64,000 bases of DNA from Lunatimonas sp. (lineage in GTDB: Bacteria; Bacteroidota; Bacteroidia; Cytophagales; Cyclobacteriaceae): the NCBI RefSeq assembly GCF_020832325.1, contig NZ_JAFIEU010000037.1:37185-101184 (forward strand). Reading direction: 5' to 3'. The translations under genes were made by a program, and so were the position numbers. The notes under the pieces were generated by a model, which saw only the letters and a list, made by a program, of their open reading frames with translations, was not told the origin of the DNA and made no database searches. This document shows positions 1-64,000 of the stretch, in pieces (position 1 is the stretch's first letter; every line of letters begins with the position of its first letter).

Positions 1-2283
1 CTTGGAGCTTAGCAGACCACTGACGGCCAATGCTTGGTCACGAACCTGTTCGGCCGTTAACCGGGTACGTGGTCCCCTCGCCAGCAGGTAATTGTTCGGA
101 TCCCTGGTTTCCAGGTCCTCCCGCATGTGAGAGGATTGCCGGTAGGTGGCCGACATGACCAATTGCTTGATCAATGGTTTGAGTTGCCAGTCATGTTCGT
201 GCATGAATTGAAGTGCTAGCCAGTCCAACAGCTCGGGGTGGGTAGGAGCAAACCCTTGGGAACCGAAATCCTCTAATGTCTCGACAATTCCCAACCCAAA
301 CAATTGCTCCCAAATCCTGTTTACCAACACCCTTGCAGAAAGTGGGTTATCTGTGGAAACCAGCCACTGTGCCAGTCCCAGGCGGTTACTTGGATAAGAT
401 TCGAAGGAGTTCCATTTTTCCGGGACACCGGGAGAAACTTCCTTCCCTCTAACCAGCCAATTCCCTTTCTCAAAGACATGGGACGCCCTCCGATGGCTTT
501 CCGGTAGATCCACCATGATGGGAGTGGTAACCTTTGGCTTGGTGCTATTTAGTAGGTCATATAAGGTGCTAGCGACTTCCTCGTACCCATCGCTACCTTC
601 GCCAGGCAATGACTCATGAAATACCATCCATTCAATGATACACCCCGAACCCTCGGGACCATTGATCACCAAGTATAGATCCCGCTTGCCGACTGTCGGG
701 TCCACAGGAAAGGAGACCGTTTGGTACAGGGTATATTCTTTATTCTTCTTCTCTTTTTTATCGTATTCCGTACGGAACTTGCGCTCTATGGGAAGGGTGC
801 CGATCAACTCTCCGTCTTTCGAATCAAGGCGCAGTTCCATGTTACCCATGCTCTTGTCCGCACGGTACCGAAGCATTAGCCGATCCTTTCCGGTTAAAGG
901 GAGGTCTTTGATACGGGAATACACACTATCCGCCACTTTAAAGGTGGAGGTGCCCAATACCGGCAGACCCTTTTCAATCTGTTCGACATAGTGGGGATGT
1001 ATTTTGGGTTCGCCGATTCGAATCAGCTTTTCGAAGTAGTCGACCTTGCTATTTGCTACCGAAGAATCTGTCTTTTCGCCGACCCACTTCTTTATGGCGT
1101 CGAGTTTTGCTTCATCTTCTTCTTCTTTGTATTGGATTAGGACCGGGGCCTCACTCGGAATATCCGCATCCGCACTTTGATTAAAAAATGCGATGGAACG
1201 ATAAAAGTCTTCGTGACGAATGGGATCATAAGGATGGCTGTGGCATTGCACACATTCCATGGTAGTCCCCTGAAGTACAGACCACGTGGTGTTGACCCGA
1301 TCGATTAGTGCTGCAACGCGGAATTCCTCATTGTCAGTGCCACCCTCGTCATTATTCATCGAGTTACGATGAAACGCCGTGGCAATATATAGCTCATCGG
1401 TTGGGGTGGGGAGAAGGTCTCCCGCAAGTTGCTCGGTTACAAACTGGTCAAATGGCTTGTTAGTGTTTAATGCCCTTATGAGCCAGTCCCTGTATTTCCA
1501 AATACTTCGGTGTCGGTCGGATTCGTATCCTTTGGAATCGGCATAGCGAGCTAAATCCATCCACATGGCGGCCCAACGTTCCCCATAAGCAGGGGATGCC
1601 AATAGCCTATCCACTACGCGCTCATAGGCCTCCGGTGAGTCGTCTTCTAAGAATGCCGTAGTCTCTTCCAGGGTAGGTGGCAATCCTGACAAGTCTAAAC
1701 TGATCCTGCGCAGCAGGGTAAAGCGGTCCGCCATTGGATTGGGCAACAGCTTTTCCCGGTCCAACTTGGCAAGAACAAAGCGATCGATGTCGTTTTGGAT
1801 CCAAGGGGAGGAAATATTTGGCACCTCCTTAGGCTGGGGAGGAATATATGCCCAGTGATCCTTCCATTTAGCACCCTGATTGATCCAACGGGTTAACAGG
1901 TCGATTTCCTCCTCATCCAATGGGTCACTCTCCAACGGCATTCGTAACTCCGGATCGTGGTGTCTGATGCGCTTGATCAACTCACTTTTGCGCACACTTC
2001 CGGGAACAATGGCCCGTTCTCCAGACTCATTTACTTCCAAGGCTTCTTCCTCAAATAGCAGACTGAATCCGCCTGATTTCTTTACTCCACCGTGACAGGC
2101 TATGCATTTCTTATTAAAGATTGGCCGGATATGGGTATTGAAGTCTACCTCCTCTCCCAATACGAAAGCCGGAAGGAACTTGTGCTTATCTTCAAAAGAG
2201 ACAGAATACGCAATCCAAACAAACAGCCAAAGGAAGACTGCAACGGAAACAAGAGCTTTCCATCTGGTAGTAATGATTTTCAT
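1..2283 (-). CDS. PSCyt1/DUF1549/DUF1553 planctomycete-type cytochrome-like protein (C-terminus beyond window)
   Basis: About 761 codons are visible and the frame runs off the left edge, so the gene is incomplete here. An N-terminal hydrophobic signal segment (residues 9-27) is followed by the PSCyt1 heme motif CIACH (C60, C63, H64) after VDFNTHIRPIF. A second CxxCH (CVQCHSHPYDP) lies in the DUF1549 part, and the last visible residues, RGPRTRLTAEQVRDQALA, are the typical DUF1553 signature. The family is abundant in Planctomycetes and polysaccharide-degrading Bacteroidetes; it is secreted and probably redox-active, but its substrate is unknown. Start chosen at the ATG directly before the signal peptide. 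A second, LamG-containing copy lies at 15777-19037. Confidence 0.88.
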   Translation of the reverse strand, partial: MKIITTRWKALVSVAVFLWLFVWIAYSVSFEDKHKFLPAFVLGEEVDFNTHIRPIFNKKCIACHGGVKKSGGFSLLFEEEALEVNESGERAIVPGSVRKSELIKRIRHHDPELRMPLESDPLDEEEIDLLTRWINQGAKWKDHWAYIPPQPKEVPNISSPWIQNDIDRFVLAKLDREKLLPNPMADRFTLLRRISLDLSGLPPTLEETTAFLEDDSPEAYERVVDRLLASPAYGERWAAMWMDLARYADSKGYESDRHRSIWKYRDWLIRALNTNKPFDQFVTEQLAGDLLPTPTDELYIATAFHRNSMNNDEGGTDNEEFRVAALIDRVNTTWSVLQGTTMECVQCHSHPYDPIRHEDFYRSIAFFNQSADADIPSEAPVLIQYKEEEDEAKLDAIKKWVGEKTDSSVANSKVDYFEKLIRIGEPKIHPHYVEQIEKGLPVLGTSTFKVADSVYSRIKDLPLTGKDRLMLRYRADKSMGNMELRLDSKDGELIGTLPIERKFRTEYDKKEKKNKEYTLYQTVSFPVDPTVGKRDLYLVINGPEGSGCIIEWMVFHESLPGEGSDGYEEVASTLYDLLNSTKPKVTTPIMVDLPESHRRASHVFEKGNWLVRGKEVSPGVPEKWNSFESYPSNRLGLAQWLVSTDNPLSARVLVNRIWEQLFGLGIVETLEDFGSQGFAPTHPELLDWLALQFMHEHDWQLKPLIKQLVMSATYRQSSHMREDLETRDPNNYLLARGPRTRLTAEQVRDQALAVSGLLSSK

Positions 2284-2609
2284 AAGGGATTGAGGCAATT
2301 CGACTAGTATTGGTTTGAACAATCTCAAATTAACGGAAACAAAGTAAGTAAATAAACCCTCAATTCAAAACCAGCCACTGCAAAATACATGCTCAAAAAA
2401 TGGGCGTGCACACGTACGAAGCAAAAGAATGGGACAAGTGGTCATTAGCAGGGATGAATCCGAAAAAGTATTTCATTCGACGGATTCAACCAGCATTGAT
2501 TGAACGGCCAATTGACCTAAAAAACAGCAAAAAACGTCAGCTGCCTGTACCTTCATCCAAAAAAAAGGCAGTCTCTGATTGCTCAGGACTGCCCCAATTT
2601 GCTCATCCA
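2284..2609. other. Intergenic region between two minus-strand genes
   Basis: Besides the terminator at 2559-2593, this stretch shows no convincing gene. The short open frame at 2400-2843 on the plus strand mostly overlaps the M81 gene and has no recognisable domain. The part nearest 2283 should contain the promoter of the PSCyt1 gene, but no exact TAnnTTTG box is present. Confidence 0.4.
2559..2593 (-). terminator. Intrinsic terminator of the M81 peptidase gene
   Basis: On the minus strand GGCAGTC pairs with GACTGCC (outer arms 2587-2593 and 2567-2573), an inner CTGA/TCAG pair extends the stem, and eight T residues follow (2559-2566). It lies 17 nt past the stop codon of the M81 gene. Confidence 0.85.
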
Positions 2610-4196
2610 TTACATTTCATGGGAGAGTGGAATAAGTACTGCCCGCAGATCCGGGTCTGCCATGTCCCTATCAAAGGGAAACATAGGTCGATTGATCCGC
2701 CTGTATTCCAGTCGATCCAAGTCCTGATCCACGCCTCCAGGCGTCAGCGCCATAATCCAGTCTGCCCGCATATCGTACAGTTCAGGTACCAAGTATCCAA
2801 TTTTCACTACCACAATATCCGCTTCCCGGGGATTGAGGCCTAACCTGGTAAAGTCTGACTCCCGGTGATAGGGTTTTCGCTTTTTGGTGACTATCACATG
2901 GGCACTGCCCACTTTTATCACCACCTCTGTCTCCGCATTTCGGTCTCCGTGCTCGATGGCAAGGACGGTACCCTCCAGCAGTACGGGAGGAGCAAAGCGG
3001 TCATCCACCGCCGCCCCGGCCTTCGCCGAAACCCTATTTCCCACACCAGCCTGTACCGCAGCTTCTACGAATTCCGGGCCCGGCAGCGAGGCATAGATCA
3101 GCGTAGGTCCGGATTCCTGCTTAAACTCCGGACGCTTTAGGATCTCGTGCATGGTCCAGGTTACGTCACCTGCACCTCCGGCCGTCGGGTTATCGCCCAT
3201 ATCACTGATCATAAAGGGCTTTTTATCGCTTTTCACCGCTTGGTCCAATGCCTCTTTCAAAGTTGCCGTAGGTGCTATAAAGTCAAACTCATTGCGCACC
3301 TCCCAGAATGCACGTGCCAGTTCCTCGGCGGTAGTGGTTACTACTGCTTTGTCATCTCCGGTGACCATCACTACTCCTTGATTGCGGGGCTCGTCAGCCC
3401 ACGCATAGCCTATCCAAATAGCAGCGTCGATCACGCCATCCCTTTCAGCTGCCGGATACACCTTGGCATAGAGGCTCTTACCTGGCTCCACGCGGGTACT
3501 GGTTTTTTCACCGGGCAACAAGATGGGCACGGGGATCCATGCCTTATAGGCCGGCTTTCCCTTACCACTCTCTAACCGGTCAAGTAAGTTATCCATTGCC
3601 CTCTTTTTGGATTCCAACGCATCTTCGTGGGGTGCCATGCGGTAACAAGTAATAATGTCTGAATGCCCTGCGAGTTCGCGGGTAACGTTTCCGTGCAGGT
3701 CCATGGACGTAGAGATCAGGGTCTCCTTGCCGACAACTTCCCGGATACGGGTTATCAAGTCACCTTCCGGGTCGTCCAAACCTTGTACGCTCATCGCACC
3801 GTGAATGTCAAAAAACAATCCATCATAGGGCAGGTTTTCCTTTAGCATATCCAGGGTTTTGCTAACCATGGACTCGTAAGCTTCCCGGGACACAATGCCA
3901 CCCGGAATGGCATGGCCCCGAAAGGTTGGAAACCACTGGGCCCGTTGGCGATTGGCTGAGTCGGGCGCCATAAAAGGGTAATAAGAGAAAATCTCCTCCC
4001 CTACCCGTGCTTGAAAGGCATCTTCATGGGTTACCGCAGGAGAAAAGGTGCTTGACTCAATGGCCAATCCAGCGATTGCCACGCGGGGCAGTTTTTTCGC
4101 ACTTCCTTCGCTACCTGACCCAGAGCAGGCTGCTGTGAACAGTGCCAAAGTCCCCATAGCTACTAGGGAGACAATTTTGTGATAAAAAGCATTCAT
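2610..4196 (-). CDS. M81 family metallopeptidase (MlrC/DUF1485-like lipoprotein)
   Basis: This 528-residue protein starts with a lipoprotein signal (hydrophobic stretch ending LFTAAC, Cys at 24). It then matches the MlrC family: RVAIAGLAIESSTFSP near the mature N-terminus, DIHGAMSVQGLDDPEGD, and STSMDLHGNVT followed by HEDALESKK, which hold the Asp/His ligands expected for the single zinc. The C-terminal half has SDMGDNPTAGGAGD, typical of the MlrC C-terminal domain. MlrC cleaves linear microcystin fragments, but most relatives have unknown peptide or amide substrates, so only the hydrolase class is claimed. It stands alone, with its own promoter and terminator, divergent from the phosphatase gene. 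Confidence 0.87.
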   Translation of the reverse strand: MNAFYHKIVSLVAMGTLALFTAACSGSGSEGSAKKLPRVAIAGLAIESSTFSPAVTHEDAFQARVGEEIFSYYPFMAPDSANRQRAQWFPTFRGHAIPGGIVSREAYESMVSKTLDMLKENLPYDGLFFDIHGAMSVQGLDDPEGDLITRIREVVGKETLISTSMDLHGNVTRELAGHSDIITCYRMAPHEDALESKKRAMDNLLDRLESGKGKPAYKAWIPVPILLPGEKTSTRVEPGKSLYAKVYPAAERDGVIDAAIWIGYAWADEPRNQGVVMVTGDDKAVVTTTAEELARAFWEVRNEFDFIAPTATLKEALDQAVKSDKKPFMISDMGDNPTAGGAGDVTWTMHEILKRPEFKQESGPTLIYASLPGPEFVEAAVQAGVGNRVSAKAGAAVDDRFAPPVLLEGTVLAIEHGDRNAETEVVIKVGSAHVIVTKKRKPYHRESDFTRLGLNPREADIVVVKIGYLVPELYDMRADWIMALTPGGVDQDLDRLEYRRINRPMFPFDRDMADPDLRAVLIPLSHEM

Positions 4197-4225
4197 GATA
4201 GATATGTTAGGTTGGTTGATGGAAT

Positions 4226-4233
4226 CAAAAATA
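4226..4233 (-). promoter_or_regulatory. Putative -7 box (TATTTTTG) of the M81 gene
   Basis: Minus-strand TATTTTTG fits the Bacteroidetes -7 consensus TAnnTTTG and lies about 30 nt before the start codon. A weak TTTC sits 19 nt upstream in place of the -33 TTTG. Confidence 0.45.
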
Positions 4234-4527
4234 AAAAACCCTGGTCACAAAAGAAATATTTTTAGGTTTTATATCTCAAACCTTTGATTTTTTTAAAAAA
4301 GTTGATCGTAGTTACTGAATAAAATCACGCCCAATTCAGAGGAAATGCGGCAAAGGTAGGGTATAACTCGTTACGCTCATCTGCATTGCCTAATGGTTGC
4401 ATTCTCAATGCTATCGACCTGTTGAAATCGGCATATTTTACAAAGTGCATCTGCCAGAAGGGAGGTATCTTGTGAATACTTCATCATCCCTTACCAATTT
4501 CTTAACCTACGCATAACCTCGGATTCG

Positions 4528-4535
4528 TAACTTTG
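4528..4535 (+). promoter_or_regulatory. Putative -7 box (TAACTTTG) of the phosphatase gene
   Basis: TAACTTTG matches TAnnTTTG about 50 nt before the ATG at 4586. No clear TTTG is found at the -33 distance, so support comes from this box alone. Confidence 0.4.
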
Positions 4536-4585
4536 GGGCTATTCGGCAAATACAAAACAACCAACTATTTTTCGTACCTTACTAC

Positions 4586-6148
4586 ATGAAAAAACTACTT
4601 GTAACCCTCTCCCTACTAGCCGCCTTCCAATGGAGTGTAGCGCAGGAGTACCGCGTATACAAAGCTCCTACCTTTCGCGAAGCCTGGAGCAAACCCTCAG
4701 ATTATCCGGACCGGATTGTCTTAAACTTTGGGGAGGATGCAGCAAGTCAGGCAAGCGTTACCTGGCGAACCGATACCACAATTAGTACGACCTTTGCCGA
4801 AATTGCAGTGGCTGATGCAGCACCTACCTTCTGGCGAAATGCAAAGACAATTCCTGCTAAGACAGAATTATTCGATGCGTCCACGGTAGAATTGGCGCGG
4901 GTGAAGGCCCATTACCATTCCGTGACCTTCACGGACCTGCATCCGGCTACCACCTACGCCTATCGGGTAGGAGATGGTGCGACTTGGAGTGAATGGATCC
5001 AATTCAGCACTGCCTCCGATGACAAGGACGAACCCTTCGCATTTTTATATGTGGGTGACGCACAAAACTACATCTTAGAGCTTTGGGCTAGGCTGATTCG
5101 GGAAGGGTATAGAAAAGCTCCCGATGCCAAGTTTATCATCCATGCCGGCGACCTGGTAAATACCACCCACCGGGATCAGGAATGGCACGAATGGTTTACC
5201 GCGGGAGGATTTATTCACAGCATGGTACCCTCCATCTCTACCCCTGGAAACCACGAATACCGCAGCATCCCCGAGTGGGACGGACCAGATGCGGACCGCA
5301 GGCTGTCGGTTCATTGGAGGCCACAATTCACCTTTCCGGAAAATGGACCTGAAGGGGTCGACGAACTAGCCGAGACGGTGTACTATACAGACTACCAAAA
5401 TGCCCGGATTATTTCCCTAAATAGCAATGTGATGCAAGCCGAGCAAATCCCTTGGCTGGAAGAAATCCTCGCTAATAACCCACAAAAATGGACGATCGTC
5501 ACGTATCACCACCCCTTATTCTCTGCATCCGAAGGAAGGGATAATACACGTCTTCGGGAGGCATGGAAACCATTATTTGACAAGTATAAGGTAGACCTGG
5601 CCTTACAGGGCCACGATCACACCTATGCCCGGGGCCGAGTATCACCCGGTGACAACGTGTTGGACGGAGTCAATGCCCGCGATAAAACAGGTACCGTATA
5701 CGTCGTTTCGGTGAGTGGTGGAAAGATGTACGAACTAAAAGAGAACGGGTGGAACGATTACGAAGCGGATCGGGATCATGCTGCGGAAAACACCCAACTG
5801 TTTCAGGTTATTCGTATCGCGGGAGATAAGTTAAGTTTCGAATCCTACACAGCAGTTGGCGAACTGTACGATGCCTTCGATCTGAAGAAGCAAGCCGATG
5901 GCACAAATATCTTTACGGAGCGGAAATCCGAAGCGATCCCTGAAAGGCGTTTTGCTAACACGATCCCCTACCAAGACCCTTTGCCGGATCACCTACATCG
6001 GATCCTTCAAAACCGGTATCCAGATCATGCCATTACCAGGGTAAGTGCCAGAAAAGAAGGTAGCACCACAGTTTTTGCCGTCCGGATGGAAAAAGGTCGG
6101 GAAAGGCTGGAGTTTCAAATCGACGAAAACGGAAAAATTTGGGAATAG
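4586..6148 (+). CDS. Purple-acid-phosphatase-like metallophosphoesterase
   Basis: This 520-residue secreted protein has a signal peptide ending near residue 20 (FQWSVAQ). An N-terminal fibronectin-III-like domain (about residues 35-150, with ATTYAYRVGDG) is typical of purple acid phosphatases. The calcineurin-like metal motifs follow in order: YVGDAQN, HAGDLVN, TPGNHEY, YHHPLFSASEGRDN and LQGHDHTYARG, giving the Asp, Asn and His ligands of a binuclear metal site. The C-terminal 60 residues contain a short charged beta-rich tail. It probably releases phosphate from phosphomonoesters outside the cytoplasm. It is the only plus-strand gene in the first 25 kb and appears to be monocistronic. Confidence 0.9.
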   Translation: MKKLLVTLSLLAAFQWSVAQEYRVYKAPTFREAWSKPSDYPDRIVLNFGEDAASQASVTWRTDTTISTTFAEIAVADAAPTFWRNAKTIPAKTELFDASTVELARVKAHYHSVTFTDLHPATTYAYRVGDGATWSEWIQFSTASDDKDEPFAFLYVGDAQNYILELWARLIREGYRKAPDAKFIIHAGDLVNTTHRDQEWHEWFTAGGFIHSMVPSISTPGNHEYRSIPEWDGPDADRRLSVHWRPQFTFPENGPEGVDELAETVYYTDYQNARIISLNSNVMQAEQIPWLEEILANNPQKWTIVTYHHPLFSASEGRDNTRLREAWKPLFDKYKVDLALQGHDHTYARGRVSPGDNVLDGVNARDKTGTVYVVSVSGGKMYELKENGWNDYEADRDHAAENTQLFQVIRIAGDKLSFESYTAVGELYDAFDLKKQADGTNIFTERKSEAIPERRFANTIPYQDPLPDHLHRILQNRYPDHAITRVSARKEGSTTVFAVRMEKGRERLEFQIDENGKIWE

Positions 6149-6324
6149 ATAGTGGATAGAATATGTGAAATTGGAGATAAAACAAAGCATAATGCACGAG
6201 TCTGCACCGGTACCGGAGAAATCTCTTTGGGTATAGTAAACACTACACCCAGCAGCAAACCGCCAGGACTCAAAAAACCTCATCGGACATCACGAAACTA
6301 GCATCCTTAACCCAACCCAACATA

Positions 6325-6404
6325 TCGACGAACGCATATTTCCACCTACATCGCATAGCATAAATCATTTTAATCTCGACGAAGGCATATTTCGGAGATG
6401 TAGG
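6325..6404. repeat. Short direct repeat and inverted repeat
   Basis: The 18-mer TCGACGAACGCATATTTC (6325-6342) recurs with one change at 6376-6393. CCTACATC (6345-6352) is the reverse complement of GATGTAGG (6397-6404). GACGTAAGA also occurs twice just after. The block lies between the convergent phosphatase and sulfatase genes. No coding function is seen. Confidence 0.6.
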
Positions 6405-6427
6405 ACGTAAGAACCAAGACGTAAGAT

Positions 6428-7729
6428 TCAATGAATTTCCTCCATAACCCGCTGAAAACTAACGGCTACTTCGAGAAGCTCTCCCGTAAGATCCGCCAGG
6501 TATTGTGGATGCTGTTCGAGTACATCGGCTTCGATATCAAAAAAGCGACCGTCGTCGTATAGCTTGTACCGCTGATTTCTAACAAAGACCCCGTTGGAAA
6601 AACGGCCCCACTTGGGGTTGTAATACATGTAAATATGGGATTTGGGGTTTGCTGGTTTACCCAATACCTGAGGCAAGAAACTCCGACCATCCAACTGCTG
6701 CAAGTCGGTTAAGGCAATACCCGCTGCCTCTGCCAAGGTGGGCAAAAAATCACTGAAATCAACCAGATCACTGTTCACCACCCCACTCAATGAGTGGCCT
6801 TTCCAATAGGCTATCAGTGGCACTCTGGTCCCGCCGTCTGTCATATTCCCTTTGTCACCCTTTATCACGCGGCCATCCTTCATCTTCGAATAAATGTTCA
6901 CATGGGTGCCATTATCTCCGGTAAAGATCACCAAAGTATTGTCTGCCACTCCGGTTTCTTCCAGTTTATCCATGATTTTGCCTATGATTTTATCCGTATA
7001 GGCCACCATGTCTTTAAAATAACTGGTATCCTGTAGGTGGCGCTTGTCCGGATCAGCCCAATCCCTGCTATCCGGTGTCGGAACAAAGGGGTCGTGAACC
7101 AAATTCATGGGGTAATACACAAAGAAGGGGCGGTCCTTTTTCCGGTCTATAAAGTCTAGGATAAAATCAGAAATAACCTTCGAGCCGTACCCATTAGCAT
7201 CTCTTGGCAGGGCCTGCCCATTTCGAACCAGCAGCGGGTCGGCATATCGTTCACCCTCTGCGCGGGTATTGTGCAATTGCCACAGGCAATATTCGTCGAA
7301 GCCGAAATGATGGGGACGGCTGGTATCGTCCCAACCCGGCAGCTTTCCGCCTGATATGCCGTTGAGTTGCCATTTACCTGCCACACAGGTGCTGTATCCG
7401 GCATCCTGTAGGAGGTTTCCGAAGGTTTTTTCTTCTGGATCGAGGTATCCAAAGGCCATGTAGTTTCGGAAATTGTATTTCCCCGTCATGATCTTAACCC
7501 GTGACGGTGTGCATAATGGCTGAGAGTAACAATGCTCGAACCGGACGCCATCCTCTGCCATACGATCCAAATTGGGAGTATGGTATGCGGCACTTCCATA
7601 GCTTCCCAAGCACTCGTACCCCATATCATCTGCCATGATCAGGATGATGTTGGGTCTGTTTACATCCTGTGAAAAAGAAGACGTGAGGAAAAACAGAAAT
7701 AAACAACTAAGCAAAATTCGGACTAGCAT
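6428..7729 (-). CDS. Sulfatase (formylglycine-dependent, family S1)
   Basis: This 433-residue protein has a signal peptide (about 1-20, ending SSFS) and the sulfatase core. Metal-binding D34-D35 lies in LIMADDMGYECLG, and the formylglycine site is CTPSR (C73 to be oxidised). FTGDNGTH carries the downstream Asp/Asn metal ligands. It is short for the family because the C-terminal subdomain is compact. It probably removes a sulfate ester from a glycan in the periplasm. No sulfatase-maturating enzyme is nearby. It is the last of three minus-strand sulfatases, separated from the next by 94 nt. Confidence 0.92.
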   Translation of the reverse strand: MLVRILLSCLFLFFLTSSFSQDVNRPNIILIMADDMGYECLGSYGSAAYHTPNLDRMAEDGVRFEHCYSQPLCTPSRVKIMTGKYNFRNYMAFGYLDPEEKTFGNLLQDAGYSTCVAGKWQLNGISGGKLPGWDDTSRPHHFGFDEYCLWQLHNTRAEGERYADPLLVRNGQALPRDANGYGSKVISDFILDFIDRKKDRPFFVYYPMNLVHDPFVPTPDSRDWADPDKRHLQDTSYFKDMVAYTDKIIGKIMDKLEETGVADNTLVIFTGDNGTHVNIYSKMKDGRVIKGDKGNMTDGGTRVPLIAYWKGHSLSGVVNSDLVDFSDFLPTLAEAAGIALTDLQQLDGRSFLPQVLGKPANPKSHIYMYYNPKWGRFSNGVFVRNQRYKLYDDGRFFDIEADVLEQHPQYLADLTGELLEVAVSFQRVMEEIH

Positions 7730-7823
7730 AGGAATCGGAGTTTATAGCCTTATTGACATCAAATGTACTAACTAATCGGAAGCACGCAGCATAGCCACCT
7801 ACGTGGTTAGCAGAAAAGGAGCC

Positions 7824-9326
7824 TTATAACAGATGTTTCGGTCCGCTTCGGGCATCCGTGCGCACGGCTTCAAAGATTCGTCTCAATGCGGCAACTTCTT
7901 GCTGCATTTCCGGTTTATCAACCAAATTGACATGCTCCTCCGGATCGGTCACGTGATGATACAGTTCCTCATTGGTACCCTCCGCTTCCTCTCCCCAGCG
8001 TGTGTATCGCCATTCGCTTGTCCGAACAGTTGCTCCTCCACCAACGGTGATGGAATAGGCGTGATCTTTCTGCTTTTCGGGACGCATCCCTTGCAGTATC
8101 GCGGCGAGACTTTGGCCCTGAAGGATACCCGGTTGTTGTCCCGCAAACCCGCCTAGATCGACCAAAGTAGGATAAAGATCAATGAGCTCGGTAATCCCTG
8201 AATAGGTACTGCCACGAGCACCTTCGAAATCTTCTCCGGGTACTGAGATGATCAGGGGCGCGGCAACGGTTCCCTCCCAAAGACTCGTTTTGGACCAACT
8301 TCCATGCTCGCCCAAGTTATATCCATGGTCCGACATGAAGATGACGATGGTTTTTTCTTTCAAATTTAGTCGGTCCAAGGCGTCCAACAAGCGTCCTACT
8401 TGTTGATCCATAAACCGCACACTGGCCATATAGGCTGCAACAGTCTTTTTCTGCTGAAGCTCATCCATGCCCCAGACCTTCTCATTTTGCCTCGTCAATG
8501 CCTGTGCAGGTACATTATCGCCGACCACGTAGGTGGGTAATGTTACATCCTCTGGGCGATGACGGGCAAAGCTGCTCTGAGGCGCGATAAAGGGGACATG
8601 GGGACGAACAAAACCCACCGCTAAAAAGAAAGGCTCGTCCCGCTTGATACGCTGCATATTGGTGGCGCCCTCCGGGATCTTTCCTGCGCGGTTTTCCAGA
8701 ATAGCGATCGCTTGACTTGCCGCTAGGTAATCGGTCTGCGTCCCGGCCAAACTGTCTGCCAGAACCATCTGGGCGAAATTAGAGCCATAGTGTTTATTCT
8801 TCGGAGACAACAGCTCCATACTCCCCTGACTCATGGTTTCAGGTCCCATGACATTGTAGGCATAATCCCAAGAGTCAGGCTCGTCGCCTCCCGGCTCACC
8901 CCGTTCTATACCACCGGGAACACCCATGTGATAGATTTTAGATACGCGGGCTGTGAAATACCCCCGCTCACGAAAAAAGCCCACCATTGAAGGGTGATTT
9001 GCCAAAGCCGGCGTCCCTTTGCGGTAGCTGCCGGGCTGGTCATTATTTGAAACGACACCATTGGATTCCGGATATAGTCCACTCATCAGCGATGCCCTGG
9101 ACGGCCCACAAAGTGGAAACTGACTAAAGGCTCTGGAAAAGCGAATCCCCTCCCCAGCAAGTCGATCGAGGTTTGGTGTGTACTGGTCCACATTCATATA
9201 GGGACCGATTTTCGTATTCAGATCATCGGAAATAATCAAAAGGATATTCGGCTTGGCATTGTGCTGACCGAAACCCAAGTGACCTAAAAACAGCGAAAGC
9301 AAACCGAATAAGCAGATTATTTTCAT
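7824..9326 (-). CDS. Iduronate-2-sulfatase-like sulfatase
   Basis: This 500-residue protein has a signal peptide (about 1-20). ISDDLNTKIGPY (D34, D35) and the CGPSR formylglycine motif (C73) are characteristic of the iduronate-2-sulfatase branch, as are AVGFVRPHVPFIAP and MSDHGYNLGEHG. The branch acts on 2-O-sulfated uronic acids or related sugars, but the actual substrate here cannot be read from the sequence. It is paralogous to the next gene at 9581-11017, with the same motifs and order, and the two are separated by 254 nt containing a putative promoter for this gene. Confidence 0.92.
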   Translation of the reverse strand: MKIICLFGLLSLFLGHLGFGQHNAKPNILLIISDDLNTKIGPYMNVDQYTPNLDRLAGEGIRFSRAFSQFPLCGPSRASLMSGLYPESNGVVSNNDQPGSYRKGTPALANHPSMVGFFRERGYFTARVSKIYHMGVPGGIERGEPGGDEPDSWDYAYNVMGPETMSQGSMELLSPKNKHYGSNFAQMVLADSLAGTQTDYLAASQAIAILENRAGKIPEGATNMQRIKRDEPFFLAVGFVRPHVPFIAPQSSFARHRPEDVTLPTYVVGDNVPAQALTRQNEKVWGMDELQQKKTVAAYMASVRFMDQQVGRLLDALDRLNLKEKTIVIFMSDHGYNLGEHGSWSKTSLWEGTVAAPLIISVPGEDFEGARGSTYSGITELIDLYPTLVDLGGFAGQQPGILQGQSLAAILQGMRPEKQKDHAYSITVGGGATVRTSEWRYTRWGEEAEGTNEELYHHVTDPEEHVNLVDKPEMQQEVAALRRIFEAVRTDARSGPKHLL

Positions 9327-9393
9327 AAACTAAGGGAGATTGATAACGAGTCTACTTCAATGTACCAATGAAACACCACCAAAGAGTGCTTTT

Positions 9394-9401
9394 CAAATAT
9401 A
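9394..9401 (-). promoter_or_regulatory. Putative -7 box (TATATTTG) of the 7824-9326 sulfatase
   Basis: Minus-strand TATATTTG matches TAnnTTTG exactly, about 68 nt before the start codon. A T-rich stretch, TTTTC, lies about 20 nt upstream. Confidence 0.45.
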
Positions 9402-9580
9402 TGCTTATTTTGCCAAAGAAAACTGAAATAAAAAGTAGGACTTTTTAAAATTTACCAAACAACAAACCGATTCTGCTGCCGAGGTATTGGTAGACACCCC
9501 CCGTAAATTCTATTGCAGTGAAACATTTCAACGACCTCATTGGATCGGTATCTAATTGGAAAATGTCTGGGTACATTCGT

Positions 9581-11017
9581 TTACCTGAGGTCATTGTTTC
9601 TCACTTCTTCGAGCTTATCCCGTAGAGCCTTTTGAAAGGAAGCTACAATCGGCTGATATTTTGGAAGGTACGCTAGGTTATTGTATTGCTTGGAATCGTG
9701 CTGCATGTCAAAAAGCTCCATCCCTCCACCGGCGTCCTCATCGTATTGGATATAGGCCCACTTTTCCGATCGGAGCAAAAAGGAATGCCCCTGACCCCTA
9801 ACGGAAACCGAAAACGCCATATCCCGGACCTGATGTTCCGGATTCTCTAGGGTTTTTACCAAGCTTTTCCCTTGTACGTGTTCCGGAGTGGGCAAGCCTG
9901 CGAGTTCGGCCACCGTGGGGTATAGATCCAACAGCTCCACCAGAGAATGGCAAACCTGCGGTTGTTGACCGGGGATTTTGATGATTAACGGCACCCTGAC
10001 AGATTCTTCCCTCAAGCTCACCTTCATCCAAAATCCATGTTCTCCCAGATGGAATCCATGGTCTGAGGTGAATATTACAATGGTATTATCCTCCAGTCCC
10101 TCTTCTTTCAGCGTTTTCAGTACTTTGCCGACCTGGGCATCCATATAGGAAACCGACGCATAGTAGGCCGCCACCGCTTTTTTCTCTTGCTCTTCCGACA
10201 TCTTGGCATGCTTGGTGGTGACGTAGTTGATTCCCCGCTCCGGAATATCGTCCCAGTCGTTGATTACCTTGGGGGGCAGTACCACTTCCTGATACGGAAA
10301 GGGATCAAAATAGCCTTTGGGGGCCACAAAGGGTACATGCGGACGAACAAAGCCTACGGCCAGAAAAAAGGGCTGATCCTTGTGTAGCCGGATGAGTTCG
10401 GATGCTTTCTCTGCCGTCTTTCCATCCGAATGTACCAAATCATCCCCCTCAGCCTTCACGATGGTCATCACATTTCCGCCTTGCTTGGGTTTGAGGCCGA
10501 AAGGATTGTTCTGCACCAATTCACTCTCTCCTTCCGCCAGCCACTCCGGTCCCTGACTATTGAACCGTTCTGTCCACGATGCGGGGTCGTCGGTACCGTC
10601 GGAACCCTTCTCGATATCTCCCGGCACGCCCATATGGTAAATCTTGCTTACCCGGGCGGTATAATATCCCTTGTCCTTAAACAATTGCGGCCACATCTGA
10701 CGATCCGGACCTATTTGTTCCCTGCCCGACACGTATCCGAAGGTCCCGCTCCCATGGGGGTAGTATCCCGAAAGCATAGACGCCCGGGAGGGTCCGCACA
10801 CGGGAAACTGGCAATAAGCTCGGGTAAAAAGGGTACCCTCCGCCGCCAATTGGTCAATGTTCGGTGTGTGTCCGGCTGCATTTTCATAGGCAGAAACGGC
10901 CGTATTCGTGAGGTCATCCGAAATAATAAACAGCACGTTGGGCTTGGTATCACCCTGGCCAAAGCTCCATTGGGCAATGAAAAATAACGTTGTGGTCAAC
11001 TGGTAAATCTTCTTCAT
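9581..11017 (-). CDS. Iduronate-2-sulfatase-like sulfatase
   Basis: This 478-residue secreted protein has a signal peptide (about 1-20, ending WSFGQ), IISDDLTNTAVSAY (D34, D35), CGPSR (C74, the residue matured to formylglycine), AVGFVRPHVPFVAP and FTSDHGFHLGEHGFWMK. These features place it in the iduronate-2-sulfatase-like group with its neighbour at 7824-9326, from which it probably arose by duplication. It probably hydrolyses a sulfate ester on a uronic-acid-containing or similar glycan. It lies downstream of the nucleoside hydrolase gene, 60 nt away on the same strand, so transcription could continue into it from the ribose module. Confidence 0.92.
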   Translation of the reverse strand: MKKIYQLTTTLFFIAQWSFGQGDTKPNVLFIISDDLTNTAVSAYENAAGHTPNIDQLAAEGTLFTRAYCQFPVCGPSRASMLSGYYPHGSGTFGYVSGREQIGPDRQMWPQLFKDKGYYTARVSKIYHMGVPGDIEKGSDGTDDPASWTERFNSQGPEWLAEGESELVQNNPFGLKPKQGGNVMTIVKAEGDDLVHSDGKTAEKASELIRLHKDQPFFLAVGFVRPHVPFVAPKGYFDPFPYQEVVLPPKVINDWDDIPERGINYVTTKHAKMSEEQEKKAVAAYYASVSYMDAQVGKVLKTLKEEGLEDNTIVIFTSDHGFHLGEHGFWMKVSLREESVRVPLIIKIPGQQPQVCHSLVELLDLYPTVAELAGLPTPEHVQGKSLVKTLENPEHQVRDMAFSVSVRGQGHSFLLRSEKWAYIQYDEDAGGGMELFDMQHDSKQYNNLAYLPKYQPIVASFQKALRDKLEEVRNNDLR

Positions 11018-11077
11018 CTATTTATCTTGTTTTTTCTCTTTTGTTAATCTAAACCACCCCCAACGACACCTTACCTG

Positions 11078-12130
11078 CTACTCCTGATAATGTTTTGGCG
11101 TAGCTCCCAAGAGGTTGTTGAGGTAGGCTGCAAAACGCTCATCCGTATGCTCCACCTGCTGGATCAAGGTGCGATCATTGACACTATCGTCCGGCATCCA
11201 ACGTACCCCCTTGTCCATAGCTATCTCCATCCGCCCCGTGCCGGTGTCTTTCAGAAATTCTCCCATTCCCTCCACCGCAAAATAAACCGCGATCAAGTCC
11301 CAACTAGGACGCTGATCGGTCAATGTGTGACCAAACATATTCCAAAGCCAGTCCCGGTAGACTGTCCGCACAATATTTCCACCGGGGGTTTGGAGTAGAG
11401 ACTTTCCGGTCATCACCTGAGAACCTCCGTCCGAAAAAAAGGCCGGCCTTGGGAAATTCGCAATCAAATAGGCCGAATATGCCGCGGTACCATTCCGAAA
11501 TAGGTTCCAGTCCGGAAAATATTCCCGCACCTCGTTATTGGCATTCACCCCGCCCATGGCTATCCAACGGTCAATCTTTCTACTAACCAATTCATAGCCT
11601 GTAAGCGGAGAAACATCATCCGGCTCTGAAACCAGTAGATCGTACAGGCCTTTGGTATGCCCGATGGTTACATACGTGATGCTATGATCCTCCTGAACGG
11701 CAAGCAGCCGCCTGTTCAAGCGGGTCTGTTCCTCCGCATCGGTGTTGTAGATGATCCGGTTTTTAAAGGCTGCCGTATCGCGAGCCAACTTCTCCGCGGT
11801 CATCTTATCCACCGGATCGCCCACATCGGTGCCGTGATACGCGCCGATCGGAATATCCGGTCGCCCATAGTAGGTATTGATCGCCTCCACGATCCCCGCC
11901 CCGAAGGGAACCTTGCCCGAACTGAAGATACAGCCGATAATCTCGGCCATACCAAGATCTGCGTAGCGGTGCAGCACCGCAAAAGCACCGGCATCGTCAC
12001 AATCAGACCCCATATCGGTATCTAGAATGATTTTAACCGGCAGCACGTAGGACAACTTGGCTTGATCGGATTGAGGAGAGGAACATCCAAAAAACTGAAG
12101 CATAGCCAGAAATGCGGTGATCTTTTGCAT
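11078..12130 (-). CDS. Inosine-uridine-preferring nucleoside hydrolase family lipoprotein
   Basis: This 350-residue protein has a short lipoprotein signal (FFGCSS, Cys at 16). The calcium-binding N-terminal signature of nucleoside hydrolases follows: KIILDTDMGSDCDDAGAF, a variant of DTDxGxDDA. VTIGHTKGLYDLL and the metal-site-type MGG...N pattern (WIAMGGVNANNEV) are also typical. The family cleaves the N-glycosidic bond of ribonucleosides to give base and ribose. The export signal suggests an extracytoplasmic enzyme. It sits 73 nt downstream of a ribokinase and a GRP-type transporter, which makes a nucleoside-to-ribose salvage module likely. Confidence 0.85.
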   Translation of the reverse strand: MQKITAFLAMLQFFGCSSPQSDQAKLSYVLPVKIILDTDMGSDCDDAGAFAVLHRYADLGMAEIIGCIFSSGKVPFGAGIVEAINTYYGRPDIPIGAYHGTDVGDPVDKMTAEKLARDTAAFKNRIIYNTDAEEQTRLNRRLLAVQEDHSITYVTIGHTKGLYDLLVSEPDDVSPLTGYELVSRKIDRWIAMGGVNANNEVREYFPDWNLFRNGTAAYSAYLIANFPRPAFFSDGGSQVMTGKSLLQTPGGNIVRTVYRDWLWNMFGHTLTDQRPSWDLIAVYFAVEGMGEFLKDTGTGRMEIAMDKGVRWMPDDSVNDRTLIQQVEHTDERFAAYLNNLLGATPKHYQE

Positions 12131-12203
12131 AAGTGTATGAATTTAGCACATAGCCTTCTTATTTGTCTGATACCTAGTAGCCCTGTCTACCAGAACTTGC
12201 AGG

Positions 12204-13118
12204 CTACAAGAGGAAATTGATGACTTCGTGGAAAAACGGAGCAGAAGGCTGTGCTCCCCGACGGGTTACCGAGATCGCGGCAGCTCTTTGGGCAAAATCG
12301 ATCGCCTCCCGCATGGTCTGTCCTGCCGCCAACGCCGCGGCAAGGGCCCCATTAAATACATCACCTGCCGCCGTGGTGTCAATCGCCTTAACCGGATACC
12401 CAGGAATCATTTCCCTGTGCTCCTTATCGCAAAGGTAAACCCCTTTGCTGCCTAGGGTGATGATAACGGTTTGGATTCCCTTGGCCAACAGCTCCCCGCC
12501 AATGGCTGCAATTTCTGCTTCGTTTACTTCCTTTCTGCCGGTAAGTAACGCCGCCTCGGTTTCATTGGGGGTCAATATACTGATTTTTCGCAGCAACCCA
12601 TCCGACAGATTGGCAGCCGGTGCGGGATTCAGGATAAAGGGTATCCCTCGGGATTCCGCCATCCGGGCTAGCATCTCAATGGTTTCCATGGGTGTTTCGA
12701 GCTGTGCCAATGCAATCTTGGCGCCGTCAAAAGCGTCCGCGACACCTTCCATGTCCACTGCCAACAGGTGATTGTTTGCCCCTGACGCAACAGAGATACT
12801 GTTTTCCCCTTCGTCAGAGACATTGATCAGCGCCACACCCGTGTGGGTTCCGGCCTGCACCTTGATATATTCGGTATGGATGCCGTCTTTGCGGTAGTTT
12901 TCAATGGCTTGCCTTCCGAAGGCATCGTCTGCCACACAGGTGACAAAGGTAACATTCGCTCCCGTTCGTGCCGCTGCAACGGCCTGATTCGCCCCCTTGC
13001 CACCGGCAACAATGAAAAAATGGCTTCCTAGGATGGTCTCTCCGGGGGCAGGGATCCTTGGGACTTGTATCACCATATCGGTATTCGAACTGCCTATTAC
13101 TAGAATTTTTGCTTGCAT
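12204..13118 (-). CDS. rbsK: Ribokinase (PfkB family)
   Basis: This 304-residue cytoplasmic kinase has the usual ribokinase length. The N-terminal ILVIGSSNTDMV and VAGGKGANQAVAAAR substrate-binding signature and the C-terminal anion hole/catalytic motif DTTAAGDVFNGALAAA are diagnostic. ILNPAPAA and LTPNETEAALLTG are further ribokinase blocks. It phosphorylates ribose to ribose-5-phosphate. It starts 9 nt after the stop of the sugar transporter gene and is followed by the nucleoside hydrolase, which supports ribose from nucleosides as substrate. Confidence 0.93.
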   Translation of the reverse strand: MQAKILVIGSSNTDMVIQVPRIPAPGETILGSHFFIVAGGKGANQAVAAARTGANVTFVTCVADDAFGRQAIENYRKDGIHTEYIKVQAGTHTGVALINVSDEGENSISVASGANNHLLAVDMEGVADAFDGAKIALAQLETPMETIEMLARMAESRGIPFILNPAPAANLSDGLLRKISILTPNETEAALLTGRKEVNEAEIAAIGGELLAKGIQTVIITLGSKGVYLCDKEHREMIPGYPVKAIDTTAAGDVFNGALAAALAAGQTMREAIDFAQRAAAISVTRRGAQPSAPFFHEVINFLL

Positions 13119-13127
13119 GATCCTATT

Positions 13128-14129
13128 TTAATAGATTCTGGAAATGATAATCAATGTCAACCCCACCACAAAGAAAAGAAACATGGCTGTTAGGAGGCCA
13201 TTGACGCCCTTTGCTGCTTTAAATTCCTTCCAAATAAACACTCCCCAAAGGGCGGCTACCAGCGTGGCACCTTGTCCCAACCCGTAGGAAATGGCAAATC
13301 CTGCCTGCTCAGCCGCTATTATATTGAAGGTCATGCCAATACTCCAAATCACCCCACCCAACACACCGATCAGATGCAGTCGGGCATTGCCTTTGGTCAG
13401 ATAATCCGTGTAAGTTACCTTTTCGCCCGCGAGTGGCTTGTACATAAAAATCGTATTCCATAGGAAATTGGAAACCAATAAACCGAGGGCAAAGATCACC
13501 GCAGCCGTATAGGGAGTGAGTTTTCCAACCTCAGGACTCACAAAGTCTGTCGCCATGGACGCCGCAACAAACCGATAAAAAAATGCCATCAAGAAACCTG
13601 CAATCAAAGAAATCACCACCCCTTTCACCGTAGTAACCTTGGTAGTGGCAGGTATCTTACGGTAAGCTAGCGCATTGATCACAATAGCCGTGGTCACCAT
13701 GGCCACCCCTGTAAATAGCAACAACGGGTTTCCAAGTGGGGTGGCGATGTAGTTGATCAATACGCCCAATACCAATGCCAGTCCAATGCCAATGGGAAAT
13801 GCCACCGCCATCCCTGCAATGGAAATCGCCGCCACGAGTAGGATATTGGCAATGTTAAAGACCACTCCTCCCAAAAAAGCGGAGCCCAAGGCCATGGTTT
13901 CTGCCTGCCGTAGATCGGCCAAAAAACGACGGCCCTCGGTTCCCATACTTCCCGCGGTAAAGGCGAGTAACAAGGTTAGCAGCAATACACCCAAGGCGTA
14001 ATCCCAGTAATAAAGCTGGAAGGGCCATTTATGGGTAGTCATCTTCTGGGTATTGGCCCAGGAACCCCAGCAGAGCATGGTGATGACCACCATAATCACG
14101 GCGGTGGTGTAGGTATGGATTACAATCAT
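13128..14129 (-). CDS. GRP-type (DMT superfamily) sugar transporter, probable ribose importer
   Basis: This 333-residue integral membrane protein has about ten hydrophobic segments spread over its whole length. Its N-terminus, MLCWGSWANTQKMT, is typical of the glucose/ribose porter (GRP) family, which includes RbsU-like permeases. It lies directly upstream of ribokinase (9-nt gap), and the co-transcribed nucleoside hydrolase would supply its ribose. Substrate assignment is by context only, and other pentoses are possible. Confidence 0.8.
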   Translation of the reverse strand: MIVIHTYTTAVIMVVITMLCWGSWANTQKMTTHKWPFQLYYWDYALGVLLLTLLLAFTAGSMGTEGRRFLADLRQAETMALGSAFLGGVVFNIANILLVAAISIAGMAVAFPIGIGLALVLGVLINYIATPLGNPLLLFTGVAMVTTAIVINALAYRKIPATTKVTTVKGVVISLIAGFLMAFFYRFVAASMATDFVSPEVGKLTPYTAAVIFALGLLVSNFLWNTIFMYKPLAGEKVTYTDYLTKGNARLHLIGVLGGVIWSIGMTFNIIAAEQAGFAISYGLGQGATLVAALWGVFIWKEFKAAKGVNGLLTAMFLFFVVGLTLIIISRIY

Positions 14130-14254
14130 GGCTATTTTCTTGGGTTTTAAAAATTGGCGAAAATGCTACATGGCGAAACGCTAGGCTAGCAAAACTGACG
14201 GTCGCGAAGACTATACAGCAAGGTACCGACTGTGTATCTACTTCTCACAGCTTA

Positions 14255-15709
14255 TCAGGCTATGATATCCCGCACCACGTGGCCGCTGACATCGGTAAGC
14301 CTAAAGCGCCTTCCCTGGTGTTTGAAAACCAGTTTTTCGTGGTCTACACCCAACAGATGGAGGAGGGTTGCTTGGAAGTCGTGCACATGTACGGGATTCC
14401 TGACAATGTTATATCCAAACTCGCAGGTTTCGCCGTAAGTGATACCTTTCTTCACACCTCCACCGGCCATCCACATGGTAAAGCAGCGGGGATGATGGTC
14501 ACGTCCGTAGTTTTCCCGGGTCAATTTCCCTTGGGAATAATTGGTGCGGCCGAACTCCCCGCCCCAGATCACCAAGGTATCCTCCAGTAATCCCCGTTGC
14601 TTCAGATCCATCAGCAGTGCTGCGCTGGCTTGATCCACGCTCTTGGCCATGGTGCGGATATCCCGCGGCAGATTGCCGTGCTGATCCCATCCCTGATGAT
14701 AGAGCTGAATGAATTTCACGTCTTTTTCAGCCAGCCGTCTGGCCAACAAGCAGTTGGCAGCAAAGGTCCCAGGTGTTCGGGAGTCCGGTCCATACATGTC
14801 GTATATATAATCAGGCTCCTTGGAAATATCCATGGTTTCCGGCACGAATGCCTGCATGCGGTAGGCCATCTCATACTGTGCGATGCGGGAATTGATTTCT
14901 GGATCCATCACCTGCTCATACTTGAGTTCATGGAGTTCTTTTAGGGCATCCAGCATCCTTCTGCGGCTGGCTTTGCTCAATCCATCCGGGTCGTTCAGGT
15001 ACAATACGGGATCCCTACCGGCACGAAACTGAACTCCCTGGTGCAGAGAGGGCAAAAATCCGGCACCCCACAGTTTGGCGTACAGTGGCTGATCGCCCTC
15101 TCTACCCTTGGAAAGCAGTACGGTAAAATCGGGAAGATTTTTGTTGTCGCTGCCCAGCCCATAACTGATCCAGGAGCCCATAGAGGGCCTGCCTCCGAGC
15201 TGGGAGCCGGACTGAAAAAAGGTAATCGCCGGATCGTGGTTGATCGCCTCCGTATGCATGGATTTGATAAAACACAGCTCATCCACAATCTTGGCTGTGT
15301 GGGGCATCAGTTCGCTGACCCAAGCACCACTCTGTCCATGCTGGGCAAAGTCAAATACCGACCCGGCCAGGGGAAATGAGTTTTGGCTAGAGGTCATGCC
15401 CGTGAGGCGCTGCCCGGCACGGATCGACTCCGGAAGCTCCTGGCCAAAGCGTTCGTTCAGCAAGGGCTTGTAGTCGAAAAGCTCCATCTGGGAAGGGCCG
15501 CCACTTTGGAACAGATAGATTACACGCTTGGCCTTGGGTACCAGGTGCAGGCCGCCCAAACTGCCCTCCCCTTGCTTTGTCTCCGAGGGCAGCATGCCCA
15601 TCAGACGTCCCGGGGTCAACAGAGAGGCAAGGGCCACGCCCCCCAATCCCAGGCTAGTCTTTGTCAAAAACTGCCGGCGGTCCATGTGTAGGTGATGCAG
15701 TAGGCTCAT
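14255..15709 (-). CDS. DUF1501 family secreted protein (Tat signal)
   Basis: About 484 residues from the chosen start. MDRRQFLTKTSLGLGGVALA near the N-terminus is a twin-arginine signal, so export in folded form is expected. DUF1501 proteins have an alkaline-phosphatase/sulfatase-like fold; here FQSGGPSQMELFDYKP, YHQGWDQHGNL and WGGEFGRTNYSQG are characteristic. An ATG at 15799 would overlap the upstream gene, so the in-frame ATG at 15709, just before the Tat signal, was preferred. It is 67 nt downstream of a PSCyt1/DUF1549/DUF1553 gene, the usual DUF1501 partner in Planctomycetes and Bacteroidetes. The biochemical role of the pair is unknown. Confidence 0.88.
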   Translation of the reverse strand: MSLLHHLHMDRRQFLTKTSLGLGGVALASLLTPGRLMGMLPSETKQGEGSLGGLHLVPKAKRVIYLFQSGGPSQMELFDYKPLLNERFGQELPESIRAGQRLTGMTSSQNSFPLAGSVFDFAQHGQSGAWVSELMPHTAKIVDELCFIKSMHTEAINHDPAITFFQSGSQLGGRPSMGSWISYGLGSDNKNLPDFTVLLSKGREGDQPLYAKLWGAGFLPSLHQGVQFRAGRDPVLYLNDPDGLSKASRRRMLDALKELHELKYEQVMDPEINSRIAQYEMAYRMQAFVPETMDISKEPDYIYDMYGPDSRTPGTFAANCLLARRLAEKDVKFIQLYHQGWDQHGNLPRDIRTMAKSVDQASAALLMDLKQRGLLEDTLVIWGGEFGRTNYSQGKLTRENYGRDHHPRCFTMWMAGGGVKKGITYGETCEFGYNIVRNPVHVHDFQATLLHLLGVDHEKLVFKHQGRRFRLTDVSGHVVRDIIA

Positions 15710-15776
15710 TTTCTGTAGCGGTAGGTTTCTATATATTCTTCGGATCAATAGCTGTCGGATCGGTAGGCCGAACGTA

Positions 15777-18700
15777 TCAGCGTTTGTACACGGCTTCATC
15801 GAAATTAACCAAAGTCGATGCTACCAGGGTCATGGCGGCCACCTGCTCGGGGGGAAGGCTCGAATCTCTGGGAGAATCCCCCACACCGAGTAGGCCAACG
15901 GCGGTATCCGGTGCCGACCTAAAGTCCTCCAGCTCCGCTTCGTATAGCCTCACCAGCACGCCCAGTTCCCGTTGGGTGGGACTTCGACTGGTCATGGCTT
16001 TGAATCCGAAGCCGATCTGCTTCTGAGGATCGGCATCCGCCCGGATCATCCGCTCGGCCAGCGCCCTGGCAGCCTCCACGTACTGCGGATCGTTCATCAA
16101 TACCAATGCCTGCAAGGGAGTATTCGTCTTTTGGCGCTCCACCGTGCAGGTATACTTGTCGGATGCATCAAAGCTGATCATGGACGGAGGCGGGGAACTT
16201 CGCTTCCAGATCGTATAGAGCCCGCGTCGGTATAGGTTTCTGCCGGTATCTTGGACGTACTCCCGCACATTGGCGGTAGCCAGCTCCTTCCACAGGCCTT
16301 TAGGCTGGTAAGGCTTGACGCTTCTTCCTCCTATTTCTCTGGTCAGCAAGCCACTTGCGGCAAGCGCATTGTCTCGGATCATTTCTACGGGAAGGCGGTA
16401 GCTGGGTCCCCGGGCAAGCCAAACGTTGTCGGGATCTTTTTCCCGCAGCTCGTCGCTCCAATCCGATGTCTGCTTATAAGTGGCCGAGGTAACCATCAAC
16501 TTCAACAGCTCTTTGACGTTCCACCCGGACTCCATGAAGTGGACTGCCAGCCAGTCCAGTAGTTCCGGATGGGAAGGGAAGGCTCCCTGATTGCCAAAAT
16601 CATCCACCGTAGACACGATGCCCCTTCCAAAGATCAACTGCCAGTACCGGTTTACCGCTACCCTGGCAGTCAGTGGGTTGTCTTGGTGGACCACCCACTG
16701 GGCGAGACCCAGCCGGTTTGGTGGAAGGTCATCCGGAAAATCCATCACAGCGCGGGGCGTGCCCGGAAACACTTCTTCGGTGGGCGCATCGTACGCCCCT
16801 CTGGCCAGAATAAAGGTGGGAAGTGGATGTTGCCGCTCCTGCATCACCATCACCTCGGGCTGGGCACTGAGGAGTTCATTCTCCTCTCCCCTGAGACGGG
16901 TCAGCTCACGGTACCGGGTCCGGTAGTCCACGTCAACAGTCAGCAGGTAGTGTTGAAATAGTTCTTTCGCTTTACCGTTACTTTGGGCAACAAGGCCGGG
17001 AGCAGGATGCGAGGCGGTATATAGGGCCTCGACTTCCAACGCCGAGAGCCTGCGGTCAAATACACTGAACTCATCTACTAGGGATCGGTCCAGCGTTTCA
17101 GCAAAATTGGTCCCCCGCTTTCCGATCTGCAGGTTGCCCGGACTACCAATGCTTCGCTTTTCTCTGCCGTAGGATAGTATACTTCTGTGTAGGTTGTCGG
17201 TTTCGATTACGGTAGGCGCCAACCGACCATTGAGGTAAATCTCCAGCCCTTCGGCTTTGCTGGACCCATCATACACCATGGCCAGGTGGACCCATTCGCC
17301 CACGGGTATCTTATCACGGGTATGTACTTCGATGCCGTTGGCGGGCCAGGTATGGGTGATCAGGCCTCTTAGGGTACCATCTCCCGCAGCCAATAATTCG
17401 TAACCACGGAAACCGTTGGCAAAGCCGCCGGTCTTGGAAAAAATCGGCCCTTTTAGGCTGTCGGACAAGGCTTGGTACCATAGGCTGATGGAAAATGGCT
17501 CATGGCGGTCAAAATAGGCAATTTGGTTGCCCAGGTCTACGTAACTGTCCCCTACCAGCTTAACCGCTTTACCGAACTTCCCTGCCACCACCTGTAGGTC
17601 CTTATCCGTTTGGATCACTACCATGTTGGCGGGGTTGGAAGGGTTCGCCAGGTTTTTGAACTGATTATCGACGGGGGCATCTAGGGGGTAATGTCCTACT
17701 CGGCCTGGGATGTCCTTTGGCGCAGGTGGGTTGGCCTGTATTTCCGTCAGCCATTTTTCAAATCCCTTTCTGTACTCGTCCAGACTGGGGTCCAGCGCGC
17801 GTTCCCGCTCGTTGATTTTTTCGCGGATATAGGCGAGCTTTTCCTCCACCTCGTCGTCGGTGAGAATCAGGGTAGGGCTTGGCTCGCCCATGTAGGGCAC
17901 TTGTCCGGTTTCCTTTATGCTATTGAAAAAGGCATATAGCTGGAAATATTCCTTTTGGGACAGCGGGTCGTATTTGTGGTCATGGCAGCGGGCACATTCG
18001 GTGCTCAGCCCCAGAAAGGCCTTGCCCAGCGTATTGGCCCTGTCCGCCACATATTCTACCCGGTATTCTTCCGGTATCACTCCACCTTCCTGGCTTTGGG
18101 GATGATTTCTGTTAAACCCGGTGGCCAATACTTGATCTCTTGTAGCATACGGCAGCAGGTCTCCGGCCAGCTGCCAAGTGATAAATTCGTCGTAGGGCAG
18201 GTTGCCGTTAAAGGAACGGATGACCCAGTCCCGCCAGGGCCACATATTCCGCATACCATCGTCCTGATACCCGTGGGAATCCGCATACCGGGCCAGATCC
18301 AGCCATTCCGAGGCCATGCGCTCGCCATAATGGGGAGATTGCAAGAGTCGGTCTACCAGCTTTTCGTAGGCGTCAGGGGAAGTATCTCTCAAGAAATCGT
18401 CCACCTCCTCCACGGAGGGCGGCAGGCCGATGAGGTCAAAGGATACCCTTCGTATCAGTGTCTCTTTGGAAGCCTGTATGGAAGGCTCCAGTCCTTTTTG
18501 AACCATCTTGGCGTAAACCAATCGGTCAATGGGGTTGGCCGCCCAACCTTCGCGGCTATCAGGCGGAAGGTCCGGTTTGGTGGGAGGGATAAAGGACCAG
18601 TGGGGCTTATACTTCGCTCCCTGCTCAATCCACCGGGTGATCAGGGCAATTTCGATTGGGGACAGGGCAAGGTTCGATTCCGGCGGCGGCATGATCAGAT

Positions 18701-19037
18701 CTGGATCGGTGGAGACTATCCGATGGTACACGGCACTTTTATGGGGTTTGCCGGGCACGAGGGCATACTGTCTCCTCCCCTCCCCAAATGCGGCCAAAGC
18801 AAAGGCTTCCTCGTCCAGACGAAGACCTGCTTCCCGCTTGTTCTCATCCGGTCCGTGGCAGGCAAAGCAGCGGTCCGACAAGATCGGCTTGATATGCAGG
18901 TTAAAGTCGATCTCCTCGGGAAGCGCCGCCTCCACCTCCTCCGAAAACGGTAGGACAGACTCCCTCCGAATGGCCCTAACAACCACCGTCAGGGCTATTG
19001 CCGCTGTTAACAGGATTTTCAACCCATACCGACTCAT
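15777..19037 (-). CDS. PSCyt1/DUF1549/LamG/DUF1553 cytochrome-like protein
   Basis: This 1086-residue protein has, in order, a signal segment (7-20), PSCyt1 with CFACHGPDE (C57, C60, H61), DUF1549 with a second CxxCH (TECARCHDHKYDPLS), a LamG/concanavalin-like domain at about 440-690 (YVDLGNQI, GEWVHLAMVYDGSS, LEIYLNGRLAPT), and DUF1553 (NPLTARVAVNRYWQLIFG, VEMIRDNALAASGLL). The extra LamG domain suggests that it binds a carbohydrate. Its partner DUF1501 gene follows on the same strand. Periplasmic, probably heme-bearing; the reaction is unknown. It differs from the partial copy at the left edge, in which no LamG-like segment was recognised in the visible part. Confidence 0.9.
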   Translation of the reverse strand: MSRYGLKILLTAAIALTVVVRAIRRESVLPFSEEVEAALPEEIDFNLHIKPILSDRCFACHGPDENKREAGLRLDEEAFALAAFGEGRRQYALVPGKPHKSAVYHRIVSTDPDLIMPPPESNLALSPIEIALITRWIEQGAKYKPHWSFIPPTKPDLPPDSREGWAANPIDRLVYAKMVQKGLEPSIQASKETLIRRVSFDLIGLPPSVEEVDDFLRDTSPDAYEKLVDRLLQSPHYGERMASEWLDLARYADSHGYQDDGMRNMWPWRDWVIRSFNGNLPYDEFITWQLAGDLLPYATRDQVLATGFNRNHPQSQEGGVIPEEYRVEYVADRANTLGKAFLGLSTECARCHDHKYDPLSQKEYFQLYAFFNSIKETGQVPYMGEPSPTLILTDDEVEEKLAYIREKINERERALDPSLDEYRKGFEKWLTEIQANPPAPKDIPGRVGHYPLDAPVDNQFKNLANPSNPANMVVIQTDKDLQVVAGKFGKAVKLVGDSYVDLGNQIAYFDRHEPFSISLWYQALSDSLKGPIFSKTGGFANGFRGYELLAAGDGTLRGLITHTWPANGIEVHTRDKIPVGEWVHLAMVYDGSSKAEGLEIYLNGRLAPTVIETDNLHRSILSYGREKRSIGSPGNLQIGKRGTNFAETLDRSLVDEFSVFDRRLSALEVEALYTASHPAPGLVAQSNGKAKELFQHYLLTVDVDYRTRYRELTRLRGEENELLSAQPEVMVMQERQHPLPTFILARGAYDAPTEEVFPGTPRAVMDFPDDLPPNRLGLAQWVVHQDNPLTARVAVNRYWQLIFGRGIVSTVDDFGNQGAFPSHPELLDWLAVHFMESGWNVKELLKLMVTSATYKQTSDWSDELREKDPDNVWLARGPSYRLPVEMIRDNALAASGLLTREIGGRSVKPYQPKGLWKELATANVREYVQDTGRNLYRRGLYTIWKRSSPPPSMISFDASDKYTCTVERQKTNTPLQALVLMNDPQYVEAARALAERMIRADADPQKQIGFGFKAMTSRSPTQRELGVLVRLYEAELEDFRSAPDTAVGLLGVGDSPRDSSLPPEQVAAMTLVASTLVNFDEAVYKR

Positions 19038-19158
19038 ACAATTTTTTCTTATGCGGTTATTTCACAGGCTACTACCTAAATTACATTCATAGGTATTCCG
19101 GCGATATCGTTTTACACGACCACGCAGATACCTTCACCCCATCGATTTTCTATTCCAC

Positions 19159-20151
19159 CTATTCAAACCGCTTCACATATTCTAAAAACTTCCGGGCGGT
19201 AGCATCCAGGTTTTCGATCGATCCGCCGCCCTCCAGTACCTCGCACATTTCATAGACCAAGTACCCCTGATAGCCGATTTCCTTGAGCGCACCAATGAAG
19301 TTCTCGTAATCGATGATCCCTTCACCCACCACCGTGGCGCGCATTACGGGTCTTTCCTCCCGGTAGTTGGTCAACGCATGCTCGTACTGATACCGGGGAA
19401 GCGCCACATAGTCAGCCAGGATGGTATTGGCCAAAAAGGGCTTCATCTTCCGTACGGAGTTTCTGATTTCTTCTTTGGACAACCCCTCCAAGGTAGGTGA
19501 CCAAGCATCCCAGCCCGAAAGCACGTTGGGCAGGTTGATTTCTTGAAGCATCCAGTACATGGCATCGTGGTGAATGGCAATGTCGTGGTGGTTTTGCACC
19601 ACCAAGGTCACGCCGTGCTTTTGGGCTTCTTTTCCTGCTAGGGTAATGCCCTCCACCACCATGGCATATTGCCGGTCGTAGGGAATCCCCGGGCGTTCGT
19701 AACCCGTAAAGATTCGGATCATTTTCGTGCCTAGATCATTGGCCAGCTCGGCCATCTGACCGATGTAGGCTGCCTGAATCTCCAGGTGAGGAATACCTGG
19801 CTTGTCGATCCCTGCTGTAAAATCCGAGTAGCCAGCGAGGCCCACCAAGGTCAGTCCCAACTCGGCAATGCGGGCCTTGAGCTTCCTGCGGGCATCTTTA
19901 TCGTATTCCAAAATTGACAGGTGAGGAGCCTTTGCCATGAGCATAACCCCGTCGTACCCTAGCTCCTTAGCTTTCACCAAAAACTCGTCCACCGATAAGG
20001 TGGCCTGTCCCCGCCACAGCCCGGAGTAGCCTATAGAATGCAAACAGGTTTTGACCCGAAAGTCAGCCGGATTGCCCGTAGGCAGGGCCTGACCGAAAGA
20101 TATTCCAACAGATACTAGGAAGAGACAGGCGGTAAGTAGCTTTTTGTTCAT
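19159..20151 (-). CDS. Sugar phosphate isomerase/epimerase-like TIM-barrel protein, secreted
   Basis: This 330-residue protein has a signal peptide (about 1-20, ending GISFGQA) before an AP-endonuclease-2/xylose-isomerase-like TIM barrel. Visible barrel motifs are LGYDGVMLMAK, LVVQNHHDIAIHHD, VLSGWDAWSP and the C-terminal GYQGYLVYEMCEVLEGGG, with the acidic and His residues that coordinate metal in this superfamily. Exported members occur in polysaccharide loci of Bacteroidetes and Planctomycetes, but their substrates are not established. It sits 121 nt downstream of the PSCyt1/LamG gene in the order of the window but upstream in transcription. Confidence 0.82.
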   Translation of the reverse strand: MNKKLLTACLFLVSVGISFGQALPTGNPADFRVKTCLHSIGYSGLWRGQATLSVDEFLVKAKELGYDGVMLMAKAPHLSILEYDKDARRKLKARIAELGLTLVGLAGYSDFTAGIDKPGIPHLEIQAAYIGQMAELANDLGTKMIRIFTGYERPGIPYDRQYAMVVEGITLAGKEAQKHGVTLVVQNHHDIAIHHDAMYWMLQEINLPNVLSGWDAWSPTLEGLSKEEIRNSVRKMKPFLANTILADYVALPRYQYEHALTNYREERPVMRATVVGEGIIDYENFIGALKEIGYQGYLVYEMCEVLEGGGSIENLDATARKFLEYVKRFE

Positions 20152-20279
20152 AAGGGATAAAGTTAATTTTGCTCGAACGGGAAAGTAAGCGATTAAGATA
20201 GGGTTTTATCCCCATTCCCGCAATTACTGAGAAGATTTTCGGGAGTTGGTGGTATCACTCCACAGAACGAAAGCTCGTA

Positions 20280-21482
20280 TCAGATCGATAGACGCACCTC
20301 AAAACGGGAATACTCCCCTAACTTCGACTCGATCTTCAGGGAACCCCCCATGCTGTCAATCAGGTGCTTTACCAGGGGGAGTCCAAAACCATACCCCTTT
20401 TCGCCCGCTGTCCCTTGGGTGGTTTGCTCGGTCCCTTGCTGTATATGTGCTATTTGCTCTTCGGTCATCCGAGTGCCTGTATCCGTGACTGTTACGGCCA
20501 ATTCCTTTGAATTTGCTTTCTCCTTCAATCCTAGACGCACGGTAACGCTGCCTTCAGGCGGCGTAAATTTGATGGCATTGGAGATCAAATTTCCCAGTAT
20601 CTGCAACAACTTGACCTTTGGGAATGGAGCTTCGGCATGCTCATCGTTTAAGTCCACCTTAAGATGCACCTGCTTCTGCTTGGCCTGTACCCCATACAGT
20701 GTCAATAATTTATCCTTCAATATCAACAGGTTGTATTCATTTTCCGCATTCAGTACCGACTTTATTTGCTCTCCATCCCGGGAAGAAAGGATTTCGTCGG
20801 CCAAGTCCAATAAGGATTTTCCACTGTTTTGAATGATCTTGATAAACTCAAGCACATCCGTCAATTTGTTATTATCGCCCTGTTCTTTGATGATTTGAGC
20901 CAACCCGATGATTCCTCCGATCGGCCCTCTAATGTCGTGTGCCACCCGCAATTGCTTTTCCTTGGCGTTTTTTACTTCAGATTGCAGCATGCCAACGGAT
21001 TTGATGATATTGAGGCGGTTGACGATTTCATCGGCGATTATTTCCAGCAACTCTACTTTTTCAGGACTAATTTGCTTGGTCTCCTTGTCCATGACACATA
21101 AGGCTCCCAGGTTATAGCCCTCTTCGGTTTTTAGCGGTATACCCCAGTAATATCGGAGGCTGGGATCGTCCGTCACATAGAATTTTTCCTTGAACCGTTC
21201 ATCGCCCCGGAGATCCTTGACCTCAAACGGCTCGTCTCCAAGGATCGTGTATTGGCACACCGAATCCTCCCGGGGCATTTGCATTACAGGAATCCCCTCT
21301 GTAGCGACACTCCATTGGGTGTAGGTGTCGATCAAATTAACCAACGAAATATCCGCGCCGGCCACCTTTGCAGCCAGTCTGGTCAAGTCTTTTAAGTGTT
21401 TTTCCAAGTCGCTTTGATCCAGGTCGTATCCGGCCAATTGGACCAGTCTTTGGAACTCGTTCTTGGGAATAGGTAGCTTCAT
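20280..21482 (-). CDS. GAF-domain sensor histidine kinase
   Basis: This 400-residue protein has no membrane segment. An N-terminal GAF domain (about 20-165) includes QWSVATEGIPVMQMPREDS, a stretch common in such cytoplasmic GAF kinases. The H-box is HDIRGPIGGIIGLAQ (phospho-acceptor His near 179), followed by the N-box LQILGNLISNAIKFTP, a G1-like DTGTRM and G2 GYGFGLPLVKHLIDSMGG. Autophosphorylation and phosphotransfer to a response regulator are expected, but none is encoded nearby. It is probably transcribed alone. Confidence 0.88.
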   Translation of the reverse strand: MKLPIPKNEFQRLVQLAGYDLDQSDLEKHLKDLTRLAAKVAGADISLVNLIDTYTQWSVATEGIPVMQMPREDSVCQYTILGDEPFEVKDLRGDERFKEKFYVTDDPSLRYYWGIPLKTEEGYNLGALCVMDKETKQISPEKVELLEIIADEIVNRLNIIKSVGMLQSEVKNAKEKQLRVAHDIRGPIGGIIGLAQIIKEQGDNNKLTDVLEFIKIIQNSGKSLLDLADEILSSRDGEQIKSVLNAENEYNLLILKDKLLTLYGVQAKQKQVHLKVDLNDEHAEAPFPKVKLLQILGNLISNAIKFTPPEGSVTVRLGLKEKANSKELAVTVTDTGTRMTEEQIAHIQQGTEQTTQGTAGEKGYGFGLPLVKHLIDSMGGSLKIESKLGEYSRFEVRLSI

Positions 21483-21604
21483 AAAAGTTATGTTTCAACT
21501 AATTTATCAGAGAAAGGTAAACGTAAAAAGACCAATTAACAAGTTGGGAATACATAAGCGTAGTGATTGATAGCCCTAGCGGCACAGAAAGAACACCAAC
21601 CCCG

Positions 21605-22699
21605 CTACTCCGATATCGATGCTTGTTTGTCCAAAAAGTGTACAACCTGATGCTGCACGAAGGAGTTGTCATGAGGAATCAGCCTACCCAACGCCGCGTT
21701 TAACCCTGCGTCTCTTACGTCGTGGTGGGAAAGCAACTTCAGCAGCTTGACCAGCTGCCCACCACTTAGTTGCCCCACCACCGAACTCAATTGATCCACA
21801 ACCACCGGGGTCAACCGCGGTGCATCGGCGAATCGATCGATGATCAGGTCCGCTGTTCCGGGAGCTACCTGGCCCAAAAGCTGGAAAAACCTGACTTGCA
21901 AACCTTCCATACTTAATTGATCGCTGGAAAGCGATTTTAATAGTAAATAGGCCTGGAAGTATTCATCGTCTTTCAATAGTTGCACCATGGATTCCAGTAG
22001 AGCATGATCCAACTCCGGCAGCCTAGACACCCGCTCCAATGCCCAGATTTGATCACTTTGATCCGGACTGTGGAAAATTTCGCTGAATAAGCCAGTATCC
22101 AATCGCTGTTCGGTCAGTCGGATAAGCTGCTGCTGAATAGGCCCATGAACTACCTTCCATAGCTTGTGGGTCGTGTACGCCGCACCGGGGACCACGTAAT
22201 CGAGCACATCCTTGGAGGTGGCACCCGAGACACCATCCACGGAGGGATCTCCCACATCCGGGATAGCAACTAATTCCTCAAAGGAATAGTTGCCCAAGGG
22301 CAGAAAGGGATCCGCCAACAAACCATGTAGCTGCTCATATTCCGTCGGAGAAAATGGCTCGTGTTCGTATTTACTCAAAAATTCCCCATCCAACAGCTCA
22401 AAGCCCAAATACCTGCCGGTGATGTTCCAGTAGACCATTATGAACAAGGGGCGGCATTTATTGTCAAAGCAAACGCCGGTATGCAGCTCCATAAAATAAT
22501 AAAGAGGTTTTCCGTCGCAGGTACTTGCCATGAAAATCTCCCCCTCGTCTAGCGAAGCATCGATCAGGTGAACTTGTAAATCGACGGAGTCTGCAATAGG
22601 TATGGTAGACGGTTGAAAATACCGGATATCTCCCCTATTTTCGGATGAAAACAGGAGTAGAAAACCCCAAATCCAAAAGCCTTTTATCCAATGTACCAT
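21605..22699 (-). CDS. Secreted protein with FMN-attachment-like motif and C-terminal helical repeats
   Basis: This 364-residue protein has a signal segment (1-20). At 155-161 it reads DGVSGAT, which fits Dxx(S/T)GAT, the motif in which ApbE transferases attach FMN to the Thr (T161 here). PGAAYTTHKLW follows, as in FMN-binding domains. The preceding region holds GVCFDNKCRPL and an aromatic-rich block. Residues about 210-360 form leucine-rich helical repeats of HEAT-like type. It lies 23 nt downstream of a Tat-exported FAD oxidoreductase and probably shares its transcript, so an extracytoplasmic electron-transfer partner is plausible. The family was not firmly recognised and no ApbE gene is in the window. 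Confidence 0.65.
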   Translation of the reverse strand: MVHWIKGFWIWGFLLLFSSENRGDIRYFQPSTIPIADSVDLQVHLIDASLDEGEIFMASTCDGKPLYYFMELHTGVCFDNKCRPLFIMVYWNITGRYLGFELLDGEFLSKYEHEPFSPTEYEQLHGLLADPFLPLGNYSFEELVAIPDVGDPSVDGVSGATSKDVLDYVVPGAAYTTHKLWKVVHGPIQQQLIRLTEQRLDTGLFSEIFHSPDQSDQIWALERVSRLPELDHALLESMVQLLKDDEYFQAYLLLKSLSSDQLSMEGLQVRFFQLLGQVAPGTADLIIDRFADAPRLTPVVVDQLSSVVGQLSGGQLVKLLKLLSHHDVRDAGLNAALGRLIPHDNSFVQHQVVHFLDKQASISE

Positions 22700-22722
22700 G
22701 TACGTGTAGTTTGCCCGACTCG

Positions 22723-24102
22723 TTATGCCCCCGGGACGATACCACCATGTTCCCGCAACAGGCTTTTCAATTCCTTCAGTGGAACATCTGCCGGGGTAAC
22801 TTGATGCCTGACAGCCAATACCGCGGCTGCAGCGGCGGCTTGCCCCATTCCCATACAGGAAGCCTGTACCCTGAGTGCTGAGTTAGCCAATCTATCACTG
22901 CTTAGACAACGTCCGGCAACTAGGAAATTTCGGCTGTTTTTGGGTATCAGCGCCCTGAGTGGAATGGTAGCCACCACGCCTTCCTTCAGAAATTCCTGGT
23001 AAATGGATTCCCCATTTCTGTGCAGATCTATGGGATAAAACGAGTAGGACAAGGAGTCCTCAAATACCTTTCCAGACACATAATCCTCGTGGGTTAACTG
23101 ATACAAGCCGTCTATTCGGAAGGTTTCACGAACAGCCGTCTCCGGCTGTGCATGGATCAGCTTCAGCTTTTCACAGCCGGGGAAGGTCCTGAGCTTCCTG
23201 ATCAAACTCAGTAGCTCGGATCGACCGGTAAGGTTGGCTTCGGTGTGCAACTCAGCAGTCGATGAGTCGGCCCCGTGCACATACACGTAATTATAGGGAA
23301 CTGTGGGTGGGAAATTGTTGACAGATGATTCCACCTTTACTTCATCTCCAATTAGCATGTTTTGCCTGAGTCTGTTGTGGTACTCTCGGGGAATTTTTGT
23401 CAAGTCCAGAGAATCGAAATTATACCCTCCCAGCCGAAAGATGAAAGATCCCGGCTGAGTATCTTCTTCTCTCAACAATGGAAACCCCGCGATCGACGCG
23501 GCTGCCGCATTTCCGGAACAATCAATAAGCTGATTGCAAATAATCTCACGGCTGATGCCCTTTCCGACAGTGGTCACCGTCCATTTCCCTTTTTCAAAGG
23601 TGATTGCAGTGGGTGACTCATAGTAATGTATCCTTAAGCCTGATTCCACACATTTCTCCTCGGCAATCAGTGCATAGAGGGCTCCATTTACGGTTACCTG
23701 ATGCCTCCAGTGTCTAATCGTGGTGTTATTAGGTATGATGGAGAAATTTGGGAGAATATCGTCGTTGAGTTTCACCGCTTCCATCACCAGTTCCCAGCCT
23801 ATTCCCCCTACGATTTGCTTGCCCCAGGCATGGAATATACCTGGAAACGATACGCCACCGGTGGTAGTGGTCCCGCCCAGTTGACTACCGCTTTCTATCA
23901 GGGTGGTACGTACACCGGCCCTGGCAGCCTGTATGGCCGCGACCACTCCGGCAGTACCCCCGCCCACAATCAAAATATCGGTTTCAATTCTTTTTTTATC
24001 CACCTGAAAGGGGGAGGCCAGCACATCCCCTTTGGACACTTGTGGGGCGGCAAGTCCGACAGACAAGGCTCCCATTTTGGCAATCATTTCTCTTCTTTTC
24101 AC
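22723..24102 (-). CDS. FAD-dependent oxidoreductase (PF12831-like), Tat-type signal
   Basis: This 459-residue protein starts MKRREMIAKMGALSVGLAAP, which resembles a twin-arginine signal. The Rossmann FAD motif ILIVGGGTAGVVAAIQAARA follows at about 44-63. GSQLGGTTTTGGVSFPG and the C-terminal VAGRCLSSDRLANSALRVQ with a Gly/Ala-rich helix are typical of the FAD_oxidored family. The family oxidises varied substrates, and several members occur in glycan or secondary-metabolite catabolism. Its downstream partner carries an FMN-attachment-like motif, which suggests a two-component flavin system outside the cytoplasm. Substrate unknown. Confidence 0.87.
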   Translation of the reverse strand: MKRREMIAKMGALSVGLAAPQVSKGDVLASPFQVDKKRIETDILIVGGGTAGVVAAIQAARAGVRTTLIESGSQLGGTTTTGGVSFPGIFHAWGKQIVGGIGWELVMEAVKLNDDILPNFSIIPNNTTIRHWRHQVTVNGALYALIAEEKCVESGLRIHYYESPTAITFEKGKWTVTTVGKGISREIICNQLIDCSGNAAAASIAGFPLLREEDTQPGSFIFRLGGYNFDSLDLTKIPREYHNRLRQNMLIGDEVKVESSVNNFPPTVPYNYVYVHGADSSTAELHTEANLTGRSELLSLIRKLRTFPGCEKLKLIHAQPETAVRETFRIDGLYQLTHEDYVSGKVFEDSLSYSFYPIDLHRNGESIYQEFLKEGVVATIPLRALIPKNSRNFLVAGRCLSSDRLANSALRVQASCMGMGQAAAAAAVLAVRHQVTPADVPLKELKSLLREHGGIVPGA

Positions 24103-24227
24103 TTTTTGTTACTTTTGGGTAGGTATAGAAAAACTCTCTATCATCCTTAAGACTACGAGCAAATTAAAGAAGAAGGAGCATTATCGCTAAACCGGGCATC
24201 AAATAATCAAAATAATCTTTTTTCAGA

Positions 24228-25415
24228 CTATTTTACGCCCGTACTAATCAATTTTCTGTTAGTAAAAACCTTGAGAATCATCTCGCTATTTCGTCCCGAA
24301 AGGATATCGCTTTCAGAAAAATGCGTCATCAGAATATCCTGATTCCCTGTTCGGTTGAAATCATAAATAATAAAAATGGTTCCGTCACTGACCTGTTGAC
24401 CATCCGGATACGATACTCCAGGCCGTTCATCAAGCAATAAGCCATCTGACCAGGAATGTCCATCATCCTTGGAAATAAACGCCATTAAGTGGGAACGGCC
24501 TATTTTCTGGTCGACGGGACCGTGCTTTACAAGCATAAGATTGCCGGAATGGAGCCTGTATATAAAAAACCTGGCGGATGGATGCTGAATCCTTGAGGGT
24601 ACCACTGGCGTCCAGGTTACTCCACGATCCAAGGAGGTAGCTTCTCCGATTCCATGTTTGGTTCGTATCAACATCCACAAGGACCTGTCTTTGCGTTCCA
24701 CAATCATGTGTTCGTCGTAGGACCGAAACTTGTCTGGGACGGAAGCTCCACCCCGCACCTGCCAGGATTGCCCTCCGTCAGAGGAGACCACCATCCTGGC
24801 GTTTTCTTTTTCCAATTTCCAAAATGAAACGGGCAGCACCCACTCGCCAGTAGACAGAACGATTGGCTTACACATCATCACACCATCCGCCAGGCGTTTT
24901 GGTTCGCCCCAGGTGGGAATGTCCGTTTCAGGATCTGCGATATCCAACGCCCAAACACCTGCGGCTGTTCCCTCTGTCACCAACGTCCAGGTTCCCCCTC
25001 TTTTAGCAGCAGCCTGTGCCCAAAAGACCTTTATTTTCCCATCCGGTGCCAGCCAAATCTCCGGGTCATAGGCGCGTACAGGTCCTGGACCATCCGGATC
25101 GATAACCAACACCTCTTTCCAGGTTTTGCCTTGGTCAGTGCTTGTCGCCAATACCACATAGTTATTTAAGTCTTCACCGGGTGTAATACCCGTATACCAA
25201 ACCGCCCACATACGCCCCTTGGGACTCACGGCAATACTTGGGATACCGGAAAACTTACGACTACCTAGGGCGTGAGCTTTGGAAATCTCTGCTTCTTCGA
25301 TGAGCTTTGGTGGATTCAATTCTGCAAAGTTGCTTTGGGCAAAAGCCCCGTGAAAACACACACAGAAAAAAAAGAAAAGTCTAATGCTGGTCTTGAGATA
25401 GGTCATATATATCAT
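24228..25415 (-). CDS. Sialidase-like BNR/Asp-box repeat protein, secreted
   Basis: This 395-residue protein has a signal peptide (hydrophobic FFFFCVCFHGAFAQ). Four Asp boxes mark a six-bladed beta-propeller of the sialidase type: STDQGKTW, SSDGGQSW, SLDRGVTW and SKDDGHSW. Near the N-terminus GIPSIAVSPKGRMWAVWYTG has the usual position of the first blade, although the Arg triad of true sialidases cannot be confirmed by eye. Exo-sialidase is possible; many such proteins in sulfatase-rich loci have other glycosidase activities. The start could also be the Met at residue 4. It lies upstream of the FAD/FMN pair on the same strand. Confidence 0.8.
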   Translation of the reverse strand: MIYMTYLKTSIRLFFFFCVCFHGAFAQSNFAELNPPKLIEEAEISKAHALGSRKFSGIPSIAVSPKGRMWAVWYTGITPGEDLNNYVVLATSTDQGKTWKEVLVIDPDGPGPVRAYDPEIWLAPDGKIKVFWAQAAAKRGGTWTLVTEGTAAGVWALDIADPETDIPTWGEPKRLADGVMMCKPIVLSTGEWVLPVSFWKLEKENARMVVSSDGGQSWQVRGGASVPDKFRSYDEHMIVERKDRSLWMLIRTKHGIGEATSLDRGVTWTPVVPSRIQHPSARFFIYRLHSGNLMLVKHGPVDQKIGRSHLMAFISKDDGHSWSDGLLLDERPGVSYPDGQQVSDGTIFIIYDFNRTGNQDILMTHFSESDILSGRNSEMILKVFTNRKLISTGVK

Positions 25416-25779
25416 TGGGTTTTCTTGAAATTTGTCAAAATAGTAAAGCGGTCAACTAGCGTGAGGGTTGTAAGTTTTCAAAACGCTACGTAATCGGCAG
25501 AAAGCAGGAAATCTCGACGAAAGGATACCCTTTTTCAATCTTGGTCCCAATGATGACTATGGGTTAGAGAGATGATCTCATTCAACCAAGTACTACGCTG
25601 TAACCCTTCCAACAAGATCGGAAATAATCCCCATAAAGCAAAAATATGACCCCTAGGCTGACCCTATAGGGACGTCTACCGTTCATTTTGAGTATTTTTC
25701 TAGATCGAACAATGTTACAAGAGGTATTTTTCTTACTTTCAATCCATACTCGGACACCTGCAACATAAACCCTAACAAG
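25416..25779. other. Divergent intergenic region
   Basis: Spacer of 364 nt between the sialidase-like gene (minus) and the beta-helix gene (plus). It includes TCTCGACGAAAGGATAC at about 25512, resembling the repeat at 6325-6404, and a short palindromic stretch around CCCTATAGGG (25662-25671). No gene or exact TAnnTTTG box was found. Confidence 0.4.
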
Positions 25780-27819
25780 ATGAAGTACTCAGCAACGTTT
25801 GATATACCCGTCGTATGCCAAAAGCGGTGTGCTGTCTCTAATGATTCGCGACTAGTTGATTTGAATGCTACGAACGATCAATCGGCTTGGTCGGTACTAG
25901 CATTCATCTTGATTTTCTGCTTTCCACTTTTTCTACATGCCCAAAACGCAGTAAATCCAGGGGAATTTATTGTGGAGCCACCCACATTGACCAATCTTGG
26001 ATTTGAATGGTATATCCATGGTGACGATAACCGTAACGCGTCGGTAGAAGTTGCGTATCGAATCGCTGGATCGGGTAGCGAATGGAGAAACGGAATGCCC
26101 CTCCTTCGAATTGGGGGAGAACTCATAGAAAGAGCCGGAATTGATTATACCGTTCCCGATATGTTTGTGGGAAGCATTTTGGATGTTGCTGAAAACACAG
26201 CCTATGAGGCCCGCTTTACGCTGAAAGATCCTGATGGGGTTGAAGGAGAAGCAGTTAAGGTAGTGACTGTTTCCACGCGCGCCGAACCAAAGGCTGCCGA
26301 AGGAGGCAGGATAAGGCATGTGTATTCCCAATACTACACGGGCGAAAAAGAAGAGCCAAATTACCCGGGCCTGGTGTCTGCCTATGGCGGATCTATCAAT
26401 ACCAAGGGAGATTGGAATGTGGTAGCCGAGGATGTGGTGCAACCTGGGGATATCATAAAAATACATGGCGGACTCTATCAAGGGAATCTGCTTAACTATC
26501 CCGATTGGCATAATATACCCTTTGACGGAACTTATTTTTTCACTGCAAAAGGCACTGCCGAGCGGCCTATAGTCATCGAGGCAGCCGGGGATGGGGAGGT
26601 TATCTTTGATGGCGCAGGGGCCGCAATTCTTTTTAATGTCATGGCCACCGAACACCATATTTTTCAAGGACTTACTTTTCGAAATGTGGGGAGAGTCTTC
26701 GAAGCCGGAAGAAAACATCTAGCAGGGGCAAGTGATTTAACTGTGCGGAATTGTCGTTTTGAAAATGTGGGGGAAGGCATTGTGACCGAATACGCCGGAT
26801 CAAAAAACTTCCTAATTCAAGACAACATTCTCATTGGCCGCGATGACCGATATCGACTCTACGGCTGGCAAGCCCACCGGGAGGGGTTGATTCCCTACGG
26901 GACACATTTGCTTGATTCTTACTACGGTATCAAAGTCTATGGCTCTGGACATGTCATTGCCTATAATTCGATTGCATTCTTCCACGATGCCATTGGTATA
27001 TCAACCTACGGTACCCCAGAAAAAGAGCAGGAGTTAAAAACGGTATCCATCGATATTTACAACAATGACTTACACCTCTTGGTCGACGATTTTATTGAAG
27101 CCGATGGAGGGGTACACAATATTCGCGTCATGCGAAACAGGGGTGTAAACTCTGCGGGGAGTGGAATAAGTGCGCAACCGGTATTTGGCGGACCTGCCTA
27201 CTATATTCGCAATGTGCTCTACCATATAGTTCGGGGGGCACTCAAAATTCACGGAGGAGTGCCAGGTCTGATTGCCTATCATAATACTTTCATTGCCGAA
27301 AACAACGCCGGTGGCGGCCATCCAAATTCGAACTACCGGAATAATTTATTTCTCGGTGCGGATGGTCCGACGATCATTGCCGCTTTCCCTTATACAACTG
27401 CTTATTCGGCAGCAGATTATAACGGGTACCGGCCCAATCGAGGCCCTAATAGCCCTGAAAACCAGTATGTGTGGCTCTCTCCCACAGGAGAGCGGGTAGG
27501 ATTTAAGACATTGGGGGACTTGCACCGGGCGAGTGGTCTAGAAGCAAACGGTATAACAGTCGATTACGATATTTTTGAGGATCTTAAAATGCCGGTCAAA
27601 GCCCCTGGAGAAGATATACCCGGTCCTGTATACCACGCAGTAGACTTCAGTTTTAGACTTAATCCGAAAGGGGAGGCAGTAGATGCAGCGGTTCCTATTC
27701 CAAACGTCAATGACCACTTTACCGGTAAAGCGCCGGATTTGGGCGCGCTCGAAGTGGGATTACCGGAACCCACTTATGGAGCCCGAAGTCAAATCATCAA
27801 TCAACCATTTTACCGGTAA
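25780..27819 (+). CDS. Right-handed parallel beta-helix repeat protein, secreted
   Basis: This 679-residue protein has an export segment that lies unusually far in (LAFILIFCFPLFLHAQ at about 40-55), so translation may begin later or the n-region is long. Residues about 60-175 resemble a fibronectin-like beta domain. From about 200 onward there are successive short beta-strand rungs (NIPFDGTYFF, IVIEAAGDGEVIFDG, HHIFQGLTFRNVG, LTVRNCRFENVGEG, VIAYNSIAFF), typical of pectate-lyase-like parallel helices. Polysaccharide lyase or glycoside hydrolase activity is likely but unassigned. It is on the opposite strand to its neighbours and ends 88 nt from the convergent sulfatase gene. Confidence 0.82.
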   Translation: MKYSATFDIPVVCQKRCAVSNDSRLVDLNATNDQSAWSVLAFILIFCFPLFLHAQNAVNPGEFIVEPPTLTNLGFEWYIHGDDNRNASVEVAYRIAGSGSEWRNGMPLLRIGGELIERAGIDYTVPDMFVGSILDVAENTAYEARFTLKDPDGVEGEAVKVVTVSTRAEPKAAEGGRIRHVYSQYYTGEKEEPNYPGLVSAYGGSINTKGDWNVVAEDVVQPGDIIKIHGGLYQGNLLNYPDWHNIPFDGTYFFTAKGTAERPIVIEAAGDGEVIFDGAGAAILFNVMATEHHIFQGLTFRNVGRVFEAGRKHLAGASDLTVRNCRFENVGEGIVTEYAGSKNFLIQDNILIGRDDRYRLYGWQAHREGLIPYGTHLLDSYYGIKVYGSGHVIAYNSIAFFHDAIGISTYGTPEKEQELKTVSIDIYNNDLHLLVDDFIEADGGVHNIRVMRNRGVNSAGSGISAQPVFGGPAYYIRNVLYHIVRGALKIHGGVPGLIAYHNTFIAENNAGGGHPNSNYRNNLFLGADGPTIIAAFPYTTAYSAADYNGYRPNRGPNSPENQYVWLSPTGERVGFKTLGDLHRASGLEANGITVDYDIFEDLKMPVKAPGEDIPGPVYHAVDFSFRLNPKGEAVDAAVPIPNVNDHFTGKAPDLGALEVGLPEPTYGARSQIINQPFYR

Positions 27820-27907
27820 ATCAAAGGTACAAGCGGATATCATTCCAACGCTTCCGATGATCGCTTCATGAAACCTATTTCCACTATATAGGGCTGGGCA
27901 GACACCT

Positions 27908-29395
27908 CTACAATTCATCAAGTTCCTCTATCCTATTTCGTAGAAATTCAGAGTCGTAAAGCGGGTTAGGCTGGTCTGGAATTGGTGCGTTGACTTCCTT
28001 TCTCCAGGAATTGAGTTCATTCTTCAGTTTTTTCCCTGGTTCAGGATATAGATCCATCAAGTTTTGGGATTCTCCAGGGTCCTGTTCCAGGTCATAGAGT
28101 TCGTATCCATCATCTTCAAAATAATGGTGCAGCTTCCATTTGCCCATCCTGACGGCCGATCCGGGACGTGTTCGAAACAGCGGGTCTCTGCCCCCATCTT
28201 CTTTGGGGTTATAGGCCTCAAGGTATATGGGGAAATGCCAAAAGAGCGCTCTTTCCTGTATCTCCTTTTGACCAAAGAGCGGTGTTAAGTCCATCCCATC
28301 CAATGTATCATTGACCGAGCTAACTTTTCCGCTGACGATATTTCTGATCGTCGGAAAAAAATCCATGTGGGTAACCGGCACATCGGATTTGCTGCCAGGT
28401 TGAATCTTCCCCGGCCAACGGATTACCAAGGGGACCCGGATACCCCCTTCATAATAAGACCCTTTACCTGCTCTCAATGGGTTTTGATAAGAGATATCCC
28501 GGATACCCCCGTTGTCGGAAGTAAAAATCAATAGGGTATTATCTGTTAGTGCCAATTCATCCAATACTGCCAAAAGTCTTCCCACATTTTCATCTACGGA
28601 AGCCACCATGGCGGCGTAATCTGCCCTGTCCTGTCCTTCCTGTCCGGGTTTATTTTCAAATTTTTCCATCAGTTTTTTCTTTCCCATGATGGGCGTATGC
28701 ACCGAATAAAACGGGAGGTATAGAAAAAAACGGTTTTCCTTGTTTTCCCTTAAGAAAGCAATGGCTTCACTGGTCAGTCGGTCTGTCAGGTATTCGCCCT
28801 CCGGCCCATCCTCAATAAAATCGATCTTATACGGGCTGAAATACCCTCCATTCCCCGGATTTCCCCGATGGCTACCACCTACGTTTACGTGGAAGCCGTG
28901 GTGCAAGGGATTTTCATGGATGTGCCATTTTCCAAATGTGCCGTTGGTGTACCCGTTATCCCGAAGCATCTCGGCCAAGGTATAGATGGAATCCGCTAAA
29001 AAATCGTTGTTGGGTGTGGGGATGATTTTACGGGTTCTTGCGTCTCCCCTCTCCGAGTTGCCAACGGTATATACCTGATGTTTAGGAGTGTTCATCCCAC
29101 TCATCATGGATGCCCTGCTCGGAGCACAGTTGGCCGCCGCAGCATAGGCATGGTAAAACACCATCCCCTCTCCGGCCAGTTTATCCAAATTAGGGGTTTC
29201 ATAGTAGTCACTGCCCATAAAACCCACATCCCTCCAGCCCAAATCATCCACATTGATTAGGATGATATTGGGTTTGGTGTCAGTTTCGCAGGAAAGGAAT
29301 ACAGAACAGAGCAACAGTATTATACTCATAAGGCTGATTACTACGATGTATAGAGAATTTGGTATGATAGTAGTACTTTTAGGAGGATTTTCCAA
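27908..29395 (-). CDS. Sulfatase, lipoprotein (family S1)
   Basis: This 495-residue protein has a lipoprotein signal (SVFLSC, Cys at 36) when started at 29395; the in-frame Met at 29329 would give a shorter and equally good signal. Metal ligands D50-D51 lie in NVDDLGWRDVGFMG, the formylglycine site is CAPSR (C90), and FTSDNGG carries the downstream Asp/Asn. PLRAGKGSYYEGGIRVPL is the usual arylsulfatase substrate-cleft segment. It probably desulfates a glycan at the cell surface. It is followed upstream by an array of roughly 100-bp repeats (29416-29740) that separates it from the ThuA gene. Confidence 0.92.
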   Translation of the reverse strand: MENPPKSTTIIPNSLYIVVISLMSIILLLCSVFLSCETDTKPNIILINVDDLGWRDVGFMGSDYYETPNLDKLAGEGMVFYHAYAAAANCAPSRASMMSGMNTPKHQVYTVGNSERGDARTRKIIPTPNNDFLADSIYTLAEMLRDNGYTNGTFGKWHIHENPLHHGFHVNVGGSHRGNPGNGGYFSPYKIDFIEDGPEGEYLTDRLTSEAIAFLRENKENRFFLYLPFYSVHTPIMGKKKLMEKFENKPGQEGQDRADYAAMVASVDENVGRLLAVLDELALTDNTLLIFTSDNGGIRDISYQNPLRAGKGSYYEGGIRVPLVIRWPGKIQPGSKSDVPVTHMDFFPTIRNIVSGKVSSVNDTLDGMDLTPLFGQKEIQERALFWHFPIYLEAYNPKEDGGRDPLFRTRPGSAVRMGKWKLHHYFEDDGYELYDLEQDPGESQNLMDLYPEPGKKLKNELNSWRKEVNAPIPDQPNPLYDSEFLRNRIEELDEL

Positions 29396-29415
29396 GGGAT
29401 CGGTTACAATTGCTT

Positions 29416-29740
29416 TAACCGCTAAGGACGCAAAAGGTCTTTTCCAACTTCCTTCTTTGAGGCCTCCGCGGATACTTAGCGGACTTGGCAGTAGTAATTA
29501 TTTTAACCGCTAAGGACACGAAGGTTGGCGCTAAGAACGCAAAAGGTCTTTTCCAACTTCCTTCTTTGGGGCCTCTGCGGATACTTAACGGGCTTGGCAA
29601 TAGTAATATTTTAACCGCTAAGGACGCTAAGGTTAGCGCTAAGGACGCAAAACGTCTTTTCCAACTTCCTTCTTTGGGGCCTCTGCGGATACTTGGCGGG
29701 CTTTGCGGTTACATTTGCTGTACCCGCTAAGGAAGCTAAG
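29416..29740. repeat. Tandem array of about 100-bp intergenic repeats
   Basis: Each unit begins TAACCGCTAAGGAC and continues through AAAAGGTCTTTTCCAACTTC and CGGATACTTAGCGG-like blocks. Units start at 29416 (88 bp, lacking an internal segment of about 20 bp), 29504 (108 bp) and 29612 (about 100 bp), with a degenerate start at 29721. The spacer-like ends GGCAGTAGTAATT and GGCAATAGTAATA are also conserved. There are no unique spacers as in CRISPR. The GCTAAGGACGC words recur inside units, giving a nested repeat. Confidence 0.88.
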
Positions 29741-29780
29741 TACGTAGGATTCTATTTAGGGAAGATAAAGGAACACAAAT

Positions 29781-31499
29781 CTATTCCTTCGCCCCTGCTG
29801 CCCAACGGATCATCCGCATCAGGTGCTGCTCCCCAAAGGGTGTTACCAAGGGACGCAAGTCATGCCCAATCATGGTATAGGCAAAGCGCCCGCCTTCAAA
29901 TTCCCGCACCCAGGCCATGGGGTGGTCCTTACCCATTGGCTTTCCACCGCTTTTTTTGAACTGAGGGCGGACCGGGTCATACGTCGTTTCATCCAAGGTA
30001 AGCAGCACGGTCACTCCAGAAAGATCTCTCACGCTTCGTTTGAAGTTCAGCCAATCCCCATCCAACGTAAAAGTATCCGGCAGCCCTTGCACCAGCCAAT
30101 GGCTTTTGGCGCCCGGATCGACCGCCACACGAGCAGGCACATACTCCGAGTCACTGTCAAAATCGGTTCCGAAAAGCTCACTGTACCAATCCCAGGTGTC
30201 GTGATGAACACCGGCTGCATGCATGGCCACCAAACCATTGCCCGCTCGGTACCACTGGATAAACGCCTCCTGCTGCGCTGTATTCAGGGACTTGCCGATA
30301 TCGGTGGTGCTGATCAGCAGCACCACATCGTATTCAGCGAGTTTGGCGGAAGTAAACACTTCTGAATCTTCGGTGACATCCACCTCAAAGCCATAAACCC
30401 CACCCAAATGTACCAGGTGGTCATTTATCATGGGGATGGCCGGGTGCCTGTACCAGGACGTTTTGGAGAACACCAGCATCTTTTTTGGTAGACCTTTCAA
30501 GGCCTTGATTTCAGCCTCGGCCTGAATTTGTCCCCCCAGATAAAGGCAAGCATTCTCTAAGATCTTCAGCGGTTCGGGTTCGGTAAATACGCGGTACGTT
30601 TCGTGACCTGGCCGGAAATAAAAAACCTGTCCTCGACCCAACCTCCAAGTCATGCCGCTGCGGAAGTACTCTCCCCCTGCCCAGGATTCGCGCAAAATCA
30701 CCTCATCGGGCTCCGGAACGTGGAAGGGCTCGTCGTACATCTCTGTTTCGGGTATCGTAAAGGTGGACGGCAGTCCCTGAGCAATCGGATGTTCGGGAAG
30801 CAGCACCCGCACCATGCTCGGCTGCACCGGTGTGCAACAAGCTGGAAAAATGCTGGTAGGCCGCTCCAACAACACATGCCAATCGCCGTTTGGCAGCTTT
30901 TCAAGGCGAGTATCAAACCGGGGACTCTCGCGGCGGCTCGGCATCACGTTGCTGCGCCACTGAATGAATTCAGGTACCGCCTTACTCCGTTCCTGAATGG
31001 GCAGCATATTCACAACATCCTGTACCGCGCGCTCCTCCATTGCCATATGGAACGGAAGGGACCAATGCGCCGAGTGCAGCGCAATCAGCGAAAGCCGTCC
31101 CTCCTTTACCCGGTCTACGATCCCCTGGGCCATTTCTAGGGGTATCTCCTTATGCCGCACATGACCCCACCAGATCAGGACATCTGTCTCGTCGAGCACC
31201 TCCTTGGAGAGGCCTTGCCCGGGCTGATTGATGTTGGCTGAGGTTACGCGCAGGGCGGGGTTTTGCTGTAGGTGTTGCGCCAGGTGGTTGCCCAGAAAAT
31301 CCGGATACAACTTCTTTTGTTCTGGCTGCTGTTCGTCCCAAACGAGTACACGGATGGGTTCTGACTGGGCAAACAGGCTGACCGAACAGCTGATATAGAA
31401 AAATACCGCAAACAGAAGGGGCAAGCGCGAAAAGCAAGCTGGAAAATCGTTGCATAGGGCCTGCAAGTAGGCTTGTGAAAGGGCAGCTAATCTGGCCAT
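29781..31499 (-). CDS. Double ThuA-domain protein, secreted
   Basis: This 572-residue protein has an export segment (LLFAVFFYISCSVSLFAQ at about 28-45) followed by two ThuA (trehalose-utilisation, glutamine-amidotransferase-like) modules. The first (about 48-310) has DVLIWWGHVRH and LIALHSAHWS; the second (about 318-570) has LVFSKTSWYRHPAIP, YDVVLLISTTDIGK, VAMHAAGVHHDTWDWYSELFG and the terminal HPMAWVREFEGGRFAYTMIGHD. Most ThuA proteins carry a single domain. ThuA proteins are frequent in Bacteroidetes glycan loci, but a defined enzymatic role is lacking for most. Its upstream spacer holds a short coding relic. Confidence 0.84.
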   Translation of the reverse strand: MARLAALSQAYLQALCNDFPACFSRLPLLFAVFFYISCSVSLFAQSEPIRVLVWDEQQPEQKKLYPDFLGNHLAQHLQQNPALRVTSANINQPGQGLSKEVLDETDVLIWWGHVRHKEIPLEMAQGIVDRVKEGRLSLIALHSAHWSLPFHMAMEERAVQDVVNMLPIQERSKAVPEFIQWRSNVMPSRRESPRFDTRLEKLPNGDWHVLLERPTSIFPACCTPVQPSMVRVLLPEHPIAQGLPSTFTIPETEMYDEPFHVPEPDEVILRESWAGGEYFRSGMTWRLGRGQVFYFRPGHETYRVFTEPEPLKILENACLYLGGQIQAEAEIKALKGLPKKMLVFSKTSWYRHPAIPMINDHLVHLGGVYGFEVDVTEDSEVFTSAKLAEYDVVLLISTTDIGKSLNTAQQEAFIQWYRAGNGLVAMHAAGVHHDTWDWYSELFGTDFDSDSEYVPARVAVDPGAKSHWLVQGLPDTFTLDGDWLNFKRSVRDLSGVTVLLTLDETTYDPVRPQFKKSGGKPMGKDHPMAWVREFEGGRFAYTMIGHDLRPLVTPFGEQHLMRMIRWAAGAKE

Positions 31500-31567
31500 A
31501 TCTTTTTTTGATTTTTGGGTTTATCTCTATTTTATGGTACCACTATTTTTAGAGGCATATATGCCAA

Positions 31568-31714
31568 TTAGTGGAAACGCTCCATTAATTCAACCTGCCA
31601 AGGCTCCAAAATATCGCTCAGATCCTTGGCTAACCAATTTGGAGGTTTTAAGTGCAAAGCATGAAGAGCGATTGATTTAGGATGTCCAGCATGCGGCCTG
31701 TTAAGATAATGAAT
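31568..31714 (-). pseudogene. Short coding-like relic, unrecognised
   Basis: A 48-codon minus-strand frame ends in TAA at 31568-31570 and reads like a protein C-terminus (HAGHPKSIALHALHLKPPNW, then a WLAKDLSDILEPWQ segment). It has no start codon and is preceded by an in-frame stop. It was not recognised. It may be the tail of a lost gene in the 306-nt spacer between the ThuA and CBM9-like/PKD genes; nothing else is seen in that spacer. Confidence 0.3.
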
Positions 31715-31805
31715 TTACCTTATCATCGCATGGTTATACCGGTTTTCGTACCCCATTTACCTATTGCAATACTAGGTTTTTATAAATTCGGAGAATTCCC
31801 GGTAC

Positions 31806-32972
31806 TTACGGTATCATCACTTCCCAATACCGTGTCCGTTTGGAACTGCCATGTTCGCCTTCGACTTCCAGGGTGATAACTTTTCTAACCCCTTTTTTTT
31901 CAAACCTATGAATCGGATTTTGCTCGCTGGATCTTTCATCGTCTCCAAAATCCCAGGTCCATTTCTCAATTGACCCAACCGATTTGTCCTTAAAGGCCAC
32001 TATCCCCCTTTCTTTATCGATCACTTCAAAGGTCCATTCCGCTTTTATTGGCTCTATAAACTGACTTTCCAAGGGCATCAATTTAAAGGCGCACAGATAA
32101 GATGCATTGCTGACCATCCTAACGTCGTGGGAAAGATTAAAGTGGCCTTTCCTTTTTCCCCCATCAAAATCCAATATCGACCAGGAAAGCCCGATAACCT
32201 TGTTTTCCCATAACTTGGATTCGATCGCACCTTCAGGCCCGTCGTGAGGTGCATAATCGTAGGGTGTTATCCACCCTTCCAACCGCAATATGCCACTCTC
32301 TCCATGTCTAAAATCAAAGTCGTAGGCGTAATTTGCCCTGGGAAACTCGGCAATCCAAGGTTGGCTGCCCCACACCAGTACCCAGGCATTGTTCACGGGT
32401 GGGGTGAATATGTGGTAGTTTTGGGCATGAACGCCGCTGAAATTCAGATGATTTTCGATGTAGGCATCAGATTGGGGCTCCCATTTCAGATCATTGCGAT
32501 CGTACAGGGGATTATAGATAAATGGCCCTCCTGAAAGGTCACCATCTACCACGATCTCAAATATATCGTTTAAATACCCCTCCGGATTAAAACGCTCAAA
32601 ATCCCAAAAATCATCGTAGGCCTCATACTTAAAATAAATCCGATTCATTCCATTAACCCAACCTATGGTCACTTTTACGTCAAGATCCTCGGGAGAAATA
32701 TCGGTCCCTATTCCATCTTCGGTATCGTTTAACTGATCTGTCCCATAGGTATACGCCGTCGGAACGATGTCCCAGTCACTAAAATCTCCATCGATTCTTG
32801 GCATGTGGTTTCGGGGGAACTGAAAAACCTTGAATAGCTTTCCATCCCTCGCAGTTTTATAGGATATAGTGTTTTGACCGATCGATTCCGCAATGGCTCC
32901 AAGAAAGCAAACACCTAAAAAAATCCATTTGGTATAGGGCCTACAAAGTTTTAAGCATTGATGTTTTCTCAT
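31806..32972 (-). CDS. Secreted protein with CBM9/DOMON-like domain and PKD domain
   Basis: This 388-residue protein has a signal segment (about 15-32, ending IAESIGQ). Residues about 50-300 begin with RIDGDFSDWDIVPTAYTYG, the typical entry of CBM9-like or DOMON-like sandwich domains, and contain aromatic-rich strands (WVLVWGSQPWIAEFP). The last 80 residues are a PKD domain (VAFKDKSVGSIEKWTWDFGD, then NPIHRFEKKGVRKVITL). There is no catalytic domain; a glycan-binding, surface-exposed role is likely. It lies downstream of the IS insertion that now separates it from the GH29-like gene. Confidence 0.82.
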   Translation of the reverse strand: MRKHQCLKLCRPYTKWIFLGVCFLGAIAESIGQNTISYKTARDGKLFKVFQFPRNHMPRIDGDFSDWDIVPTAYTYGTDQLNDTEDGIGTDISPEDLDVKVTIGWVNGMNRIYFKYEAYDDFWDFERFNPEGYLNDIFEIVVDGDLSGGPFIYNPLYDRNDLKWEPQSDAYIENHLNFSGVHAQNYHIFTPPVNNAWVLVWGSQPWIAEFPRANYAYDFDFRHGESGILRLEGWITPYDYAPHDGPEGAIESKLWENKVIGLSWSILDFDGGKRKGHFNLSHDVRMVSNASYLCAFKLMPLESQFIEPIKAEWTFEVIDKERGIVAFKDKSVGSIEKWTWDFGDDERSSEQNPIHRFEKKGVRKVITLEVEGEHGSSKRTRYWEVMIP

Positions 32973-33249
32973 AGCGTTTATGGTCTGCCTTCTCTTATAT
33001 GAATGTATGAAATTTTAGCCCCCTTTACAATAAACACCAAACGAGGATTAGGTAACTTTAAAAAGTAAGAAATATTTTCAAGGTTTTCAAAGTAAGTATA
33101 GAAAAAGGTCCTAAAACCGTATCAACTGGTAATCTACACGTAAAATAGTACCATTCAAGTGGTATCCATAGGGTTAAAACGTGTTTTTGATCGATTAGAT
33201 AGCTAATCTGACGCTGATATTTTTGTTAGTGTCCTAAATTTAGGCCACT

Positions 33250-33271
33250 ATTTTTTATTACTGTCGTCCGA
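33250..33271. repeat. Left target duplication and left inverted repeat of the IS element
   Basis: ATTTTTTAT (33250-33258) is the 9-bp target duplication. TACTGTCGTCCGA (33259-33271) is the left terminal inverted repeat, matching the right end over all 13 bp. Confidence 0.9.
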
Positions 33272-33318
33272 GATGAAAAATGATCGGAATAATTTGATCT
33301 AAGAATATCACAAAAATC

Positions 33319-33354
33319 AAAGATGGGAAGCCCCTTGGAGCTTTCCCATCTTTT
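33319..33354 (+). terminator. Hairpin with T tract upstream of the transposase
   Basis: AAAGATGGGAA (33319-33329) pairs with TTCCCATCTTT (33343-33353), with T residues following. Its position inside the IS just before the transposase suggests blocking of read-through transcription, a common device in IS elements. Confidence 0.6.
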
Positions 33355-33386
33355 CTGTATTGTTGTTTCGACCAAGAAATAACAAT

Positions 33387-34613
33387 ATGAAGCAAGGTAA
33401 GCATAATTTTTTGTCCGGACATCCTATTATAGCCCAACTTTTATCTCTCATCCCCAAGGAGATTTTTGATGATGTGGTCGAACAGCAAGGTGCTGACCGC
33501 TATTACAAGAAACTCAAAATGAAGGACCATTTCATCTGCATGTTTTATGCCGTGCTGACCAGAAACGGTAGTCTTAGGGAGGTGTGTAAAAACATTGGTC
33601 TTATTATCCTAAAACTTATTCCTCTAGGAATGAAACAGTTGCCTGCCAGAAGCCCACTCTCCGATGCCAACCGTAGACGTGACCATAGGATTTTTTCCAC
33701 CCTTTATTTCAGACTCTTTATGTATTATAAAACCAGCCTGGGGAGCAATTGGCTGGACATCGGTGGCGAGGTTGACCCGGGGCGGGTGGAGGTTTTCGAC
33801 TCTACCACGGTGACGCTTTTCAAGGACATTCTCAAGGGAGCCGGAAGGAATCCGATAGAGGGGGACAAAAAAGGTGGTGTCAAGATTTTTGCCAAGATGA
33901 ACCTGGCAGAGGGGGTTCCCAACTTTATCTGCATCCGGCCGGCGGCAACCAATGAAAACATGTTTCTAAAGGTTATGGAACTCCCCGAATACGGAATCGC
34001 CGTATTCGATAAAGGGTATAACCGCTATGCAAGCTTCGAAAAGTGGGACAGTTCCAACAGGTATTTCGTTACCAGGAAAAAGGACAACGCCAGATATGCA
34101 GTGGTGCGGGACTTTGACTGTTCCCATTCGGAAGACATCGTAAAGGATCAGCTTATCTCACTGGGCTACAGGGATAAATGCGGTTCTCGGACAGTTGAAG
34201 TGAGGTTGGTAACCTATATAGATCCGGAAAGTGGTGAAGTATTGGAATTTATCACCAACCTGAAGGGACTAGACGCCTTGACCATAGCCCTGTTGTATAA
34301 AAACCGATGGGTTATTGAAGTGCTTTTCAAGCAAATAAAGCAGAACTTCGAGCTCAAATACTTTTTGTCGGACAGCGAGAACGGAATCAAAATCCAGATT
34401 TGGGTTGCCCTGATCCTTAACCTGCTGTTTACGGTACTGCATAAGCGGATAAGGGAAGCAGAGGATTTTTCCACCATGGTGATGGTAGCGGCAAAAAATC
34501 TGAGCTCTTATGTCAGTCTGGAAAAGTTTCTACTTTATTCCGAGGCATATTTTAAAACTATATTTCAAAAGGACCTTCAAAAGGTGCAAACAGAGCTATT
34601 CCTCTCCGGATAG
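33387..34613 (+). CDS. IS4-family transposase (DUF4372 plus DDE domain)
   Basis: This 408-residue protein from the ATG at 33387 (an upstream TTG at 33360 is less likely) has a DUF4372-like N-terminal domain (FLSGHPIIAQLLSLIPK, YYKKLKMKDHFICMFYA, then RSPLSDANRRRDHRIF). The DDE catalytic core has Asp in VFDSTTVTLF, Asp in AVFDKGYNRY, and the IS4 signature Y-x2-R-x3-E-x6-K, which is met exactly in YKNRWVIEVLFKQIK. No frameshift or stop is present, so it is probably active. It catalyses cut-and-paste transposition of the element that carries it. Confidence 0.93.
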   Translation: MKQGKHNFLSGHPIIAQLLSLIPKEIFDDVVEQQGADRYYKKLKMKDHFICMFYAVLTRNGSLREVCKNIGLIILKLIPLGMKQLPARSPLSDANRRRDHRIFSTLYFRLFMYYKTSLGSNWLDIGGEVDPGRVEVFDSTTVTLFKDILKGAGRNPIEGDKKGGVKIFAKMNLAEGVPNFICIRPAATNENMFLKVMELPEYGIAVFDKGYNRYASFEKWDSSNRYFVTRKKDNARYAVVRDFDCSHSEDIVKDQLISLGYRDKCGSRTVEVRLVTYIDPESGEVLEFITNLKGLDALTIALLYKNRWVIEVLFKQIKQNFELKYFLSDSENGIKIQIWVALILNLLFTVLHKRIREAEDFSTMVMVAAKNLSSYVSLEKFLLYSEAYFKTIFQKDLQKVQTELFLSG

Positions 34614-34632
34614 GGGGTGCTTTTTGAACTTC

Positions 34633-34675
34633 GATAAAAAAGCCCTCAGGAAATGAATCCAAGGACTTTTTTATC
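34633..34675. terminator. Hairpin at the 3' end of the IS
   Basis: GATAAAAAAG (34633-34642) pairs perfectly with CTTTTTTATC (34666-34675), with T-rich arms on either strand. It could end transcription from the transposase (plus) or from the flanking minus-strand gene. Confidence 0.6.
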
Positions 34676-34687
34676 AATTTTCGTAAT

Positions 34688-35707
34688 TTAGTCGGACGAC
34701 AGTAATTTTTTATGGGTACCCAGCGCATCACCAATCCTACCCAACTGTTTCATAAAATCGTCGGATATGGTCCCATTTCGCAATGGTGGAACATCCCAGG
34801 TTACTGCACCGCCTTTTTCATTAACATTCAGGCTATACGTTATAATTTGTTCTTCGGTAAACCTAGGGTCTCCTTCTCCCCATGTTTTGCCTAAATAGCT
34901 TAAAATTTGAATTTGGCTTCCATCAATCATCCCATCTTCATTAAACTTCCAACGAATGCCTGCCGGATCATTAATTTCGCCTGCGGTATAGTCCTCATAA
35001 GGTGTCAAAGACATGACTCTGGGAAAAACACCCGGGTTAAATGCTACAATGCCATTTGGATTACCCGCGCGAGTGGCAGCAGCCATAGAAGCAAAATTTG
35101 GAATATCCGGGTGTCTGAAATGCATGTTGGGTGTATAACAGCCATCTACCCACCATCCAGAGACCTTGTCTCCCCATCGGATAGAAAATTCCCTGATAAC
35201 TTCCTGCCAGCGCAAATACATTTCTGCCTTTCTTGGATCATCACTATCGTATGCAAATGCTTTTATTTCCGCCGGATTGAAGCGAAACTTAGAAGATACG
35301 TAGGTAATTAGCTTAATTCCGTATTGATCTAATGCATGATGTAAATCAACTATTAGATCGCGGTTGCTGCTAATACCGGGCGCTTGCCCCATATAATGGG
35401 CATACATTGCATTGGGCGCCATAAAAAACCCTCCTACATGTCGAATGGTAATGATCAGATATCCGGCACCTACATCCGACAATTGCTTTGCAAGTCCCTC
35501 ACAATCAAAATTATCAATAAGTTCATTCCATTTGTCAATGTTGATTGAGTCCTTATCCAGTTTATTTTCCGATGCTAAGATTGCGGCACTGTAATGTAAC
35601 ATCACGCCCCATTTTGCATCTCTCATCCAGGATGCCCTGTTTTGACCAGTAACTGACAGCGTTATTGTACTCAGCAATAATATGGCAATAATCAATGTTT
35701 TTTTCAT
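34688..35707 (-). CDS. GH29 alpha-L-fucosidase-like protein
   Basis: This 339-residue protein has a signal peptide (about 1-21, ending LSVTGQ). DAKWGVMLHY near the start is the typical GH29 entry, and VGAGYLIITIRHVGG and KVSGWWVDGCYTPNMHF match the fucosidase core, with Asp in WWVDG at the place of the nucleophile. It is shorter than classical GH29 enzymes and lacks the C-terminal beta-sandwich. The last five residues (LLSSD) are encoded by the IS end: before insertion the frame read GTHKK followed by TAG. Fucosidase activity is likely only at family level. It fits a fucose-containing sulfated substrate. Confidence 0.78.
   Translation of the reverse strand: MKKTLIIAILLLSTITLSVTGQNRASWMRDAKWGVMLHYSAAILASENKLDKDSINIDKWNELIDNFDCEGLAKQLSDVGAGYLIITIRHVGGFFMAPNAMYAHYMGQAPGISSNRDLIVDLHHALDQYGIKLITYVSSKFRFNPAEIKAFAYDSDDPRKAEMYLRWQEVIREFSIRWGDKVSGWWVDGCYTPNMHFRHPDIPNFASMAAATRAGNPNGIVAFNPGVFPRVMSLTPYEDYTAGEINDPAGIRWKFNEDGMIDGSQIQILSYLGKTWGEGDPRFTEEQIITYSLNVNEKGGAVTWDVPPLRNGTISDDFMKQLGRIGDALGTHKKLLSSD
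34691..34712. repeat. Right inverted repeat and right target duplication of the IS element
   Basis: TCGGACGACAGTA (34691-34703) is the right inverted repeat. ATTTTTTAT (34704-34712) repeats the left flank at 33250-33258. Confidence 0.9.
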
Positions 35708-35747
35708 TGGGATTATTTTAACGGTTACGAACTAAACTCTTAATGTT

Positions 35748-36060
35748 TCAATAACCTGGGTTTTGAGAAAATTCTGGGGAGGCATTGATAACATGTTGTG
35801 GTACAGGTAAATATCGAAATTTTTTTCGAAACATACGATGCTACTTTTGGATTCATTGACTTCACGCTTTTACGGACGTTCATGACTATCACTTGATCCG
35901 ACTGCCGCATCCCGCTTTTGGTCAAATCCTTTAAACAGAGATCCCGTGTTCCCAATTGTAGCCCTGATGGAAGAAAGGTCGACTGTATACAGTGGGCAAA
36001 TTGATAGTAAATCAGGTGTCCGCCATGCTTTTCTCTACGTCCTTCCCACAATGTGATTTT
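35748..36060 (-). pseudogene. C-terminal relic of a SusD/RagB gene
   Basis: The minus-strand frame ending at 35748 reads FRYLPVPQHVINASPEFSQN and ends in NPGY, the hallmark C-terminus of SusD proteins (the intact SusD in this window also ends QNPGY). About 230 nt upstream, in another frame, ITLWEGRREKHGGHL resembles the WEGRR block that precedes it in SusD. The pieces are in different frames, with stops between, so the gene is broken. No SusC partner is present. It lies in the 437-nt gap between the GH29-like gene and a sulfatase; nothing else is visible there. Confidence 0.72.
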
Positions 36061-36144
36061 GCCTGATCAACTGCCAATGTAAAGCTGACGAGGTCAGTTC
36101 TTCGGTGAGAAACCACCCACTCACTCCCAATCATCAAATCTCAT

Positions 36145-37593
36145 TTATTTAAGGTAGTCACGACCACCATCGCTTTCCTGACAGGATAACAACCATTTTT
36201 TTAATTGCTCGGAAAGGTCATTGACTTTATCAGGATGATTGGCTGAAATATTGTTCTTCTCTCCAGGATCGTTCATTAAATCATACAATTCATAGGTTTG
36301 GCCCCCATCCGGAGAATAAAGCTTAAACTGATTATCCATAATAGCTTCCTGCTTTTGAAACTTAAAGAAAATCGGGTTGGATCTTTTCTCTAAACGATCC
36401 GCTAGATAGGGAAAGATATTCGCACCGTCCAGCGGGTGGACTTGACCTTCATTTTCAAAGCCCAAGATTCCCAAAATGCTGGGAAAGTAATCGTTGGTTG
36501 ACACAGGGAGGTTCGTTTTCCTTCCTTCCGGTATGTTTGCCGGCCACTCCAACACGGCGGGAACCCGTATCCCCCCTTCATAGAGACTTCGTTTTCGGCC
36601 TTTATAAGGACCTGCGGAACCTTGGGTCCGGTTGGCCTGCTCGTTACCTTCCGGACCATTGTCACTGCAAAACCATATCATCGTGTCATCTGCCACACCC
36701 AATTCCCGGAGGGTTTCCCTCAATCTTCCTATCTGTTCGTCCATGGCAGATATACTTCCGAAATAATGTTGCTTGTCTTCGGATAATTCTGGATAAAGCG
36801 CCATGTATTCAGGCCCGGCCAGCACGGGAAGGTGTGGGGTATGAAACCAGACCACCGTGAAAAAGGGAGTTTCATTTGCTGCCGCGTCTTTGATAAAGGG
36901 AATAACCCTGTCCATGATAACCCGGGAATCATCCCCATCAAGATTGTCTGCCACCTTGAGGTCTTCTCCTGTCCAATAGTAGGTGCCAAAATGCTCCCCG
37001 GGTGTCCGGTTGCCGATATCCCCTGCACTTTTGTCTGGAGTTATCATCGGATTCCAGGTAGGCACTTTGGACTCCGTGGAAAAGCAGACATCGAACCCAT
37101 TTTCCCATGGTGGGGAATAATCCTTTGCCCCTTCCGGTCCACCTCTGTTGGCGTCTTTTTCTTTGAGGGTCAAAGTTCCCAAATGCCACTTCCCAAAATG
37201 TCCGGTACGATAGCCTTGCCCCTTCAATGCTTCAGCGAGAGTGATCTCTTCTTTTCTCATGTGCCCAACATTGGCATGGGTAATTCCATACCGTTCAGGA
37301 TGCCTCCCGGTCATGGCACTCCCCCGGGTTGGCGAGCAAACCGCGGAGGCAGCATAAAAACGATTAAATTGGATTCCATTTTGAGCCATTTCGTCCAATG
37401 TGGGGGTCTTGATATAATGATTCCCATTAAACCCGACATCCCCCCAACCAAGGTCGTCCGCCATGATTAGGATGATGTTGGGCTTATCGGGTCTGCTTTG
37501 ACCGTAAACCGGTACAAAAAGTACGGAAACCAAAAAGGTGCTATTGAGTATAGCACACCAAATAGGCCTGCTCTTGTATTTTAGTTCAATCAT
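36145..37593 (-). CDS. Sulfatase (family S1, CSPTR type)
   Basis: 482 residues from the chosen start. An ATG at 37632 would add 13 residues, but the MIELKYKS start is shared with the gene at 40460-42271. Signal peptide to about residue 31 (VPVYGQ). MADDLGWGDVGFNGNHY holds D46-D47, CSPTR (C86) is the formylglycine site, and FCSDNGPEGN has the Asp/Asn metal ligands. GRKRSLYEGGIRVPAVLEWP is the usual late core segment. It hydrolyses a sulfate ester on an unknown glycan outside the cytoplasm. The transcript may continue towards the SusD relic and GH29-like gene. Confidence 0.91.
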   Translation of the reverse strand: MIELKYKSRPIWCAILNSTFLVSVLFVPVYGQSRPDKPNIILIMADDLGWGDVGFNGNHYIKTPTLDEMAQNGIQFNRFYAASAVCSPTRGSAMTGRHPERYGITHANVGHMRKEEITLAEALKGQGYRTGHFGKWHLGTLTLKEKDANRGGPEGAKDYSPPWENGFDVCFSTESKVPTWNPMITPDKSAGDIGNRTPGEHFGTYYWTGEDLKVADNLDGDDSRVIMDRVIPFIKDAAANETPFFTVVWFHTPHLPVLAGPEYMALYPELSEDKQHYFGSISAMDEQIGRLRETLRELGVADDTMIWFCSDNGPEGNEQANRTQGSAGPYKGRKRSLYEGGIRVPAVLEWPANIPEGRKTNLPVSTNDYFPSILGILGFENEGQVHPLDGANIFPYLADRLEKRSNPIFFKFQKQEAIMDNQFKLYSPDGGQTYELYDLMNDPGEKNNISANHPDKVNDLSEQLKKWLLSCQESDGGRDYLK

Positions 37594-37680
37594 ACTGCTT
37601 AGGAGTATTAGTATTTTGGGTGGAGTTTTCAATTTAACTTAATACTCTCATTAAGTAATCCCATTTATTAAAAAAAGTGG
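37594..37680 (-). promoter_or_regulatory. Upstream block shared with the sulfatase at 40460-42271
   Basis: About 85 nt before the start align with 42272-42351 (shared words CTTAATG, GTTA, ATTGAA, a CCAC and T-rich far end), and homology continues over the first 12 codons. TAAATTGAA here and TAGATTGAA there resemble a -7 box with one T missing. A common promoter or leader is likely. Confidence 0.5.
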
Positions 37681-37867
37681 ATTTCGATTTATCCAAAAAG
37701 AATGTTATCCGGAATCTTTACCTTCTTCATCTGTTGTTGAAGCAGATTATCTGAAGGATGCATTTATTCACTGTGACGGTACGAAAGACCGGATACATGC
37801 GCTCGGTCAAAGCTATTTAGTGCTAGCCACTGAGGAGCATCTACCTGAATACATCCTGATCCAATAG
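37661..37867 (+). other. Open frame without start, possible gene fragment
   Basis: Plus-strand frame of 68 codons ending in TAG at 37865-37867, reading for example DYLKDAFIHCDGTKDRIHAL and LVLATEEHLPEYI. It looks coding-like but has no credible start or recognised family. The remainder of this 351-nt spacer (37594-37944) shows nothing else. Confidence 0.25.
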
Positions 37868-37944
37868 TTGAATTGGAAATAGCGTCAGAAATCACCCTTC
37901 TAGAGGCCTCGCCTAGAACCTGTCTTTAGATCAGCGGAGGCAAA

Positions 37945-38358
37945 TCAGAAAAACTCCCTTATAAACTGTCGGCTGTCCATTACAGGAATCTCAGCGTAGA
38001 AAAAATCGGATACATTCTCTGTAATAATCAGTTGACAACCTTCCTTAATCGCTGAATAATACTCCAGGCCATCCTCAAAATCAATTACACGCTTGTCATT
38101 GATGGCTTGGATCACCACTCCGTGATCCACACAGGTGCTTCCTATTTTTGAAGTCAAAACCTGTATTTTCTTCTTCGCCACCTTCGATCCACTTTTTTTC
38201 TCAGAAAAATAAAATGAGATCGCCAAACATATAGGGGACGTAAACATCTGATAGGGAGTTCGATCAGACAAACTTAAGATCCTAGAAGTATAGTTGAAAA
38301 CGGGATATTCCTGATTGAGCACAGAAATCAAGATATTTGCATCCAGAAACAGCTTCAT
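37945..38358 (-). CDS. PIN-domain toxin (VapC-like)
   Basis: This 137-residue protein begins MKLFLDANILISVL, with the first catalytic Asp of PIN ribonucleases at residue 6. Later acidic residues lie in VIDFEDGLEYYSA and ENVSDFFYAEIPV, the places of the metal-binding Asp/Glu set. PIN toxins cleave RNA, often tRNA. The start codon overlaps the stop of the antitoxin gene by 4 nt (ATGA), the usual arrangement for translational coupling. It sits within the sulfatase locus. Confidence 0.86.
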   Translation of the reverse strand: MKLFLDANILISVLNQEYPVFNYTSRILSLSDRTPYQMFTSPICLAISFYFSEKKSGSKVAKKKIQVLTSKIGSTCVDHGVVIQAINDKRVIDFEDGLEYYSAIKEGCQLIITENVSDFFYAEIPVMDSRQFIREFF

Positions 38359-38609
38359 TTCTTGGATTCAAAATAGTCATTTTTCAATGATTTTCTGGAA
38401 GTTGACTTTTTATATTCGGCAGGGCCCTCCGCCACCATATGCACCCAATCAGAAATTGGCAACTCTTCCAGAGATTTATAGTCCCCAGACGTTATCTGAG
38501 CGTATAAAAATTCTGTAAGTCTGGATAAACTTATTTGCTGGGATGCAGCGAACTCTTTGGCCTTTTCGATGACCTGCCTATCGAAGGAAAGTGTGATTTT
38601 GGCGTCCAT
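38355..38609 (-). CDS. DUF6364-like ribbon-helix-helix antitoxin
   Basis: This 84-residue protein begins MDAKITLSFDRQVIEKAKEF and continues with SLSRLTEFLY, a ribbon-helix-helix pattern (beta strand plus two helices) seen in DUF6364 antitoxins. The C-terminal charged tail (AEYKKSTSRKSLKND) would wrap the PIN toxin encoded next. The complex probably represses its own promoter, which has a 7-bp inverted repeat around the -7 box (38627-38660). Confidence 0.82.
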   Translation of the reverse strand: MDAKITLSFDRQVIEKAKEFAASQQISLSRLTEFLYAQITSGDYKSLEELPISDWVHMVAEGPAEYKKSTSRKSLKNDYFESKK

Positions 38610-38626
38610 AGTAGTTCTATTTTTAT

Positions 38627-38660
38627 TTATACGACAAAGATAAATTTTAATTACGTATAA
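38627..38660 (-). promoter_or_regulatory. Promoter and probable operator of the toxin-antitoxin pair
   Basis: Minus-strand TATCTTTG (38635-38642) matches the -7 box TAnnTTTG, with TTTT 19 nt upstream. TTATACG (38627-38633) and CGTATAA (38654-38660) form a perfect inverted repeat flanking the box, as expected for autorepression by the ribbon-helix-helix antitoxin. Confidence 0.6.
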
Positions 38661-38796
38661 GAAAACTAATTTGCCAAAATTTTTGTCTATCAGGTCTTTA
38701 TATTCGCTTCTTCCAAATTGAATTAAGCCTCTATGACCTCAGCAATTCATGCTCATTCATATACACACTATTTCTACTTTATCCGCTATCCTTACC

Positions 38797-40437
38797 TCAA
38801 TCAAAATCCAATCTAGCATAAATCAATTCCACACTATCTTTGAATCCCCTGTCCTCAAAATCCGATATATACGTTTTGGGTAATTGGTTATCCCCTTTGG
38901 CCTCGATCAGCAATTCTGCACATCTTCTTCTAAGCTTTTCCAGTACCACTTGCTTATCTTCATGATCCGCAAGATTAATGCGTTCATAGGGGTCCTGCTG
39001 CAAATCAAAAAGCTCTTCATAAATAGGTTCCTCGCCCATAAAAGGTGCAATTAAGGATAGAACATGCCGCTGATCTTTTTCCTTGCTATAATACCGAATA
39101 TACTTCCAGTCCTTAGATCGGACGGCCTCCATTCTTGGATAGTTTTGCTCCATAAACAGGTTTTCGCTACAAAAATCCTTTCTCCAATCTTTGTTGGCAT
39201 TTTCAAGGATAGGTTTTAGGCTTTTCCCTTGCATATCTGAGTGCATTTCGATGCCCGCAAAATCAAGAAGTGTAGGGGCAATATCGATGTTGAGCGCTAT
39301 TTCGTCCACAACCCTACCATTAGACAACCCAGGAGCATATATAATCATGGGGATTTTCAAATCTATGTCGTAGAGGAAGGTCTTGCCGGCCAGGCCATAT
39401 TCCCCATGAAAGAGACCATGATCCGAGGTAAAAACAATGATGGTATTGTCAAGGATTCCCTGTCTTGAAAGTTCCTCCACGATTTTCCCCACGACCTGAT
39501 CTATGCCTGTCACGGTTTGGATCGTTCTAATCTGATTCTCCTTGAGTGATTTTGCCGTTTTCGTCCAGTTATAACTTGGCAGGTATTGCCCGTTATACAC
39601 ATGCGGAGGCAGCTTGGGCGTTTGGATGGAATCATAGGCAACATAATCAGCAGGCAAGGGAATTTGATCGATCTGATCCCGGTAGGCTGATCGATACAGC
39701 TCCGGGTCATCCGGCAACTGTTTCATCGAGTTGGTACCGTTGCTGTGAGGAACATTAAAGTTGATCATCAGGCAAAATGGCTGGTCTGTTGGACGGGTAC
39801 GTAGGAAGCTTTGATAGGTCTCCAGTGCCTCATCAATACTTAAAAATTCATCTACCGCCTCTTGAATGATATCTATCTGATTGTCTGCTTTGGCATCTTT
39901 GAAAATATCGTGCACATTTTTGGGATAAAAGGAAAGATGCCCATGACCCGCCCTCCAGTAGTCAAACGATTCCTCCATCACGCCACTTTTATACCCCAGT
40001 CCCTTTTCGCTTTTCCCGACAGGCGTGTGATTCTTGCCCACCCAACCCGTGTAGTAACCGTTTTCACGAAGGAGCATGGGGTAGGTTTGGGCAAAAGCTT
40101 CTTCAGTCATGACAGAATTGGAGCCAAAGGTGACGCCATGCTTTCTTTCGTACATTCCTGTTAAAATAGACGTTCTGCTTGGCGTACAAATGGCGGACGT
40201 GACAAATGCATTGCTGAAAAGTGTCCCCTTAGCAGCGAGCTTATCTAAGTTGGGAGTTTGAACAATTTTGTTAGCGCCTATCGCCCCCAGGTAATCCCAC
40301 CTCATATCGTCTGCTAACACAAAAACGATGTTTGGTTTTTTGACCTGCCGCTCATACTCTTTGCAATTAGTCAAAAGGAATATCAACCCCATTAACAACG
40401 GCCGTACCAGGTAGTATTTTATATTCCTATAGTTCAT
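38797..40437 (-). CDS. Sulfatase, lipoprotein (family S1, CTPSR type)
   Basis: This 546-residue protein has a lipoprotein signal (FLLTNC, Cys at 25). VFVLADDMRWDYLG supplies D43-D44, CTPSRTSILTG the formylglycine Cys (C84), and FTSDHGLFHGEYGLAGK the Asp/His pair and a Lys typical of the group close to N-sulfoglucosamine and glucosamine-6-sulfatases. MINFNVPHSNGTNSMKQLPD is an unusual insertion in the middle. It probably acts at the cell surface. It lies 22 nt downstream of the stop-to-start gap from the next sulfatase, so the two are probably co-transcribed. Confidence 0.92.
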   Translation of the reverse strand: MNYRNIKYYLVRPLLMGLIFLLTNCKEYERQVKKPNIVFVLADDMRWDYLGAIGANKIVQTPNLDKLAAKGTLFSNAFVTSAICTPSRTSILTGMYERKHGVTFGSNSVMTEEAFAQTYPMLLRENGYYTGWVGKNHTPVGKSEKGLGYKSGVMEESFDYWRAGHGHLSFYPKNVHDIFKDAKADNQIDIIQEAVDEFLSIDEALETYQSFLRTRPTDQPFCLMINFNVPHSNGTNSMKQLPDDPELYRSAYRDQIDQIPLPADYVAYDSIQTPKLPPHVYNGQYLPSYNWTKTAKSLKENQIRTIQTVTGIDQVVGKIVEELSRQGILDNTIIVFTSDHGLFHGEYGLAGKTFLYDIDLKIPMIIYAPGLSNGRVVDEIALNIDIAPTLLDFAGIEMHSDMQGKSLKPILENANKDWRKDFCSENLFMEQNYPRMEAVRSKDWKYIRYYSKEKDQRHVLSLIAPFMGEEPIYEELFDLQQDPYERINLADHEDKQVVLEKLRRRCAELLIEAKGDNQLPKTYISDFEDRGFKDSVELIYARLDFD

Positions 40438-40459
40438 AAATGATCACCTATTTATTTTA

Positions 40460-42271
40460 TCAGGGCAATTTTTCGATATACACGTAATAGGCAGGAAACA
40501 CCCGTTTTGCGGAGTCAATGAGTTGGGCTTCCATATCGTACTTGCCTGCGGAAACATACCCCGTAAACGTGACTTCTTCCTGCCCCGCTTCGATATTTTT
40601 GGTTCCTTCCAAGTTGGCTACATACACATAGGCTTGTTCAAAATCTTCTTTTTCACTGCCCATCTTCGCCCTTTCAAGCCGCACAATTTTCTCCTGGGCA
40701 GGGAAAACCGCATTAATTGGCAGACCACTTTCCCTTGGAAACCGGCGTAAGGAAACAGCATACTCTCCATCGGCAACAAATTCGATTTTCCATCGCCCGG
40801 TAGCCTGTGCCGCAGCAGTGGCACCATTCTGATGCCATGCTGACCCATGCTTCCCAGTCAACATATCGTGGGCATTAATTCGGCTGGGGTTCTCCTTCCC
40901 AGCACCTACCTTTATATAGGCATAGCGCTCGTTAGGCCCTTCATCCATGATAGACTGCCACCATTTTTCATACCCCAATGCTAATTTTTCCACCACCAAC
41001 GGATGCTGGTCAATGACATTATTAGACTGGATTTTATCATTCGTCATGTCATAGAGTTCCGTCCCGTTGACTAGTCTCCATCGATCATCCATGATGGAAT
41101 AATCTTTGTACTTCACCAAATTCTGTAGTCGCTGGGTATCTACATACAGGACTCTATTTGGCCAAGACGTGGTGCTTTCTGTAAGCAGGGGATTAAGACT
41201 GATACCATCAAGCGGCTTCACGGGATTAAAATCTAACCCAAGAAGATCCACAAAGGTGGGAAGCAAATCGTAGTGTGCCACCAAATTATCAATGTCTTTA
41301 CCACCTGTCAGCTGTCCGTCTGGCCAACGGATAAACAGGGGCACCCGGTGGCCACCTTCGTATACGGATCCTTTGGCACCCCTTAAGCCACCGTCGTAGA
41401 TAGTATTTCCACCCGCAGTGCCATTGTCCGTAGTAAAGACCAGGATGGTATTATCCGTCAAACCCAACTCATCCAGTTTCTGCTCCAGTCGCTTAAAGTT
41501 GTCATCGATGTTGGTAATCATCCCATAAAATCTTTTGAATCGCTCAGGAAGCTCCTCATCGCTGTACTCTTTATAGAGGTCAATATATTCTTCTGGCACG
41601 TTTAGCGGACCATGTGGTGCATTTGTGGAAATGTATGCGAAAAATGGGCTATGCTTGTTCGCTTCTATAAATGCCATCGCTTCTGAAAAGAACACATCCG
41701 TACAATAGCCTTCGTATTTTTCAAGCTCGCCATTATGCCAATAGGTATCATCGAAGTAATCATTATCCCAATAGTCCGGACCTTGGCCAATGCCCCCTCC
41801 CCCATGCCGAACCACTTCATGAAATCCCCTGTCTTCCGGGCGAAGCGGAAAATTATCACCCAGATGCCATTTGCCAAACATCCCATTGGTATAGCCATTT
41901 TGGGCAAAAATCTGCGGTAATATAACTTCTTCTTCGAAAAGCAACGATCGCCCGGTGATGGTATGGAAAACATTTAGCCGATTGGTATGCCTTCCGGTCA
42001 TCAGTGCGCCCCTTGTCGGGGCACAGGTCGTAGAAACGTGATAGTTAGTGAACCTAACCGCATCACCATAAAATGCATCCAGATTTGGCGTTTTTATGAT
42101 GGGGTTCCCTATAGCGCCTAAGTCCCCAATGCCTTGGTCGTCTGTGATGATCAGGATGACATTTGGTTTTTTGATAGGCTTTTGTTGGGCAGGAAGATTG
42201 ATGGAAAACAAACAAGTAGTAATGAAGAAGGCGTACCAGATGGAGCTGCTCTTGTATTTTAGTTCGATCAT
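40460..42271 (-). CDS. Sulfatase with extra C-terminal beta domain (CAPTR type)
   Basis: This 603-residue protein has a signal peptide (about 1-28, ending NLPAQ). ITDDQGIGDLGAIG holds D44-D45, CAPTRGALMTG the formylglycine Cys (C83), and FTTDNGTAGGN the Asp/Asn ligands. About 130 residues after the core (from KIEFVADGEYAVSLRRFP to FTGYVSAGKYDMEAQL) form a beta-rich extension absent from most neighbours and perhaps glycan-binding. The first 12 residues and the upstream region match the gene at 36145-37593, although the mature enzymes differ. It probably desulfates a glycan extracytoplasmically. Confidence 0.91.
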   Translation of the reverse strand: MIELKYKSSSIWYAFFITTCLFSINLPAQQKPIKKPNVILIITDDQGIGDLGAIGNPIIKTPNLDAFYGDAVRFTNYHVSTTCAPTRGALMTGRHTNRLNVFHTITGRSLLFEEEVILPQIFAQNGYTNGMFGKWHLGDNFPLRPEDRGFHEVVRHGGGGIGQGPDYWDNDYFDDTYWHNGELEKYEGYCTDVFFSEAMAFIEANKHSPFFAYISTNAPHGPLNVPEEYIDLYKEYSDEELPERFKRFYGMITNIDDNFKRLEQKLDELGLTDNTILVFTTDNGTAGGNTIYDGGLRGAKGSVYEGGHRVPLFIRWPDGQLTGGKDIDNLVAHYDLLPTFVDLLGLDFNPVKPLDGISLNPLLTESTTSWPNRVLYVDTQRLQNLVKYKDYSIMDDRWRLVNGTELYDMTNDKIQSNNVIDQHPLVVEKLALGYEKWWQSIMDEGPNERYAYIKVGAGKENPSRINAHDMLTGKHGSAWHQNGATAAAQATGRWKIEFVADGEYAVSLRRFPRESGLPINAVFPAQEKIVRLERAKMGSEKEDFEQAYVYVANLEGTKNIEAGQEEVTFTGYVSAGKYDMEAQLIDSAKRVFPAYYVYIEKLP

Positions 42272-42351
42272 AATGCTTGTGGTATTTGGGGTGAAAAATT
42301 CAATCTAACGCAAAATCCCCATTAAGATAACCCTTTTTTGAAAAATTGTGG
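42272..42351 (-). promoter_or_regulatory. Upstream block shared with the sulfatase at 36145-37593
   Basis: Aligns with 37594-37680 from the start codon out to a CCAC/T-rich end. TTAGATTGAA is a degenerate -7-like element present at the same place in both. Confidence 0.5.
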
Positions 42352-42739
42352 TTGTCAAGTCGCCCAGAAAGAAGGTTTGCCACTTTTTTCGGCCTCAGGG
42401 AAAAAACTCTGAGCCAGTCGGCTATATGACTGGTGAACAGCCCGACCCGCTCATACAAGGGTACCAAGGACCTTAGAACAACCCGACGGTTGGATGGGTC
42501 AAGCTGGTTGAATAAAGGAGTGTCGGAACCCGCTAGACTAAGCTATCTCGGACTGGAAAATTCGATCCTGGGCGCGCGCAATTTGACGTTCTTTCTCATA
42601 AAACCTTGCACTTAGTAGTCCAAAAAATAAGAAAACATCCGCTCAATTCCGATTACTGATGTTATTTCTTGCTTGTTAAGCAGACCCTATGTAGAAGTAG
42701 GTATAACACGTTAAAAAAAATTAACTTAAACCTTAAAAA
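42352..42739. other. Spacer without gene, possible structured remnant
   Basis: No recognised coding frame. The segment about 42410-42560 has locally higher G+C than the AT-rich flanks and short stems, for example CCAGTC (42414-42419) with GACTGG (42428-42433). It then becomes AT-rich up to the IS630 fragment. A decayed mobile element or structured RNA is possible, but no family could be assigned. Confidence 0.3.
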
Positions 42740-42890
42740 GTAAAAGGTTGGGTGAACCCTCTCGGTCAGAGCAGCTCATTTGTCGCAAGCATGGAGGAAG
42801 TACTTGACGTGTACAAAAGGCAATATGATGAAAAATGTGCGTCGTATGCATGGATGAATCCCGTAAGCAGCTCATATCTGATCTCACCGG
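42740..42890 (+). pseudogene. IS630-family transposase fragment
   Basis: The plus strand reads KGWVNPLGQSSSFVASMEEV, continuing LDVYKRQYDEK, which resembles the W-x-P...FVxxMExVLdvYxRpYD segment of IS630 transposases. After a frameshift near 42835 it goes on as VVCMDESRKQLI, the first catalytic Asp block (CMDE). Nothing further is recognisable and the 3' end of the next sulfatase begins at 42910. It is a dead fragment. Confidence 0.75.
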
Positions 42891-42909
42891 TCTTCTCGAA
42901 CATCGGTTA

Positions 42910-44550
42910 TTATTTGCTAGGATATCGGATCACTTCAACATCATTTTGCTGGATTGGGCCGGGAGTGCTTCTGCCTTCTGAGATAAGCTTTTCCAGAAGT
43001 TCCTCCATCTGTTTTACCCGATCGGGTTCCTGGCTGGCCAGATTTTGGGTTTCACCGGGGTCAGCTGCCAGGTTGTAGAGTTGTACCGGAAGGTCGCTTT
43101 CCCCGGGTGTCCAACCACCTGACCCGGGACCTGCTATGTATTTCCAATTCCCTTGGCGCAAACCGGGTAAGCCATTTATTGACGTGCTTACTGCATGTTC
43201 CCGGACAGGCTTATTGCTTCCCCGTAGCAAAGGAGTCAGGCTATAACTGTCTTCACCAGCATTGGCCGGCAAAGGTGTCTTTAGGATATCAGCAATGGTG
43301 GCTATAAGGTCTGCCTGATGAACCAACTGGTCACATGAACTCCCGGATTTTACTTTGCCGGGCCACCGTACAATAAACGGAACACGGTGCCCCCCTTCCC
43401 AAACGTCCGATTTATATCCCCGAAAAGGTCCACTTGGATAATGGCCTTTCTCTTCCATGGACGCAACAGGGGGGGCATTTCTATCCCAGCTCCACACCTT
43501 CATATTAAGGTCGTGAGCTTCATCGGTAGTTGTATTGCCCACATAGGGTGCACACCCATTATCACTAGTGAATATTACCAAGGTGTTCTCCATTACCCCG
43601 CTTCTTTCTATTGCCTCGAGCACCCTTCCCACGACCGCATCAGTCTCCATGACCAAATCTGCGTAGAGTGATAGTTTGCTTTCACCAAACCACTCGTCAT
43701 TTACGGAAAGAGGTGTATGTGGCGACGTCAGGGATAGGTAAAGAAAAAAAGGCCGAGAAGCCGCCGCCTCCCGTTCAATGAATGCCGTCGAACGGGCGGC
43801 TAAAGTAGGTAAAATATCTTCCAATGCCCAAAACTCCCTCGCCGGCCCTTGGAGGCTGGCCTGATTCCGCCCAAATAGACGGGGTGCTCCGAATTCCGTG
43901 GGAATGCCCACCGTCCTGTCGTTCTCTATAAAACAAAAAGGGGGATGGTTAGGCACATCCGTACCAAAGTATTCATCAAAACCAACAGATGTCGGACCGC
44001 CCGGAATCGGAAGAGAAAACACCTCTCTCCATACTTTTTTATGTTCCATAGTGGCAACAACATCTTTTTCTTCTGATCGGAATAAATTCATTTGATCATC
44101 AGGAATCGGCCAATCCCACCCCAAATGCCATTTACCAATACAACTGGTCTGGTAACCATGCTGTTTTACCAGACCAGCTAGGGTTAGCCTTTCCTGGGTG
44201 ATTAGCGGTTTTCCATATAATTCAACAATTCCCTTTTGGAGCCTACTGCGCCAGTGATACCGGCCGGTAAGCAGGGTATACCGCGAAGGAGAACAAACTC
44301 CCGATGAGGAATGCGCATCTGTAAACGACATACCTTCCGCTGCCAACCGGTCAATATGAGGAGTTAAAATTTTACCCCTCTTCGGATTATAGGATTGAAC
44401 GTCCCCATACCCTAGGTCATCGGCATAAATAATCACAATATTTGGACGCGCCTTTTTCTTACTTTCAGGGGTACATGAGAATAAAATCGATAAAAATAAA
44501 ATAACTATCATGTTTACATGCATTTTAGAATTTTTAACCGGTATCATCAT
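42910..44550 (-). CDS. Sulfatase, lipoprotein (arylsulfatase A-like, CSPSR type)
   Basis: This 546-residue protein has a lipoprotein signal (LSILFSC, Cys at 26). YADDLGYGDVQSYNP contains D44-D45, CSPSRYTLLTGRYHWRS the formylglycine Cys (C86), and FTSDNGCAPYV the Asp/Asn ligands. LPANAGEDSYSLTPLLRG is shared in similar form with the next gene (44681-46240), so the two are tandem paralogues of different sequence. An internal Met at residue 10 or 14 could also serve as the start. It probably removes sulfate from a glycan at the cell surface. Its 3' end abuts the IS630 fragment. Confidence 0.92.
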   Translation of the reverse strand: MMIPVKNSKMHVNMIVILFLSILFSCTPESKKKARPNIVIIYADDLGYGDVQSYNPKRGKILTPHIDRLAAEGMSFTDAHSSSGVCSPSRYTLLTGRYHWRSRLQKGIVELYGKPLITQERLTLAGLVKQHGYQTSCIGKWHLGWDWPIPDDQMNLFRSEEKDVVATMEHKKVWREVFSLPIPGGPTSVGFDEYFGTDVPNHPPFCFIENDRTVGIPTEFGAPRLFGRNQASLQGPAREFWALEDILPTLAARSTAFIEREAAASRPFFLYLSLTSPHTPLSVNDEWFGESKLSLYADLVMETDAVVGRVLEAIERSGVMENTLVIFTSDNGCAPYVGNTTTDEAHDLNMKVWSWDRNAPPVASMEEKGHYPSGPFRGYKSDVWEGGHRVPFIVRWPGKVKSGSSCDQLVHQADLIATIADILKTPLPANAGEDSYSLTPLLRGSNKPVREHAVSTSINGLPGLRQGNWKYIAGPGSGGWTPGESDLPVQLYNLAADPGETQNLASQEPDRVKQMEELLEKLISEGRSTPGPIQQNDVEVIRYPSK

Positions 44551-44680
44551 CCTACTGATTTCATGTGTCTATAATTGATTTTTCAATGGTCACATGGAAT
44601 CTCGCATGGTTGATAGGCATCCCAGTGTGTGTCGCTCGCGTCATGCTCGATTTCATCCTATTTTTCAACATGCTAGCTGC

Positions 44681-46240
44681 TCACTCGTACATCCAGTAAA
44701 GTTGTTTCCAATTTTCCGGTCCATCATTTTTCTGCGGTATTCCAGGCGTACTTCGGCCATTTTGTATGTATTCTGTCAGGAGAGATTTCAATTCATGAAC
44801 TTTGTCAGGATGGCTTTCGATTATATTTTGCGTTTCAGCCGGATCCTTATCGAGATTGAAAAGCTGCATTGGCGGCAACCCTTTTAACTCTTCCGGTGTC
44901 CTGGGAAAACTCCAACCTCCAGACCCCGGACACAAAATAAGTTTCCATTCCTCTTTTCTTATGGCAAAACTCCCATCAATCGAATGATGTACCGTTGCCT
45001 CCCTCAAAAATGTGGTTTCATTTCCTTGCAACACTAGAGGTAAGAAGCTAAAACTATCTTCTCCCGCCTGTGCTGGCAATTCAAAACTTACCAAATCTGC
45101 CAGGGTGGCTATTAAATCTGTGGTGCATATTGTTGAAGAGACAGTTCTGGCTTGCTGTATTTTTTCCGGCCAATGAACAATAAAAGGCACCCTATGCCCA
45201 CCTTCATAAATATCAGCCTTATGGCCTCTATAAATAAAACTGGGATTATGATTTACCCTTTCAAGTTCAGGAAAACTTGCCTTAGGAGAGCAGCCATTGT
45301 CACTGACAAAAATTAAAATCGTGTTTTCAAGTTGTTCCTTGTCTTCCAATGCTTGGATTATTTGCCCAACCACATCATCTACCTGTAACATAAAATCCCC
45401 ATACATATTGGTATTGCTTTTTCCCATATACTCTGTAGTCGGCAAAATCGGGGTATGGGGTGCTGGCAAGGCAAAATAAAGAAAAAACGGTTTCCCTGTA
45501 TCGGATTGCCGATGGATGTATTCCACCGCTTTATCGGTAAGGTGAGGCAATACCTGAACATGGTCAAAATCACTTCCGGTGGGACCCTCCCTCCAAAATC
45601 CCTTATCGTCTACATTGACAGTAACCCTGTCAGGTGAAGCCGTGACCTTATTATCTTCCACATATACATAAGGGGGCATATCCAATGAACCGCTGAATCC
45701 ATAGGAATAAGAAAACCCCAGATCTTTGGGGCCATTTGTAATGGGCTTAGAAAAATCAATATCGAAATTATTGGCGAGGTTATCGATATCAGAGGTATTT
45801 TCCTTAAATGCCCAGTCCCAGCCGAGATGCCATTTTCCAACAAAAGCGGTATGATACCCCTTTTGTTGGAGAAGATCACCTACGGTCAACCTACCACTGT
45901 CTATTAGGGGTTTGGAATAACCTCCCAATACACCGCTTTTTAAGGTAGACCGCCAGTTATACCTCCCGGTGATGATGCCGTATCGGGTTGGAGTACATAC
46001 CGCCGAACTGGTATGCGCGTCGGAAAATTTCAACCCATGATTAATCAATCGATCTAAATTTTTGGTATTGATTTTGGAATCGGGATTATACCCAGAAACA
46101 TCTCCAATCCCCAAATCATCTGCTAAGATGTATACAATATTCGGATTCTTAGGTGAACTGGTCGACTGTCCCTTTGATTGAATAGAGATGCCAATTAGGA
46201 CTATAAAAAATAAAGTTCGAATTTCTATTATTTTAGACAT
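44681..46240 (-). CDS. Sulfatase (arylsulfatase A-like, CTPTR type)
   Basis: This 519-residue protein has a signal peptide (about 1-24, ending QSKGQ). LADDLGIGDVSGYNP carries D41-D42, CTPTRYGIITGRYNWRS the formylglycine Cys (C82), FVSDNGCSPKA the Asp/Asn pair, and YRGHKADIYEGGHRVPFIVH the late core. It is closely similar in organisation to the gene at 42910-44550. Extracytoplasmic glycan desulfation is expected. It is separated from the upstream sulfatase gene by 75 nt and probably belongs to the SusC-SusD transcript. Confidence 0.92.
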   Translation of the reverse strand: MSKIIEIRTLFFIVLIGISIQSKGQSTSSPKNPNIVYILADDLGIGDVSGYNPDSKINTKNLDRLINHGLKFSDAHTSSAVCTPTRYGIITGRYNWRSTLKSGVLGGYSKPLIDSGRLTVGDLLQQKGYHTAFVGKWHLGWDWAFKENTSDIDNLANNFDIDFSKPITNGPKDLGFSYSYGFSGSLDMPPYVYVEDNKVTASPDRVTVNVDDKGFWREGPTGSDFDHVQVLPHLTDKAVEYIHRQSDTGKPFFLYFALPAPHTPILPTTEYMGKSNTNMYGDFMLQVDDVVGQIIQALEDKEQLENTILIFVSDNGCSPKASFPELERVNHNPSFIYRGHKADIYEGGHRVPFIVHWPEKIQQARTVSSTICTTDLIATLADLVSFELPAQAGEDSFSFLPLVLQGNETTFLREATVHHSIDGSFAIRKEEWKLILCPGSGGWSFPRTPEELKGLPPMQLFNLDKDPAETQNIIESHPDKVHELKSLLTEYIQNGRSTPGIPQKNDGPENWKQLYWMYE

Positions 46241-46315
46241 AGCTAATCTTTATTTATTGGTAATGTACTTTTAGGCTTTAATCATTTGCGCAAGTGCTTG
46301 GTCCTATGATAGCGA

Positions 46316-47656
46316 TCAGGAGGCGATTATTTCTTCAGTTAAACCAGACTCCCATTCCTTATAGGCTTTATTTAATTCTTGGAAAACATCCGGATAGGCT
46401 TCCTTGATATCAGTTGATTCCTGAATATCAGTGGACAGATCATATAAACTTGATGATTCACCAATTTTCAACAATTTCCAATTACCTTTCCGGGCAGCAA
46501 TTTGATTTCCAAATCTCCAGAATACGATCCTTTCCTCTTCCAAGTTAGTAGGGCTGTCCTCAAAAAATAATTCTGAAAGATTCTTCCCCGACAAACCCTT
46601 TGGCACCTCTAAACCCAAAAAGCCGGCAATAGTTGGGAACAAATCCATGGATAATACCAACTCTTCAGACACTTTCTGGGGAATCCTGTTTTTCCAGTAG
46701 AAAATAGCCGGGACCCTATGCCCTCCTTCGTAAAGTTGTCCTTTGAATCCACTGAACGGTGCATTTGATCCAACGTTTTTGGTGCCTCCATTGTCTGAAC
46801 AGAAAATAACCAGCGTGTTTTCTGAAAGCTGGTTTTTTTCGAGGTAGTCCATTACCCTGCCAACATTACCATCCAGAGATTCTATCATTTCCTTGTAGGC
46901 AGTTTCCTTATCTTCACGACTTCCCTGTATCGGAAAATCACCGCCGACTGTCCTATCCGCATTATCACTGGGTCCCTGATAGGGGGAATGGGGGGCACCA
47001 TGGGCCAAATACAGGAAAAATGGTTTGTCCATATTTCTATCTTCCAAGTAATCAAGTGCCTTATCCGTGATCAAATCAGTCAAATAGCCGACTTCATTTT
47101 CAAGATCTTGATTATTCCACCAGTCCTCATATCCTTCCTGATCGATATGGCTGAAATAATCAACATTTCCGCTTACAAATCCCACAAATTGGTCAAATCC
47201 TTGCACATTAGGGCCAAATTCCGGTTTATACCCCAGATGCCACTTTCCAAATATGGCTGTTGCATAACCTGACTCCTTTAAAAATTTTGCCAGTGTAAAT
47301 TTGTCTAAAGACATTCCCTTGTCTCTATGACTTTTAGCAGTAATAACCCCTTCCACTCCTGCTTCCTGAGGGTAAAGCCCTGTTAGCAGAGAAGCACGGG
47401 TTGGACTGCAAACCGCACCATTGGAATGGTAGTCGGTAAACCTGAAACCTGACGCTGCAAGCCGGTCAATAGTTGGCGTTTTTATCGAAATACTGCCATA
47501 ACAGCCCAAGTCATTGAATCCCAAATCATCGGCCATAATAAGCACTACATTGGGTGCGGTACTTTCGGAATTTGAATTTGCCACTTTGTTGGGTTGGGAA
47601 TTACATCCCCAAACCATTAAAGCCCATAACCCCAACGCATAAATGAATTTTTTCAT
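46316..47656 (-). CDS. Sulfatase, lipoprotein (CSPTR type)
   Basis: 446 residues from the Met at 47656, which directly precedes a lipoprotein signal (LWALMVWGC, Cys at 18). An upstream ATG at 47671 would overlap the susD stop by 4 nt and cannot be excluded. MADDLGFNDLGCYG has D43-D44, CSPTRASLLTGLYPQEAG the formylglycine Cys (C83), and FCSDNGGTKNV the Asp/Asn ligands. It is the first enzyme gene after SusD, so it probably acts on the sulfated glycan that the SusC/D pair imports. Confidence 0.92.
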   Translation of the reverse strand: MKKFIYALGLWALMVWGCNSQPNKVANSNSESTAPNVVLIMADDLGFNDLGCYGSISIKTPTIDRLAASGFRFTDYHSNGAVCSPTRASLLTGLYPQEAGVEGVITAKSHRDKGMSLDKFTLAKFLKESGYATAIFGKWHLGYKPEFGPNVQGFDQFVGFVSGNVDYFSHIDQEGYEDWWNNQDLENEVGYLTDLITDKALDYLEDRNMDKPFFLYLAHGAPHSPYQGPSDNADRTVGGDFPIQGSREDKETAYKEMIESLDGNVGRVMDYLEKNQLSENTLVIFCSDNGGTKNVGSNAPFSGFKGQLYEGGHRVPAIFYWKNRIPQKVSEELVLSMDLFPTIAGFLGLEVPKGLSGKNLSELFFEDSPTNLEEERIVFWRFGNQIAARKGNWKLLKIGESSSLYDLSTDIQESTDIKEAYPDVFQELNKAYKEWESGLTEEIIAS

Positions 47657-47667
47657 ACAACAGCTTC

Positions 47668-49176
47668 TCAATATCCCGGGTTTTGCTCTCCTAACTGCAC
47701 ATTATTGACAAATTCAATAGCCGGTAGTGGATACAAATGATAATCTTTCCCTGTAATCGGATGGGATATTAGTCTTTGCCTTGGGAAATTCAAATTAGTA
47801 TAATCCATTTGAACTTGAATAACATCGGCTAATATACCCCATCTGTTCAAATCAAAATACCGCTTCGCTTCGAAGGCAAGCTCAATCCTCCTTTCCCTCC
47901 TCACCGCTTCCCTGAACTCATCTTGATTAGAAAGATCTCTAGAAGTCAAAGGCATCAAACCAGCATTTTCCCTTACTTCATTTAACAAGCCGAATGCTTC
48001 TCCATCTGCCTGAAATCCAAGTTCATTTAATGCTTCGGCAAAATTCAATAGTATCTCCACATACCTAATTAATGGGAAGTTCCATGTGCTCAATCCTCTG
48101 GGGTCACTAGTATTGAAATACTTATTGACATAATAAAGGCTCCCATCAGGTTTGGAAGGATCAATAAAATTTGAAAGTCCATAAGTATCCACTATGACGT
48201 TCTTCCGGAGATCTCCATCCTCAAAGGCCTGTATCAAACCGTTTCCAGATGACAAACCACCCCCTTCACCTTCCAGTCCATCATCGGTAGGTAAAATGAA
48301 GGCGGACCCGTTTTCAAAATCAGCAGGAGCAAAGGCAATGCTTTTATTTGTTGTAGTTTGGGCTATTACCCCACCATATTGCACCTCAAAAAAAGATGCA
48401 GAACTATTTTCCTGGGAGCCATTAAAATTGTTACTATAATTCGCCAATAGAACCCCTGCCCCATGTAAATCTTGGGAAAGAGTGACAGCTTCTGACCATT
48501 CTTCCAATTCCAAATGCACTATTGACAATAAGGCCTTAGCAGCATTAGAAGTAGGCCTGCCCACTTCTCTGCCCACCCCACCACTATAGGACGGAGGTAA
48601 CAATTGTATAGCATCATTTATGTCCACTTTAATTTGGGCATACACCTCTATTATTCCGCTCCTCGGCTTTTCAGCATCATTTCTATCAACAATTTCCTCA
48701 ACAATTAATGGGACAGCTCCGAAAAACCGCACAAGGTTAAAATAATAAAAGGCACGCATGAATTTTGCCTGGCCTTCAATGGATCTTCTCATTTCTTCAC
48801 TTGAAAAATCCTGTACTTGGGACAGATTGTCCAATACCCCATTGGCCCTGGTAATCCCAAAGTAATGGGAGGTCCAAACTTGCTGAACAGGCCCAGAAGT
48901 CGGGTCCACTTCAAATAGGTCAGGTTGGGTTTCAAATCGCCAGGTCCATCCGTCATCACCTGCAAGTTCTGTCAACCTTAACATGTTTTGTTGGTATAGC
49001 CCTAGTAATGGATTATATATCCCATTTACAGCTGTGATAATATTACTTTCACTTGTGTACAGTTCTGCCATTGGGACAATCCCTTCTGGAATAGGCTCTA
49101 AAATTGAAGTGCAATTCGAATTGAGAAATATACTTATTGCGAGGGCAAAATTTGTTATATATTTATACGATTTCAT
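47668..49176 (-). CDS. susD: SusD/RagB family outer-membrane lipoprotein
   Basis: This 502-residue protein has a lipoprotein signal (FLNSNC, Cys at 22). SusD blocks are visible: NGIYNPLLGLYQQNM near the start, FMRAFYYFNLVRFFGAVPL in the TPR-like part, VRRERRIELAFEAKRYFDLN, and the terminal ending QNPGY. It binds oligosaccharides at the cell surface and caps the SusC transporter, whose gene ends 19 nt upstream. Specificity cannot be read from sequence, but the surrounding sulfatases point to a sulfated polysaccharide. Confidence 0.95.
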   Translation of the reverse strand: MKSYKYITNFALAISIFLNSNCTSILEPIPEGIVPMAELYTSESNIITAVNGIYNPLLGLYQQNMLRLTELAGDDGWTWRFETQPDLFEVDPTSGPVQQVWTSHYFGITRANGVLDNLSQVQDFSSEEMRRSIEGQAKFMRAFYYFNLVRFFGAVPLIVEEIVDRNDAEKPRSGIIEVYAQIKVDINDAIQLLPPSYSGGVGREVGRPTSNAAKALLSIVHLELEEWSEAVTLSQDLHGAGVLLANYSNNFNGSQENSSASFFEVQYGGVIAQTTTNKSIAFAPADFENGSAFILPTDDGLEGEGGGLSSGNGLIQAFEDGDLRKNVIVDTYGLSNFIDPSKPDGSLYYVNKYFNTSDPRGLSTWNFPLIRYVEILLNFAEALNELGFQADGEAFGLLNEVRENAGLMPLTSRDLSNQDEFREAVRRERRIELAFEAKRYFDLNRWGILADVIQVQMDYTNLNFPRQRLISHPITGKDYHLYPLPAIEFVNNVQLGEQNPGY

Positions 49177-49195
49177 GATTAAAGAGATTTAACTA

Positions 49196-52100
49196 TCAGA
49201 AAATAATTTGGGCTGAAAGTGAAACTAGTCTAGTTTGTGGGTATGGGGTATAATCTATGCCTGCAGATAATAGGCTTGCCCTACTTGAAGCTTCAGGATC
49301 AAGTCCTGTATAATTGGTAAACATGATCAAATTGGTCCCTGTAAGGGACAATTTTAAGGCTTCAACAGATTTATCATTAAAAAGGTAGGAGGGAAAGTTA
49401 TAGCTTAAGCTTAAATTTTTTAGTCTTATGAAATCTCCATTTTCCAAAAACCTATCAGAAACCATGGTCACCAAAGTCGTGGTGTTTCCTCCCTGTGAAG
49501 GTCTGGGGACAGCATTACTGGGGTTTTCAGGAGTCCAGAAATCATTAACCTCCGCAAGGTTCTGGACAAATGGAACTCCTCTCGCAAATAGGTTTCTTGC
49601 GGTATTATATACCTGAAAACCTCCGGAAAAGTCAAAAAACACGGACAAACTGAAGTTTTTGTAATCAAATGAATTGTCAATTCCTCCAAAAAACCTGGGG
49701 TGGGGATTGCCTACTATGGTTTTATCACCAGCGTCAAATACCCCATTACCATTCAAGTCCTTATATTTTGGATCACCTGGTACAGCCCCTGCCCAAGCTC
49801 TAGCAGCATCCTCTTCACCAAGTTGCCAAACACCATCAAATTGCCACATATAGAAAGACCCAACTGGATGGCCCGCCCTAGATAGATTAGCCGGTTGATT
49901 TGAAAGAGGGATCAACTGCCCGGGAATTTCCAATGATTCACCTATTGAGTTGGTTCCAATATCCAAAATCTCATTTCTATTAAATGAAATGTTGAAGTTG
50001 GTACTCCAACCTAACTTCCCTACGGTGTTCCGTGAGTTAATAGAAAATTCAAAGCCCTTATTCAATACGGATCCCAAATTTACAGTAGGATCCTCAGTTA
50101 CACCAGCCGTCAATGCCACTGGGGTTTGAATAAGCAAGTCTTGAGAGGTCCTATTGTAATAATCTGCAGTTAAATAAACCCTTCCCTCAAATAAAGAAAT
50201 ATCTGTTCCGATATCAAATTGCTTAGTGGATTCCCATTTGAGATTAGGATCACCTAAATTTTGGGGCGAATTACCTACCACTAAATTATTCCCGAAAACA
50301 TAAGGAGTTCCAGTAGCTCGGGTTAGGAAGGCAAAATTGCCAATCTCCTGGTTACCCGTAAGCCCATAACTAGTACGCAATTTAAAATCATCAATAACTT
50401 TCGAATTTTTAATAAATTCTTCTTCTGAAATTCTCCAAGCAACCGATCCAGAAGGAAATACACCATACCTACTCTCCGGACCAAACTTTGAGGATCCGTC
50501 TCTTCTAACTGTGGCCGTAAATAAATATTTATCACTATAAGAATAATTTGCTCTCAAAAAAGTGGAGACCAATCCAGAGCTAACCCTAGAACCACTCGCA
50601 TTGAAGTTGATTTGATTAGCTAATTGGTTCAAAGAGTTATTAATTGTACCCGCACCTGTCACTGAACTGTTTTCGAAAATAAATTGCTGAGCTGAAAATC
50701 CACCGAGCAACTTAACATCATGTTCGTTAAATCTTTTCACATAATTTGCCGTTAAATCAGTGACCCAATTTAGCTCTTGTCTATTTGGAACGGTAACCTG
50801 TCCCTCTGGTCTTCCGAAAAGTCCGATCTGATAGACTGGTAAAAAGGTGTATCCCTTTCCATTGACAATATCTCCACCTAAATTCGCAGAAACTGTTAAA
50901 TCATTAGTAGGTTTGAAGTCAAATTTCACATTACCCAATAGTCTAGTGACATTTCTCTCTCTAGTTGGGAGCATTATGTCGATTAACGGATTTGCATTCG
51001 CTCCAAAATAAGGTGCTGCTACGGTATTTATGGCAGTTAAATTACCGGCCTCATCAAACGGCTCTGTGTACGAGTGCTCAAAAATAAAACTTCTGTATCC
51101 GGATGAATTCCAGTCGTCGGCAGGTACAGTATTTTGCATCTGGTGACTACCCGTCAAGTTAGTGGAAACAGAAAACTTCTCGTTGATCTTGGTATTGAGA
51201 TTCAATCTCAAAAACCAGTTTTTAAGATCACTATTTACAATTGTTCCCTGCCTATCTAAATAAGATAGAGAACCAGAAAACTGCGTATTATCAGTACCTC
51301 CGCTAAATCCTAAATTGTAGTTTTGTCTTAAAGCAGTTCTTGTACCAAGATCTTGCCAGTCTGTATCGACTTGCCATGCAGGATGAGATGGGTCATCGTA
51401 GGTAGCAATACTTCTGTTTGAATTCCGGAAAGCCTCTACGAATAATAACCTTTGTTCCTCAGTACTCATTACATCGAACCGATTAAAAATTTCCTCAAAC
51501 CCTATATCGGTACTAAGCGTAAATTGGGTTTTTCCTGCTTTCCCTTTCTTAGTAGTAATTATTACAACGCCATTTGCTGCCCTTGCACCATATATAGCTG
51601 TAGCAGAAGCATCCTTCAAAATATCCATTGAAACGATATCTTTCGGATTAATGGTCGAAAAATCAGAACTGAAAAGAGGAACACCATCAACCACTATTAA
51701 TGGATCATTACTACCTGTTACTGAACCAACTCCTCGTATATTTATCGAAAACCTTCCCTCCAAATCACCACCGGTTTGTCTTACTTGTACACCACTTGCT
51801 CTTCCTTGGAGAGCATCTTCAAAATTGGCAAGGGGTCTTGACTGAATCAAATCTTCAGATAATGTTGAGACTGAGCCGGTAATATCAGCCTTTCTTTGGG
51901 TCCCATACCCTACAACTACCACTTCTTCCAGCGAAGACTGATCCTCCGCCAATGTAATATTAATGATGGATTGATTTCCAACAGTTATTCTTTGCGATCT
52001 ATAACCGATAAATGAAATAACTAAAACCGATCCCTCAGATGCTTCAAGACTAAACTCCCCATTTATATTTGTTACGGCCCCAATATTAGTTCCCTCAACA

Positions 52101-52564
52101 ACAATTGTAGCCCCCGGAATAGGCTCCCCTCGTTCATCTGTCACTCGCCCTTTTATTAGAGCATATTCCTGTTCTACGACCTCAATTCTGTGATTTTTAT
52201 CACCATCCACCCTAACATGAATATTACTATTCACTTGCACAAAATTCAGGTCCGTTTGTTTGGAGACATCAACCAAAATATCGTAAAGTGAGCCGTTGTT
52301 CGACTCCACCGAAACTGTCTTTTTCAGATCTACCAAACTATTGGAATACGTAAACCTAAAATCCGTCTTCGACTCCACCAGCTTGAAAAACTGGCTCAAT
52401 GACTTCTCGGATAGGTTTACCGAAATTTTCACTTCCTCCAGGGTCTTCCGCTGTGCATTTCCTGTATTAGCCAAGAGTATGGTGCAGAAGAACACTTGAA
52501 TCAGAAAGCCATACAATAATCGTTTAGACAGCATAAGCAATTGCCTAAGTATATTTTTTTTCAT
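49196..52564 (-). CDS. susC: SusC/RagA TonB-dependent outer-membrane transporter with STN domain
   Basis: This 1122-residue protein has a long signal segment (about 14-38), an N-terminal STN/secretin domain (about 48-120, SLSQFFKLVESKTDFRFTYS), a carboxypeptidase-regulatory-like domain (about 133-210, IKGRVTDERGEPIPGATIVV), a TonB-box-like and plug region (EEVVVVGYGTQRKADITGSV, IVVDGVPLFSS, DASATAIYGARAANGVVIIT), and a 22-strand barrel ending VSLSAQIIF. It imports oligosaccharides with SusD using TonB energy. The STN domain is known to contact FecR anti-sigma factors, and FecR and sigma genes lie directly upstream. Confidence 0.95.
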   Translation of the reverse strand: MKKNILRQLLMLSKRLLYGFLIQVFFCTILLANTGNAQRKTLEEVKISVNLSEKSLSQFFKLVESKTDFRFTYSNSLVDLKKTVSVESNNGSLYDILVDVSKQTDLNFVQVNSNIHVRVDGDKNHRIEVVEQEYALIKGRVTDERGEPIPGATIVVEGTNIGAVTNINGEFSLEASEGSVLVISFIGYRSQRITVGNQSIINITLAEDQSSLEEVVVVGYGTQRKADITGSVSTLSEDLIQSRPLANFEDALQGRASGVQVRQTGGDLEGRFSINIRGVGSVTGSNDPLIVVDGVPLFSSDFSTINPKDIVSMDILKDASATAIYGARAANGVVIITTKKGKAGKTQFTLSTDIGFEEIFNRFDVMSTEEQRLLFVEAFRNSNRSIATYDDPSHPAWQVDTDWQDLGTRTALRQNYNLGFSGGTDNTQFSGSLSYLDRQGTIVNSDLKNWFLRLNLNTKINEKFSVSTNLTGSHQMQNTVPADDWNSSGYRSFIFEHSYTEPFDEAGNLTAINTVAAPYFGANANPLIDIMLPTRERNVTRLLGNVKFDFKPTNDLTVSANLGGDIVNGKGYTFLPVYQIGLFGRPEGQVTVPNRQELNWVTDLTANYVKRFNEHDVKLLGGFSAQQFIFENSSVTGAGTINNSLNQLANQINFNASGSRVSSGLVSTFLRANYSYSDKYLFTATVRRDGSSKFGPESRYGVFPSGSVAWRISEEEFIKNSKVIDDFKLRTSYGLTGNQEIGNFAFLTRATGTPYVFGNNLVVGNSPQNLGDPNLKWESTKQFDIGTDISLFEGRVYLTADYYNRTSQDLLIQTPVALTAGVTEDPTVNLGSVLNKGFEFSINSRNTVGKLGWSTNFNISFNRNEILDIGTNSIGESLEIPGQLIPLSNQPANLSRAGHPVGSFYMWQFDGVWQLGEEDAARAWAGAVPGDPKYKDLNGNGVFDAGDKTIVGNPHPRFFGGIDNSFDYKNFSLSVFFDFSGGFQVYNTARNLFARGVPFVQNLAEVNDFWTPENPSNAVPRPSQGGNTTTLVTMVSDRFLENGDFIRLKNLSLSYNFPSYLFNDKSVEALKLSLTGTNLIMFTNYTGLDPEASSRASLLSAGIDYTPYPQTRLVSLSAQIIF

Positions 52565-52633
52565 AATATTGAATTGTTTAAGAATTGTGCTTGAACCATG
52601 CCTTGTCTTCTTTCCACGGACACAAGGCGGTAG

Positions 52634-52672
52634 AAGGCAGCGTCCCGTTCCCCCCAGAACGGATGCTGCCTT
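52634..52672. other. Long hairpin between FecR and SusC genes
   Basis: AAGGCAGC (52634-52641) pairs with GCTGCCTT (52665-52672), with a further CCGTTC/GAACGG stem inside and a C-rich (or G-rich) loop. There is no T tract, so it is more likely a processing or attenuation structure than a simple terminator. Confidence 0.6.
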
Positions 52673-52710
52673 TGATGATTAACTGCTGTCTTCGAAATAG
52701 TCCATAGGGT

Positions 52711-53775
52711 TTACTTTGGATTGTTGATCGTTACTTTTTTACCTTCTATTTTATAGGTAGTACCAGAAGTATAAAAAATCCCTGCCAGCACATTATCCAG
52801 CATCTCGTCTTGGTACACACCGGTATAGGCCCATCCCCGGGGTACTCTGCCATTAACCTGCACCTCTACACCATACCAATTTTCAATTTTTTGCTTTACG
52901 GACTCGAAGGTATCTTTCTTGAACACCAATTGCTTTTCTTTCCAACCCAGCACCTCCAAGGGATCAAAGGCAGTTTTGTAAAACTCCCCTCCTTCTTTCA
53001 TCACCAACATCTCACTCGGCACTAATTGCACCTGACTCCCCTTATCATCCTTGACCCGAACTTTACCGGTCACCAAGGCTACCGCCAGTTTGCCTCCCTC
53101 CTGCTGATTCACATTAAAGCTCGTGCCCAATACCTCTACCCGTGCATTGCCTGTCCGGACCACAAAGGGTCTATCGGATTCCGGCTGAATATCAAAGAAC
53201 GCCTCCCCGGTTAGGGAAACTTCCCGGAGATTGGAGTCAAATTCCTTTGGGTATTGAATGGAGCTGCCTGCATTCAGGTACACTTTGCTTCCATCCGTCA
53301 AGGTAATGAGTGACTTTACTCCGGCCGGATTTTCCTTGGTCACCAGAGGGATCTCCTCCGCCACGTCGGCTACCTCTTCGGCTGTCTGAAACATCAGGGC
53401 AACACTCATCCATCCGCAGAAGCCAAGTACCAATACTGCGACTACCTTTCGCAATGTCAGAAAACCTAATAGGTGCCCAACCCCTCGTCCATGGGGTTTC
53501 ATATACTCCATGGGTCCTGTAAACCGCACGATATTTTCAAAGGTCTCTACATACACCGTATCGGTGACAGGAATAGTACTTCGGTACCGCACCGCACGTA
53601 TTAGCTGGGCAGCCTCCTGAACGATAGTCCGCTTCTCCGGATGCTCCTGCAACCACTTTTCCCAAAAATGGCGATTGTTTTCATCGGGGAACTTGACCCA
53701 CTGAATGAAAAACTCATCCACCAGGAAATGCTCTAGTTCGTACTCTTTATACCTCATATCGGTCGGATATTCCAT
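52711..53775 (-). CDS. FecR-family anti-sigma factor
   Basis: This 354-residue protein has a cytoplasmic N-terminal sigma-binding part (about 1-125), one membrane segment (VVAVLVLGFCGWMSVALM at about 130-148), a FecR domain (LTDGSKVYLNAGSSIQYPKE, VSLTGEAFFDI, VRTGNARVEVLGTSFNV) and a C-terminal DUF4974-type domain (FKKDTFESVKQKIENWYGV). It would bind the sigma factor encoded 14 nt upstream and release it when the SusC STN domain signals substrate. Confidence 0.93.
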   Translation of the reverse strand: MEYPTDMRYKEYELEHFLVDEFFIQWVKFPDENNRHFWEKWLQEHPEKRTIVQEAAQLIRAVRYRSTIPVTDTVYVETFENIVRFTGPMEYMKPHGRGVGHLLGFLTLRKVVAVLVLGFCGWMSVALMFQTAEEVADVAEEIPLVTKENPAGVKSLITLTDGSKVYLNAGSSIQYPKEFDSNLREVSLTGEAFFDIQPESDRPFVVRTGNARVEVLGTSFNVNQQEGGKLAVALVTGKVRVKDDKGSQVQLVPSEMLVMKEGGEFYKTAFDPLEVLGWKEKQLVFKKDTFESVKQKIENWYGVEVQVNGRVPRGWAYTGVYQDEMLDNVLAGIFYTSGTTYKIEGKKVTINNPK

Positions 53776-53789
53776 AAGTTTGCTCGCTT

Positions 53790-54431
53790 CTATGATTCGC
53801 TCCTTTTTAACAGCGCCTTGAGGCTGTCCAATGCCCTGTAGATGATTTTCCGCGCCGACTTTACCTCGTTTAATTCCATCACCTCCGCTATTTCCTTGTA
53901 GCTCATCCCTTCCTCATATAGCAATAAAACCGCCTGCCGTTGCCTGCTCGTTAGCTGACTCAATGCCTGCTGAATCTTGATTTTTTGCTCGCTTTCCCGC
54001 TCTTGCTGTATGAGCTTTGTCTCAAAGGACACTTCAATGTCAAAAAAACCTTCGCCCAGCGTCTCCGTACTGACTTTGTTGCCTTTTTGCTTTGAGAGCT
54101 CCCGAATCAAATCCCGTTGCAGGCACTTGTACAGGTAGGACTTGATGCTCGCTACGGCACTCAAACCCCCACGCTTTTTTCTCAGCCCGATAAAGATGTT
54201 CTGTATGCAGTCCTGGACCATGGCCTGATCCTGAGTGATTTGGCTGCCAAAGCGAAATAAGTTCGGTGCGTGGACCCGGTAGATATAATTAAATGCCATT
54301 TCGTCGCCTTCATCGAATGCTCTCCAAATTTCCAGATCTGCTTTGTCTTTGAAAATCTCCATGGTAGCCGCATGCCGGTACGGCAGAGGGATATCGGGTA
54401 GGGTGGTTCTATTTTTCGGGTTTATACTCAT
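53790..54431 (-). CDS. ECF-type RNA polymerase sigma factor
   Basis: 213 residues. Region 2 is visible as DEGDEMAFNYIYRVHAPNLF, continuing with DQAMVQDCIQNIFIGL; region 4 as LTSRQRQAVLLLYEEGMSYK followed by EIAEVMELNEVKSARKIIY, the helix-turn-helix. The Met at residue 24 (MEIFKDKADLEIW) could be the true start. Regulated by the adjacent FecR, it probably drives the SusC-SusD-sulfatase genes. It heads the minus-strand regulatory cassette. Confidence 0.92.
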   Translation of the reverse strand: MSINPKNRTTLPDIPLPYRHAATMEIFKDKADLEIWRAFDEGDEMAFNYIYRVHAPNLFRFGSQITQDQAMVQDCIQNIFIGLRKKRGGLSAVASIKSYLYKCLQRDLIRELSKQKGNKVSTETLGEGFFDIEVSFETKLIQQERESEQKIKIQQALSQLTSRQRQAVLLLYEEGMSYKEIAEVMELNEVKSARKIIYRALDSLKALLKRSES

Positions 54432-54716
54432 GAGCGCGGGTTATTTCGCCTTCCTAACCTAAAGAGGAACAAACCACCGAAAATGACCCCATTATTATTT
54501 TAAAAAAAATGCAGTTGGCAAAATTTTACAAACGGTATATTTAATTTAAACAAAATATAGCCTATACATACAAGCGTTCTACTTACTATACCGGTACGAA
54601 AAAGCATGAAAAATCCACAAAACAACCAACATATTCCGCGAAATCGATCCGAGCTGACACCTGAAAAAAATAACTTCATGACCGGGATGCCTCCAACATT
54701 AGCAAAAAATTATTTG

Positions 54717-54920
54717 TTAGGCAGCTGGCAAATCAATTACACCGATCAAACTCTCCACTAGAAGGCTAATCGCAGTCTCTTCGGCATCTTTTCTTTGTTG
54801 GGTGATGGCGCCAAAGTGAGATTGAATCATCTTTGAAAGACTGGTCTTTTTTTTATGATGATAAATCTTAGCTCTTTTGATAAACTGATCATGAAACCTT
54901 AGTGTCAATTTAGTCTCCAT
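54717..54920 (-). CDS. Orphan, probably truncated DUF6364-like antitoxin
   Basis: This 67-residue protein has METKLTLRFHDQFIKRAKIY and SLSKMIQSHF, a ribbon-helix-helix pattern like that of the antitoxin at 38355-38609. It ends soon after ESLIGVIDLPAA, earlier than family members that carry a toxin-wrapping tail. No PIN gene follows: the downstream 285 nt lead to the sigma gene. Either the partner was lost or it works as a free repressor. A dyad lies just upstream (54929-54957). Confidence 0.6.
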   Translation of the reverse strand: METKLTLRFHDQFIKRAKIYHHKKKTSLSKMIQSHFGAITQQRKDAEETAISLLVESLIGVIDLPAA

Positions 54921-54928
54921 AGACGTTT

Positions 54929-54957
54929 CTATAAAGTAAGTTCAAACATTACTATAG
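54929..54957 (-). promoter_or_regulatory. Imperfect dyad upstream of the orphan antitoxin
   Basis: CTATAAAGTAA (54929-54939) and TTACTATAG (54949-54957) form a dyad with a two-base bulge, around a centre containing CAAACATTA (minus-strand TAATGTTTG, close to a -7 box). Possible operator. Confidence 0.4.
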
Positions 54958-55293
54958 TACACGTCAATTGCTGCGGTATATTACGGAAAAACAAATCACC
55001 GCAATGAACACGTACGTCTTTTTAACCGACCAAATCAACCCGTTCACCTGCTGGATACCCGTGTTAGTCGATTAATTTTCAAATTCCAATCATCAAGTGG
55101 TAACTTTATTTTCGTAATCAGCCGGATATCAATAGATCATCCACCGCTGATGGAAGTTGGTTTGTGTGGTTAGTTTGTGAAGTTGGTGTGCAGTTGGCTG
55201 GTGTAGTTGGTTGTGTAGCATGTGAAGGTGGTTAGTTGGGTTATTTTTTTAACTGGCAATTTTTTAAAGAAAGTCGCAGCTAAAGGCTTAATT
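54958..55293. other. Noncoding stretch with G/T-rich repeat
   Basis: Between the orphan antitoxin and the terminator. Positions 55151-55242 are strongly G/T-rich on the plus strand, with GTTGG or AGTTGG recurring about six times, followed by seven T (55244-55250). No credible gene is present. A plus-strand small RNA ending at the terminator 55294-55323 is possible. Confidence 0.4.
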
Positions 55294-55323
55294 CCTCCGG
55301 AAGCATATTCCGGAGGATTTTTT
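55294..55323 (+). terminator. Strong intrinsic terminator, upstream of the his promoter
   Basis: CCTCCGGAA (55294-55302) pairs perfectly with TTCCGGAGG (55308-55316) around a 5-nt loop, followed by A and six T. It points along the plus strand, though no plus-strand protein gene lies just before it; it may end a small RNA or isolate the his operon. Confidence 0.85.
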
Positions 55324-55355
55324 GTTTGCACCCAACCCACAAAATGGTAGGGATA

Positions 55356-55387
55356 TTTGGGATGTTAGAAATCGCTCGCTAAATTTG
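55356..55387 (+). promoter_or_regulatory. Consensus Bacteroidetes promoter of the his operon
   Basis: TTTG (55356-55359), 20 nt, then TAAATTTG (55380-55387): an exact match to the TTTG-N19-21-TAnnTTTG consensus of the primary Bacteroidetes sigma factor. The transcript would start about 4-6 nt further on, only a few bases before the leader ATG at 55398. Confidence 0.75.
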
Positions 55388-55397
55388 TCGGGAAGTT

Positions 55398-55490
55398 ATG
55401 AAGCCAGTGCGCAAACATAGTGTCTCTCATTCGATTTTTTCCCATCCTACCTTGCATGGGCACCACCGGCTTTGCCACCATGGCAACTAA
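55398..55490 (+). CDS. hisL: Histidine-rich leader peptide of the his operon
   Basis: 30-codon ORF starting ATGAAGCCAGTG and ending TAA at 55488-55490, with His at residues 7, 11, 16, 20, 22, 23, 27 and 28; the last ones are two His-His pairs near the end. It lies between an exact promoter and hisG (93 nt before the hisG ATG). Such composition is the hallmark of amino-acid attenuation leaders: ribosome stalling at His codons when charged tRNA-His is scarce. It has almost no 5' untranslated region. No homologue was recalled; the call rests on composition and position. Confidence 0.72.
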   Translation: MKPVRKHSVSHSIFSHPTLHGHHRLCHHGN

Positions 55491-55532
55491 GCGGCCGTCC
55501 CGTATCCCCATGCACTCATTTTGGATCATACG
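55453..55532 (+). promoter_or_regulatory. Mutually exclusive stems in the his leader RNA
   Basis: TGCATGGG (55453-55460, inside the His codons) is the exact complement of CCCATGCA (55507-55514, after the leader stop). Competing elements are TTGCC/GGCAA (55472-55476 with 55482-55486) and ATCC/GGAT (55504-55507 with 55523-55526). A T tract is absent, so any attenuation is not classical intrinsic termination. Confidence 0.5.
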
Positions 55533-55582
55533 TTGAATCCACTAACCCAAATTCCCTTATCATTTAATCTCTAAATACTTTC

Positions 55583-56443
55583 ATGGAAAACATCATACGA
55601 ATTGCCGTACAAAAAAGTGGTAGATTAAGCGAAGATTCCCTAAGCCTGATCAAGGAATGTGGCATCAAGTTTTACAACGGTACCGGCAAGCTCAAATCCA
55701 CCTCCACCAATTTTCCGATTGAATTTTTGTTCTTGCGGGATGACGATATTCCGGGTTACGTCTCCGATGGCGTGGCAGACTTGGGAATAGTAGGTGAAAA
55801 CGAGCTGGTGGAAAAAAACAAGGAAGTTACCGTAGTCAAGAAGCTGGGGTTTTCCAAATGCCGTCTTTCCCTAGCCATTCCAAAGGGGGAAGAATATGCC
55901 GGTATCGGCCATTTTGAAGGCAAAAGCATTGCGACGTCCTACCCCAAAATACTGGGAGACTACCTGGAGAAACACCGCGTAAAAGCTGAGATCCATGAAA
56001 TCAGCGGCTCCGTGGAGATTGCCCCCAGCATCGGCCTTGCAGAAGGGATCTGTGATATTGTAAGCTCCGGATCCACCCTGATGATGAACGGACTGAAAGA
56101 AGTAGAAGAGATATTCCGATCGGAGGCGGTATTGATAGCGGATCCAAAAATCTCCCCTGCCAAGCAAGACATTGTGGATAAACTGCTCTTCCGAATGAAT
56201 GCCGTGCAAAAGGGAAAGAGCAACAAATATGTATTACTGAACGCTCCAAATGCTTCCTTGGACCGTATCGTCTCCCTGATTCCGGGAATGCGAAGCCCAA
56301 CCATCCTGCCGCTGGCCCAAGAGGGTTGGTCCTCGGTACATTCCGTCATCGCCGAAGACCAATTTTGGGAAAACATCGAAGAACTGCGGGCCGCAGGTGC
56401 AGAGGGCATCCTAGTGGTTCCCATTGAAAAGATGGTCCTCTAG
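55583..56443 (+). CDS. hisG: ATP phosphoribosyltransferase, long form
   Basis: This 286-residue protein begins the histidine pathway, joining ATP and PRPP. It has IRIAVQKSGRLSEDSLSLIK at the start, ADLGIVGENELVE, and the PRPP-binding SIGLAEGICDIVSSGSTLMM. The additional C-terminal domain of about 75 residues (from KYVLLNAPNASLDRIVSLIP to GAEGILVVPIEKMVL) is the ACT-like regulatory domain of long HisG, the site of feedback inhibition by histidine. The ATG is the first start after the leader region. hisD follows after 108 nt. Confidence 0.97.
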   Translation: MENIIRIAVQKSGRLSEDSLSLIKECGIKFYNGTGKLKSTSTNFPIEFLFLRDDDIPGYVSDGVADLGIVGENELVEKNKEVTVVKKLGFSKCRLSLAIPKGEEYAGIGHFEGKSIATSYPKILGDYLEKHRVKAEIHEISGSVEIAPSIGLAEGICDIVSSGSTLMMNGLKEVEEIFRSEAVLIADPKISPAKQDIVDKLLFRMNAVQKGKSNKYVLLNAPNASLDRIVSLIPGMRSPTILPLAQEGWSSVHSVIAEDQFWENIEELRAAGAEGILVVPIEKMVL

Positions 56444-56551
56444 TAAACCGGTAATGACATAAACAAGCCTCTTAAACGAGGATCCGCCTTCCATCCGACG
56501 TTTTTCCAATCACATGGCAGGTATCAACGCTGAAAAGACACTACTAATCCT

Positions 56552-57844
56552 ATGAAAGTCCTTGTAAATCCCCCACGAAATAGCTGGAAAAAAGAACTGG
56601 CCAGGCCAGCCATCAAGCTAAAGGATATCGAAAAAATCGTGAAGCCCATCATGCAAAAGGTGAAACGCCAGGGAGACAAAGCCCTGCGCAAATTTGCTTT
56701 GGAGTACGATCACGTGGAAATCGACCGGATGCTGGTTACGAAGGAGGAAATCGAAGAGGCAAAAGGTCTGGTGCCCGCAGAGTTAAAACAATCCATCCAA
56801 CAGGCCCTGGAAAACATCACGAAGTTTCACCAAGCCCAAAAAACGCCCGATCTGGAGATGGAAGTCATGGAGGGCGTGACCTGCATGCGCCGCAGCGTTC
56901 CTGTGCAAAAAGTTGGCTTGTACATCCCAGGTGGTACCGCGCCACTTTTTTCTACCGTCCTCATGCTGGGAGTACCCGCCAAGCTGGCCGGATGCGAGGA
57001 AGTAGTGCTTTGCTCCCCCCCCAACGCCGAAGGTAAAATTCACCCTGCTATCCTATACACAGCAGACTTGGTAGGCATTCCGACCATCGTGAAAGCAGGG
57101 GGTGCACAAGCCATTGCCGCTTTTACGTACGGTACCCAGTCCGTGCCCAAGGTAGATAAGATTTTTGGCCCGGGTAACCAGTACGTGACTGCAGCCAAAC
57201 AACTGGCCATTAAAAAAGGCGTGGCCATAGACATGCCTGCCGGCCCTTCGGAGGTACTTGTGTATGCCGACGAAACCGCCATTCCGGCCTTTGTAGCTGC
57301 TGATTTGCTCTCGCAGGCCGAGCATGGGATTGACTCCCAGGTGGTGTTGGTGTGTTCCTCCGAAAAAATCACCAAAAAAATCCTCAAAGAAGTGGATGCC
57401 CAGCTAGCCAAGCTGCCCCGTCAAAAAATCGCCCAAAAAGCCCTGGACAATAGCGTGGCTATCGTGATGTCAAACCAGGACAAAGCCATCGCGCTGATCA
57501 ACGAATACGCCCCCGAACACCTTATTCTATCCGTCGCCGACGAAGACGAAGTTGCCGCTCGGATTGTCAATGCCGGATCGGTGTTTTTGGGTAATTATAC
57601 CCCGGAATCAGCGGGAGACTATGCTTCCGGTACCAATCATACCCTGCCCACCAACGGCTACGCAAGAAACCACAGCGGCGTGTCCCTGGACAGTTTTGTC
57701 AAGAAAATCACCTACCAAAAGATCACCGAAAAAGGACTGCTTAACCTAGGACCTACTGTGGAGGTGATGGCTGCGAGCGAATCTCTAGATGCCCATAAAA
57801 ACGCAGTGACCATCCGTATAAACCACATCAACGGCAAGGATTAA
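56552..57844 (+). CDS. hisD: Histidinol dehydrogenase
   Basis: This 430-residue enzyme has the normal family length. It oxidises L-histidinol to L-histidine in two NAD-dependent steps. Diagnostic blocks are VGLYIPGGTAPLFSTVLML, IFGPGNQYVTAAKQLA, DMPAGPSEVLVYADE with the zinc-site region LLSQAEHG, and TNHTLPTNGYARNHSGVSLD. The stop overlaps nothing but is 1 nt from the hisC start, which indicates co-translation. Confidence 0.97.
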   Translation: MKVLVNPPRNSWKKELARPAIKLKDIEKIVKPIMQKVKRQGDKALRKFALEYDHVEIDRMLVTKEEIEEAKGLVPAELKQSIQQALENITKFHQAQKTPDLEMEVMEGVTCMRRSVPVQKVGLYIPGGTAPLFSTVLMLGVPAKLAGCEEVVLCSPPNAEGKIHPAILYTADLVGIPTIVKAGGAQAIAAFTYGTQSVPKVDKIFGPGNQYVTAAKQLAIKKGVAIDMPAGPSEVLVYADETAIPAFVAADLLSQAEHGIDSQVVLVCSSEKITKKILKEVDAQLAKLPRQKIAQKALDNSVAIVMSNQDKAIALINEYAPEHLILSVADEDEVAARIVNAGSVFLGNYTPESAGDYASGTNHTLPTNGYARNHSGVSLDSFVKKITYQKITEKGLLNLGPTVEVMAASESLDAHKNAVTIRINHINGKD

Positions 57845-57845
57845 T

Positions 57846-58898
57846 ATGGAATTTGACCTGAATAGACTGTTAAGGCCCCACATAGCCACCCTCAAGCCCT
57901 ATTCTTCGGCCAGAGACGAGTATAGTGGCAAGGAAGGGATCTTTCTGGACGCCAACGAAAATCCATTTGGTTCCATCACCGAAGAGGTCTTCAACCGCTA
58001 CCCGGACCCCTATCAGAAGGATCTAAAGGCACGCATCGGACAGATCAAAGGCATTGACCCCAGTCGCCTTTTTCTGGGAAACGGCAGCGATGAGGCGATT
58101 GACCTGTTGTTCCGGGCATTTTGCAGGCCCGGCGTGGACAATGTTATTCTATTGCCTCCTACCTATGGCATGTACGAGGTAAGTGCCGGCATCAACGACG
58201 TGGCGACCATTAAAGTCCCGCTGACTGCCGATTTCCAGTTGGATGTCCCAGCCATTCTGGCTGCCTTCAATCCACAGTCCAAAATATTGTTTATCTGCTC
58301 GCCAAACAATCCTTCAGGCAACAAACTGAACCGCACCGATATTCGGACACTGATCAGCAGCTTTGAAGGTTTGGTAGTGGTGGACGAGGCCTACATCGAT
58401 TTCAGTGACGAGCCAAGTTTTATCGGCGACCTGGACCACCATCCCAACCTGTTGGTTATGCAAACATTCTCCAAAGCTTGGGGGTTGGCCTCCTTACGGT
58501 TGGGAATGGCCTACGCGTCGGCAGAGATTATCTCCATTCTGAACAAAATCAAACCACCCTATAACATCAGCGGACTTACCCAAGCAAAAGTATTGGCAGC
58601 ATTGCAAGATTTAAGCAGCATGCACCGCATGACTGCCGACATACTGGATGCCAGGGAACAATTGCAGTCAGGCTTGCTAAAACTGCCTGCAGTTCATAAA
58701 ATCCATCCTTCCCATGCCAACTTTCTGCTAGTACAGATCAATCGACCCAAAGAAATCTACAACGAACTGGTACGGCATAAAATCATCGTGCGGGACCGCT
58801 CTAAGGTCACCCTTTGTGAGGGGTGCCTACGGATAACGGTCGGTACCCCCACCGAGAATAAGCAACTCTTGGAAGTCCTATCCCAGATCACCTCCTAA
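57846..58898 (+). CDS. hisC: Histidinol-phosphate aminotransferase
   Basis: This 350-residue PLP enzyme of fold type I converts imidazole-acetol phosphate to histidinol phosphate. Visible motifs: FLDANENPFGSI and RYPDPYQKDLKARI at the start, FLGNGSDEAIDLLFRAFC, FICSPNNPSGN, VVVDEAYIDFS, and the PLP lysine in QTFSKAWGLASLRLG. It starts 1 nt after hisD and is 12 nt upstream of hisB. Confidence 0.97.
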   Translation: MEFDLNRLLRPHIATLKPYSSARDEYSGKEGIFLDANENPFGSITEEVFNRYPDPYQKDLKARIGQIKGIDPSRLFLGNGSDEAIDLLFRAFCRPGVDNVILLPPTYGMYEVSAGINDVATIKVPLTADFQLDVPAILAAFNPQSKILFICSPNNPSGNKLNRTDIRTLISSFEGLVVVDEAYIDFSDEPSFIGDLDHHPNLLVMQTFSKAWGLASLRLGMAYASAEIISILNKIKPPYNISGLTQAKVLAALQDLSSMHRMTADILDAREQLQSGLLKLPAVHKIHPSHANFLLVQINRPKEIYNELVRHKIIVRDRSKVTLCEGCLRITVGTPTENKQLLEVLSQITS

Positions 58899-58910
58899 AC
58901 CTACGTTCGA

Positions 58911-60011
58911 ATGCGAAAGAAAATATTGTTTATAGACCGGGACGGAACCATCATCAAGGAACCACCCACCGACTTTCAGGTGGATAGCCTGGAAAAATTG
59001 GAGTTTTTGCCAAAGGCCATTTCCAACCTGAGGAAAATCGCCGAGGAAACTGAATTTGAACTGGTCATGGTGACCAACCAAGATGGACTGGGTACCGACT
59101 CCTTTCCAGAATCGGATTTTTGGCCAGCACAGTATAAAATGCTGAAGACCTTGGAGCAGGAGAATGTATTCTTTCGAGCCATCCACATAGACAAAACGTT
59201 CGAACATGAGAATGCTCCTACCCGAAAGCCTGGGATAGGGATGCTTAGCGAATACCTCAATGGGGAGTACAACCTGGCCGAGTCCTATGTGATCGGAGAC
59301 CGGAAGACTGACGTGCAACTCGCGAAGAACCTGGGAGCCAAAGCCATTTTCATCGGAGAGGAATCCGTGGGGGGTGCATCCCTGACCACGACCGATTGGG
59401 ATGAAATCTACCGGTTTCTGCGCATGCCTCCCCGGGTGGCTACCGTAACGCGAAATACGTCTGAAACTCAAATCCACATCGAACTCAACCTCGATGGAAC
59501 AGGAAAAAGTGAGATTTCCACCGGCTTGGCCTTTTTTGATCACATGCTGGATCAATTAGCCCGTCACGGCTCCTCCGATCTTAAAATCAACGTAAAGGGA
59601 GACCTGCACATCGATGAACATCACACGATCGAGGATACGGCACTGGCACTAGGCGAGGCCTACTTAAAAGCGCTTGGGGATAAAAAAGGCATCACCCGCT
59701 ATGGCTTTTTACTCCCCATGGACGACAGTCTGGCCCAAGTGGCCATCGACTTTGGTGGGCGTCCCTGGATTGTTTGGGACGCGGAGTTCAAAAGGGAAAA
59801 GATAGGCGATCTACCTACGGAGATGTTTTTCCACTTCTTCAAATCCTTCAGCGACACCGCTAAATGTAACCTAAACATCAAGGTAGAAGGAGACAACGAA
59901 CACCATAAAATCGAGGCAATCTTCAAGGCGTTGGCTAAATCCATCCGAATGGCGGTAGCTAGGGATATCCATCGCCTGAATCAACTACCCAGCACCAAAG
60001 GGGTGCTTTGA
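58911..60011 (+). CDS. hisB: Bifunctional histidinol-phosphatase / imidazoleglycerol-phosphate dehydratase
   Basis: This 366-residue fusion has an N-terminal HAD phosphatase (about 1-165; [13 protein letters not shown] with the nucleophile Asp, [28 protein letters not shown]). A C-terminal IGPD domain (about 180-366) follows, with its metal-binding His-rich motifs [24 protein letters not shown] and [14 protein letters not shown]. It covers steps 7 and 9 of histidine biosynthesis. It is the last gene before a strong terminator; hisH, hisA, hisF and hisI are not here. Confidence 0.97.
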
Positions 60012-60018
60012 GCATACC

Positions 60019-60055
60019 GGCTCCACTTCGTTGCCGATTTGGAGCCTATTTTTTT
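60019..60055 (+). terminator. Terminator of the his operon
   Basis: GGCTCCA (60019-60025) pairs with TGGAGCC (60040-60046), followed by TATTTTTTT. It begins 7 nt after the hisB stop, so hisGDCB ends here. Confidence 0.88.
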
Positions 60056-60061
60056 CCACCA

Positions 60062-60163
60062 TCAGCCGGTACGCATGAATTTGTATACCTTCTTACCCTT
60101 AGCCAATTCATCGACCACTTTATCCAAGTACCGAACCTTACGGGTAATCGGATTATTGATTTT
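60062..60163 (-). pseudogene. Short coding-like frame downstream of the COG0523 gene, unrecognised
   Basis: Minus-strand frame of 33 codons ending TGA at 60062-60064, reading NPITRKVRYLDKVVDELAKG and then KKVYKFMRTG. The composition is strongly protein-like (alternating Lys and Val/Leu), but no start codon is present and a stop precedes it, 7 nt past the end of the GTPase gene. It may be the tail of a lost gene. Confidence 0.3.
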
Positions 60164-60169
60164 TTAACG

Positions 60170-61399
60170 CTAAATCTCTCTTGGGAACGGATCCTTGAAT
60201 CTAATTTTCTTGTCAAAAAACAACTGCTCCTCATCCCGCAGCAGACAGGCCTCCAACTCTAACAGTAAGCGCTCTTTGTCCAGATCCTGACCGATAAATA
60301 CCAGCTCGTTCATCCGGTCTCCCCATTGCTTACTCCAGCGGCTCTCAATTGCCTGCTGATTTTCTAGAAAAGAAGCATATTTCATCCGTTGAGAAAAGGG
60401 CATGCTGCACCACCATACTCCTGCCCGCTCCATGCGGGAGGAGCCTCCGGCCTGGGAAAAACTAAGGGCATCATCGGGTCGGGAAGCGAGCCAAAAAAGA
60501 CCCTTGGCACGAATTATACCGCTTGGATAACCGTGATTCAGATACCTCCAAAAACGCTCTGGATGAAAGGGCTTTGGGTTACGAAACACCATTGACCCAA
60601 TTCCATATTCCTCCGTTTCGGGGGTATGGAACTCCGCTTGAAGCTCCCTTTGCCAGCCAGCCGAGTTCTGCGCCTCATCAAAATCAAAGAGTCCGGTATG
60701 TAAAATTTCCGAAGGAGCAACCCTACCAAATTCAGCTTGCAAAATCTTTGCTCCGGGGTTTAGCTTTTGAATCGCTGCTTTCAGCATGCCCAGCGTCTTC
60801 TTATCTACCAGGTCGGTCTTATTGAGAATAATCACATTGGCGAATTCAATCTGATCTGTCAACAGATTGACGATTGTCCGATCATCACCCTCCATATCCG
60901 TAAGATTTCGGTCTTGTAGCCGCTCATTTGTGCCAAAGTCCTGCAAAAAATTGAAACAATCCACTACGGTCACCATCGTATCGATGTAGCTAAATCTAGA
61001 CAGATCTATCCCATTTTCCTCATCTACGAACGAAAAGGTCTGGGCCACAGGAACCGGTTCGCTGATACCTGTACTCTCTATCAAAAGGTAGTCAAAACGC
61101 CTTTCCTTTGCCAGCTTCTCCACTTCTACCATCAGGTCTTCCCTTAGGGTACAGCAAATACAGCCATTACTCATCTCTACCAAACGTTCTTCCGTTCTGG
61201 AAAGCGCATTTTCCCGCAGACCACCCGGAAGATCACTATCCACCAAGCGGGCATCGACGTTTACTTCACTCATGTCGTTGACGATTACGGCAACTTTCAG
61301 CCCCTCCTTATTGTGTAACACGTGATTCAAGAGGCTGGTTTTACCTGCACCCAAAAATCCACTTAACACGGTAACGGGTAGTTTTCTTTCGTACATCAT
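60170..61399 (-). CDS. COG0523-family metal-chaperone GTPase (CobW/YjiA/ZigA-like)
   Basis: This 409-residue protein has the Walker A motif [17 protein letters not shown] at about residue 10, the family's CxCC metal motif in [29 protein letters not shown] and the guanine-specificity motif [13 protein letters not shown] CobW C-terminal domain covers about 275-409 ([20 protein letters not shown]). Such GTPases deliver zinc or another metal to target enzymes under starvation. An inverted repeat over the promoter (61475-61487) is consistent with a metal-responsive repressor such as Zur. Confidence 0.9.
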
Positions 61400-61448
61400 C
61401 CTTTCATTTAAGCTAAAAACAGACGTATTCCCAAACGCCTTATGAAAT

Positions 61449-61487
61449 GCAAATATACCTAATAATACTTAAACGCAACATTGTTGC
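61449..61487 (-). promoter_or_regulatory. Promoter with inverted repeat of the COG0523 gene
   Basis: Minus-strand TATATTTG (61450-61457) matches the -7 box, about 50 nt before the start. GCAACATTGTTGC (61475-61487) is a perfect 5-bp dyad around ATT and covers the expected -33 position. This is a typical repressor site; Zur is a guess from the gene's function. Confidence 0.6.
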
Positions 61488-61871
61488 ATTAAAAATATTA
61501 CAGAAAGGCATATAGCCAACGCTCCCAATTTATCCGTTCAAAGGCAGAAAAAATCTACTCAGTGCGGTGACATCCAACATCAAGCTGTAGCTGGACATTT
61601 GGTGTGCGTATTGTTGTACTATTTTTTATTCATAGACGGATTGAATTAGACCATTGTAATGGGCTGGAAGTCGGATAAGTGAACTTTTTTAAGTATGTTT
61701 ACCACTAAACCTATTCAATAAGAAATGAAAAGATGTAGGCAATCGACACAATAAAAATCAAAATCGGATATCAATTACTTAACCAATGAGCAGTATTTAA
61801 GCGGTTTATACCCCCAAGCGCTCGCAATAAAAAAACCTCGAGGTAGTTTTTGAAGTCTAAATTTTATAAGC
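61488..61871. other. Divergent intergenic region upstream of the RsbQ-like gene
   Basis: AT-rich spacer. TAGTTTTTG at about 61842 is close to TAnnTTTG, with one extra T, about 25 nt before the start at 61872, and may drive the hydrolase-kinase pair. No RNA gene or coding frame was seen. Confidence 0.35.
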
Positions 61872-62672
61872 ATGGAAGTTGCGGTAAGGAACAATGTGAA
61901 AATCTCAAACAATAGAAAACAGCCCATGGTGTTTGCCCATGGGTATGGATGCGATCAGAATATGTGGCGTTTTGTGGCACCGGAATTTGAGAAGGAGTAC
62001 CAAGTGATTTTATTCGACCATGTAGGATCGGGAAATTCCGACCAACGTGCCTACAACTTTGAAAAGTATAACACCCTCCAGGGATATGCGGATGACCTTA
62101 TTGAAATTTGCGATAACTTGAGCCTTAAAAACGTGATTTTTGTGGGACATTCGGTGAGTAGCATGATAGGAGTACTCTCCCAAATTTCCAGGCCGGATCT
62201 TTTTGATCGATTGGTTTTGGTAGGCCCCTCACCGTGCTACATCAATGAAGAGGGATACGTGGGAGGATTTAATCGGCAGGATATTGATGAATTGGTTGAT
62301 ACCCTTGAAAGTAACTATTTGGGCTGGTCGAGTTTTATTACGCCCGTAATTATAGGCAACCCGGAAATGCCTGAGTTTTCCGAAGAACTCAAAAACAGCT
62401 TTTGCAGTATGAACCCTGAAATTGCAAAGCATTTTGCCAAGGTAACTTTTTTGGGAGATAACCGGAAAGATCTGCCTCGTGTTACCGCTCCGACGCTGGT
62501 CATTCAATGTCACCCGGATATCATCGCTCCCGTTCAGGTGGGTGAGTATGTGCATAAACAAATCCCCAACAGTCAGTATGTGTTGCTGGATTCTCCTGGG
62601 CACTGTCCGCACCTCACAGCACCAGACAAAGTAATCCGTTGCCTACAACCCTACTTGAAATCAACCCAGTGA
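61872..62672 (+). CDS. RsbQ/KAI2-like alpha/beta hydrolase
   Basis: This 266-residue protein has the alpha/beta-hydrolase fold: MVFAHGYGCDQNMWRFVAP (oxyanion region), LFDHVGSGNSDQRAYN, nucleophile Ser94 in VGHSVSSMIGVLSQI, Asp in QCHPDIIAPVQVG, and His in DSPGHCPHL. The GHSVSxMIG block and the lid region are those of RsbQ and of the plant KAI2/D14 receptors. In Bacillus RsbQ works with the PAS phosphatase RsbP as an energy-stress sensor. Here the partner is a PAS histidine kinase whose start overlaps the stop, so it probably generates or senses a small ligand for that kinase. Confidence 0.88.
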   Translation: MEVAVRNNVKISNNRKQPMVFAHGYGCDQNMWRFVAPEFEKEYQVILFDHVGSGNSDQRAYNFEKYNTLQGYADDLIEICDNLSLKNVIFVGHSVSSMIGVLSQISRPDLFDRLVLVGPSPCYINEEGYVGGFNRQDIDELVDTLESNYLGWSSFITPVIIGNPEMPEFSEELKNSFCSMNPEIAKHFAKVTFLGDNRKDLPRVTAPTLVIQCHPDIIAPVQVGEYVHKQIPNSQYVLLDSPGHCPHLTAPDKVIRCLQPYLKSTQ

Positions 62673-63802
62673 AAACAGGTATAACATTTGAAGAAGACGC
62701 CGAGGACCTGTACCAAAACGCACCTTTTGGTTACCTATCAATCCGCACAGGCGGGGTTGTCGTGAATAGCAATACCACTTTGTTGAAATGGTTGGATTAT
62801 GACCGGGCTGAAATCATACACCAAAAATCTATTCAGGATTTATTGACCATAGGCGGCAAAATCTACCTAGAAACTCATGTTTTCCCTTTGCTGCAGATGC
62901 AGGGAGAGATTACCGAAATCAACCTGGAGTTGGTAGATAAACATGGAAAAAAGCTTCCCGTGTTGATCAATGGCAGACGTGTTATGGGGCAATCAGCATC
63001 TGAACCGATATACCGTTTTTCACTACTGAATATTTCCCAGCGAAAACAGTACGAATTAGAATTGATGAAGGCTAGAAAAGAAGCAGAGGAGACTGTCAAG
63101 CGGCTAAAGCAAGTTAACCAAGCCCTAGAGCAATTTGCGTACATCGCGTCCCATGATCTTCAGGCACCTTTGAATACAATTTCTGGTTTGATTAACTTGA
63201 TAGGAACAAAAGGCCATATCCAACAAGGAAGTGAGCTGGATAGCTATTTTTCCTTGATCAAAAGAAATTCCTCGCGCATGAAATTAATGATCAATGATCT
63301 GCTTGAATACGCCAAGATAGATGGAAAAGATGTGGAGTTTACCAAATGTTCGCTAAATGAAGTTTGCGAGATTTCGCTAGAGCTTATCAACGATCAAGTT
63401 GTAGACAACGAAGCGACGTTCGCGATACCCGAATTACCAATGGTTAATGGCGATAAACTCCAACTAGTCCGTCTCTTTCAGAACCTTTTTGGCAATGCTA
63501 TCAAATATCGGTCTGAATCAAATCCCTGTATCCAAGTTGATTTTGAAGACCGACAAAATGATATCAAAGTATTTGTCCGGGATAATGGGACAGGCTTCGA
63601 TCCGGAATATGCTGAACAGGTATTTGGATTTATGAAGCGGCTACACAGCCATGACAGTATCCCGGGAACCGGCATAGGATTGTCAACCTGCAAGCGCATT
63701 GTTGAAATCCACAAAGGAACCATTGGCGTGACCTCTGCGCCGGGGAAAGGAAGTACCTTTTTTTTCACCTTGCCTAAATCACCCACCCAAGCGGATCTAT
63801 AG
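62669..63802 (+). CDS. PAS-domain sensor histidine kinase
   Basis: 377 residues from the GTG at 62669, whose GTGA overlaps the hydrolase stop; an upstream TTG at 62639 is possible. An N-terminal PAS domain (about 8-120; LYQNAPFGYLSIRTGGVVV, LKWLDYDRAEIIHQ) is followed by a coiled-coil (about 125-155). The H-box is YIASHDLQAPLNTISG, the N-box LFQNLFGNAIKYR, G1 DNGTGFDPEYAEQ and G2 GTGIGLSTCKRIVEIHKG. Cytoplasmic. Coupled to the RsbQ-like hydrolase; no response regulator is visible. Confidence 0.9.
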   Translation: MKTGITFEEDAEDLYQNAPFGYLSIRTGGVVVNSNTTLLKWLDYDRAEIIHQKSIQDLLTIGGKIYLETHVFPLLQMQGEITEINLELVDKHGKKLPVLINGRRVMGQSASEPIYRFSLLNISQRKQYELELMKARKEAEETVKRLKQVNQALEQFAYIASHDLQAPLNTISGLINLIGTKGHIQQGSELDSYFSLIKRNSSRMKLMINDLLEYAKIDGKDVEFTKCSLNEVCEISLELINDQVVDNEATFAIPELPMVNGDKLQLVRLFQNLFGNAIKYRSESNPCIQVDFEDRQNDIKVFVRDNGTGFDPEYAEQVFGFMKRLHSHDSIPGTGIGLSTCKRIVEIHKGTIGVTSAPGKGSTFFFTLPKSPTQADL

Positions 63803-63833
63803 CTTTTTGAAAGGTAAACCGATCGGGATAAAA

Positions 63834-63868
63834 CGAAAAAAAGCTATGAAACAATGTCTCATAGCTTT
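63834..63868 (-). terminator. Terminator of a minus-strand transcript
   Basis: AAAGCTATGA (63840-63849) pairs with TCATAGCTTT (63859-63868). On the minus strand seven T residues follow the stem, so it ends transcription coming from the right edge. It may also stop the kinase transcript weakly on the plus strand. Confidence 0.75.
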
Positions 63869-63900
63869 AGTCAATTAACAATAAACCCAAAATAACCTGC

Positions 63901-64000
63901 TGTAGGAGAAGGATTCGAACCTCCACGGGGCAGTTAGGCAAAACACGAGCTCCATGTTTGCTTTGTCCTTAGCTCCCCACCCCCGAGACCGGAGGGCATG
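63901..64000 (-). ncRNA. Partial structured RNA with tRNA-like T arm
   Basis: On the minus strand GGAGGTTCGAATCCTTC forms a canonical T arm, followed by a possible 3' acceptor strand TCCTACA. Upstream are stems GGGG...CCCC with AGG/CCT inside, GCAAA...TTTGC, and CCTCCG-GTCT-CGGGGG. No matching TGTAGGA is present in the last 100 nt, so an ordinary tRNA would have to be unusually long. A terminator follows at 63834-63868. It could be a class II tRNA with an insertion, a pseudo-tRNA or another RNA; it is cut by the window end. Confidence 0.35.

What the first reader, a model, noticed from the sequence alone, without database searches (positions are those of the whole stretch)
55356..55582. His-rich leader peptide with near-zero 5' UTR upstream of hisG
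Seen: an exact TTTG-N20-TAAATTTG promoter, then a 30-codon ORF with 8 His (including two His-His pairs near the end) starting only about 5 nt after the expected transcription start, then a TGCATGGG/CCCATGCA long-range stem, then hisG. Known: His-rich leaders upstream of his operons mediate attenuation in Proteobacteria. Inference: a Bacteroidetes version, possibly leaderless and without an intrinsic terminator, so the mechanism (Rho, translation coupling or RNA switching) may be new.
Basis: partly seen in the sequence, partly recalled or inferred. Interest (0 to 1): 0.8.

Follow-up and report, generated by a model that had tools for sequence, protein, structure and literature searches.

The report
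Near-leaderless, terminator-free histidine leader switch
Just before this bacterium's histidine-making genes sits a conserved mini-gene packed with histidine codons that likely senses histidine shortage; its message is predicted to start only about six bases before its first codon, and, unlike the tryptophan and branched-chain leaders of the same genome, it has no terminator hairpin behind it, so its off-switch would have to work another way, likely through the termination factor Rho.

Summary
Window 55398-55490 encodes 30 codons with 8 His, the only His-rich one of 1199 small ORFs, behind an exact TTTG-N20-TAAATTTG promoter and directly before hisGDCB. In 79 of 79 usable loci (window included) hisG is preceded by an ATG ORF of 20-34 codons with 3-8 His, the -7 box ending 7-10 nt before the ATG: a predicted 5' UTR of 3-6 nt, 6 in the window (box position from PMC9723704). 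In a phylum sample, 34 of 40 His leaders of other families have a strong intrinsic terminator; in this close group 1 of 79 does, although the same genome's trp and ilvD leaders have one. So the sensor was kept and the terminator lost. Pairing to the hisG start is not above chance over the 79; the spacer is C-rich and G-poor and Rho is encoded, so Rho is my best, unproven, off-step. New variant of a known kind.

The parts
55293..55317 (+). intrinsic terminator-like site just before the leader promoter
   Evidence: 10-bp stem then TTTTTTGTTT
55356..55387 (+). Bacteroidota-type promoter P1: TTTG, N20, TAAATTTG
   Evidence: 78 of 79 loci have strict TAnnTTTG 7-10 nt before the leader ATG and 75 of 79 a TTG 17-23 nt before the box
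55392..55397 (+). predicted 6-nt 5' UTR (+1 predicted at 55392)
   Evidence: box = -12 to -5 in PMC9723704; not measured
55398..55490 (+). His-rich leader ORF, 30 codons, 8 His
   Evidence: counterpart in 79 of 79 loci
55434..55440 (+). U-run inside the leader ORF, seen at this place in many relatives
   Evidence: read by eye, not counted; function unknown
55441..55460 (+). HP1: hairpin CCCAT/ATGGG before the main His codons
   Evidence: a hairpin of 5 or more bp in 65 of 66 anchored loci (no chance rate computed for that count); fold energy z -1.8 against mononucleotide and -1.35 against dinucleotide shuffles; the window is not among the 66
55467..55497 (+). HP2: CGGC..TTGCC-ACCAT-GGCAA..GCCG around the stop codon
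   Evidence: in 74 of 79 loci a hairpin spans the leader stop codon; z -1.82
   Evidence: present; 10% of shuffles have one; fully seen only in L001
55491..55582 (+). C-rich, G-poor spacer, candidate Rho-loading region
   Evidence: C 31.5%, G 10.9%; no terminator-like site
55522..55541 (+). HP3: TGGAT..ATCCA hairpin with no U-run after it
   Evidence: hairpin at a similar place in relatives, z -0.88, modest covariation there
55583..56443 (+). hisG
   Evidence: TIGR00070
56552..57844 (+). hisD
   Evidence: TIGR00069
57846..58898 (+). hisC
   Evidence: TIGR01141
58911..60011 (+). bifunctional hisB
   Evidence: NF003937

Best explanation
The 30-codon, 8-His ORF at 55398-55490, which lies directly before hisGDCB and has counterparts before hisG in relatives, likely works as a leader-peptide sensor of charged tRNA-His, is predicted to be translated from an AUG only about 6 nt from the RNA's 5' end, and, having no intrinsic terminator behind it, likely switches transcription off through Rho. 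Proposed cycle (all steps inferred): a ribosome loads on the near-terminal AUG as soon as it leaves RNA polymerase, so translation is coupled from the start. With enough His it runs through the HGHHRLCHH codons, ends at the stop inside HP2 and leaves; the His-codon stretch and the C-rich, G-poor spacer are then bare, Rho loads, and transcription ends before or early in hisG. When His is scarce the ribosome stalls on the His codons, sits on that stretch and melts HP1/HP2, Rho cannot load, and hisGDCB is transcribed. My sub-odds: His-sensing leader 0.93; near-leaderless start 0.85; no intrinsic terminator 0.9; Rho as the off-step 0.4.
For: Conservation: adjacent His codons in 78 of 79 and a box-to-ATG gap of 7-10 nt in 79 of 79; other ATGs of the same stretches have such a box in 10 of 212. 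Linkage: of 29 phylum loci with long flanks, all 9 with a leader have hisD-like sequence (by eye) after hisG, and 17 of 20 without one have a long divergent ORF at once upstream (hisD in the one tested). His leaders in other families. Strong intrinsic terminator in 1 of 79 close loci against 34 of 40 elsewhere, and 0 of 79 in the first 250 nt of hisG; the own trp and ilvD leaders have one. C/G ratio between stop and hisG: close group 1.58; window 31.5% C to 10.9% G; six terminator-free loci of other families 2.26; 34 terminator-type loci 0.87; 42 background upstream regions 1.26. Rho encoded. hisG start not sequestered above chance.
Against: Nothing was measured: no TSS, 3' ends, Rho effect or His response. 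C-richness is a weak sign of Rho loading: the group mean (1.58) is not far above background (1.26), 2 of 42 background regions reach a ratio of 2.5, and the region before hisD shows a C excess of up to 0.17 too. HP2 forms after ribosome release and would hide part of the candidate site. The His codons are no more unpaired than with shuffled flanks (z -0.13). The window's genus is divergent: model R2, built from 20 relatives, finds nothing in the three genomes of its genus that are listed, nor in the window stretch (best E 5.9). In 43 of 79 loci a TAnnTTGY element is placed for a leaderless hisG mRNA, a possible second promoter that would bypass the leader; the window lacks it.
Confidence: 0.45

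Rival explanations
1. Ordinary attenuator with a weak intrinsic terminator: HP2 (stop-codon hairpin) or HP3 terminates RNA polymerase, helped by the U-rich bases that follow HP2 in some relatives.
For: 18 of 79 loci pass a loose terminator rule (dG -6.3 to -10.9), several of them HP2 plus a U-rich tail; the form in other families is mostly intrinsic. In group A the 3' arm of HP2 can also pair with bases just before hisG (84% of weighted sequences, some covariation), a possible switch.
Against: 1 of 79 at dG -10 or better; none between leader and hisG in the window; the group A pairing has no counterpart in the group B list.
Confidence: 0.22
2. Translational attenuation: the leader RNA hides the hisG start unless a ribosome stalls on the His codons, much as reported for leaderless poly-Cys ORFs of mycobacteria.
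For: In the window the minimum-energy fold pairs the U-run/CCCAU with the hisG start; the RNAalifold consensus of group A pairs the His-codon region with the hisG start; known precedent (PMC9031893, passage).
Against: Leader:hisG-start duplexes over 79 loci are no better than shuffles (mean z 0.03; 15% below -1); start accessibility hardly changes between free, two stalled and at-stop states (0.445, 0.473, 0.457, 0.464); group B loci whose hisG begins ATGAAT keep the same leader codons without the match (by eye).
Confidence: 0.15
3. A protein or other factor reads a spacer motif (such as the invariant ATATCGCCC of one group of relatives), and the leader only couples translation to it.
For: ATATCGCCC is identical in 20 of 20 rows of alignment A2.
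Against: The motif is changed in most Algoriphagus rows and absent from the window (by eye).
Confidence: 0.1
4. The leader is a relic; hisG is expressed mainly from a second, leaderless promoter.
For: TAnnTTGY at exactly -12 of the hisG ATG in 43 of 79 loci, background 0.00028 per position; the motif was tested by mutagenesis at one F. psychrophilum operon (passage).
Against: Not in the window, L001 or L002; His codons and spacing are kept, which a relic would lose.
Confidence: 0.05

Closest known systems
Enterobacterial his attenuator (His_leader, Rfam RF00514)
   Same: His-rich leader ORF ahead of hisG; sensing by ribosome stalling on His codons (here inferred)
   Different: No strong intrinsic terminator, no Rfam match, predicted 3-6 nt 5' UTR with no room for a Shine-Dalgarno site
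Flavobacterium psychrophilum 5' elements upstream of hisG and pheA (PMC9723704)
   Same: Same phylum; the authors report strong clues for leader-peptide attenuation at amino-acid operons and a structured element upstream of hisG (passages)
   Different: No His ORF, spacing or switch is described in the passages I saw; loci that I take for Flavobacteriaceae have strong terminators
His-leader attenuators of some Firmicutes (PMC9413887, passages)
   Same: His-rich leader ORF ahead of his operons, found by comparison outside Proteobacteria
   Different: There with terminator and antiterminator hairpins
Leaderless poly-Cys ORFs of mycobacteria (Canestrari 2020, not held; seen as described in PMC9031893, passage)
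   Same: Amino-acid codons in a (near-)leaderless short ORF controlling the genes behind it
   Different: Other phylum and amino acid; there control of translation, here start sequestration is not above chance
tnaC of E. coli, and the Rho idea for mycobacterial cys leaders (PMC1262725, passages)
   Same: Leader peptide without intrinsic terminator, Rho as (proposed) terminator
   Different: Here the cue is lack of an amino acid and stalling would turn the operon on; for the cys case the authors call their prediction rather weak

Membership tests
Classical ribosome-mediated transcription attenuator | short ORF rich in codons of the operon's product | tested here: met
   8 of 30 codons His; counterpart in 79 of 79 loci
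Classical ribosome-mediated transcription attenuator | directly ahead of the cognate biosynthetic operon | tested here: met
   hisGDCB
Classical ribosome-mediated transcription attenuator | intrinsic terminator between leader and first gene | tested here: not met
   none in the window; 1 of 79 at dG -10 or better; 18 of 79 by a loose rule
Classical ribosome-mediated transcription attenuator | mutually exclusive antiterminator pairing | tested here: inconclusive
   no alternative helix shared by groups A and B; the window has HP1 against the 8-bp stem, but only one close relative shares that
Classical ribosome-mediated transcription attenuator | expression responds to charged tRNA-His | not testable with these tools
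   needs experiment
Rfam His_leader RF00514 | covariance-model match | tested here: not met
   not among the matches up to E=1 in window 54000-57000; 0 gathering matches in 10 of the 80 relative loci
Leaderless-ORF attenuator | start codon at or very near the 5' end of the RNA | tested here: inconclusive
   predicted 3-6 nt from promoter spacing in 79 of 79; TSS not mapped
Rho-dependent leader (tnaC-like) | C-rich, G-poor RNA with little structure and no intrinsic terminator | tested here: inconclusive
   composition and lack of a terminator fit, but the excess over background is modest in relatives
Rho-dependent leader (tnaC-like) | Rho gene in the genome | tested here: met
   PF07497 match in a 622-codon frame
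Rho-dependent leader (tnaC-like) | termination lost when Rho is inhibited | not testable with these tools
   needs bicyclomycin or rho depletion

The most novel reading that the evidence does not exclude
A histidine switch with no terminator hairpin: the His codons themselves are the Rho-loading site, so the stalled ribosome is both sensor and shield, and a near-5'-terminal AUG puts one ribosome right behind RNA polymerase. An old intrinsic attenuator, still present elsewhere in the phylum and in the same genome's trp and ilvD leaders, would have been rewired to Rho in this group and perhaps separately in a few other families (by my guess Bacteroidaceae), with a leaderless hisG promoter as bypass in many relatives.
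Probability: 0.28. Interest if true: 0.82.

Novelty: new variant of a known kind. Interest (0 to 1): 0.6.

Why it matters
Amino-acid leader attenuation was worked out mainly in Proteobacteria; a 2010 survey knew of no leader-peptide system outside Proteobacteria and Actinobacteria before its own Firmicutes case, the atypical ermC aside (PMC2965389, passages). Here His leaders precede hisG in many sampled families of Bacteroidota, whose genes lack Shine-Dalgarno sites according to PMC9723704 (passage). A leader starting 3-6 nt from the RNA end offers a clean case of how such a phylum couples ribosome and polymerase. Because the trp and his leaders of one genome differ in having or lacking the terminator, replacement of an intrinsic terminator by another off-switch becomes directly testable.

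Tried and rejected
Translational sequestration of the hisG start: duplex test over 79 loci, mean z 0.03, little change in accessibility between ribosome states; kept as a rival because group A's RNAalifold consensus shows such a pairing. Antiterminator-like alternative helices: the column-pair scan listed several candidates, among them the HP2 3' arm with bases before hisG (group A, 84%, some covariation), a 5'-end lock ATGAACAG/CTGTTCAT (group B, 85%, no covariation) and ATATCG/TGATAT (group B, 78%, no covariation); none is shared by both groups. RNAalifold consensus weak in both groups. HP1 and HP2 keeping the His codons unpaired: not beyond shuffled flanks (57 distinct stretches). Terminator inside early hisG: 0 of 79 at dG -9. 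A second his leader before the own genome's hisA/hisF cluster: none seen in 3.4 kb. Leaders at thrA, pheA and two other chorismate-binding genes: none seen in the 1.6-1.9 kb taken. Near-leaderless genes genome-wide: the promoter pattern gives 33 hits against 19 for the reversed control; in the 30 of 33 fetched (the window's own is among the three not fetched) I read no other amino-acid-run leader; the trp leader is not in the list, its promoter having no TTTG at the -33 place.

Selection and dropped rows. The 79 are the window plus 78 of the 80 loci that the hisG search kept of 194; L059 and L076 were dropped for too little upstream sequence. The 80 were picked by hisG similarity, not by leader; some are near-duplicates (74 distinct leader ORFs). 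The leader caller asked for 18-40 codons and 3 or more His and preferred ORFs with a box within 14 nt; without that preference 77 of 79 still had one. Phylum set: 69 loci, the 29 given besides the window plus 40 that I chose, out of 252 genomes with a hit; 47 passed the automatic rule. For the terminator count, 3 of these belong to the close group and 4 were dropped as doubtful (L096, L109, L139, L147; L109 and L147 had terminator hits, L096 and L139 none); L093 (His leader by eye, with terminator by eye) was missed by the rule. The six terminator-free loci of the composition test are L131, L133, L139, L140, L141, L143, so they include the dropped L139 and leave out L114. In one search I set L093 as leader and L096 as none by hand; L109, doubtful, is one of the 9; L095 has hisD-like sequence after hisG and still no leader. 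Family trp set: 14 of 30 loci (of 55 genomes with a hit) had a WW leader, all 14 with a terminator at dG -8; L226's ORF is dubious and L210 uses a TTG start. Covariation alignments used 32 and 20 relatives chosen by group.

Literature: ten searches of open-licence PMC papers, seen as listings; of eleven papers I saw passages only. In these I saw no description of a Bacteroidota His leader peptide beyond PMC9723704's remark; PMC7366714 mentions sORFs reminiscent of leader peptides, none for His. Supplements could not be read.

Full report
What is there. Between a terminator-like site at 55293-55317 and hisG at 55583 lie an exact Bacteroidota-type promoter (TTTG 55356, N20, TAAATTTG 55380-55387), a 30-codon ORF at 55398-55490 with 8 His and two His-His pairs, and a 92-nt spacer. 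It is the only His-rich one of 1199 small ORFs in the window. hisG, hisD, hisC and hisB follow on the same strand.

Conservation. A hisG search of named genomes kept 80 loci of 194; their titles name Lunatimonas, Belliella, Algoriphagus, Cyclobacterium, Echinicola and similar genera, which I take for Cyclobacteriaceae. With the window, 79 have enough upstream DNA; all 79 have an ATG ORF of 20-34 codons (57 of them exactly 27) with 3 to 8 His; 78 have an adjacent His pair, 66 a HH-x(x)-HH run, 61 HHxHHS. The window's own version (HGHHRLCHH) and its nearest relative L001 are divergent from this.

Start spacing. In all 79 the -7 box (TAnnTTT[GA]) ends 7-10 nt before the ATG; 78 have strict TAnnTTTG and 75 a TTG at the -33 place, while other ATGs of the same stretches have such a box in 10 of 212. 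The box lies at -12 to -5 in F. psychrophilum (PMC9723704, passage), so the predicted 5' UTR is 3-6 nt, 6 in the window. Leaderless mRNAs are 5.5% there, and 5' UTRs under 10 nt about 3.7% in B. thetaiotaomicron (PMC7366714, passage), so this is unusual. No start was measured.

The phylum. hisG was found in 252 of 296 genomes of the phylum. In 69 upstream regions examined, 47 pass a His-leader rule. After setting aside 3 of the close group and 4 doubtful ones, 34 of 40 have a strong hairpin plus U-run before hisG; the six without are L114, L131, L133, L140, L141 and L143. In some loci that I take for Flavobacteriaceae, such as L117, a segment after the His codons (CTCAAGCG) matches the terminator's 5' arm (CGTTTGAG), as in a classical antiterminator (read by eye). 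16 of the 40 start within 10 nt of the box, 9 within 13-21 nt, and 15 have no box within 25 nt. Leaders go with operon shape: all 9 leader loci with long flanks have hisD-like sequence after hisG (by eye), and 17 of 20 without a leader have a long divergent ORF directly upstream, hisD in the one tested; two of the 9 also have a divergent ORF within 300 nt, and L095 has hisD-like sequence after hisG but no leader.

The missing terminator. In the close group 1 of 79 his leaders (L025) reaches dG -10 with a U-run; a looser rule gives 18 hits, partly HP2 with a U-rich tail. The window has none there, nor has early hisG in any of the 79 (dG -9). This is not because the lineage lacks terminators: the same genome's trp leader (MKKAFYIQNWWWFYFK, gap 9) and ilvD leader (MFSTVSIISLVVILIQKR) are each followed by one, and so are all 14 trp leaders found among 30 family loci (dG -8 or better).

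RNA structure. Three hairpins recur: HP1 just before the His codons (5 or more bp in 65 of 66 anchored loci, no chance rate for that count; z -1.8 on 59 distinct sequences, or -1.35 with dinucleotide shuffles), HP2 spanning the stop codon (74 of 79; z -1.82), and HP3 some 20-35 nt after the stop (z -0.88). Covariation of HP3 is modest: in 32 sequences 3 of its 10 pairs change on both sides (71 of 500 shuffles reach that; covariation score 1 of 500); in 20 sequences 2 of 13 pairs do, both in HP3's six (83 of 500; score 0 of 500, but a +3 slide equals it). No alternative pairing is shared by the two groups. Model R2, built from the 20 group B rows, matches 38 of 148 genomes of the GTDB family, once each, with strict filters; the weaker matches are doubtful (the one in G076 lies where hisG has a divergent ORF and no His leader), and none is found in the three listed genomes of the window's genus. 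The four matches fetched have hisG just downstream.

How it likely works. Sensing by a ribosome on the His codons is the natural reading of such an ORF ahead of his genes. The off-step must replace the missing terminator. Hiding of the hisG start is not above chance over the 79, although group A's RNAalifold consensus and the window's own fold show such pairings. The terminator-free loci are C-rich and G-poor where terminator types are not (C/G 1.58 in the close group, 31.5% to 10.9% in the window, 2.26 in six loci of other families, against 0.87 in 34 terminator types and 1.26 in 42 background regions); the window's C excess runs from about 180 nt upstream to the hisG start, but a smaller one stands before hisD as well. 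Rho is encoded. I therefore favour Rho loading on the bared His codons and spacer, blocked by a stalled ribosome. This step is inferred and could be wrong; the chief rival is a weak intrinsic terminator at HP2.

A second promoter in relatives. 43 of 79 loci have TAnnTTGY starting exactly 12 nt before the hisG ATG (background 0.00028 per position), and C precedes the ATG in 76 of 79. PMC9723704 describes this motif (SM5) at the same place as the -7 box and tested it by mutagenesis at one operon (passages). It would give a leaderless hisG mRNA. The window lacks it.

What is known. PMC9723704 already reports clues for leader attenuation at amino-acid operons and a structured 5' element at hisG in Flavobacteriaceae. 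His-leader attenuators are also reported in Firmicutes (PMC9413887). Leaderless amino-acid ORFs controlling operons are known in mycobacteria (PMC9031893), and Rho was proposed for terminator-free cys leaders (PMC1262725). New here, as far as my ten searches show, are the spread of the His leader over the phylum sample, its fixed near-leaderless start in this group, and a lineage that kept the leader but lost the terminator. Because the intrinsic terminator was tested and not met, I do not file it as a classical attenuator; it would work like one at the sensing end. Verdict: new variant of a known kind, interest 0.6.

Noticed in passing
L194:714-764 (G000:C34, window's genome): Trp leader MKKAFYIQNWWWFYFK, box 9 nt before its ATG, followed by a strong intrinsic terminator ahead of a chorismate-binding (trpE-like) gene.
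   Followed up: yes
L193:1188-1244 (G000:C13, window's genome): Branched-chain leader MFSTVSIISLVVILIQKR with a terminator ahead of an ilvD-family gene.
   Followed up: partly
12 nt before hisG in 43 of 79 loci, e.g. L004, L006, L053: TAnnTTGY element at the exact place for a leaderless hisG transcript.
   Followed up: partly
L114:357-430 and L122 (complement 359-432): tRNA-Phe gene directly upstream of the His leader in two genomes, possibly co-transcribed.
   Followed up: no
alignment A2, spacer between HP2 and HP3: ATATCGCCC identical in 20 of 20 rows although non-coding.
   Followed up: no
window 55434-55440 and the like place in many relatives: Run of T inside the leader ORF, some 40-50 nt after the predicted start in the window (by eye); a pause site is possible.
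   Followed up: no
L139, L141, L143: Leaders with 10-11 His in families that I guess to be Bacteroidales; L141 and L143 start with GTG 4-5 nt after the box; a hairpin seems to surround the stop codon (by eye); no strong terminator.
   Followed up: partly
17 of 29 phylum loci, e.g. L088: hisG without leader has a long divergent ORF (hisD in L088, the one tested) at once upstream.
   Followed up: partly
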